Assembly: GCA_903896535.1 (NCBI GenBank) | Contig: CAITYE010000137.1 | Span: 1 to 37,177, forward strand | Reading direction: 5' to 3' | From: an uncultured Paracraurococcus sp. | GTDB lineage: Bacteria > Pseudomonadota > Alphaproteobacteria > Acetobacterales > Acetobacteraceae | DNA length: 37,177 nt | Shown here: piece after piece, positions 1 to 37,177 of the stretch | Layout: each line of letters starts with the position of its first letter | Numbering within the stretch: position 1 is the first letter of the stretch | The notes under the pieces: model-generated | The model's database searches: none | The model's input: only the letters and a program-made list of their open reading frames with translations | What the model was told of the DNA's origin: nothing | Position numbers and translations under genes: made by a program

Positions 1-141
1 ACGTCGCCGCGCCGTTCCGTCGCCTCGGCGGCGTGGTACCGGACGAGACGCTCGATCAGATCCCGGATGACGATGTGCGCGCCATCGGGCAAGCCGCGCT
101 GGCGGCGTTCGGCGTGTCGGAGACCGAACGAAAAAACTCCT
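1..141. repeat. Terminal direct repeat, identical to 37037-37177 (assembly circularity overlap)
   Basis: acgtcgccgcgccgttccgtcgcc...accgaacgaaaaaactcct occurs identically at both ends, 141 bp. Confidence 0.97.
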
Positions 142-143
142 GA
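1..143 (+). CDS. 3' end of the tail assembly chaperone CDS that starts at 36496
   Basis: Frame VAAPFRRLGGVVPDETLDQIPDDDVRAIGQAALAAFGVSETERKNS*. Confidence 0.85.
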   Translation, partial: VAAPFRRLGGVVPDETLDQIPDDDVRAIGQAALAAFGVSETERKNS

Positions 144-172
144 TCGCCTGGGCGCTTTCCTCGGACCCGGGC
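131..172 (+). promoter_or_regulatory. Programmed -1 ribosomal frameshift signal
   Basis: A AAA AAC at 131-137 in the zero frame (cgA AAA AAC tcc tga); 8-nt spacer; hairpin GCCTGGG (146-152) / CCCGGGC (166-172). Confidence 0.8.
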
Positions 173-454
173 TCTTTCGACGAGGATGACAACGAAGGCT
201 GGCAGATCGCCGGCATGCAGTTCGAGAGCAACCCGGCGCGCGATCTGGCGTCGGTGTGGCTGGAGATCGTGGCGCTGTGGCGCACCTGCCGGCCGCAGCC
301 GGGCATCATCCGCGGCATGGCGGCCGGCTACATACCCTCCGCCCCGGTGCTGCCCGAGGCCGGCGGCGTGCTCGACCAGGGCGCCTGGCTGCATCACGCG
401 ATGGACGTGCTCGATATGGCCGAAACCCAGCGCAGGAATGAGCGGTTGAAGTAA
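137..454 (+). CDS. Tail assembly chaperone -1 frame extension, gpGT-like (DUF1799-like)
   Basis: Open -1 frame LLIAWALSSDPGSFDEDDNEGWQIAGMQFESNPARDLASVWLEIVALWRTCRPQPG...; entered from slippery heptamer at 131-137; TAATG overlap with the next gene at 452-456. Confidence 0.8.
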   Translation, partial: LLIAWALSSDPGSFDEDDNEGWQIAGMQFESNPARDLASVWLEIVALWRTCRPQPGIIRGMAAGYIPSAPVLPEAGGVLDQGAWLHHAMDVLDMAETQRRNERLK

Positions 455-1149
455 TGGGCGCGATCCAGCAAGTAGCAGGCGGGCGGTTCGCGGATTGGTT
501 CAATACAAAACGCGATGCCCTGGCTTCGGCGGTGACGCTGGCAGTCGATCTTGCCGGCAAAGGCGCGCAGGCCGACTTCCGCCAGGACATCGGACGCACC
601 GGCTACAAGGCGCTGCTCGCGAACCTGATCGGCGAAAAAACCTACCCGCGCGGCGGCACCAAATCGGTCGCCGCCGCCGCCGCCATCGAGGCGCGCGGTG
701 ACCAGGCGGACCTGATCCTCGGCAATTTCGTTGACGGCCGCACCATCGCCGCCAAAGGCAAGCACCTCGCGATTCCCACCGGCTGGAATCGTCCGGCCGG
801 CCGACGCGGGGCGCCGTTCCTGGTCTCGCCGCAGCAGATGATCGCGAGCCGGCAGAGCTTCGTCCGGCCGGCACGAACCGGCGCCAGCGGCGTGCTGGTG
901 TGGTTCCTCAAGGTCACGGCGGCGCAATCGACCTCGCGCGGGCGCCAGATGCAGGCCATCGCCGGGGGGCTCCTCAAGGTCGGTTCCAACCGTAAGCGCA
1001 CGGCCGAGCGGCTCAAATCCGGCGCGGTTCCGATGTTCATCCTGGTCCCCTACGCCGTCATGCCACGCATCTTCAACGCCGGCGCGACGATGCAGAAATG
1101 GGCCGACGCCGTGCCTGATCTGATCGAACGCGCGATGCCGAAGGACTGA
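454..1149 (+). CDS. Tail-module protein (possibly DUF6441-like)
   Basis: 231 aa between tail chaperone and tape measure; coupled start TAATG. Confidence 0.6.
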   Translation: MGAIQQVAGGRFADWFNTKRDALASAVTLAVDLAGKGAQADFRQDIGRTGYKALLANLIGEKTYPRGGTKSVAAAAAIEARGDQADLILGNFVDGRTIAAKGKHLAIPTGWNRPAGRRGAPFLVSPQQMIASRQSFVRPARTGASGVLVWFLKVTAAQSTSRGRQMQAIAGGLLKVGSNRKRTAERLKSGAVPMFILVPYAVMPRIFNAGATMQKWADAVPDLIERAMPKD

Positions 1150-1151
1150 AA

Positions 1152-3983
1152 GTGGCAAAAAGTTTTTCCTTCCGGATCAGCCTGGACAATTTCGACGAGC
1201 TGAAGCGCCAGCTTGAGTCCATCGGGCCGGCGGGCGAAGCGGCGTTGGCGAAGCTCAACCAGGCCGCACCGCAGTTACGCGACAATCTGCGCGCCGCGCG
1301 CGAGGAAGCCGACAAGCACGCGACGGCAATGAAGGCGGTGGCCAAGGGCCATGGCGATGCCGGCACCAGTGCCGGCATGATGAACATGCGGATGATGGAG
1401 CTGGGCCACTCCGCCCGCGCCGCCGCCGACGGCCTCGCCGCCGGCATGTCGCCGACGCGGGTGATCGCCATGGAAGGCGCCCGCGTGGCGCAGGCGTTCG
1501 GGATCATGGGGGCCATCCTTAATCCCGTGACCCTCGGGATTGTCGCCGTCGGCGGCGCGATGACGGTGGTGGGAATGCGCATGGCGGCGCTGACCGCCGA
1601 GACGCGCGGCTACCAGGTGCTGCTGACCGGCATGGGCGCCGCCGCCGGCGCCTCGGCGGTGGAGATGCAGGGCCTCGCGCGCAGCATGGAAGGCGCCGGC
1701 TTCGGCCGCAGCGACTCCGAAGCGGCGATCACCGCGATGATCCGGGCGCGGACTCTGCCGACGCAGATGTTCGGCATGGTCGCGCAGCTCGGGCTCGATG
1801 CCTCCGCCGTCACCGGCGAGGCGCCGGTCAAGCAGGTCGAGGCCTTCACCAAGGCGCTGACCGGCGGCTATGCCGGGCTGGTCAAGCTCGACGAGGAATT
1901 CGGCATCTTCACCGATGCCGAGCGGCAGTCGATCCGCACGATGGCCGAGCACGGAAACCAGATGGGCGCGATGGAGCTCGGCATCGATGCGCTCAACCGG
2001 CGGTTCTCGGGCCTGCACGAGCAGGGCCTTTCGGCTGCCGACAAGGCCTTCCACGAGTTGGCGATCACGTACAACAACCTGGTCGACGACATCGCCCGCA
2101 ACCCGATCACCATCAAGGTCGCTGGCGGCGCGCTCGAGTACTTGAAGTGGCTGCCGACCGGGTTGAGCAACGCCGCGAGCGTCGTCAGCAGCCCGGTCAG
2201 CAAAGCCGCCGGCGCCGTGACCGGCACGCTGGAATATCAGGCGCTGTTCGGCGGCCCCCGGCCGGAACCAAGCCAGCTCAGTGCCTCGCCCTTCAGCGAA
2301 GCGCCCTGGATGCAAATCCCGTCGATCGCCGGCAGCGTCAATGCCAACGCCTTCGGCGATCGTGCCTCCGATCGCGGCGCCACGGCGGGCTACATGGCGA
2401 CGATCCAGGACCCGGCGACCGCATCGAGCACGAAGCGGGTCAGCGACCAGATCGAGGAGCTTGCCGAAAAGCAGGTGGTTGATTCGCTGCGCGGGGTCGA
2501 GAAGGCCGTCGCCGAGGGTGCCAAGCGCGCGCGCGACTATGTGCGATCGAACAACATCGTCGGCGCCGACAATGTCGCCCGCATCACCAAGGCATTCGAG
2601 GAAGATGCCCGCAAGGCCTGGGAGACCAGCCACGTCAATCGCACCGAGCGCGTCGGCCTCAACGCCGCCGGCGCCCTCGGCGAGGCCAGCGCCTACCTGT
2701 CTAGCCCCGCGGCCGGCGACAGTGCGGCGGCGTTGCGCAAGGGCAGCCTCGATGCGCTGAAAAGCGCCACCGACGCCGCCCGCCAGGCGCAGGACGAATT
2801 GAACCTCGCGCAGGCCGATGCGCTGATCACCGGCGCCAAGCACGTCAACGAGCTGGAGCGTGAGGCCACCGCCCAGCGCGCCGTCGCCGATGCCGCGCGC
2901 CAGGGTGCGGCGGCGTTGCGCGAGGCCAAGCTGGCGGCCTCGATCGACAAGGCCACCGAGTCGCAGCGTGCCGTGCTGGCGAACGGCGATGCCCTGCCCG
3001 ACGCCAAGCGCATCGCCCGCGAGGAGATCGACCGCACCGGCGGCGCCATGCGTGACCTCGATTTCCAGAAGCTGCGCGAGACCATGAATGCCGATCTCGC
3101 CGCCCGCGAGCTTGCCCTGCAGAAGGCGCAGGAAAAGCAGGGGCTGATCGGCCTGTCGTCGAACGATCTGGCCTCGCGCTCGGCGCAGCTCGATTTCAAA
3201 TACCAGTTGCGCGGCCAGGGCCTGCAAGGCGCCCCGCTCGACAGCGCCTACAACGAAGGCGCCGACATGGTCGGCCGCACCGCGCAGGCGACCCAGGCGC
3301 TGACCGAATACGAGGATCGGCTCAAGCAGGCGAAGGCCGGTGCCGCCGACTTCTCCCGCGTCATCACGTCCGGGTTCGAGGACGCGATCATGAAAGGCAA
3401 GGGGTTCTCCTCGATCCTGCTGAGCGTGTCGCAGGACCTGGAAAAAGTCGCGCTGCGCATGCTCGTCACCAAGCCGATGGAAAACATGATGACCGGCATG
3501 ATGCAGAACTTCATGCCCGGCCTGATGGGCGGCAACTCCGGCGGCAGCTATGGCGGCGGGGCCGGGCTGCTCGGGCTGCTCGGCCTCGGCGGCGGGGCAC
3601 CGTTGCAGGGGCCCACCCCGTCGGGCGCGACGCTCGACATGACGTCCGGCGGCGGCGGACTGTTCAGCGGCATCGGCTCCTGGATCTCCGGCATATTCGG
3701 CGGCCACGCTACCGGCGGCCAGATGGACAGCGGGCGGCTCTACGCGGTCAACGAGAATTCGACCTCGCCCGGCTTGTTCATGCCGCTGGCGCCGGGGCGC
3801 ATCGATCCCGCGCCGGGCATGCCGGCGAACAACCAGGCGGGCGGCCAGTCCGGCGGCGGCCGTACCGTCGTCATCAACATGAACGGCGTGCAGGGCGACC
3901 CGATCACCATCCGCCGCAGCGCCAACCAGGCCGCGGCCGTGGTGCACCGCTCCATCGTCGCCGCCAGCGTAAGGGGCTCCTGA
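1152..3983 (+). CDS. Tail tape measure protein
   Basis: 943 aa from GTG; Ala-rich helical, hydrophobic segment (GIMGAILNPVTLGIVAVGGAMTVVGM), Gly-rich C-terminus. Confidence 0.9.
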   Translation: MAKSFSFRISLDNFDELKRQLESIGPAGEAALAKLNQAAPQLRDNLRAAREEADKHATAMKAVAKGHGDAGTSAGMMNMRMMELGHSARAAADGLAAGMSPTRVIAMEGARVAQAFGIMGAILNPVTLGIVAVGGAMTVVGMRMAALTAETRGYQVLLTGMGAAAGASAVEMQGLARSMEGAGFGRSDSEAAITAMIRARTLPTQMFGMVAQLGLDASAVTGEAPVKQVEAFTKALTGGYAGLVKLDEEFGIFTDAERQSIRTMAEHGNQMGAMELGIDALNRRFSGLHEQGLSAADKAFHELAITYNNLVDDIARNPITIKVAGGALEYLKWLPTGLSNAASVVSSPVSKAAGAVTGTLEYQALFGGPRPEPSQLSASPFSEAPWMQIPSIAGSVNANAFGDRASDRGATAGYMATIQDPATASSTKRVSDQIEELAEKQVVDSLRGVEKAVAEGAKRARDYVRSNNIVGADNVARITKAFEEDARKAWETSHVNRTERVGLNAAGALGEASAYLSSPAAGDSAAALRKGSLDALKSATDAARQAQDELNLAQADALITGAKHVNELEREATAQRAVADAARQGAAALREAKLAASIDKATESQRAVLANGDALPDAKRIAREEIDRTGGAMRDLDFQKLRETMNADLAARELALQKAQEKQGLIGLSSNDLASRSAQLDFKYQLRGQGLQGAPLDSAYNEGADMVGRTAQATQALTEYEDRLKQAKAGAADFSRVITSGFEDAIMKGKGFSSILLSVSQDLEKVALRMLVTKPMENMMTGMMQNFMPGLMGGNSGGSYGGGAGLLGLLGLGGGAPLQGPTPSGATLDMTSGGGGLFSGIGSWISGIFGGHATGGQMDSGRLYAVNENSTSPGLFMPLAPGRIDPAPGMPANNQAGGQSGGGRTVVINMNGVQGDPITIRRSANQAAAVVHRSIVAASVRGS

Positions 3984-4615
3984 TGCTCGCGATCGATGAA
4001 GTGGTGTTCCCCACCCAGGTCAGCTATGGCAGCAAGGGCGGGCCGGGCTGGAAAACTGAGATTGTCGAGCTCGCCACCGGCTACGAGCGCCGCAACGGGC
4101 TATGGTCCAACCAGCGCGCGAAATACGACGCGAAATATGGCGTGCGGAATGCCACCGACCTGTGGAATGTCCGCGCCTTTTTCAATGCCCGCCGCGGCCG
4201 GCTGCGCGGCTTCCGCTATCTCGACTGGCTCGACGGCACCTCGCGCGGCCCGGTGTCGAAGGGATGGGGCTCGACCGACCAGGCGATCGGCACCGGCGAC
4301 GGCACCACCACCACCTTCCAGCTTGTCCGGACGTACCAGACCACCTCCGATCCGGCGCCCTATACCCGCCCGATCACCAAGCCGATCGTGGTGACGATCG
4401 CCGTCAACGGCACCACGGCGACGACGGGGTGGTCGGCGAACCTCACCACCGGCATCGTCACCTTCACCACCGCCCCGGCCGCCGCCGCCGCCATCACCGC
4501 CGGCTATGTGTTCCATGTGCCGGTGCGCTTCGACATCGACGATCTCGATGTCAGCTTCGACCACTTCAACGCCGGCGAAGTGCCCTCCATCCCGATGGTC
4601 GAGCTCAAGCTGTGA
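3983..4615 (+). CDS. DUF2460-type phage/GTA tail protein
   Basis: FPTQVSYGSKGGPGWKTEIVELATGYERRNGLWSNQRAKYDAKYG...GRLRGFRYLDWLDG. Confidence 0.88.
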   Translation: MLAIDEVVFPTQVSYGSKGGPGWKTEIVELATGYERRNGLWSNQRAKYDAKYGVRNATDLWNVRAFFNARRGRLRGFRYLDWLDGTSRGPVSKGWGSTDQAIGTGDGTTTTFQLVRTYQTTSDPAPYTRPITKPIVVTIAVNGTTATTGWSANLTTGIVTFTTAPAAAAAITAGYVFHVPVRFDIDDLDVSFDHFNAGEVPSIPMVELKL

Positions 4616-5529
4616 GGACGCTGCCGAGCGGCATGACGGCGGCGCTGGCAACCGGAATCACCACCTGGTGCCGCTGCCTGTCCATCACCCGCGCCGATAC
4701 CACCGTGTTCGCGCTGACCGATCATGACGCCGATATCACCTGCTCGGCCTATCCGCCCGGCGCCTCGGCCGTCGCGATCACCTATCTCGCCGCGATCGGC
4801 GGCGCCGCCAGCGCGATCGAAACCAATCTCGGCCTCTCCGTCGGCAACCTCACGATCGACGGCGCGCTCTCGCCCGATGGCATCACCGACGGCGATATCA
4901 GCGCCGGCCTCTACGATGACGCGACCATCGCGCTCTACCTGGTGGACTGGACGACGCCGACCACCTGGTTTGTCCTGCTGGTCGGTAACGTCGGCCAGTT
5001 CCGCCGCGGCCGCGCGCACGTCACCACCGAGCTGCGCGGCCTCGCCCACCGGCTCAACCAGCCCACCGCACGGCTCGCCACCCGCACCTGCTTTCATGAC
5101 CTCGGCGACAGCAAATGCGGCGTCACCCTGGCCAGCTTCACCGACACCGGCCGCTCCGTCACCGCGCCGGATAGCGGGCTGCCACGCTCGAAATTCACCG
5201 CCACGCTGCCCGATACCACCGGCATCGCCTACTTCAGCGGCACTGTGAAATGGACCTCCGGCGCCAATGCCGGCCTCGCCGGCGAGGTCAAGAATCAGGT
5301 GCTAGCGTCCGGCGTCACCACCATCACGTTCAACCTGCCGATGCCGAACGCGATCGCGGCGGCCGACGGGTTCGACATCATCACAGGCTGCAACAAAACC
5401 GCGCCGGTCTGCGTCGCCACCTTCTCCAACCTCGCCAATTTCGGCGGCTTCCCGCGCATGCCCGGGGTGGATCAGGTCTACTTCTATGGCGACCGCAACG
5501 ACCTCAACAACGGGGCTTCGCTGTTCTGA
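4612..5529 (+). CDS. DUF2163 / BR0599-type phage tail protein
   Basis: GTG overlapping the previous TGA; LATGITTWCRCLSITRADTTVFALTDHDADIT...CFHDLGDSKCGV. Confidence 0.85.
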   Translation: MRTLPSGMTAALATGITTWCRCLSITRADTTVFALTDHDADITCSAYPPGASAVAITYLAAIGGAASAIETNLGLSVGNLTIDGALSPDGITDGDISAGLYDDATIALYLVDWTTPTTWFVLLVGNVGQFRRGRAHVTTELRGLAHRLNQPTARLATRTCFHDLGDSKCGVTLASFTDTGRSVTAPDSGLPRSKFTATLPDTTGIAYFSGTVKWTSGANAGLAGEVKNQVLASGVTTITFNLPMPNAIAAADGFDIITGCNKTAPVCVATFSNLANFGGFPRMPGVDQVYFYGDRNDLNNGASLF

Positions 5530-5975
5530 TGACCACGCAAGCAGCCATCATCGCCGAGGCCCGCACCTGGATCGGCACGGCCTATCACCACCAGGCGAGC
5601 TGCAAAGGCGCCGGCACCGATTGTCTCGGCCTGATCCTCGGCATCTATCGCGCCGTGATCGGGCCGCTCGGCCAGGTAGTGCCGCCCTACTCGCCGGACT
5701 GGGCCGAGGCCAACGGGCGCGAGACACTGGCCGAGGCGGCGCGGCTGCACCTGCAGGAGATCACCTTGGCCGAAGCCGGGCCCGGTGACGTGCTGCTGTT
5801 CCGCTGGGGGCCGAGCCTCCCGGCCAAGCATTGCACCCTCCTGGTCGACGGCGCGGCCGACGCCGGCGGCACCATCATTCACGCCTATGGCGGGGTGCGC
5901 GTCTGCGAGGTGCCGCTCGGCCAGCACTGGGCCAAGATGATCGCCTACGCCTTCCGCTTCCCTGAGGCGCCCTGA
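5529..5975 (+). CDS. NlpC/P60-family phage cell wall peptidase
   Basis: ATG at 5529; AARTWIGTAYHHQASCKGAGTDCLGL catalytic-Cys motif, later His (AKHCTLLV). Confidence 0.9.
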   Translation: MTTQAAIIAEARTWIGTAYHHQASCKGAGTDCLGLILGIYRAVIGPLGQVVPPYSPDWAEANGRETLAEAARLHLQEITLAEAGPGDVLLFRWGPSLPAKHCTLLVDGAADAGGTIIHAYGGVRVCEVPLGQHWAKMIAYAFRFPEAP

Positions 5976-5976
5976 G

Positions 5977-7461
5977 ATGGCCGGCTCCACCCTCACCATC
6001 GCCGGTGCCATCGTCGGCAACATGATCCTGCCCGGCATCGGCGGCATGATCGGCGCTGCGGCCGGCGGCATGATCGGCGGTGCCATTGATCAGTCGATGG
6101 CGAAGCCGCGCCAGGCGGCGCAGATGGACATCACCGGGGTGTCATCGGTCGAGGGCTCGCCGATCCCGCGGGCCTTCGGCAAGGTGCGCGTCGGCGGCAT
6201 GCTGGTGTGGGCAACGCGGTTCAACCGCAGCAGCGGCAGCTCGCACGCCGGCAAAGGCTCGCCGGCCGGCACCTCCACCACCGATACCTACACGGCGAAT
6301 TTCGCCGTCGCGATCTGCCTTGGTCAGATCTACAACGTCACCCGCGTGTGGTTCGACGGCAAAGAACAGAACCTCTCGACGCTGCCCTGGCGGCTGTATT
6401 ACGGCAGCACCTCGCAGACGGCCGATTCGCTGATCGTGGCGAAGGAGGGCGCGGCCTGGGCGCCCGCCTTCCGTGGCATCTGCTACGCCGTGTTCGAGGG
6501 GCTCGATCTCACCAACGTCGGCAACCGCATTCCCCAGGTCTCGTTCGAGGTCTGGAGCACCTCGGCCGGCACCGAGACGATGGACAACATCGTCTCGACC
6601 CTGTGCAGCGATGCCGGGGTCGATACCGGGTTGATCGACGTGACCGATATCGCGTCGATCACTGTCTCCGGCTACGTCTATCCGGGCTCGCAGACGGTGC
6701 GCGAGGCGATCGCGCCGCTGGCCGAGCTGTATGGGTTCGACGGGTTCGAGTCAGGCGGCAATGTGGTGTTCAAGCGGCGCGGGGCAAACCCGACCGTCAC
6801 CGTCGCGCTGGCGGACATGACGGCCGCGAGTGGCCCCAATGCCGACCCCTTCACCATCGAGCGCCAGCAGGAGACCGACCTCGATGCGCTGATGGGGGTC
6901 AGCTTCGTCAACGCCGACAACGACAAATACTGGCAGGAGACCACCTATGTCCGCCGCCGGGTCGATGGCGGCAAGCGCGAGCGCCGGTTGCGCCTGGCGC
7001 ACGCCACCCGCCGTCACGCCGCCCGGTCGGTCACGATCAACGCGCCGTATGATGAAATCACCGCACGCGCGCAGATGTTGCTCGATGACGAGTGGGTCGG
7101 CCGCGAACACCTCACCACCACGCTCGGGCCGGACTGGCTCGGCATCGAGCCCGGCGACAGCTTCACCCTGGACGTCAACGGCCTGCTGCGCGGCTTCCTG
7201 GTGGTGCGCACGAGCTATTCCGGCGCCGTCGAAATCCAGGCGCGCAGCTATGAGCCGTCCGCCTATGACATCATCATCGCCCCGGCGCCGACCACATCGA
7301 CCCAGCCGGCGGCCGGCACCACGCCGACCACCGATCCCACGCCGGTCACCACCACCCCGGTCGATATCGGCGGCGCCGGTGGCACCGACGGCGGCGGCAA
7401 CACCGAATCGCTCGGCGCCGGCGGCAGTGGTGTCGGTGGCGATATCACGGGCGGCATCTAG
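5977..7461 (+). CDS. GTA/phage tail host-interaction protein, N-terminal and tail_3-like part
   Basis: 494 aa; Gly-rich hydrophobic N-terminus, VEGSPIPRAFGKVRVGGMLVWATRF, YVRRRVDGGKRERRL. Confidence 0.78.
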   Translation: MAGSTLTIAGAIVGNMILPGIGGMIGAAAGGMIGGAIDQSMAKPRQAAQMDITGVSSVEGSPIPRAFGKVRVGGMLVWATRFNRSSGSSHAGKGSPAGTSTTDTYTANFAVAICLGQIYNVTRVWFDGKEQNLSTLPWRLYYGSTSQTADSLIVAKEGAAWAPAFRGICYAVFEGLDLTNVGNRIPQVSFEVWSTSAGTETMDNIVSTLCSDAGVDTGLIDVTDIASITVSGYVYPGSQTVREAIAPLAELYGFDGFESGGNVVFKRRGANPTVTVALADMTAASGPNADPFTIERQQETDLDALMGVSFVNADNDKYWQETTYVRRRVDGGKRERRLRLAHATRRHAARSVTINAPYDEITARAQMLLDDEWVGREHLTTTLGPDWLGIEPGDSFTLDVNGLLRGFLVVRTSYSGAVEIQARSYEPSAYDIIIAPAPTTSTQPAAGTTPTTDPTPVTTTPVDIGGAGGTDGGGNTESLGAGGSGVGGDITGGI

Positions 7462-7463
7462 GT

Positions 7464-8315
7464 ATGAGCCCCGACCCGCGCACCATCACGGCCATCATCC
7501 TCGATCTGCCGCCGATCGACGGCGACGAGCCGCGCCATCGCCCGCTGCTCGCCGTCTCGGCTGCCCGCTTCGGCGGCGCGCATGTCTGGCGTAGCGTCGG
7601 CGGTGACGGCTACCGGCTGTGGTGCAGCACCGGCGCCGCCGCGACGATGGGCCGCCTGGTCACCGCCCTCGATGCCGCAGCCGCCGGCGACTGGCGGGAT
7701 CAGTCGTTCGAGGTCGCGCTCGATCACGGCGAAATCTACGCCGCCCCCCGCGCGGTCGTGCTCGCCGGCATCAACCTCGCCGCCATCCGGGCTGGGGATG
7801 CGTGGGAGCTTGTCCGCTTCGCCGGCGCCGAGCTGATCGGCCCGGCGCGCTATCGCCTGTCGGACCTGCATCGCGGCTGCCACGGCACCACGCCACTCGC
7901 GGCCGAGCCGGGCGCCGACCTGGTGCTGATCGACGACGCCGTTGTCCGCCTGCCGGTGCACCTGCGCGAAATCGGCATACCGATGGATCTTCGTATCTCG
8001 CCGACCGACCGCCCCTACACCGACGCCACCGCCGCCCGGATCAGCTACACGCCGACGGGCGGCCTGCATCGCTGGCCGGAGCTGCTGGTGCAGCCGGTTG
8101 CCCTGACGGTCGGCAACGTGCCGCCGGCGACGCCAGGCGAGGCCGAAGTCCATCTCGTCAGCGACGCGCCGATCGGCGCCTGGGCCGACCGCGCATACCA
8201 TGTCGCCGGCTGGCTGTTCGGCGCCTGGCGCTTCCAGCCGCCGTTCGAGGGCTACACCGTGTGGGACAGCGCCGCGCAGCGCTCCCGCACCTTCTCCGCC
8301 GGCGCCTGGCGCTAG
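7464..8315 (+). CDS. GTA ORFG15 C-terminal-like tail protein
   Basis: 283 aa; ARYRLSDLHRGCHGTTPLAAEPGADLVLIDDAVVRL...WPELLVQPVAL. Confidence 0.72.
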   Translation: MSPDPRTITAIILDLPPIDGDEPRHRPLLAVSAARFGGAHVWRSVGGDGYRLWCSTGAAATMGRLVTALDAAAAGDWRDQSFEVALDHGEIYAAPRAVVLAGINLAAIRAGDAWELVRFAGAELIGPARYRLSDLHRGCHGTTPLAAEPGADLVLIDDAVVRLPVHLREIGIPMDLRISPTDRPYTDATAARISYTPTGGLHRWPELLVQPVALTVGNVPPATPGEAEVHLVSDAPIGAWADRAYHVAGWLFGAWRFQPPFEGYTVWDSAAQRSRTFSAGAWR

Positions 8316-8345
8316 GCCCGCTTCTTCAACCCCCGTGAGGTAACG

Positions 8346-9089
8346 ATGATCAGACTTATGATCGCGCTGGCGCTTGCGCTGGCGGCCCAAAATATAGCGC
8401 ATGCAGAAGCGCCAGGGATGCTTGTTGGCCTCGTAGGCGGCGATGGCAACAGCGTTTCAACGAGCCACCCCCTCCCCGTCACTCTCAGCACCGGCGCGGC
8501 AGTCATTGGCGCGGTGAACCTCAACGATGGGTCCGGCAATCCGTTGACCTCGACCACCATTTCGAGCGCCTACCGCCTCAATGTCCACACCCTCGGCATC
8601 ATCGCCGCCGGCGCGACGGCTGGCTCATATGTGTATGAGATGGGCGGCACGGACGGCACCAACACGCGCATGATTTCGACCGACACCAGCGGTCGGCTGA
8701 TCCTCGGCGCCGGCACCAACGCCATCGGCGGCGTCTATCAAGCGCCGAACGCGACATCGGCGGCAGGTATCGCACCGAGTGCGACCAGCGCGCTCGCGGG
8801 AAGCCTCGTGCTCAAGGCGTCGGCTGGCAATCTGTATGGCCTGACCGTGACGACCAGCACCGTCGCCGGATACGTGATGCTGTTCAACGCCACCAGCGCG
8901 CCAGCGGACGGCGCGGTGACGCCGACGAAATGCATCTATCTCGGCGCCGCGCCGTCGACGGTCGCGATCTCCTGGCGGTCAGGCCCGGCATCCTACTACT
9001 CGACCGGGATCACGGCGGTATTTAGCACCACGGGCTGCTTCACGAAAACCGCCAGCGCAACCGCTTTCCTTGACGGAGACGTCCAGTGA
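8346..9089 (+). CDS. Putative exported phage protein with Sec-like N-terminus
   Basis: 247 aa; MIRLMIALALALAAQNIAHAEA signal-like N-terminus; Thr/Ser/Ala-rich body. Confidence 0.7.
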   Translation: MIRLMIALALALAAQNIAHAEAPGMLVGLVGGDGNSVSTSHPLPVTLSTGAAVIGAVNLNDGSGNPLTSTTISSAYRLNVHTLGIIAAGATAGSYVYEMGGTDGTNTRMISTDTSGRLILGAGTNAIGGVYQAPNATSAAGIAPSATSALAGSLVLKASAGNLYGLTVTTSTVAGYVMLFNATSAPADGAVTPTKCIYLGAAPSTVAISWRSGPASYYSTGITAVFSTTGCFTKTASATAFLDGDVQ

Positions 9090-10270
9090 GCACCATCAAA
9101 ACCATGCGCCGCTGGCGTCTGCTTGCGGCATTTCTCGCGGTCCTGATCGGGCCTGCGGCGCCGATCTTCGGGCAGACGATCACCTATTCTGGCGTCTATG
9201 CGCCGCTCTCCACGGCAGCCGCTCTTTTCGGCATAGGAGCGGACGGCACGGTCACAATCTCGTCGGGCACGACCACGCTCACACGGGACATGCACTACGC
9301 AAACCTGACGATCTCGGGGACGGGGAAGCTCAACACAAATGGTTGGGTGGTATATGTTTCTGGAACGCTCGATCTATCGAACGCCCCGGCGCAGGCAATC
9401 TACAGTTTTGGCTCTGCTGGGGGAAACGGTTCGGGCGCGACCGGCGGCGGCCCGGGCTTTTACGCAGGGACTTTGGCCTACATTTCGTCGGGTGCTAACG
9501 GAGGCTATGGGACCAACGGCGGAACGGGAGTTGGCGGTGCTGGTATCGGCTTTAGCCGAAATGCGGGATACGGCGGCGACGGTGGCACGTCCGGCGCAGG
9601 CGGAACAGCGTCAGCGGGCGCGACGGCGGGCGGCGCGGCGGCAACTCCCACATTTGTTCAGCGGTTGCCTTGGGTGGGTTTGCCTATCCCGCCGAACCTA
9701 CAGACGACTGGCGGATCAGCGGCCGGGGCTGGGGCGGCTAATTCGATCTGGGCCGCACAAGGCGGCGGAAGCGGGGGCGCCGGAGCAGGTGACGGCACGA
9801 ATAGCGGCGGCGGAAACGGCGGCGGCGGAAGCGGAGGTAACGCCGTTGTCATCCGTGCATCTGTCATCAATCGCGGTGCGAGCACAGCGGCGAGTGCCAT
9901 TCAAGCTCTTGGCGGACCCGGGGGTGTTGCCGGCAACGGCCTTGCCGGCAACACTGGCGGCGGTGGGGGTGGCGGTGGCGGCGGCGGTGGTTTGATCGAC
10001 CTCGTCGCGGGCGCCCTCGTGGGTGCGACGGCGACCAACGCGCTTGACGTATCCGGAGGGGCTGGGGCTGTTGGCGGAAACGGCATCGGCACTGGGAAGG
10101 GCGGCGGTGGCGGCGGGGGCGGCAACGGCGGCGCAACCAAGGTGCTGATTTTGTCGCCTCCGTCGCTGACCCTCAATGCCGTGAACACCGCCGGCACGGC
10201 GGGAAGCACCACGGCCACCACGACTGGTGCTGCGGGTGGGGCGGGCGCTGTATCGCGGTCAAATCTGTGA
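9086..10270 (+). CDS. Glycine-rich putative adhesin/tail fibre with Sec-like N-terminus
   Basis: 394 aa; MRRWRLLAAFLAVLIGPAAPIFGQT; dense GG/GGG repeats including a run of 12 Gly. Confidence 0.7.
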   Translation: MSTIKTMRRWRLLAAFLAVLIGPAAPIFGQTITYSGVYAPLSTAAALFGIGADGTVTISSGTTTLTRDMHYANLTISGTGKLNTNGWVVYVSGTLDLSNAPAQAIYSFGSAGGNGSGATGGGPGFYAGTLAYISSGANGGYGTNGGTGVGGAGIGFSRNAGYGGDGGTSGAGGTASAGATAGGAAATPTFVQRLPWVGLPIPPNLQTTGGSAAGAGAANSIWAAQGGGSGGAGAGDGTNSGGGNGGGGSGGNAVVIRASVINRGASTAASAIQALGGPGGVAGNGLAGNTGGGGGGGGGGGGLIDLVAGALVGATATNALDVSGGAGAVGGNGIGTGKGGGGGGGGNGGATKVLILSPPSLTLNAVNTAGTAGSTTATTTGAAGGAGAVSRSNL

Positions 10271-10280
10271 GGGCATGGTC

Positions 10281-10736
10281 ATGAAACTCGAAATTTTCGT
10301 GGCGGCGCTGGTGCTGCTTGCGCTTCCTGCGGCCGCACAGACCGACGGTTTCGGCCGCGCCTTGGCCTGCACTGGCACCGGCCCGGTCACTTGCACTGCC
10401 GATGGGATCACGATCACAAACACGACCCTGGACACCGTGGTGGGCGCATTCTCCGCCCTCGCGCCGACTGGCTATACACCCCCTGCGCGTCCGCTCGTCG
10501 AAATCGCCCCTCTTGATTTCATGGCCCGCCTCACGCCAGCCGAGCAGACAGCAATCGCCACGGCCGGGCAGAGCAATGCGCAGGTCCTGTTGTTTCTGCT
10601 CAAACTGGCCGGCGCCACGACCGTCAATGTCACCGACGCTCTCACCCAGGCTGGCGTGCAAGCGATGGTCGCCGCGAATCTACTGACCCAGGCGAGGGGC
10701 GCCCAAATCCTCGACCTGTCGCGCGCATCGCCTTGA
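10281..10736 (+). CDS. Putative exported phage protein
   Basis: MKLEIFVAALVLLALPAAAQTDGF signal-like N-terminus. Confidence 0.65.
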   Translation: MKLEIFVAALVLLALPAAAQTDGFGRALACTGTGPVTCTADGITITNTTLDTVVGAFSALAPTGYTPPARPLVEIAPLDFMARLTPAEQTAIATAGQSNAQVLLFLLKLAGATTVNVTDALTQAGVQAMVAANLLTQARGAQILDLSRASP

Positions 10737-10809
10737 TCCTGCTCCGGCGCAACAGGGCCGGCAGGACTGTTCGAGCAGCCCAAACGACCTTATCGCCGAG
10801 AGGATTGTC

Positions 10810-11031
10810 ATGTCGCCAGCGAGCGCCGTCCCGCAGGGGAAGCCAGATGCCTTCGACGAGCTAACCACGGAGGAGCGCGAGCTGCTCGCCCACCTCGCCC
10901 GCAACGGTGTCGCCGGCGGCCGTGTCTGGCGGATCGTGCTGATCATGATCAGCACCGCCTCGGCGATCGCCGTCATCACCTCGGCGGCGATCGGCGCCTG
11001 GCACCTCTGGATGAGCCCGGGGGCGAAGTGA
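10810..11031 (+). CDS. Single-TM small membrane protein, lysis-cassette (holin-like?)
   Basis: 73 aa; VWRIVLIMISTASAIAVITSAAIGAWHLW; overlaps endolysin start. Confidence 0.65.
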   Translation: MSPASAVPQGKPDAFDELTTEERELLAHLARNGVAGGRVWRIVLIMISTASAIAVITSAAIGAWHLWMSPGAK

Positions 11032-11546
11032 TGTCTCCGTTTGACACCTGCTTCGCCTTCACCCTGCGCGAAGAAGGCGGCTTCACGAATGATCCGCACG
11101 ATCCGGGCGGCGCCACCAATCTCGGCATCACCCTGGCCACGCTGACCCACTGGCGCGGCCACCCGTGCACCGCCGAGGATGTGCGGCTGCTCACCCTCGC
11201 CGAGGCCTCCGCGATCTACCGCGCGCTCTACTGGCACGCCCTGCGGTGCGACCTGCTGCCGCCCGGCATCGAGGCCATGACGTTCGATTTCGGCGTCAAC
11301 GCCGGGCCCCACGAAAGCGCGGTCGAGCTCCAGCAGGCCGTCGGCACCACGATCGACGGCGTGATCGGCCCACTGACCGCCCTCGCCGCCAAGGGCGCCG
11401 ACCGCGCCACCCTGATCGGCCATCTCAACGCCCTGCACGAGGCGCGCTACCGCAGCCGCCCCGGCTTCTGCCGCTACGGCGACGGCTGGCTCGCCCGCCT
11501 CGACCGCTGCACCGACCTCGCCCTGCATCTCGCTGCGTCACCCTGA
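11028..11546 (+). CDS. Endolysin, glycoside hydrolase family 108 type
   Basis: FALTLREEGGFTNDPHDPGGATNLGITLATL...FDFGVNAGPHESAVELQQAVG. Confidence 0.92.
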   Translation: MMSPFDTCFAFTLREEGGFTNDPHDPGGATNLGITLATLTHWRGHPCTAEDVRLLTLAEASAIYRALYWHALRCDLLPPGIEAMTFDFGVNAGPHESAVELQQAVGTTIDGVIGPLTALAAKGADRATLIGHLNALHEARYRSRPGFCRYGDGWLARLDRCTDLALHLAASP

Positions 11547-11557
11547 AAGGATCTCCG

Positions 11558-11827
11558 ATGATGGAACTCGCCAAGTATCTCGCCGCCCGCCTCAACGAGT
11601 CCGGCACATGGGCGACGATCGCCGCACTGCTCGCCGCGGCGCATGTCAATATCGATCCCGGCCTGTGGAAAGATATCGCCTTCTACGGGATGCTGGGCGC
11701 CGGCGCCCTCGGCGTGCTCATTCGTGAGCAGGGCACCAAGCCCAACGCCATGATCGCGATGGACGTGCTCCAGCAGCTCCTCCCGAAATCCGAACCTGCC
11801 GCGCCCTCGTCGTCCCCCGGCGCCTAA
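11558..11827 (+). CDS. Putative holin / small membrane protein
   Basis: 89 aa; WATIAALLAAAHVNIDPGLWKDIAFYGMLGAGALGVLIREQG. Confidence 0.65.
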   Translation: MMELAKYLAARLNESGTWATIAALLAAAHVNIDPGLWKDIAFYGMLGAGALGVLIREQGTKPNAMIAMDVLQQLLPKSEPAAPSSSPGA

Positions 11828-11867
11828 CCCCGCGCGCCGCGGCATCGGCGCAACCCAGGAGAAACCC

Positions 11868-12206
11868 ATGCTGAAAAAAGCCCTCGCCGGCCTCGCGGCC
11901 GTGTGTCTGCTGACCTCCCTTGCCGCCTGCAAAGATGGCGCGCTGACCCCCCAGGGCGCCACCTTTGTCAATGGAGCAATCACCGCCGGCCAGCTCTACT
12001 GCAGCCCGGCCGGCCAGGTTGCCAGCGCCGGCGTGATCGCGGTGATCAACGCGGCCGACAAGAGCGCCGTCACCGTCACCGACAAAACGGCCGCCGTCGT
12101 GGCCGCGCTCTGCCCCGTGGTCAACGGCGTCAAATACCTCCCCGTCGTGCCGCCGCCGAACCCGGCCGCCGTGCCGGCCGTGCCGGTCACTGTGCCCACA
12201 AGCTGA
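11868..12206 (+). CDS. Putative lipoprotein
   Basis: MLKKALAGLAAVCLLTSLAAC lipobox. Confidence 0.75.
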   Translation: MLKKALAGLAAVCLLTSLAACKDGALTPQGATFVNGAITAGQLYCSPAGQVASAGVIAVINAADKSAVTVTDKTAAVVAALCPVVNGVKYLPVVPPPNPAAVPAVPVTVPTS

Positions 12207-12208
12207 CC

Positions 12209-12415
12209 ATGCGAGCGCTCGCCCTCCTGCTGCCGATCCTGCTCGCCGGCTGCGGCCTGTCCGCGCCTATCGTCGCGGCGAGCCTCGGCGTGCTGGCGGG
12301 CGAGCTCAAGCTCGGCACAGCCGCCCTCGAGTACCTCACGGCACGCGAGGCCCGGCCGCCCGACTGCTCGGCCACGGTGCCCCCACCATGTGTGGTGCTG
12401 CCGTCGCCGCCCTGA
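12209..12415 (+). CDS. Small lipoprotein, o-spanin candidate
   Basis: MRALALLLPILLAGC lipobox; 68 aa; end of lysis cassette. Confidence 0.65.
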   Translation: MRALALLLPILLAGCGLSAPIVAASLGVLAGELKLGTAALEYLTAREARPPDCSATVPPPCVVLPSPP

Positions 12416-12530
12416 AGTCTCGACGGTCGCGCGCTGGCGTCCATCGCGAGCGCCACCGCAGCGACGGAGACGCCGGCCGGCCGCCATATCCGTATGGGGC
12501 CGGCCGGTGACCATATTGCGCGCTTGACGA

Positions 12531-12562
12531 AAAAGGCCCCGGGGGAAACCTCGGGGCCTTTT
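12531..12562 (+). terminator. Rho-independent terminator, probably bidirectional
   Basis: AAAAGGCCCCG / CGGGGCCTTTT perfect 11-bp stem, 10-nt loop. Confidence 0.9.
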
Positions 12563-12718
12563 GTCGTTTGGTGGCGCCAAGAACACCCTGCGAACACCTG
12601 CACCGCTTCTGCACCACATCCCCGTGCATTCGCGTGCCGGTTCATGCACTGTTCCCGTCGATGGGGGTTGCACCCCGCTGCACAAGAGTCTAGGAAACCG
12701 GCGCCGTCCGTGGCGCTC

Positions 12719-12758
<40 letters not shown>

Positions 12759-12788
12759 CGGCGGCGATGGCGAATAAACCTAATATAT

Positions 12789-13862
12789 TCAAGCCAATAT
12801 TGCGCCCACTGCCGGTGGGTGCACCTCTATGTGGTTCCAGAACCACCGTTCCTTGATCTCCGGTACCAGTCCCTCGGGCACCAGGTGCGCGTAGCGTTCG
12901 ACGAGCACGACGCTGGACCAGTCGCCGTCTATCTTGAGGCGGAGTAGGTCCTTGTGCATGGCGTAGTGCCAGCTTGCCCAGGTGTGGCGGGCATGGTGGG
13001 GCGTGACGGGTTTGGTGATCTTGGCGCGCGATAGGGAGCCGGCCCAGCCCTTGCGTATCTGACCGCCGGAGAGGCGTTCGCGGTCGGTGTAGGGCTTGCC
13101 TCGGCGCTGCCGGAATACGGGGCCGTCGCGGTGCTTGAGGTTGGCCAGGGCGGCGATCACGCGGGGCGGGAGATCGCGGAGCAGGCGATCGCGGCCGTTC
13201 TTGGTGTCGCGAAGGGTCGCGCGGCCGTGCGGCAGGTCAACGTCCTGCCATTGCAGATCAAGCGCCTCGCCGAGCCGGGCGCCAGTGCCATACAGGAAGG
13301 TCAGCAGCGGGCGAAGGTGCTGCTCGGCCGCGGCGATCTGAGCATCGACTTCCGCCGGCGTCAGCCACTCGGTGCGGCTGCGGCCTGGTGCGCCGCGCTC
13401 GAATGCCGGCACCCGGCACCAGCCGCGCGCGGCCGCCCATTGCAGCACGGCCTTGGTGGGGGTGACGATCTCGCGGAGCTTGGTGGGGGGCGCATAGCCG
13501 GGGCGAAGGATGGCGTCGGCCGCGCGATCGATCCGCTCCTGCTCGATGTCGTCAACCATGGTGCGGGGGCCGAAATGGCGGAGCAGCTTGTTCAGCCGGG
13601 CGCGCGTGCCTTCGCCGGGCTGGCGGTCCTTCAGGTAGCCGTTGACGGCCTCGCCGAAGCTGTGGCGGTCCGCGGGCGCCCCGTGAAGGGCAGCACGGTA
13701 GAGCGCTGTTTCCCGGACCGCGCGGTATTCTTGCGCGAGCTCGGGGCGGTCTGTGCCAGTGCTTTCGTAAATTCGGCGTCCATCGATGGAGCCGCGGAGG
13801 TAGAGCGCGGCGCGGCCTTTGATGGCAACGACTTCAAGTCCAGGGCGGCGGCGGGGCGGCAT
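12789..13862 (-). CDS. int: Tyrosine-type site-specific integrase
   Basis: TGARLGEALDLQW, HHARHTWASW, VERYAHL catalytic motifs. Confidence 0.95.
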   Translation of the reverse strand: MPPRRRPGLEVVAIKGRAALYLRGSIDGRRIYESTGTDRPELAQEYRAVRETALYRAALHGAPADRHSFGEAVNGYLKDRQPGEGTRARLNKLLRHFGPRTMVDDIEQERIDRAADAILRPGYAPPTKLREIVTPTKAVLQWAAARGWCRVPAFERGAPGRSRTEWLTPAEVDAQIAAAEQHLRPLLTFLYGTGARLGEALDLQWQDVDLPHGRATLRDTKNGRDRLLRDLPPRVIAALANLKHRDGPVFRQRRGKPYTDRERLSGGQIRKGWAGSLSRAKITKPVTPHHARHTWASWHYAMHKDLLRLKIDGDWSSVVLVERYAHLVPEGLVPEIKERWFWNHIEVHPPAVGAILA

Positions 13863-14029
13863 CGCAGAACCTCCAGCATGGCCTCATGGGCGATGCGATC
13901 GAACAGCACGCGGCGGCCAGCGCGCAAGACCGGGATATCCTTGCCCTGCATCAAATCGAACAAATGCCGCCGGCTGATGCCTAGCAGCTTGGCCTCGTCC
14001 TCGATCGACCAGGCGCCCCCGTCAGGCAT
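13631..14029 (-). CDS. Excisionase-like HTH protein
   Basis: WSIEDEAKLLGISRRHLFDLMQGKDIPVLRAGRRVLFDRIAHEAMLEVLR; overlaps the int 5' end in another frame. Confidence 0.75.
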   Translation of the reverse strand: MPDGGAWSIEDEAKLLGISRRHLFDLMQGKDIPVLRAGRRVLFDRIAHEAMLEVLRCRPAAALDLKSLPSKAAPRSTSAAPSMDAEFTKALAQTAPSSRKNTARSGKQRSTVLPFTGRPRTATASARPSTAT

Positions 14030-14663
14030 CTATGTGTTTCTGCGCGACGGCGAACGTTAGGGCGACGACATAGGGATCGGCCTCCCATGCGCCGGGGCCG
14101 TGGAGGTGGTTCCAGAGGCGTCCATAAACCTCGGCAGGAGAACGGGCGATGGGCTGTCCACAGCATCCGGAACTCATCTTGTGGTCGCCGCAGCACACTT
14201 CTTCCCAATCGACCCCTTCCGCCTTGGCGTCGGCCTCGGTGATCTCCTGCACTCGCTGCACCCGAACGTCGGTGACGGTCAGCGTCAGGCGGGACAGGCT
14301 GCGCGGCATGTGGATCGGAGAGCGCCATTTACCGATGCATGGCCGCGCCGTGTCAGCGCGATATTCGACGTATGGGGCGATGAAGTCCTCGCACCCACCG
14401 GCAGCATCGAGGATTGTGCCGCCTGGATGCTCCGCGAACGCCTCCCGCACCCATAGCCGGTCGCCGGCGGCGAAGCGGCTAGAGACCCGCATGAATGCGT
14501 CTCCGGACCAGAAGCCGTCGCGGTCTCCACAACTGGAGTTCCACACCGGCTGCGGCTTGATGATCCGCCGCGTCTGCGTCTTCCGGCCGGCGAGCAAGGC
14601 ATTGACCATCGGGGCGGAGAAGATGATGGGGCGGTCAGCCATTGGACACCGCCGCGCGGTCAA
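14022..14663 (-). CDS. ASCH-like phage protein
   Basis: PIIFSAPMVNALLAGRKTQTRRIIKPQP...GDRLWVREAF...YRAD...WRSPIHMPRSLSRLTL. Confidence 0.8.
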   Translation of the reverse strand: MTARRCPMADRPIIFSAPMVNALLAGRKTQTRRIIKPQPVWNSSCGDRDGFWSGDAFMRVSSRFAAGDRLWVREAFAEHPGGTILDAAGGCEDFIAPYVEYRADTARPCIGKWRSPIHMPRSLSRLTLTVTDVRVQRVQEITEADAKAEGVDWEEVCCGDHKMSSGCCGQPIARSPAEVYGRLWNHLHGPGAWEADPYVVALTFAVAQKHIDA

Positions 14664-15126
14664 GCCGCTCGATTTCTGCGATGATCAGGGCGCCGGCCCG
14701 CACCAGGTTGCGGCGAGCGGCCTTGGGGTTGTAGGTGGACGCATCCCAGGGCCAGAGCGCCCGAGCCGAGCCCGCAATCCAGTCCCTGGATTTGGGATCG
14801 ACATACGTGCACGCGGCGGTGTCGAGCGCGTAGGCCGCCGCGGCCCGCGCAAGCTGGGCGTTGCCGTATTGATCATCCGCCTCGTTCGATGCTCCCTCTG
14901 CCTGGGTCTGCCGGCGGCGTTCGTCGAGGATTTCGACGGCGACCCTCAAGCTCGGCGTCATATGGGCGTCCTGGGTCTCAATCAGCGTTGCCATGGCGCG
15001 CAGCACGGCTTGGGACTGAAAGAGGATGCGGCGCTGCTCGTGCGGTGGGGCCAGGTCAAAGGCGTCGGCGTCGATCGCCGTGGCGCAGGCGCGGGCGGTG
15101 GTGAGGATGTCGGTCCGGGCGCTCAT
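14635..15126 (-). CDS. Conserved phage protein of unknown function
   Basis: VEILDERRRQTQAEG...LARAAAAYAL...WPWDASTYNPKAARRNLVRAGALIIAEIERLDR. Confidence 0.7.
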   Translation of the reverse strand: MSARTDILTTARACATAIDADAFDLAPPHEQRRILFQSQAVLRAMATLIETQDAHMTPSLRVAVEILDERRRQTQAEGASNEADDQYGNAQLARAAAAYALDTAACTYVDPKSRDWIAGSARALWPWDASTYNPKAARRNLVRAGALIIAEIERLDRAAVSNG

Positions 15127-16889
15127 GCCGCCTCCTCCCGAACGACCGGGGGCTTTGCTGACGGGTGTGGGCCGGGGGCGCCGAAGGTGGCGCCGGGTGG
15201 GCGCCAGTGGGGGGCGTGGGTGGTGAGCTGGCGGCGGAGGTCGGTGGCGGTTTTGGCGGGTTTCAGGCCGGCGGCGAGGGCGACTGGGCGGAGTTCGGTG
15301 GCGTTAACCGTTGCCAGGAACTCGGGATTGTCGAAACGGGGCAGCAGCTTGGCGGCGGCGAGGGCGTTGCCGATCCATTCGGCGGTGATGCCGCTATCCG
15401 GGTTGTCGTACATGCCGATGCGGCTGGGCAGGCCGACGCGGAGAACGCGGGCGAGGGTTTCGCGGGCGACGGTGGCCAGCGTCATATCGTCGGGCGGGTC
15501 GATCTGTCCGGCGGGGTTGACGAGCTGCGCCACCAGGTCGGCGCCGGCGTCGCGCTTGTAGCCGGCGTTGTAGCCGCGGACCTCGACGTTGCCGGCGTGC
15601 AGCGCCAGCACCAGCATGGCGCAGAGGTCGCGGAACGGGACGGCAAGGGGCAGCGCAAGCGGGGCGCGCAGCGCATCCTGCAGGGCCTTGGTTTTCGCCG
15701 TCGCGATCAGGTCACGGCCGGCCTTGGTGATGGGGCTGATATCGGCGACGGGGGCGGGCGGGGCTTCGTCCTCGGCCTCGGCGTCATCCTCATCCTCGTT
15801 CTGATCCGCCGTGGCCGGGGTGGGCTTGCCGGGCTGCGGCGCGGGATCAGCCGGAGCGGGCGGCGGGGCCTTGGCCTTTTTCTCGGCGGCTTTCTGGCGG
15901 GCGGCGGCGGCCTCGCGCGCGGCCTTGGCGTCGATCGCCGTCTTGCGATGCACGGTGCCGTCGGCGGTGAGGGAGATCAGGACGACTTCGGTTTTCTTGG
16001 GCTTGTCGGGGTCGCCGTCGGTCGCGTCGTACTGCTTGGGCAGCTTCATTTCGCCGCGGGTGGGGTTCCATTCGACCGTGACCGCCTGTTGCTTGCGCTT
16101 GAGGCGGGCTGCGATCTCGGCCTCGATCGCCGCCTTCTGCGCTGCCATGAAGCCGGCGACGTCCAGCGTGGTCCATTCCATCCGGCTGCCGGGCTCGGCG
16201 AAAATGTCCTGCTCGAACACGACGCCAGCCTTCTCGGTGTCGAAGATGGCGCGCTCGCTGGGGATGCGGGTGCCGGGCTTGGTGCAGAGGCGGGCGATCT
16301 CCCACCAGTTGACCTCAACATATTCGACCCCGGCTGCGGTCCAGCGTCGCACCGCGTCCTTCACCTTCGCCGCCTTGGCCTGCATGTCGCGCGGGGCGGA
16401 GGCGATCTGGGCGAGGAAATGCCATGGCGGAATCTCGTCCTCCTCCTCGATCAGCGCCATGACGGACTGATCGAGCCGGCCGAGGCGGTCGAGCTGCTGG
16501 GCGTGGCGCTTGGTGATGCCGAGGGTCTGGGCGGCGGCATCGAGGCTGCGGCCGTCCTCCTGCAGGCTGACCATCAGCCGCCACAGATCGAGCGGCTCCA
16601 GCGGCGCGCGCACCGCGTTGGCCACGCCGCCGGCGAGGGTCTCGTAGTCTGCGGTGAAATTCGCCGCCTTCTCGGCCCAGATTTCCTTCCATGCCAGCGC
16701 CTTCGCGGCGGCGACGCGGTGACGGCCGTCGATGCAGACGAAGCGGTTGCCGTTGGGGATCACCAGGATCGGCGTCACCTGGCCGGCGTCGCTGGCGAGC
16801 GAGGCGCGCATGCGTTCGACGGCGACGGCGTCGGTTCGTTTGCGGATCGCGGCTTTCGGGAAATCGATGGCATCGAGGGCGATTTGCAT
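15123..16889 (-). CDS. ParB/RepB/Spo0J-like domain protein
   Basis: VTPILVIPNGNRFVCIDGRHRVAAAKALAW ParB-like motif plus HTH-like TLGITKRHAQQLDRLGRLDQSV. Confidence 0.8.
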   Translation of the reverse strand: MQIALDAIDFPKAAIRKRTDAVAVERMRASLASDAGQVTPILVIPNGNRFVCIDGRHRVAAAKALAWKEIWAEKAANFTADYETLAGGVANAVRAPLEPLDLWRLMVSLQEDGRSLDAAAQTLGITKRHAQQLDRLGRLDQSVMALIEEEDEIPPWHFLAQIASAPRDMQAKAAKVKDAVRRWTAAGVEYVEVNWWEIARLCTKPGTRIPSERAIFDTEKAGVVFEQDIFAEPGSRMEWTTLDVAGFMAAQKAAIEAEIAARLKRKQQAVTVEWNPTRGEMKLPKQYDATDGDPDKPKKTEVVLISLTADGTVHRKTAIDAKAAREAAAARQKAAEKKAKAPPPAPADPAPQPGKPTPATADQNEDEDDAEAEDEAPPAPVADISPITKAGRDLIATAKTKALQDALRAPLALPLAVPFRDLCAMLVLALHAGNVEVRGYNAGYKRDAGADLVAQLVNPAGQIDPPDDMTLATVARETLARVLRVGLPSRIGMYDNPDSGITAEWIGNALAAAKLLPRFDNPEFLATVNATELRPVALAAGLKPAKTATDLRRQLTTHAPHWRPPGATFGAPGPHPSAKPPVVREEAA

Positions 16890-16898
16890 AGGGGACCT

Positions 16899-17261
16899 CT
16901 AGTCGAACAGCCACCACGGCCGCGGCTGCGGCGTGGCGGTGGGGATGGGGGGATGGGTGTTGACGGTGACGGACACGAGGCAGCGCGCCGCCGCCTCGAT
17001 CCACTCGCGGTAGGCGGCGGCGAAGTAGGGCGCGGTCAGTTCGAGCGGCACCACGGCGCCGGCGCGGCGGCAGACGGCGCGGATATCGATGAGCCGCCAC
17101 TCGGCGCCGTCGGAGACGAACCAGCGGAAGGCGTCGGGCACGCGCGGCGGCCGGCCCTCGGCGGGGAAGGCGTAGGCCAGCAACAGCCCGCGATGGAGAA
17201 TCGAGGCGCCACGCTCGAACCGTTCCTCGATCTGTCCCGGCAAGGCCGATTCACGCGGCAT
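16899..17261 (-). CDS. Hypothetical phage protein
   Basis: MPRESALPGQIEERFERGASILHRGLLLAYAFP...; internal start chosen to abut upstream gene. Confidence 0.55.
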   Translation of the reverse strand: MPRESALPGQIEERFERGASILHRGLLLAYAFPAEGRPPRVPDAFRWFVSDGAEWRLIDIRAVCRRAGAVVPLELTAPYFAAAYREWIEAAARCLVSVTVNTHPPIPTATPQPRPWWLFD

Positions 17262-17506
17262 CAGCCCGGCACCGGAAAGACGACGACCTCGGCGGTGTGG
17301 GCGCGGGGATAGATGCCGTCGATCCGGTTCTGCTCGATCTGCTCGGCGACCAGCTCGGCATAGCCCCATTCGATGGCGCCGAGCCGGACGAACAGGGCGT
17401 AGAGCTGGCGCCGCGCCGCCGCATGCGCCGGGCTGCCGGGCACCGCCGCCAGCAGCGCATCGAGCGCCTGCAGGCCGGTGTCGGCGAGAGGGTGCTCCGA
17501 TGCCAT
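17261..17506 (-). CDS. Hypothetical phage protein
   Basis: MASEHPLADTGLQALDALLAAVPGSPAHAAARRQLYALFVRLGAIEWGYAELVAEQIEQNRIDGIYP. Confidence 0.55.
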   Translation of the reverse strand: MASEHPLADTGLQALDALLAAVPGSPAHAAARRQLYALFVRLGAIEWGYAELVAEQIEQNRIDGIYPRAHTAEVVVFPVPG

Positions 17507-17667
17507 CACAGCCCGCCGTGCACGACGAGCGCCACGGCGCACCAGGTGGCGGCGCCGGTGACGATGATGGTGATGATCGCGGCGGCGGTGCGGCGGATGC
17601 GGGCGCGGCGGCAGCGGGCCTCGAAATGGGCGACGGACCAGTCGCGGAGGGGGCTCGCGGGGGTCAT
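17506..17667 (-). CDS. Small membrane protein (53 aa, below ORF-track cutoff)
   Basis: MTPASPLRDWSVAHFEARCRRARIRRTAAAIITIIVTGAATWCAVALVVHGGL; ATGA-type overlap with next gene. Confidence 0.5.
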   Translation of the reverse strand: MTPASPLRDWSVAHFEARCRRARIRRTAAAIITIIVTGAATWCAVALVVHGGL

Positions 17668-17867
17668 CGTGCACCGGCCAGCCAATAGAACAGCGCCGCC
17701 GTGGCGATGATGGCGGCGGCGCTGAGGGCGAGGAAGGCGAGATAGCCGGTCGCGCGAAGCTGGCCGGCGCCGAGGTTACGGGGGAGGAAATTGGCGCCGC
17801 CCTCGATGCCGCGCAGGCGGCGCATCAGGACGATGTCGGGGTGATCGGCTTCCATGGTGGCCTCCAT
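17664..17867 (-). CDS. Small membrane protein, first gene of the leftward operon
   Basis: ...RATGYLAFLALSAAAIIATAALFYWLAGAR; ATGA overlap. Confidence 0.55.
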   Translation of the reverse strand: MEATMEADHPDIVLMRRLRGIEGGANFLPRNLGAGQLRATGYLAFLALSAAAIIATAALFYWLAGAR

Positions 17868-17987
17868 CGCGGGATGCGATGGCGAACGAAAGCATATCTT
17901 ACGAATACCGACAAGCTAAATCGAAAGACAAACTTGCGTTGTGCGTGTTACCGTCCCTCGCCCGATGGTGGGCGACAGGAGGGATGG

Positions 17988-18236
17988 ATGGACGGGACTA
18001 TCGATGGTGATGCCGTGCTGCGCCTCGGCACGCGGGTGCTGTGGTTGGAAAAAGAGGTTGGCGCGATTCAGGTGCTGTCGCTGGCGGCCCTGATCGGTGT
18101 GGTGGTTAGCCTGATTTTGATCGGCTGGTCCTGGATCGCCTGGAGGCGGAGGTCATGCAGGACAAGATGGTCGTCCGACCGATTTCGCACGCGTATCCAG
18201 ACCTGCATGACGTTGTCGCGGGTGGGGTCAAGGTGA
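17988..18236 (+). CDS. Small single-TM protein
   Basis: MDGTIDGDAVLRLGTRVLWLEKEVGAIQVLSLAALIGVVVSLILIGWSWIAWRRR. Confidence 0.45.
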   Translation: MDGTIDGDAVLRLGTRVLWLEKEVGAIQVLSLAALIGVVVSLILIGWSWIAWRRRSCRTRWSSDRFRTRIQTCMTLSRVGSR

Positions 18237-18415
18237 GCGACAAGCCGCACATAGGGCCATGTCGCGCGGCGCTCCTTGCGGCGCGCGTGCCACCAGCTCC
18301 AGGCACCGGCTGCGCCACCGAGCATGCTGCCAGCTTGCGTGAACCGGACGCTATTGTCACTGACCCACTCGATGCCCGTCATGGCGAACCCGGCCAAGGC
18401 GCCGAGATCAATCAC
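18068..18415 (-). CDS. Membrane-associated protein co-oriented with the repressor
   Basis: 115 aa; overlaps repressor stop by 4 bp; ...WSWWHARRKERRATWPYVRLVAHLDPTRDNVMQVWIRVRNRSDDHLVLHDLRLQ. Confidence 0.6.
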   Translation of the reverse strand: MIDLGALAGFAMTGIEWVSDNSVRFTQAGSMLGGAAGAWSWWHARRKERRATWPYVRLVAHLDPTRDNVMQVWIRVRNRSDDHLVLHDLRLQAIQDQPIKIRLTTTPIRAASDST

Positions 18416-18930
18416 CTTGGCGCCCGCCAGCGGCCGATGCGCAGGCGCTTGGCGGTTTGGATCATCAGGCGGCGGCGCTCGATGACGTCCTGCACCCGGT
18501 CCGCCACGGGGCGGCCGGAGGCGTCATCCTGAAATTCGCGCCAGAGTTCCTTGGCGAGCAAGGCAAGTTCCTTGGGGGTGAAATTGGCGTTCTCGGCGGC
18601 GAGCATCGCCTCGGCCGCGTCGATCAGATCCTCATAGCCCTCATCCTCGGCCGGGTCGCTCGCCTCGATGTCGGGGATCAGTCGGGCGCCAGGTGGGGAT
18701 GCGAACGCGAGCCCGGCATCGGAGAAGCCGGCGATCTCATCCGTCAGCGCGCTAACAGGGATTTGAAAAAATGCGGCGATTTCGCGAAGGCGCGCATGCC
18801 GGGGTGCCGTTCCGCAAGTGCTTAACCACTGACTAACGGCTTGGCCGCTGATGTTCAGGTGGCGTCCAAGCTCGGCATGCGAGATGCCGCGTTCCGTCAG
18901 GAGGCGCTTCAGGTTTTCGGCAAAAGACAT
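18412..18930 (-). CDS. CI-like phage repressor, XRE-family HTH
   Basis: MSFAENLKRLLTERGISHAELGRHLNISGQAVSQWLSTCGTAPRHARLREIAAFFQIPVSAL. Confidence 0.88.
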   Translation of the reverse strand: MSFAENLKRLLTERGISHAELGRHLNISGQAVSQWLSTCGTAPRHARLREIAAFFQIPVSALTDEIAGFSDAGLAFASPPGARLIPDIEASDPAEDEGYEDLIDAAEAMLAAENANFTPKELALLAKELWREFQDDASGRPVADRVQDVIERRRLMIQTAKRLRIGRWRAPR

Positions 18931-18995
18931 GCTTTCATTTTGCCGAAAGCAGGCCCGGCCGTCTCGTAAAGAAATACTTGCGGTCATGCCGAAAG
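18915..18995. promoter_or_regulatory. Divergent repressor/cro operator region
   Basis: 11-bp perfect inverted repeat TTTCGGCAAAA (18915-18925) / TTTTGCCGAAA (18938-18948); further TGCCGAAAG at 18987-18995. Confidence 0.75.
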
Positions 18996-19012
18996 TCTGT
19001 CTTTCATATGGT

Positions 19013-19210
19013 ATGGACCGAAAGCCAATCGAGCGAGCGATAAGGGTGGCAGGGAGCGTCAAGGCGCTCGCCGAGGCGGCTGGGGTGCGACCCCAGGCCA
19101 TCTCGCAATGGAAGCGCATCCCGGCCGACCGCGTCCGCGCCATCGCTGAGGCGACGAAACTTACGCCTAGAGACCTTCGGCCGGACTTGTTCGGCGAGGT
19201 GCCGGCGTGA
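19013..19210 (+). CDS. Cro/YdaS-like HTH regulator
   Basis: MDRKPIERAIRVAGSVKALAEAAGVRPQAISQWKRIPADRVRAIAEATKLTPRDLRPDLF. Confidence 0.85.
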   Translation: MDRKPIERAIRVAGSVKALAEAAGVRPQAISQWKRIPADRVRAIAEATKLTPRDLRPDLFGEVPA

Positions 19211-19212
19211 TG

Positions 19213-19695
19213 TCAGGGCTCCCATGGCATTTCAAGGGTATGATGCTTGAGAAGCATGAACGCCCGGATAGTTGCTTCGAGCGCAATAAATCGGGGCTCG
19301 CGCGCAAGCTTTGCGCACCATATCTTCGTCGATCCCTCGGATTTAAGATGCTCGCCGGTCGCGGCTTCGCCTTCGTGCAAGCTATCTTTAATAAACCGCA
19401 AAGCTTTGCTTGCCCCCCACCCTCTGGTGCCGCGCTCATACTCAGGTTGCATTGCGAAGAAAGTAACCGCCTCTTCGGCATACAGTTGCCAGAACGTGTC
19501 ACGGGCGTTGCAAGTGCGGGCAATGCCGATGAACGAACTGGCAAAAGTAAGGCGCGGATGCAGGCGAAGAATCATGTCGGTGAGTTCGGTCTCATTCAGA
19601 TAGCCATCAGCGGTCATGTCGTCGTCGGCCCCGGCTTCGCCGATGGCCGCGAAGGCCAACCCAATGGCGAACAGCGCGCCAAGAAATCCGCGCAT
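19213..19695 (-). CDS. Putative exported protein, lysogenic-conversion candidate
   Basis: MRGFLGALFAIGLAFAAIGEAGADDD signal-like N-terminus; opposite to flanking early genes. Confidence 0.6.
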   Translation of the reverse strand: MRGFLGALFAIGLAFAAIGEAGADDDMTADGYLNETELTDMILRLHPRLTFASSFIGIARTCNARDTFWQLYAEEAVTFFAMQPEYERGTRGWGASKALRFIKDSLHEGEAATGEHLKSEGSTKIWCAKLAREPRFIALEATIRAFMLLKHHTLEMPWEP

Positions 19696-19805
19696 CGATC
19701 GGTCTCCCAAGCCGGTTGCGCGCCGATCCTGCCCCGCTTCCACTGCCCCCGCAACGAGCGGGCCGCGTGATGTCACCACGTCCCCACCCCCAGGAAATCA
19801 TCGCC

Positions 19806-19997
19806 ATGGACCAGCAGACGCAGGATGTCGTGCGGCAGATCGTGCGCGAGGAACTCGCGGCGCGGGCACCCAGCAAGAAGTTCCGGTTCAGCTTAATGAG
19901 CGAGACAGGGCTCGCCCAGTTCCAGGCCAATCTCGCGGCGTTGGGAGTCCAGCGCGTTTTCGTCAACGTCCCGGAAAGGGAAAAGGCGGCGCGATGA
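19806..19997 (+). CDS. Small early protein
   Basis: MDQQTQDVVRQIVREELAARAPSKKFRFSLMSETGLAQFQANLAALGVQRVFVNVPEREKAAR; AGGA upstream. Confidence 0.55.
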   Translation: MDQQTQDVVRQIVREELAARAPSKKFRFSLMSETGLAQFQANLAALGVQRVFVNVPEREKAAR

Positions 19998-20135
19998 TGC
20001 CTTTCAGCCCCGGCTTGGCGTTCCACCGCCCGGCCGGGGCTTCGTGCGTCTGTGGTGATCGTTCGTCCGTCCATGGATCGAACAACACCACAGACGGAGT
20101 TCAGGAACGTGCACAATCAGAACAGGATTCTGCCC

Positions 20136-20429
20136 ATGTCGCACACGGTTGAGGGGGTCGAGGCCGAGGCGCAGCGGATCGTGCGGGCGGCGGCCGAGCC
20201 GTGGTTGCCCGGGGACTCGGTGAAAACCGCGATCGGGCGGGCGGCGCGGGCGCTGGGGCTGGGGTATCGGCGGACGCAGCAGGCCTGGTACCGCCAGCCG
20301 GCGGCGTGGCGGGCGGCGGAGCTCGATGCCATGCGCACCCGCCACCGCGACGTGCTGCGGCGCCGGCAGGATCGGTTGCGCGCCGAGCTGGCGAGCCTCG
20401 CCGCCCTGGTGGGGGACGAGGCCGCATGA
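20136..20429 (+). CDS. Small early protein, possibly DNA-binding
   Basis: MSHTVEGVEAEAQRIVRAAAEPWLPGDSVKTAIGRAARALGLGYRRTQQAWYRQPAAWRAAEL. Confidence 0.6.
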   Translation: MSHTVEGVEAEAQRIVRAAAEPWLPGDSVKTAIGRAARALGLGYRRTQQAWYRQPAAWRAAELDAMRTRHRDVLRRRQDRLRAELASLAALVGDEAA

Positions 20430-20623
20430 TCGTGCTGTTTCGGGCCGTCGTCCGCGTGCGGGTGCTCCAGGCGCGGGCGCAGGTCTGCCTATGGGCGGCG
20501 CGGGGGGCGCTCGCGGTTTATGTTCATACGTCCGCCGGGCCGGCGTGGCTGGCGCGATCGCGGTCCTGGTTGCAACGCGGCACGGCGCTGGCGGTTGCAG
20601 CGGATCAGGCGATTCCGCGATGA
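20426..20623 (+). CDS. Small hypothetical protein
   Basis: ATG overlaps upstream stop (ATGA); 65 aa. Confidence 0.4.
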   Translation: MIVLFRAVVRVRVLQARAQVCLWAARGALAVYVHTSAGPAWLARSRSWLQRGTALAVAADQAIPR

Positions 20624-20627
20624 AATC

Positions 20628-20658
20628 GGCAACTTTTAAGCATCGCTTAACAGTTGCC
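20628..20658. repeat. 31-bp near-perfect inverted repeat
   Basis: GGCAACT-t-TTAAGC-atc-GCTTAA-c-AGTTGCC. Confidence 0.9.
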
Positions 20659-20732
20659 CACGAGGCGGCCGTTGCGGCCGTGGGGTGGCGCACCCGCCCA
20701 TGCGCTGGACGTTTCCTGCCTTCCAAACTTGA

Positions 20733-20773
20733 CCGGCGGTGGTGCGTAACGAACCCCGCCGCCGGCCCTTTTT
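20733..20773 (+). terminator. Possible rho-independent terminator
   Basis: CCGGCGG ... CCGCCGG stem followed by CCCTTTTT. Confidence 0.5.
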
Positions 20774-20876
20774 CGGAACGGGGAGGACGTCCCGATAGCC
20801 GAACCCTGCGCGCGATTTCGCGCGGGCGGCAGAGTCGGAAACTACCTAGCGGGATGATGTGCGGGAGGTCTCGAGC

Positions 20877-21365
20877 ATGAGCAGCGTTTCCCAGGAGCCG
20901 TGGACCCCGGCCGGTGACGATCAGCTTCGCGCGCTGTGGGCGGAGGGATTGTCGACCGCGAAGATCGGCGAGCGCGTGGGCCGGTCGAAAAACGCCGTCG
21001 TCGGCCGTGCCCATCGCATCGGGTTGGCGCGGCCGTCGCCGCTGAAGCGGCGTGGGCCGCCGCGGGTGCCGCGGGCGAAGCCGCTGGCGGGGGCGGCAAA
21101 GCGGGTGACATTGGCGCCGCTGGCGAATGCCGCGCCGGTTCCCGCGCCCGCCACGGTGGCGCCGATCGCCGTGCCGCGCCTCGGCGTGGTGGTGGCGCTG
21201 CCGGTGCGGCGGGGGGCTTGCCAGTTTATTGCGGGCGAGCCGGCCGGCGCCCGCACCTTGTTCTGCGGCGCGGCCACGGTGCCCGGCCGCAGCTACTGCG
21301 CGGACCATACCGCGCGCTGTTTCATTCCCCGAACTGACCGGCGAACCTTTTGGGAGCTCGCGTGA
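20877..21365 (+). CDS. GcrA-like cell-cycle regulator
   Basis: WTPAGDDQLRALWAEGLSTAKIGERVGRSKNAVVGRAHRIGLARP and C-terminal CQF...GEP...FCGAATVPGRSYCADHTARCF. Confidence 0.87.
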   Translation: MSSVSQEPWTPAGDDQLRALWAEGLSTAKIGERVGRSKNAVVGRAHRIGLARPSPLKRRGPPRVPRAKPLAGAAKRVTLAPLANAAPVPAPATVAPIAVPRLGVVVALPVRRGACQFIAGEPAGARTLFCGAATVPGRSYCADHTARCFIPRTDRRTFWELA

Positions 21366-22147
21366 TGGAAATCACCCTTCGGCTGCTGCTTGATGTGACG
21401 CCACACATGGGGGGGCTGATCGAGCGCCTGGTCGCGGCGCTGGAGGCGGTGCCCGGGCGTGTGACGGCGCCGCCGGCTCCAGTGCTTGCGCCGATATCTG
21501 CGCCGGTCACGGCGATGCTGGTGCCGGATATGCAGATAGCGGAGCCGGCTATGCAGATAGCGGAGCCGGCTATGCAGATAGCGGCGCCGGACGCGCTCGC
21601 GGCGGTCGAGCCGCCGGTACCGGTACCAGCGCCGGCCGAGCGGCAACGCCGCCCATCGCTCTGGTCGCCGGCGCGTGACGCGGTTCTGGTGGAGGGCTGG
21701 CCGAAGGGCATCGATGTCGCGGCGCTGCATATCGCGGTGAATGCTTTGTCCGGCCCGGTGATGCCACGCGATCGGCTGGCGGTGCGGGCGGCCTACCTGC
21801 GATTGAAGCGGCCGCCTGGCTATCACGGTCAGACGAAATCGGTGGCCGCGCCGCCTGTCGTGCCGGCGTCCGTTCCCGTCGCCGCGCCGCCCGTGCCGGC
21901 TCCGGCTCCCGCGGCCGCGCCAGTGTCTTCGCCTGTCGCCTCTCCCCCCGCACCCCCCAGGCAGGAAGCGGGCAGCATGACACCACCCGTCAGCACGACG
22001 GCGGTGGAAGCCTCGCTCGATCAAATCCGCCGCTGGGCCGGGGAGCGCGGCATCTCCTTCGACCATGCGGACGATCTGCCGCGGGTCAATGCCAAGCGGC
22101 GCCAGCATTTCCTGCCGCCGTTCGTGGTGCGGAAAATCCAGCGCTGA
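21365..22147 (+). CDS. Pro/Ala-rich protein with Myb/GcrA-like helical segment
   Basis: ATG overlaps gcrA-like stop; WSPARDAVLVEGWPKGIDVAALHIAVNALSGPVMPRDRLAVRAAYLRLKRP; C-terminal DDLPRVNAKRRQHFLPPFVVRK. Confidence 0.6.
   Translation: MEITLRLLLDVTPHMGGLIERLVAALEAVPGRVTAPPAPVLAPISAPVTAMLVPDMQIAEPAMQIAEPAMQIAAPDALAAVEPPVPVPAPAERQRRPSLWSPARDAVLVEGWPKGIDVAALHIAVNALSGPVMPRDRLAVRAAYLRLKRPPGYHGQTKSVAAPPVVPASVPVAAPPVPAPAPAAAPVSSPVASPPAPPRQEAGSMTPPVSTTAVEASLDQIRRWAGERGISFDHADDLPRVNAKRRQHFLPPFVVRKIQR
21534..21590 (+). repeat. Three tandem copies of a 21-bp unit inside the CDS
   Basis: atgcagatagcggagccggct repeated; encodes PDMQIAE-PAMQIAE-PAMQIAA. Confidence 0.85.
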
Positions 22148-23211
22148 TGTCATCCGCCGAGCGCCTCACGCCGCACGAAATCTCCAGCATGCTGGCGGGG
22201 CGCATCCGCGACCTGGTGGATCGGCTCGCGCCCGGCGGCACGGTGATCGGCGGCGAATGGGTGGTGCGCAACCCGACGCGGCATGACCGCAATCCCGGCT
22301 CCTTCCGCATCCACCTGGTGGGGCCGGAAAAGGGTATGTGGTTCGAGTTCGCCAGCCGCGAAGGCGGCGACGCGCTGGGGCTGGTGGCCTATGTGCTCTA
22401 TGGCGGCGATGTCGGGCCGGCGATCAAATGGGCGAAGTCCTGGCTTGGGATCAGCGACGCGACTCCGCCGGAACAGGTGCGCGCTGCGATGCCGCCGCCG
22501 GTCGACGATGCGGCGGCCGAGGCCGAGGCGGCGCGGCGGCGGGAGTGGAAGCGCAAACTCGCCGTCCGGCTCTATCTCGATGCGCAGGAGCGGCTCGCCG
22601 GCACGCCGGCAGCAGAGTATCTCGCCGGGCGCGGCATCGATCTGGCGCAGCTCGGCCGCCAGCCGCGTGCCCTGCGATTCCATCCCGGGCTGCACAACGA
22701 GGAAAGCCAGGCGGCGTGGCCGGCGCTGGTGGCGGCGATCAATGATGGCGAGGGGCAGCATATCGCGACCCATCGGATATGGCTGGCGCGGATCGATGGG
22801 CGCTGGAAAAAGGCGCCGTTGCAGCAGCCGAAAATGGCGCTGGGTGCCTTCACCGGCGGGTTCATCTCGCTGTGGCGCGGGGCCTCGGGCAAGCCGTTGC
22901 GCGAGGCCCCCGAAGGCGACGCGGTGGCGATCGCCGAGGGGATCGAGACCGCCTTGTCCGTCGCGATCGCCTGCCCTGAGCTGCGCGTGCTGTGCGCCGT
23001 GGCGAGTTTCAACATGGGGCGCCTGGCGCTGCCCGCGACCATCCGCCGGGTGATCCTGGCGGCCGACAATGACCTCGACAACGCCATGGTCGAGGCCAAG
23101 CTCGCCGCGGCCGTCGCGCATTATCAGTCCGAGGGGCGGGATGTGCATGTCGCGATGCCGCCGGTGCCGGGTGCGGACTGGAATGACATCCTGCAGGGCG
23201 TCGAGGGCTAG
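22147..23211 (+). CDS. Toprim-domain DNA primase
   Basis: NPTRHDRNPGSFRIHL..., VAIAEGIETALSVAIACPELRVLCAVASFNMGRLALP..., VILAADNDLDN...PPVPGADWNDIL. Confidence 0.88.
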   Translation: MSSAERLTPHEISSMLAGRIRDLVDRLAPGGTVIGGEWVVRNPTRHDRNPGSFRIHLVGPEKGMWFEFASREGGDALGLVAYVLYGGDVGPAIKWAKSWLGISDATPPEQVRAAMPPPVDDAAAEAEAARRREWKRKLAVRLYLDAQERLAGTPAAEYLAGRGIDLAQLGRQPRALRFHPGLHNEESQAAWPALVAAINDGEGQHIATHRIWLARIDGRWKKAPLQQPKMALGAFTGGFISLWRGASGKPLREAPEGDAVAIAEGIETALSVAIACPELRVLCAVASFNMGRLALPATIRRVILAADNDLDNAMVEAKLAAAVAHYQSEGRDVHVAMPPVPGADWNDILQGVEG

Positions 23212-23261
23212 ATGCGTCGCATTTCTCCTCCCCCGGCACCCCCTTCTGCAGAGCGGTCAGC

Positions 23262-23603
23262 ATGAGCGCCGCCGCCCGGAAATGCCCGGCGTGCAGCAAG
23301 CCGGTGACGCGGGAGGCGATGATCTGCCGCCACTGCGATGCCGCGCTGTTCGACCGGCAGCTCTGGGCGGCCGGGTGGCGCCTGGTGCTGGATCGGCCGC
23401 AACTCCCGGTCTCGTGGCCGGCCGAATTCGGGCCGCCGCGTCAGGGCCAGGTGTGCGCGGCCTGCGGTAATGCGTCGTGGGAAATCCTGCGGGACGGGAT
23501 CGGCTGCGCGATCTGCCATCCCGGCGGCAAAGCGGCGCGACCGATCGCGGCAATCGCAACGGGCCAGCAAGGCCCGGGCAAGAACGAGGGCGAAGCGGCA
23601 TGA
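23262..23603 (+). CDS. Zinc-ribbon protein
   Basis: CPAC...CRHC and CAAC...CAIC pairs. Confidence 0.7.
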   Translation: MSAAARKCPACSKPVTREAMICRHCDAALFDRQLWAAGWRLVLDRPQLPVSWPAEFGPPRQGQVCAACGNASWEILRDGIGCAICHPGGKAARPIAAIATGQQGPGKNEGEAA

Positions 23604-25528
23604 CCGATGGACGGGAAAAGGTGCGGGCGGGCGTGCTCGGCGCACCGAAGGCGGCGCATCTGTCGGTGGTGGAGGGCGGCGGCGGCGAAAAAAATGCAGT
23701 ACAGCCCTTGAGCGGCAGGAAGGCGCGCGGCGGCAGAAAAGGCAATGACGGGCCTCCCTCGCCCGCCCTGCCGCCGCCGTCGCCCGAGAGCACCTGCCCG
23801 CTGGTGCCGCTGGGTCACCAGGACGGGGTTTTTCATTTCCTCGATATCGACGGGCAGAAGCGGCAGCTCTCGGCGCGGCAGATGGGCTCGCGCTCCGAGC
23901 TGGTGACGCTGTTCGTCGGCGAGGGCGATTGGCTGATGAAGTGGTTTCCCCGGGTGCGCAAATACACCGAGACGGTCGAGGGGGTCGAAGCCGAGAAAAC
24001 CGAGACCATCGGCATGAACCATGCCGCCGCCGGCGAGTGCCTGATGCGGCTGTGCCGCAAGGCCGGGCTTTATGGGCCGCATGTGGTGTTGCGCGGACCC
24101 GGGGTGTGGCGCGGCGACGATGGCAGCCCGGTGGTGCATGTCGGTGATTACGTGCTGTCCGGCGATCGCTGGGCGCCGTCGGGCTATCGTGGCGGCAACC
24201 AGGTCTGGCGGGTGGAATGGCCGGCGCCGCGGCCGGGTGCGCCGCGATCGGATGGCGAGCCGTCGGCGCCGGGTGATCCGGGCTTCGCGGCGCCGGCGAG
24301 CGTGGCGCAGCAACTGCAGGCGACGATCCGGGATCTGTGGTCGTTCCGCAATCCGGGTGCCGATATCGTGGTGCTCGGGCTGATGGGGATCGGCTATTAT
24401 GGCGCCGCCGCGCGGTGGCGGGCGAACGGGTATCTGATCGGCGGCACCGGCTCGGGCAAGTCGCTGCTGCTCGATCTGCTCAGGGCCTGTGTGCCGGCGC
24501 ATTCCTACAGCACCGACACCACCAAATCCGGCATCGAGAACGCGATCGATGGGCGGCCGAGCGGCGTGTTCATCGATGAGGCCGGCGATCGGGTGGATCA
24601 GCGCGGGGCGCAGAACCTGCTCGATTTCGTGCTCTCGGCCAGTTCAAACGACGGCACCAAGGGATTGCGTGGGACTATGGATGGGCGTGGGCGCTCGTTC
24701 GAGGTCCGCTGCAACGTGATCATGGCGACGGTCAATCCGCCCGATATGGGGCCGCAGCACCGCGATCGCTTCACCGTGGTCGATCTGCGCAAGCCCGGCG
24801 CCGGCGAGGATCATCGCGCCAAGATGGAGGCGGCGGCGGCCTGGGCGAAGGAACAGGGGCCGGCGCTGTGGGGCCGCGCGATCGAGGGTTGGGATCGGTG
24901 GCTGCTGGCGCGGGACGCCTACCGCGCGGCGCTGGCGCGGGCGCAATGCGCGGCCCGGGAAATGGACCAGATCGGCGCCATTCTGGCGACCTGGTGGGTG
25001 CTGGCCGAGGATGGCGTGCCGACCGAGGCGCAGGCGCTCGATGGCGTTGGCGCGATCGGGGCGTTCATCCGTGGCGCGGCGGCCGTCGCGCTGGAGGATG
25101 GGCCGCGCCGCATGGTGCAGCATTTGGCCGGGCGGACCATCCAGCGCGACCGCAGCACTGACCTGGAGCAGGTCGGCGTGCTGGTGCGCGAGACGTTCGA
25201 GGCGGCGACCGACAGCGAGGCCGATCCGACCCGGCGGCTGCTGATGCGCAGCGGTATCAGGGTGATCCGGGCAACCGATCTCAAGGATAAGCAGCAGCGT
25301 CCGGTGCCGCGAGGGGCCGATGGCGATGGCATCTGGTTTGGCCGAACCGTCAATGAACTCAGGGCGTTGTTCGGCGGGACGGTGTGGGATGGGGACCGAT
25401 GGACCTATGAGATGTTGCGGCATCCCTCGGCGGTGGAATGGCGGCACAAAAACGTTCGCATCGGTGGCGTGTCGGGTCCGGCGATCTGGATATCCCGCGC
25501 CGATTGGGACCCGCCGGATGACGATTAG
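23600..25528 (+). CDS. P-loop ATPase, probable replicative helicase
   Basis: GGTGSGKSLLLDLL Walker A, GVFIDEAGDR Walker B, NVIMATVNPPD sensor-like; follows primase. Confidence 0.8.
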   Translation: MTDGREKVRAGVLGAPKAAHLSVVEGGGGEKNAVQPLSGRKARGGRKGNDGPPSPALPPPSPESTCPLVPLGHQDGVFHFLDIDGQKRQLSARQMGSRSELVTLFVGEGDWLMKWFPRVRKYTETVEGVEAEKTETIGMNHAAAGECLMRLCRKAGLYGPHVVLRGPGVWRGDDGSPVVHVGDYVLSGDRWAPSGYRGGNQVWRVEWPAPRPGAPRSDGEPSAPGDPGFAAPASVAQQLQATIRDLWSFRNPGADIVVLGLMGIGYYGAAARWRANGYLIGGTGSGKSLLLDLLRACVPAHSYSTDTTKSGIENAIDGRPSGVFIDEAGDRVDQRGAQNLLDFVLSASSNDGTKGLRGTMDGRGRSFEVRCNVIMATVNPPDMGPQHRDRFTVVDLRKPGAGEDHRAKMEAAAAWAKEQGPALWGRAIEGWDRWLLARDAYRAALARAQCAAREMDQIGAILATWWVLAEDGVPTEAQALDGVGAIGAFIRGAAAVALEDGPRRMVQHLAGRTIQRDRSTDLEQVGVLVRETFEAATDSEADPTRRLLMRSGIRVIRATDLKDKQQRPVPRGADGDGIWFGRTVNELRALFGGTVWDGDRWTYEMLRHPSAVEWRHKNVRIGGVSGPAIWISRADWDPPDDD

Positions 25529-25536
25529 CTGTGCGG

Positions 25537-25741
25537 CTGTGAGGGGCTGTGAGAAACCTGTGAGGCGCAAGCCTTTGATAACGCTTGCTGTGAGGCTGTG
25601 AGGATAAAAGGTGGAAAAGCCCAGAGAAGGGCCGTCCGTTCACCACCAACCGTCCTCACAGTCTCACAGTTCTCACAGTAATAATTTATATGAGTAAAGT
25701 CAGGAGGTTGGTCTGTGAGAAACGCTGTGAGGACCTGTGAG
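25537..25741. repeat. Iteron cluster, putative replication origin
   Basis: CTGTGAG at 25537, 25547, 25558, 25588, 25596, 25713, 25725, 25735; CTCACAG at 25655, 25663, 25672; AT-rich segment 25678-25700. Confidence 0.8.
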
Positions 25742-26497
25742 GCGCCCGAGACCTATCCCGAGACTGCGAATTCCGCTTGCGACTCGGTCGATGATCGCAT
25801 AATCGGCAACGACGCTCCGCGGCCCTCTGGGCACCCGGAGTGCGGCAGCCATGGTGAAAACCGGGCGGAAATCAGCAGCAAGATTTTGAGACATGGCGGC
25901 CCACGCAAGAATGCGGGTGGGCCGCGCCCCAACAGCGGAGGACCTCGGCCTGGCGCTGGTCGCAAGGCGATGTTGGCATCGCCCGTCCTGCGCACTTGTG
26001 GCCCGCGCTGGTATTGCGTCGCCACATGGCCCGGCGCCGAAGACGCGGTCATCGAAGTGCTGAAGGCGGGAGGGGTCGAGTATCATTTCCCGCTGATGAT
26101 CGAGGATGACAGCGGGGTGAAGCGGCCGGTCTATTCTGGATATGTCTTCGTCCTGCTCGATCTGGATGTGCCGGGTTGGGAGATCTTGTCGCGGTCCAAG
26201 GCCACCCCGCCGCGGCGACTGCTTGGCGGATCGGGGGAGCGGCCCAGCCCGGTCGAGCCGCGAGGCTTCGTCGAAGGCCTGATCGCGGCGGCAAACGAAG
26301 ACGGCTTGATCGACGCGCGATCGGATGAGGATGAGGCGATCGAGCCCGGCTCGGCGGTCAAGATCACCGAAGGCCCCCTGGCCGGCTGCGAGGCGATCGT
26401 CCAGCACGCCGGGTCGAAATGGGTGCGGGTGACCGTCGCGATGTTCGGCCACCACACCACGGCGACGATGGGGCGCGGCGGGATCGAGGTCATCTGA
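25715..26497 (+). CDS. NusG/RfaH-like transcription elongation factor with basic N-terminal extension
   Basis: GTG with AGGAGG at 25702-25707; RWYCVATWPGAEDAVIEVLKAGGVEYHFPLMI...RPVYSGYVFVLLDLDVPGWEIL; KOW-like PGSAVKITEGPLAGCEAIVQ. Confidence 0.82.
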   Translation: MRNAVRTCEAPETYPETANSACDSVDDRIIGNDAPRPSGHPECGSHGENRAEISSKILRHGGPRKNAGGPRPNSGGPRPGAGRKAMLASPVLRTCGPRWYCVATWPGAEDAVIEVLKAGGVEYHFPLMIEDDSGVKRPVYSGYVFVLLDLDVPGWEILSRSKATPPRRLLGGSGERPSPVEPRGFVEGLIAAANEDGLIDARSDEDEAIEPGSAVKITEGPLAGCEAIVQHAGSKWVRVTVAMFGHHTTATMGRGGIEVI

Positions 26498-26673
26498 TGC
26501 GGGCGCTTCGCCACGTCGCCACGACGCCAGGCGGCCCAGCTTTGACCGTCGGCCGCCCTCGCATTCTGCAATGCACGAATGGGGGGGTCAGCCCATCAAA
26601 AAACGATTGGGTCCTTCCCCAAGGGGGCGAATACGGACGCGCAGAGCGCATATGGTTTCCAGATACCGGGTGA
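26497..26673 (+). CDS. Small hypothetical protein
   Basis: ATG overlapping nusG-like stop; 58 aa; marginal. Confidence 0.3.
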   Translation: MRALRHVATTPGGPALTVGRPRILQCTNGGVSPSKNDWVLPQGGEYGRAERIWFPDTG

Positions 26674-26680
26674 AGTGAAT

Positions 26681-26718
26681 GACTGAAATTGAAGGTGACG
26701 GCTGAAACCGACTGAAAT
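26681..26718. promoter_or_regulatory. Short repeats upstream of terminase, possible terminase recognition (cos/pac) element
   Basis: GACTGAAAT at 26681 and 26710, GGCTGAAAC at 26700. Confidence 0.4.
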
Positions 26719-26730
26719 GACGCGGAAAAT

Positions 26731-27426
26731 ATGACACCCTCGCCGCAAACCGCCTCCCCTGCCGCGCGCCATGTCGTCACCAAGCTCGAGTACGCCCGGC
26801 TGAAGGATCGATCGCCCGCCGCGGTGTCGGATTGGATCAAGCGCGGACGCCTTACCGCGCCGGCTCTGGTCGGCGAGGGGCGGAGTGCCCGGATCGACGT
26901 GGCTATTGCCGACGCGCAACTCGGCAGCAGCCTTTCCCTCGGCCACCAGATCGGCTTCGCCCAGCGCGAGCCCGGCCGCGACATTTTCACCCCGACCGCC
27001 GCCGCCCCCGTCGCGACCGTCCCCACCGAGCCCAACGACCAGTCCCGCCTCCTCCGCGCCCGCGCCGAGGAAGCCGAAATTCGCTCCGCCCGCGCCTTCG
27101 CCGACGAGCAGGAACGCAACGGCACCTGGCTGATCCGTGCCGACGCCGAGCGCGAATACGGCAAGCGCCTGGCCGAGACCGTCCAGGCCGTCGAGCGCTG
27201 GCTCCCGACCCTCTCCGAGCAGCTCGCCACGCTCGAAACCCGCGACGAACGCACCCTCGCCGTCTGGCTACGCGCCCGGTTTCGGGAACTGCGCCAGAAA
27301 CTCGCCCACGATGCCCGCCAAGCCGCCGCGATCGAACCGGAATTCGCCACCGCCCCATGCGCGCAGCCCTCCAACCCATCGCCAACCCCGCCCGAGCCTC
27401 CTACCAGCTCGCCGCCGCTGTCCTAG
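26731..27426 (+). CDS. Terminase small subunit (Nu1-like)
   Basis: TKLEYARLKDRSPAAVSDWIKRGRLTAPALVG; overlaps large subunit. Confidence 0.8.
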   Translation: MTPSPQTASPAARHVVTKLEYARLKDRSPAAVSDWIKRGRLTAPALVGEGRSARIDVAIADAQLGSSLSLGHQIGFAQREPGRDIFTPTAAAPVATVPTEPNDQSRLLRARAEEAEIRSARAFADEQERNGTWLIRADAEREYGKRLAETVQAVERWLPTLSEQLATLETRDERTLAVWLRARFRELRQKLAHDARQAAAIEPEFATAPCAQPSNPSPTPPEPPTSSPPLS

Positions 27427-29363
27427 AGCCGGCGCCCCCGGTCGACTTCAACCTCTGGGCCGCCTCGCATATCGAATTCGGCAGCGAATCGCCCTTCCCG
27501 GGCCGCTACAACCCGGCCGCCTTCCCCTACTTCGCGCGCATTCTCGAAGTCCTCGGCCCCGAGCACCCGGCCAACGTCGTCGCTTTCCGCAAATCCGCCC
27601 AGCTCGGCGGTTCCGTGCTGGCGCAAATCTTCACCGCCGCCAGCCTCGATGTCGATCCCGGCCCCACCCTCTACGTCCACCCCACCACCGACAACGCTAT
27701 CCGCTGGGTGCGGACCAAATGGCGCCCGATGCTCCGCCCGATCGACGCGCGGCGCAACGGCACCGACGAAAAGCCTCTGATGGCCGCCGAATCGACCAAA
27801 TCCGGCGACAACAGCACCCTCTACCAGTCCACCCCTGACGGCCGCGGCTGGTTGATCATCTCGGGCGCCAACTCCGCTGCCTCGCTCTCGATGATCAGCG
27901 TCTCCCGCCAGGTGCAAGATGACCTGTCGAAATGGGTCAACAACGAGGCCGGCGACCCGGAAAGCCAGGCCGACAGCCGCAGCAAGGCCTACCTCAAGCT
28001 CGGCGCGAAAATCTTCAAGATCAGCACCCCGCTGACCGAACATAACTGCCGGATCACCGCCGCGTTTGAGCGCAGCACCCAGGAACACTGGCACGTCCCC
28101 TGCCCGCACTGCGGCCATCACCACGCGCTGGTGTGGGAAAACCTGTCGATCCCGGAAGATGACCCCGGCGCCGCCCAGTTCGTCTGCCCGGCCTGCTCGA
28201 AAGACATCCCGCCCTCGGCCAAGCGCGCCATGATCGCCGCCGGCGCCTGGGTGGCACACAACCCCGGCGCACCCACGGTCGGGTTCCATCTCTGGACCGC
28301 CTACAGCCCGCTGGAGACCTGGTCGAACATTGGCCACGCCTGGATCGCCGCCCGGGGTGACCCGGAAAAGCAGCAAACCTTCTTCAACGACGTGCTCGGC
28401 CTCGCCTACAAGTCCGCCGGCGAAGCGCCGCCCTGGGAAGCCCTGCGCGATCGCGCCAACAGCAACGGCCACCCTCTCGGAATCGTGCCGCCTGGCGCCC
28501 TCCTGCTGACGCTGGGCGTCGATTGCCAGGGCAACCGGCTGGAATGGCACCTGGTGGGCTGGGGACGGCACCGCAAGCGCTTCGTGATCGACTATGGCGA
28601 GATCGAGGGCGATATCAGCTCCGATCCCGCCCGGATTGTCCTGGATGCCCTGCGCAAGCGCAAATGGCGCGACTGGCAGGGGCGCCAGCGGCCGATCGAC
28701 CAGCTCGCGATCGACGCCGGCAACTGGACCGAGCACGTTTTGTCGTGGGCACGCACCCATTCACGCACCGAGGTGATGGCTATTCGCGGCTCCCGCTTCG
28801 AGAACGCCGTCCCGCTGCAACATCGCATCACGGACGAGCTGACGTTCAAGGGCAAAAAGGCCCGCACCGGCATTCGGCTCTGGTGGGTCGGCGTCTCCGG
28901 CCTCAAAGGCAGCCTCTACGAGGATCTGCGCAAGGACGATCCGCAGGCCCGCGGTCATGTCGCCTTCCCGACGGGACTGCCCGACGAATATTTCCGCCAG
29001 CTTTGCGCCGAGCGCCGCGTCGCCCATCGCAACCGGCGCGGCTACACCGAATTCCGCTGGGAAAAGGACCCCAGCACCCGCGCCGAAGTGCTGGACACGA
29101 TGATCTACGCCGAGGCCGCCGCCATTCGCGTCGATTGGCGCCGCCTCGGCGAACAGGACTGGGATCGCATCGAGGCCGAGCGCGAACCGGCCCGGCCGCC
29201 AGGCGCTCCCGACCACGATGACCCGGGTGACCTGTTCCAACGCGCTTTCGAGGCGCCCGACCCCCCGCGACAGGCCGAACCGGCGCCCCCGCCGACCCAG
29301 GCTGCCGCCGCGCCGCCCCCACGCATCCGGCCGGCGACCAAGCCGAGCTGGCTGAGAAGGTAG
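27357..29363 (+). CDS. Terminase large subunit (lambda GpA-type)
   Basis: FPYFARILEVLGPEHPANVVAFRKSAQLGGSVLAQIF..., HVPCPHCGHHHALVWENL, LTLGVDCQGNRLEWHLVGWG, DAGNWTEHVL; start trimmed from the ORF-track start. Confidence 0.93.
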   Translation: MRAALQPIANPARASYQLAAAVLEPAPPVDFNLWAASHIEFGSESPFPGRYNPAAFPYFARILEVLGPEHPANVVAFRKSAQLGGSVLAQIFTAASLDVDPGPTLYVHPTTDNAIRWVRTKWRPMLRPIDARRNGTDEKPLMAAESTKSGDNSTLYQSTPDGRGWLIISGANSAASLSMISVSRQVQDDLSKWVNNEAGDPESQADSRSKAYLKLGAKIFKISTPLTEHNCRITAAFERSTQEHWHVPCPHCGHHHALVWENLSIPEDDPGAAQFVCPACSKDIPPSAKRAMIAAGAWVAHNPGAPTVGFHLWTAYSPLETWSNIGHAWIAARGDPEKQQTFFNDVLGLAYKSAGEAPPWEALRDRANSNGHPLGIVPPGALLLTLGVDCQGNRLEWHLVGWGRHRKRFVIDYGEIEGDISSDPARIVLDALRKRKWRDWQGRQRPIDQLAIDAGNWTEHVLSWARTHSRTEVMAIRGSRFENAVPLQHRITDELTFKGKKARTGIRLWWVGVSGLKGSLYEDLRKDDPQARGHVAFPTGLPDEYFRQLCAERRVAHRNRRGYTEFRWEKDPSTRAEVLDTMIYAEAAAIRVDWRRLGEQDWDRIEAEREPARPPGAPDHDDPGDLFQRAFEAPDPPRQAEPAPPPTQAAAAPPPRIRPATKPSWLRR

Positions 29364-29366
29364 ATC

Positions 29367-29591
29367 ATGGCCTCGCAGCTTCCCGAGTTCACCCAGGCGC
29401 AATATGCGGCCCTGCAATCGCAGATCGCCAGCGGCGTGCAGCGCGTCCGCTACGACGGTCGCGGCGAGGTTCAATACCTGGAGCCCAAAGCCGCCATCGA
29501 GCTGCTCGACCGCATGCGCCGCGTGTTGGAGCACAACCAGGACGCGCCGCCGAAGACGTTGACCCGCCGCACCTATTATCGGCGCCCCTGA
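29367..29591 (+). CDS. gpW-like head-tail joining protein
   Basis: 74 aa between TerL and portal; QSQIASGVQRVRYDGRGEVQYLEPKAAIELLDRMRRVLE. Confidence 0.8.
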   Translation: MASQLPEFTQAQYAALQSQIASGVQRVRYDGRGEVQYLEPKAAIELLDRMRRVLEHNQDAPPKTLTRRTYYRRP

Positions 29592-31222
29592 TGGCACGCC
29601 CCGTCACCCGCCCCACCGCGATTGACCGCGCGGTCGCCTGGATTTCGCCGGAGGCCGGCCTGCGCCGGATGCAGGCACGCCAGCAGCTCGCCGTCACCGC
29701 CGCCAAGCAGCGCTATTACGATGCCGGCCGCTTCAGCCGCGGCACCGAGGGCTGGGGCGTGCCCTTCAGCTCGGCCAATGCCGAAATCTACTACGCCCTG
29801 CCCTGGCTGCGCGCCCGCTCGCATGATTTGACCCGCAACAACCCGCACGCCCGCCGCGCCGTCGACGCGCTGACGGATATGCTGGTCGGCGAGGGCATCC
29901 GGCTCCAGCCAAAGTCGGGAAACGCCGCTCTCGACAAGAAAATTGCGGCGCTGTGGGCCGATTGGGGGCATACCGCGCACGCCGCCAACCGGCACAGCTT
30001 CGCCGGCCTCCAGCGCCTCTCTGCCCGGGCGATCGTCGAGGGCGGGGAAATCCTCTGGCGCCGCTGGCGGCGTCCCGTCTCGGATGGCTTGCCGGTGCCG
30101 CTACAATGGCAGGTGATGGAAGGCGAACTCATCAACCATCTCAAGAACGAACCCGGCGACGACGGCACGCGCACCCTTGCCGGCGTGCGGATCGATCAGA
30201 GCGAGCGCCGGCTCGGATATTGGCTTTACGAGCAGCACCCCGGCGACGGCGCGCTGCGCACCGGCGCCGCCGCCCGCTCCAACCTGATCCCGGCCGCGCA
30301 GGTGCTGCATTGCTTCGAGGAACTGCGCCCCGGCCAGGTGCGTGGCATCCCCTGGCTCACGCCTTCCATCGTCCGCTTCCGTACGCTCGACGACTACGAG
30401 GAGGCCGAGCAATACCGCAAGCGCTTCGAGGCCTCGTTCGCCGCCTTCGTCGTCGGCAACGAAACCGAGGGCGGCAATGCCGCCAGCCTGCTGCCGCAGG
30501 CCCGCGATGCCGCCGGCAACACCATCGAAATGCTCGAACCCGGCCTCGTCGGCTACCTCAACGACGCCTCCGACGTGCGCTTCGCCGACCCGAAAGACGG
30601 GCTCGGGTTCTCCCCGTTCAAGAAAAGCGCCCTCCAATCGATCTCCGCCGGGGTTGGGCTGACCTACGAAATCGTGTCGGGCGACCTGAGCCAGACCAAC
30701 TTTTCGTCGATCCGGTTTGGCGTGCTCGGCGTCCGCGCCATGGTGCGGGCGGTGCAGCGGTTGACCATCGTTCCACAAATCCTCGGCCCGGCCTATCGCG
30801 AGTTTATCGACGCCGCGATCGGCGCCGGCCTGCTGCCCGCCAGCACCGGCTACGGCCACGCCTGGCACCCGCCGGCGTGGGAGGCAATCGACCCGGTCAA
30901 GGAAGCCACCGCCATCCTGCTGCGCGTGCGCAGCGGCCAATCCACCCTGGCGCAGGCCCTGGCCGCCGAGGGCTACGATATCGACACCCAGATCGAAGAA
31001 ATCGCCCGCTGCAACGAAATTCTCGACCGCTACAAGGTCATCCTCGACATCGACCCCCGCCTCACCAACGCCAAAGGCGCCGGCCAGCCGCTCACCAGTG
31101 CGCCGCCGGAGGAAGATGCCGAGACCAAGCCTGAGGCGGAAAAACTGATCGAAACCAGCGCCACCGGCGATCGGATGGCCGAAATTCTCGCCCTTGTTCG
31201 CGCGCTCGGCGCGCAGGACTGA
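29591..31222 (+). CDS. Portal protein, lambda family
   Basis: RNNPHARRAVDALTDMLVGEGIRLQPK...; GLTYEIVSGDLSQTNFSSIRFGVL. Confidence 0.93.
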   Translation: MARPVTRPTAIDRAVAWISPEAGLRRMQARQQLAVTAAKQRYYDAGRFSRGTEGWGVPFSSANAEIYYALPWLRARSHDLTRNNPHARRAVDALTDMLVGEGIRLQPKSGNAALDKKIAALWADWGHTAHAANRHSFAGLQRLSARAIVEGGEILWRRWRRPVSDGLPVPLQWQVMEGELINHLKNEPGDDGTRTLAGVRIDQSERRLGYWLYEQHPGDGALRTGAAARSNLIPAAQVLHCFEELRPGQVRGIPWLTPSIVRFRTLDDYEEAEQYRKRFEASFAAFVVGNETEGGNAASLLPQARDAAGNTIEMLEPGLVGYLNDASDVRFADPKDGLGFSPFKKSALQSISAGVGLTYEIVSGDLSQTNFSSIRFGVLGVRAMVRAVQRLTIVPQILGPAYREFIDAAIGAGLLPASTGYGHAWHPPAWEAIDPVKEATAILLRVRSGQSTLAQALAAEGYDIDTQIEEIARCNEILDRYKVILDIDPRLTNAKGAGQPLTSAPPEEDAETKPEAEKLIETSATGDRMAEILALVRALGAQD

Positions 31223-31237
31223 CCGCAGGAGCTGCCC

Positions 31238-33340
31238 ATGACTGATGACCCGATCGCCGAGGATGCCGCCCGCGCCGCGGCGGATGACGCGGCCGAGGAA
31301 GCCGCCGAAACGCCGGACGAACAGGCCGAGGAAGACATGACGGACGGCGAGACCGCCGAGGAAGGCGCGCCCGTCCGTTCGATGCCGACCGGCTCTCCGA
31401 GCAACCGCCGGCGCCGCGTCGGTATTCCGATGACGCGCGCCGCTGCCGGCACCGCCAGCTTCGCCCCCGCCAGCCTCGATGTCGAAGCCCGCGAGGTCGA
31501 CGTGATCTGGACGACCGGCGCCGATGTGGTGCGGATGGACTGGTATGACGGGGCCTATGTCGAGCGCCTGTCGCTGGCGCCGGGTGCCGTCCGCCTCGGC
31601 CGGCTCAATGCCGGCGCCGCGGTGCTGGCGGTGCATGACGCCTACAGCATCGATTCCATGGTCGGCTGCGTCGTGCCCGGCTCGGCCCGTATCCAGGGCG
31701 CCATGGGCACCTGCCGTATCCGGTTCGCCTCCGGCACCCCGGCCGGCGAAACGGCCTTCAACCTGGTGCGCCAGGGCATCCTGCGCACGGTTTCGGTCAG
31801 CTATTGCACCTACGCCGAGACCGTCGACCTGGCCAGCAACCCGCCGGTGCGCACCGCCACCGACTGGGAGCCGTTAGAGGTTTCCTTCGTCCCGGTTCCG
31901 GCAGATGCCGGCGCCGTCACGCGTTCCCACCCCAGGGCCGATCGGCCCATCAACCAGGAGCTCCGCATGTCGACCACCCCCAACGCGGCCCGACCGGACG
32001 TTCCGGCCGGTCCGACCACCGAGCAGATTCTCGTGCAGGAACGTGCCCGCGTCACCGGCATCCGCGACACGGTGCGCGCGCTGCGCCTGCCCGACGCCTT
32101 CGCCGCCACCCATGAGGACAGCGGCACCGCTCTGGCCGACTTCCGCGCGCTGGCGATCGACGAAGCCGCCCGTGCCGACACAGCGGCCGGCCCGACCAGC
32201 GGCGCCGGCGGCGACCAGCGCACCTGGGCGCAGCCGGCCAACTATGTGCCGGGCACCAACGCCGCCCGCTTCATCATGGCGGTTGCCGCGGCCGGCCGCA
32301 GCGGCGCCCGCGAGGCCTCCGACTGGGCGGCCCGCACCTGGGGGCCGCAGGGCCAGATCATCGCCCGCGCGCTGTCCTCCAGCATCGGCTCCGCCGGCGG
32401 CTTCACCATCCCGGCGGATCAGTATGGCGAGCTGATCGAATTCCTCCGCCCCGCCAGCGCCGTCATGTCGCTGGGGCCGCGCATCATCCCGATGCCGCAC
32501 GGCAACGTCAGCGTGCCGCGCCTCGATACCGGCTCGACGGCCTCCTATGTCGGCGAGCTCGCCACCGCCGGCGAGACCAACCCGGTGTTCGGCGAAATCC
32601 AGCTCTCGGCCCGCAAGCTCAACGCCTACATCCCGATCTCCAAGGACATGATCCGCTTCCCGTCCATGGATATCGAGACCCAGGTGCGCGATGACCTGGT
32701 GGCCGCGATCGCCCAGCGTGCTGATCTGGCGTTCCTGCTCGGTGACGGCACCGGCAACACGCCGAAGGGCATCGACCTGCAAATCCGCGGCAATGCCTCG
32801 GTGATCACGCTCAACAACCTCGCCGTCACCGCCGCCGGCGGCTCGGAAACCCAGGCCGCCACCGTCAACCGCGTGCGGCAGGACCTCGGCCGCCTGGTCA
32901 CCGCGCTGCTCAACCAGAACATCAAGCTGCGCAAGCCGGGCTGGATCATGCACCCGCGCACGTCGCAGTATCTGCTCTATCTGGCCGATGGCCTGGGCGG
33001 GCGTCCGTTCGGCGAGGAAATGGACAAGGGCACGCTGCTCGGCTTCCCGTTCCGCACCACGACGCAAATCCCGACCAACCTGACGCGCAATTCGGGCACG
33101 AACGAGTCGCTGATCCAGTTTGCTGACTTCGCCGAATTCTATATCGGCGAGGCGCAGGAGCTGGAGGTGTCGGTCTATGACCAGTTCACCTATGTCGACG
33201 CGAACGGCAACACCATCAACCTCGCGCGGATGGATATGATCGCGATCATGGCGCAGGTGCAGCACGACTGCGCGCTGCGGCAGAAATGGGCCGCGGCCCA
33301 GCTCTACGGCGTCGGCGGCACCGCCGGCTTCTGGCAGTAA
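31238..33340 (+). CDS. Prohead protease / HK97-type major capsid protein fusion
   Basis: N-term REVDVIWTTGADVVR...GILRTVSVSYCTYAETV...WEPLEVSFVPVPADAGAVTRS (S78-like protease); C-term SSSIGSAGGFTIPADQYGELIEFLRPASAVMSL...TPKGI (HK97 MCP). Confidence 0.92.
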   Translation: MTDDPIAEDAARAAADDAAEEAAETPDEQAEEDMTDGETAEEGAPVRSMPTGSPSNRRRRVGIPMTRAAAGTASFAPASLDVEAREVDVIWTTGADVVRMDWYDGAYVERLSLAPGAVRLGRLNAGAAVLAVHDAYSIDSMVGCVVPGSARIQGAMGTCRIRFASGTPAGETAFNLVRQGILRTVSVSYCTYAETVDLASNPPVRTATDWEPLEVSFVPVPADAGAVTRSHPRADRPINQELRMSTTPNAARPDVPAGPTTEQILVQERARVTGIRDTVRALRLPDAFAATHEDSGTALADFRALAIDEAARADTAAGPTSGAGGDQRTWAQPANYVPGTNAARFIMAVAAAGRSGAREASDWAARTWGPQGQIIARALSSSIGSAGGFTIPADQYGELIEFLRPASAVMSLGPRIIPMPHGNVSVPRLDTGSTASYVGELATAGETNPVFGEIQLSARKLNAYIPISKDMIRFPSMDIETQVRDDLVAAIAQRADLAFLLGDGTGNTPKGIDLQIRGNASVITLNNLAVTAAGGSETQAATVNRVRQDLGRLVTALLNQNIKLRKPGWIMHPRTSQYLLYLADGLGGRPFGEEMDKGTLLGFPFRTTTQIPTNLTRNSGTNESLIQFADFAEFYIGEAQELEVSVYDQFTYVDANGNTINLARMDMIAIMAQVQHDCALRQKWAAAQLYGVGGTAGFWQ

Positions 33341-33345
33341 CCCAA

Positions 33346-33365
33346 CCGAGGCGCCGGCGCCTCGG
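33346..33365. repeat. Perfect 20-bp palindrome after the capsid gene
   Basis: CCGAGGCGCCGGCGCCTCGG. Confidence 0.95.
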
Positions 33366-33400
33366 AACAGGCCCGGCCGCCTCCAACCGCAGAGGTCCCA

Positions 33401-33844
33401 ATGAAACAGGCTTTTCTCCGCCATCCCGAGGAATTCTCGAAAGGCACCCTCGCGCTTGCGCCGGTCGCGTCGACCGGCTCGGCGCAAAACGGCATCGCCA
33501 TCGACACCATGGGCTATGACAGCGTGGTGATCTCGACGGCGATCAACGTCACCGGCACCATTTCGGCCGCCTCCCTCGTCTACAAAATCCAGGGCGCCGA
33601 TAACTCGGCCTTCTCCTCCGGCACCATCGACGTCGTCTCCGCCGTGACGCTCGATGTCACCACGCTCGGCACGGTCAACCCGAGCGGCGTGGTGCAGCTC
33701 GCGCTCGACACGACGCAGACCCCCAAGCGCTACGTGCGGGCGGTCGACATGCTGACCATCACCGCCGCCGGCACCGGCTCGGCGAGCGGCATCCTGGCAG
33801 CTCACGGCCGTCTGTTCGGGGCGGACGTGCTGCCCGCCGCGTGA
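33401..33844 (+). CDS. Putative head decoration/structural protein
   Basis: 147 aa beta-rich, directly downstream of MCP. Confidence 0.6.
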   Translation: MKQAFLRHPEEFSKGTLALAPVASTGSAQNGIAIDTMGYDSVVISTAINVTGTISAASLVYKIQGADNSAFSSGTIDVVSAVTLDVTTLGTVNPSGVVQLALDTTQTPKRYVRAVDMLTITAAGTGSASGILAAHGRLFGADVLPAA

Positions 33845-33956
33845 CCGACAAGCCTGCCCCGGCCGCGCCGGTGGTGCCGTTGCGCACCACTGGCGCGGTC
33901 GAACTGCGTATCCGCCCCGCCGGCGCCGCCCCGCTTCCGGCCAGGAAACCCGCCCC

Positions 33957-34259
33957 ATGCCCGTCGGCCGCAATGTCTACAAATCCCTTGGCGACGCGAA
34001 CGTCATCGTAAGTTTCGACTGGAGCCTGGTGGTGGCATCTTCCGTCACCGGCACCCCGGCCTGGCGCATCGATAGCACCCAGGGCTCGGCCGACGGCGCG
34101 CTGGTGCTCGGAACGGCCTCGATCACCGGAACCGTCGCGCAGGTGCTGGTCTCCGGCGGCACCCGCGGCCGTGGCAGCCGGCTGATCTGCTCGGCCACCT
34201 TGGCCAATGGCGAAACCCTCGAACGCGGGATCTGGCTCTGCGTCGTCGACACGCTGTAG
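33957..34259 (+). CDS. Small structural protein (fibre/tail adaptor-like)
   Basis: 100 aa Ig-like beta-rich composition in connector region. Confidence 0.55.
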   Translation: MPVGRNVYKSLGDANVIVSFDWSLVVASSVTGTPAWRIDSTQGSADGALVLGTASITGTVAQVLVSGGTRGRGSRLICSATLANGETLERGIWLCVVDTL

Positions 34260-34267
34260 GACCCGCC

Positions 34268-34618
34268 ATGGCCGACGCATTCGACCTCGCCCTCACCAGC
34301 CTGTTTGCCGACGCGAACATCGCGAGCAATGTGGTCTATACCGCGACCTCCGGCGCCACCGCGACGATCCGCGCCATCCGCCTCAACCCGCGCGACAACG
34401 ACCATGTCGGCAGCCTGCGCGTCCGCTCCAGCGCCGCCGTACAGGTGGCCAGCGTCGCCCTCGATATTTCCGCCACCGCCTTCGCTGCCGCCAGCCTGCC
34501 GATGCCGATGCGCGGCGATACCGTCACGCTCGACGGCGCGCTGGCATATGAGGTTCGCGAAGTCGAAATCGACCGGCCCGGCCGCATGTTCACCCTCACC
34601 CTCGGCCGCGGCGAATGA
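34268..34618 (+). CDS. Head-tail joining protein (FII-like)
   Basis: MADAFDLALTSLFADANIASNVVYTATSGATATIRAIRL... Confidence 0.65.
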   Translation: MADAFDLALTSLFADANIASNVVYTATSGATATIRAIRLNPRDNDHVGSLRVRSSAAVQVASVALDISATAFAAASLPMPMRGDTVTLDGALAYEVREVEIDRPGRMFTLTLGRGE

Positions 34619-35124
34619 CCGCGCTCACTTCCGGCGCCCTGGTGTCGGTGCGCGAGGCCGCGGTGCAGGCGTTCATCACCGCCGTCACCACTGGGAGCAC
34701 CGCCTACCACACCGCCACGGGCGCCACCGTCACCGTGCGGCGCCAGTGGGAGCTCGATGTGCCCACCGATACCTGCCCCTTCGTCAATGTCGCCGAGGGC
34801 GCCGAGGCCGAGGAAATCCTGTGGGTGGGGCTGCGCACTTTCGTGCTGACGATGAGCGTCGAAGGCATCCTCGTTGCCCCGGCCCTGGCCGACGCCGTCG
34901 GCATGCCGCGTGCGGTGCAGGATGCCGGGGCGCTGCGCGAATACATCATCTCCGCCGTGCTGTCCGACGTGACGCTCGGCGGCGCAGCGCTCGATGTGCG
35001 CCTGGCGGCCGAAAGTGCGCCGCCGCTGCTGATGATCGACGGCGAGCGGCCCACCGCCGGCTTCGTCCGCGACTTCGAGGTGTGGTTCGCCACCACCGAG
35101 ACATCCCGCTTCACCCCAGCCTGA
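34615..35124 (+). CDS. Tail terminator/completion protein
   Basis: VREAAVQAFITAVTTGSTAYHTATGATVTVRRQWELDV; position before tail tube. Confidence 0.6.
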   Translation: MTALTSGALVSVREAAVQAFITAVTTGSTAYHTATGATVTVRRQWELDVPTDTCPFVNVAEGAEAEEILWVGLRTFVLTMSVEGILVAPALADAVGMPRAVQDAGALREYIISAVLSDVTLGGAALDVRLAAESAPPLLMIDGERPTAGFVRDFEVWFATTETSRFTPA

Positions 35125-35132
35125 GGCCCCCC

Positions 35133-35324
35133 ATGAAAATGCCATCCGTCGGCGGTGCTCGCACGCTTGAGCAGGCCGAAGCCCTCGCCCGCAAGCATGC
35201 CGGCGAGACCGTTGATCCTGCCGAGCTGGCGCAGTGCGACCTGGTCGAGCAGGGCGTGCCGGAATTCGCTTTCGGCGGCCCCATCCCCACCCACACCGGC
35301 CCCGACGCGCCGCAGGAGTCCTAA
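35133..35324 (+). CDS. Small hypothetical protein
   Basis: MKMPSVGGARTLEQAEALARKHAGETVDPAELAQCDLVEQGVPEFAFGGPIPTHTGPDAPQES; ATG at 35133. Confidence 0.55.
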   Translation: MKMPSVGGARTLEQAEALARKHAGETVDPAELAQCDLVEQGVPEFAFGGPIPTHTGPDAPQES

Positions 35325-35327
35325 GCC

Positions 35328-36491
35328 ATGGTTGAATTCCGCTCGCGCGCCCAAATCCTGCTGGCGAAAATCCAGTCGGCCGCCGGTACCGAAGTCACCC
35401 CATCCGTCAGCACCGACGCCGTGGTCAACCGCATGCCGGTTGTCCTGCGCGCGCCGTTCGAGACGCACGAGACCGACTACGTGACCGGCACGATGTCCGC
35501 CGGCCCGCCCATCATCGGCGGCGGCTATGCCGAAATGGACATCCCCATGAACGTCCGCGGCAAAGGCAACGCCGATCTCGACGCGCTGCTGCGCTGCTGC
35601 GGCCTGTCCGCCACCACGCTTTCGAGCGCCCAGACCGGCACCGCCACGGCGGGCAGCGCCTCCACCATCACCCTCGCCTCCGGCGCCTCCACCGTCGACG
35701 GCGCCTACACCGGCATGCCGCTGCGCATCACCGCCGGCACCGGCGCCGGCGGCACCTGGGTGGTCAGCGGCTATGTCGGCAGCACCAAGGTGGCCACGTT
35801 GGTCGGCGCGGCCGTCACACCAGACACCACCTCGGTCTACTCGATCGACGCCTGTGTGCTGTACAAGCCGGTCAGCGCCGCGAACGAGCTGGTCACGCTG
35901 CATCATCACCAGCGCTCCTCGGTCGCCTCCGGCCAGTCGCACCGCTTCCGCCTGTTCGACGCCGTCGGCTCGTTCAAGCTCGCGATCAAGCCGCGCCAGC
36001 TCGCCAACATCGATTTCACCGTGCGCGGCAAGCTCTCGGCCACGCCGGATGACGTGTCGGACCCGGGCGCCGCGACCTACCCGACCGGGCTGCCGGTGCC
36101 GACGATGGGCGCGCAGGTCTTTCTCGGCGGCACCCAGATACGCTTCACCGACTTCAGCTTCGACCTCGGCGCCGACCTGCAGATGTTCGCCGATCCAAGC
36201 GCCACCTTCGGCTATGACAGCGCCGCCATCGTCAGCCGCAAGCCGTCGGGCTCGATCGAACCGGACCTCACGCGCAACTCCACCCGCAACGCCTTCAGCA
36301 CCTGGCTCGCGAGTACGGACCAGTCGTTCTGGATGCAATGGGGCGGCACCGCCGGGGCGAAAGCCTCGTTCTGGATGCCGACGGTGCGGCTGACCGGCAA
36401 CGATCGATCGGACGCGGCGGGGTTCGTCTCCGAGAAACTGCCGTTCCGCGCCTATGGGCCGGACGCCGAGCTCTACATCTGCCTGGGTTGA
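35328..36491 (+). CDS. Major tail tube protein
   Basis: 387 aa; FRSRAQILLAKIQSAAGTEVTPSVSTDAVVN...; upstream of tail chaperone. Confidence 0.82.
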   Translation: MVEFRSRAQILLAKIQSAAGTEVTPSVSTDAVVNRMPVVLRAPFETHETDYVTGTMSAGPPIIGGGYAEMDIPMNVRGKGNADLDALLRCCGLSATTLSSAQTGTATAGSASTITLASGASTVDGAYTGMPLRITAGTGAGGTWVVSGYVGSTKVATLVGAAVTPDTTSVYSIDACVLYKPVSAANELVTLHHHQRSSVASGQSHRFRLFDAVGSFKLAIKPRQLANIDFTVRGKLSATPDDVSDPGAATYPTGLPVPTMGAQVFLGGTQIRFTDFSFDLGADLQMFADPSATFGYDSAAIVSRKPSGSIEPDLTRNSTRNAFSTWLASTDQSFWMQWGGTAGAKASFWMPTVRLTGNDRSDAAGFVSEKLPFRAYGPDAELYICLG

Positions 36492-36495
36492 TCGC

Positions 36496-37177
36496 ATGCT
36501 CCCGATTTCGCCTTCGACCCCGCTGCGCGTGGTTCCTGCCCTGGACCGCGTGATCGCCGCCCGCGCCCTGGCGCTCGCCCTGCGCAACCAGGACCCGCCG
36601 GCGCCGGCCCCTGCCATCGCGGCGGCCGAGGCTGCCACCGAGGCGGCGCAATCCGCCCTGGAGGCACTCGGCGAGGCGGCGCCGGTCTATCTGGTCAAGC
36701 CGGCCTCCCGGCGCGAGCGGATCGACTTCCACGCCGCCATGCTCGAAGCCGGCATCAACTATCAGGACGATGGCAAGATGCGCGCCGTCCTGCGCGATGC
36801 GGTGCGCGGGCTGGCCGATACCGAGGCCGACGCGCTGCTCGCCATCGTCGACGGCGTCGATGCCCTGGCGTCCAGCGGCGAGCTGGTGCCGGATGCGATG
36901 CGCGAACAGCTCCGTGACATCGAGGAGGCAGCGATCGCGGGCTGGCCGGCCTACGCCCGCGTCATCGCCGCCCGCACCAGGTGGCACGCCACCGCCCCGC
37001 TGATCGCGGCCCAGCGCTTCCTGGTCGGCTGGGAAAACGTCGCCGCGCCGTTCCGTCGCCTCGGCGGCGTGGTACCGGACGAGACGCTCGATCAGATCCC
37101 GGATGACGATGTGCGCGCCATCGGGCAAGCCGCGCTGGCGGCGTTCGGCGTGTCGGAGACCGAACGAAAAAACTCCT
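36496..37177 (+). CDS. Tail assembly chaperone, gpG-like (zero-frame product; continues across the circular junction to base 143)
   Basis: ATG at 36496, MLPISPSTPLRVVPALDRVIAARALAL...; reading through the junction gives 227 aa ending ...SETERKNS at TGA 141-143; lies between tail tube and tape measure genes. Confidence 0.85.
   Translation, partial: MLPISPSTPLRVVPALDRVIAARALALALRNQDPPAPAPAIAAAEAATEAAQSALEALGEAAPVYLVKPASRRERIDFHAAMLEAGINYQDDGKMRAVLRDAVRGLADTEADALLAIVDGVDALASSGELVPDAMREQLRDIEEAAIAGWPAYARVIAARTRWHATAPLIAAQRFLVGWENVAAPFRRLGGVVPDETLDQIPDDDVRAIGQAALAAFGVSETERKNS
37037..37177. repeat. Terminal direct repeat, identical to 1-141
   Basis: Same as 1-141. Confidence 0.97.

What the first reader, a model, noticed from the sequence alone, without database searches (positions are those of the whole stretch)
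25537..25741. Dense CTGTGAG iteron array between helicase and nusG-like genes: putative replication origin
Eleven exact copies of a 7-mer (8 direct, 3 inverted) in about 205 bp, many spaced 8-12 bp start to start, plus a degenerate copy CTGTGCG at 25529. A 17-bp inverted repeat with one mismatch pairs CTGTGAGGCTGTGAGGA (25588-25604) with TCCTCACAGTCTCACAG (25653-25669). An AT-rich stretch gtaataatttatatgagtaaag (25678-25700) lies in an otherwise GC-rich genome. Iterons plus an AT-rich unwinding element beside replication genes match the layout of lambda-type and plasmid origins.
Basis: partly seen in the sequence, partly recalled or inferred. Interest (0 to 1): 0.82.

Follow-up and report, generated by a model that had tools for sequence, protein, structure and literature searches.

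The report
Phage replication origin with interchangeable repeats
The repeat array is most likely the place where this temperate phage starts copying its DNA: a mirror-symmetric block of about twelve short binding sites beside the gene of the phage's own helicase, and the same block, spelled with different repeats, recurs in many related phages and in small plasmids.

Summary
The array is real: 11 exact CTGTGAG copies (8+, 3-) at 25537-25741 plus CTGTGCG at 25529. It lies directly after the gene of an MCM/D5-like AAA+ helicase in a circular temperate phage genome (about 37,036 bp). It belongs to a family. Of 91 non-redundant loci with a homologous helicase, 57 have at least 9 copies of one hexamer within 700 bp of the helicase stop, against 3 of 91 and 3 of 63 in control segments. 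The repeat sequence differs between phages, but the layout recurs: usually about 12 sites, six on each side of a 50-100 bp spacer, with mirror-like spacing and IHF-like sites in the outer gaps. Iteron similarity tracks the helicase C-terminal domain, not its other domains. Small Arsenophonus plasmids carry the same helicase and array; one, about 8 kb, has no annotated terminase. Phage P4's cis-required replication region crr is comparable. I conclude it is the replication origin, or an obligatory part of it, read by the helicase. It works like the published satellite-island (SaPI/PICI) origins with a more elaborate layout. A lambda-type origin and a packaging site fit worse. Nothing was tested at the bench; the IHF role, two-hexamer model and melting site are inferences.

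The parts
25529..25535 (+). degenerate iteron CTGTGCG, first site of group G1
   Evidence: sequence; found with one mismatch; brings the array to 12 sites
25537..25564 (+). iterons 25537, 25547, 25558 (rest of G1; spacing 8, 10, 11 counted from 25529)
   Evidence: exact CTGTGAG
25568..25580 (-). IHF-like site (reads TATCAAAGGCTTG on the minus strand, 9/9 match to WATCAANNNNTTR) in the G1-G2 gap
   Evidence: such sites are enriched in this gap across relatives
25588..25602 (+). iterons 25588 and 25596 (G2)
   Evidence: exact copies
25603..25654 (.). central spacer between the two six-site halves
   Evidence: largest interval of the array, 59 bp start to start
25655..25678 (-). iterons 25655, 25663, 25672 (G3, inverted)
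   Evidence: exact copies
25679..25712 (.). AT-rich outer gap G3-G4 (71% AT), with only a weak IHF-like match (7/9) at 25698-25710
25713..25741 (+). iterons 25713, 25725, 25735 (G4; spacing 12, 10)
   Evidence: exact copies
23477..25528 (+). AAA+ helicase, 683 aa (phrog_21086), proposed initiator
   Evidence: AlphaFold2 model pLDDT 84.7; Foldseek matches to MCM2-7, AsfvPrimPol, NrS-1 helicase, MPXV E5
25301..25519 (+). C-terminal domain of the helicase (residues 609-681), proposed iteron reader
   Evidence: similarity of this segment tracks iteron similarity; separate model pLDDT 90.9
22147..23211 (+). DnaG-type primase (DUF7146 + Toprim_3)
   Evidence: homologue upstream of the helicase in many relatives
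25715..26497 (+). NusG-like (antiterminator-type) gene after the array; start codon uncertain
26731..27426 (+). terminase small subunit, about 1 kb beyond the array

Best explanation
The array is the phage's replication origin, or an obligatory cis element of it. About twelve copies of a 7-bp iteron, six on each side of a spacer, are bound by the phage-encoded AAA+ helicase through its C-terminal domain. IHF-like bends between the groups of each half probably fold six sites together, so that a helicase complex assembles on each half, the DNA between is opened, the two helicases leave in opposite directions, and the adjacent phage primase primes synthesis. Shown here by computation: array, layout, conservation beside the helicase, enrichment of IHF-like sites, covariation with the C-terminal domain, presence on small plasmids. 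Inferred: binding, bending, hexamer number, melting and bidirectional replication.
For: Array beside the homologous helicase: 57/91 non-redundant loci have >=9 copies of one hexamer in the 700 bp around and after the helicase stop, against 3/91 in the helicase gene and 3/63 further downstream; only 2/91 loci reach >=9 in any of 40 shuffles. The layout outlives the sequence: modal count 12, modal split 6|6; near-perfect mirror spacing in phi1422 and paNv_CAN17; mirrored intervals agree within 1 bp in 50% of cases against 35% for halves of different arrays. Outer gaps cluster at about 30-32, 40-44 and 52-55 bp, i.e. in steps of about one helical turn. IHF-like sites (>=8/9) in 18 and 15 of 71 outer gaps in the mirrored orientation against 0.7 and 2.4 expected, none above chance in the centre. 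Iteron similarity tracks helicase residues 609-681 after controlling for the rest (partial rho 0.36, 0/400 permutations; other domains -0.14 to 0.15). Arrays directly after the helicase on Arsenophonus plasmids of 8-12 kb, one with five annotated genes, no annotated terminase and no other recognised replication gene. P4 crr, annotated as the cis-required region for replication, follows the alpha primase-helicase gene and holds ten type I repeats TGTTCACC in both orientations. SaPI Rep and Cch2 use a C-terminal domain to read short iterons just downstream of their own genes (PMC7581432); a PICI rep-ori of this type maintained a plasmid (PMC6092414).
Against: No binding or replication data. GC skew does not switch at the array in relatives. 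34 of 91 loci lack a strong array within 700 bp; about ten of the non-redundant arrays lie more than 450 bp away and some loci show none. Helicase homologues in several 90-kb phages have no detectable array. The covariation could not be separated from co-inherited primase or TerS-like proteins. The C-terminal model has no PDB match. The window's own second IHF-like site is weak (7/9) and its centre is not AT-rich. The mirror symmetry of orientation is imperfect (282 of 407 mirrored positions opposite).
Confidence: 0.87

Rival explanations
1. A packaging site (cos/pac): TerS binds the repeats with the help of IHF, as lambda gpNu1 binds the R sites of cosB around an IHF site.
For: In one subgroup the array sits about 40-80 bp upstream of a TerS-like gene even where other genes separate it from the helicase; L049 has array, HTH gene, terminase in a row; IHF-like sites occur; with 13 loci the TerS-like protein tracks the iteron about as well as the helicase C-terminus.
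Against: The array occurs on the plasmid paNv_CH14, which has no annotated terminase. In Acinetobacter phage Acjo_20 it lies just upstream of the helicase gene and about 4 kb from the annotated TerS. In the window and MinM1 another gene separates it from TerS. Mirror symmetry gives packaging no direction (inference).
Confidence: 0.06
2. A late-gene control region bound by a phage regulator.
For: The array separates replication genes from late genes; the next gene is NusG-like, DUF6362 or HTH-type in several groups.
Against: The downstream gene changes while the array stays; no sigma-70-like promoter was found in 25400-25950; the array occurs on a plasmid without annotated late genes.
Confidence: 0.04
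3. A centromere-like partition site or a recombination (att) site.
For: P1 parS and lambda attP also combine short boxes with IHF sites (own knowledge).
Against: No partition gene was recognised among the window genes scanned; the integrase gene lies at 12789-13862, some 12 kb away; the iteron tracks the helicase.
Confidence: 0.02

Closest known systems
SaPI / PICI replicon (Rep helicase with the origin directly downstream)
   Same: Origin after the initiator-helicase gene, short repeated iterons in two sets, and, by published work, a helicase C-terminal domain that reads them (PMC7581432, PMC6092414).
   Different: Found here in full-length temperate phages, other phages and linear plasmids; usually about 12 sites split 6+6 in four groups with mirrored spacing and IHF-like sites; the helicase is not recognised by Pfam and no SaPI Rep structure appeared among the best fold matches shown. 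[quoted passage not shown]
Satellite phage P4 crr and ori
   Same: crr follows the alpha primase-helicase gene, with ten 8-bp type I repeats in both orientations; the repeat TGTTCACC resembles many iterons found here.
   Different: P4 crr is a direct repeat of two 120-bp units rather than a mirror-symmetric block, no IHF-like site (>=8/9) was found in it, and P4 has a separate ori about 4.5 kb away.
Lambda-type origin
   Same: Iterons and an AT-rich stretch near replication genes.
   Different: In lambda the iterons lie inside the initiator gene O and the host helicase is loaded by P (own knowledge); here they lie between genes and the phage encodes its own AAA+ helicase.
Iteron plasmid origins (RepE, TrfA, RctB type)
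   Same: Repeated initiator sites; IHF is used in several (own knowledge).
   Different: Those iterons are longer and mostly direct repeats read by a non-helicase initiator (own knowledge); here 6-8 bp sites spaced 8-12 bp in alternating groups.

Membership tests
SaPI/PICI-type origin | array directly downstream of the helicase gene | tested here: met
   25529-25741, helicase stop 25528; 42 of 72 non-redundant arrays start within 60 bp of the stop
SaPI/PICI-type origin | two sets of short iterons | tested here: met
   modal split 6|6 around a spacer; four groups in all
SaPI/PICI-type origin | AT-rich region between the two sets | tested here: not met
   the centre averages 43% AT (44% in the window) against 34% in helicase genes; the AT-rich part is the outer gap G3-G4, 68%
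SaPI/PICI-type origin | iterons read by the helicase C-terminal domain | tested here: inconclusive
   covariation supports it but does not exclude co-inherited proteins; no binding data
SaPI/PICI-type origin | autonomous replication of rep + ori | not testable with these tools
   natural plasmids with this helicase and array are circumstantial support
SaPI/PICI satellite (the element itself) | satellite without its own full set of virion genes | tested here: not met
   the window encodes portal, major head and tail proteins and both terminase subunits
P4 crr | about 10 iterons of 8 bp right after the primase-helicase gene | tested here: met
P4 crr | two direct 120-bp repeats | tested here: not met
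   mirror-like layout instead
Lambda-type origin | iterons inside the initiator gene | tested here: not met
   the array starts after the helicase stop codon
Lambda cosB-like site | site always beside the terminase genes | tested here: not met
   plasmid paNv_CH14 and phage Acjo_20

The most novel reading that the evidence does not exclude
A widespread origin type in which twelve exchangeable iterons form two mirror-image six-site halves, each bent by IHF, and each half templates one hexamer of a self-loading phage helicase, giving a pre-built double-hexamer loading site. The recognition code changes quickly between relatives together with the helicase C-terminal domain, making related phages and satellites mutually exclusive at the origin.
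Probability: 0.4. Interest if true: 0.78.

Novelty: new variant of a known kind. Interest (0 to 1): 0.62.

Why it matters
It offers a rule for finding origins in many phages, prophages and small plasmids now annotated only as 'hypothetical protein': look for a 6+6 mirrored block of one short repeat beside the MCM/D5-like helicase gene. It extends an origin organisation described as peculiar to phage satellites (PMC6092414) to full-length phages and linear plasmids. The count of six sites per half makes double-hexamer loading by a simple initiator-helicase directly testable, and the natural set of paired repeats and C-terminal domains is material for working out a recognition code. A comparable arms race over origin iterons is documented for the PLE satellite and phage ICP1 (PMC8263062).

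Tried and rejected
GC skew: the window's cumulative skew has its maximum at 26733 and minimum at 12875, but relatives show no switch at the array; uninformative. Nucleotide search of known phages: no match. Plain pattern search for three close CTGTGAG copies in viral contigs: mostly periodic repeats of other kinds; L049 was the informative exception. Single-sequence scan of viral contigs with the helicase: nothing; an alignment was needed. NusG-like protein in genome contigs: no relatives. Rfam: best hit RAGATH-31 far below its cut-off (28.9 against 71.8 bits), a by-product of the inverted repeat; no family in 14 relatives. Sequence search of PDB chains with the helicase profile: only weak P-loop matches, MCM5 among them. 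C-terminal fold search: no match, so I do not call it a proven winged helix.

Full report
Observation. All counts and coordinates in the finding are correct. Eleven exact CTGTGAG copies lie at 25537-25741 and a one-mismatch copy at 25529, twelve sites in all. The contig carries an exact 141-bp terminal repeat, so it is probably a complete circular genome of about 37,036 bp, with an integrase gene on the minus strand at 12789-13862 and portal, major head, tail and both terminase genes. The local gene order is primase, small zinc-ribbon gene, helicase, array, NusG-like gene, TerS, TerL.

Conservation. The nearest annotated phage relative, Synechococcus phage MinM1, encodes a helicase 34-37% identical to the window's and has TGTGAG repeats in the same place, between helicase and NusG-like gene, in almost the same layout. 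A helicase alignment then found 80 viral loci and relatives in 39 further genomes of the same order. An unbiased hexamer count showed a dense array at or after the helicase in most of them, but with different repeats. In a non-redundant set of 91, 57 have at least 9 copies of one hexamer in the 700 bp around and after the helicase stop; control segments reach that in 3 of 91 and 3 of 63, and shuffles almost never do. So the position and layout are conserved while the sequence turns over.

Layout. In 72 non-redundant arrays plus two further records the modal number of sites is 12 and the modal split is six on each side of the largest inner spacer (22 of 74 exactly 6|6). Sites in a group are 8-12 bp apart. 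The outer gaps cluster at about 30-32, 40-44 and 52-55 bp, about one helical turn apart, whereas the centre is broad. Bdellovibrio phage phi1422 shows the plan most clearly: 9,10,15,63,8,90,8,63,15,10,9. The window reads 8,10,11 | 30 | 8 | 59 | 8,9 | 41 | 12,10, i.e. 4+2 and 3+3 sites. The outer gaps are enriched in IHF-like consensus sites over dinucleotide shuffles and the centre is not; the window has a perfect match at 25568-25580. The host genome encodes five proteins of the HU/IHF family, which does not by itself tell IHF from HU. The G3-G4 gap is the AT-rich one (mean 68% against 34% in helicase genes). In 39 of 71 arrays the centre holds a run of at least 14 alternating purines and pyrimidines; the window does not.

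Who reads it. By clustering, the helicase and the primase are the only proteins shared by most loci near the array (fast-changing proteins could be missed). Among pairs of comparable overall helicase identity, iteron similarity correlates with similarity of residues 609-681 (partial rho 0.36, none of 400 permutations) and not with the other domains. Related sequences are not independent, which the permutation does not fully remove. The helicase model resembles MCM2-7, AsfvPrimPol, NrS-1 helicase and poxvirus E5, i.e. hexameric replicative helicases; the C-terminal domain matches no solved structure.

Function. The strongest evidence that this is a replication element and not a packaging or late-control site is its occurrence on small Arsenophonus plasmids whose only recognised replication protein is this helicase: three plasmids, three different repeats, same place and plan. 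The plasmid gene table is incomplete, so 'no terminase' on paNv_CH14 means none annotated; I scanned its five annotated genes with Pfam, not its shorter unannotated frames. Two of the three plasmids have a TerS gene more than 4 kb away. In Acjo_20 the array is just upstream of the helicase gene and far from TerS. P4 crr is a comparable region annotated as cis-required for replication. A subgroup in which the array hugs a TerS-like gene keeps the packaging rival alive at low probability.

Comparison. Published SaPI/PICI and SCCmec work gives the mechanism by analogy: origin directly downstream of the helicase gene, short iterons, C-terminal domain as reader, apparent binding as two hexamers, and a rep-ori module that maintains a plasmid. 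The present elements work like that, but differ in layout, in the likely use of IHF and in their carriers; the AT-rich centre that defines the PICI origin is not met. I therefore file it as a new variant of that kind, not as a PICI origin.

Confidence. Origin or obligatory origin element: 0.87. Helicase C-terminal domain as reader: about 0.75. IHF bending: about 0.6. Two hexamers on two six-site halves: about 0.4.

Noticed in passing
window 1-141 and 37037-37177: Exact 141-bp terminal repeat, as left by assembly of a circular molecule: the contig is probably a complete phage genome of about 37,036 bp.
   Followed up: partly
window 20859-21365: The phage encodes a GcrA-like cell-cycle regulator (Pfam 1.2e-22), next to the replication genes.
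   Followed up: no
L269, L270, L271: Arsenophonus nasoniae plasmids of 8-12 kb with protelomerase genes carry this helicase and array; two have a TerS gene and look like phage-derived linear replicons or satellites.
   Followed up: partly
L049:5177-9654: A CTGTGAG array (11 copies, AT-rich centre) lies downstream of a different replicase (Prim-Pol, PriCT_2, DUF5906), suggesting the same plan with another helicase family.
   Followed up: partly
centres of arrays in L183, L184, L187, L196 and others: Long alternating purine-pyrimidine runs (39 of 71 centres with at least 14 bp; mean 14.8 against 6.5 in shuffles); role unknown, possibly strand opening.
   Followed up: partly
72 non-redundant arrays: Most iterons contain TGT or GGT (37 and 22 of 72 on either strand; TGT expected about 8%), so part of the recognition appears fixed while the rest varies.
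   Followed up: partly
window 25715-26497: Long N-terminal extension of the NusG-like frame with a GGPRPGAGRK-type stretch; the first start codon lies inside the last iteron group.
   Followed up: no
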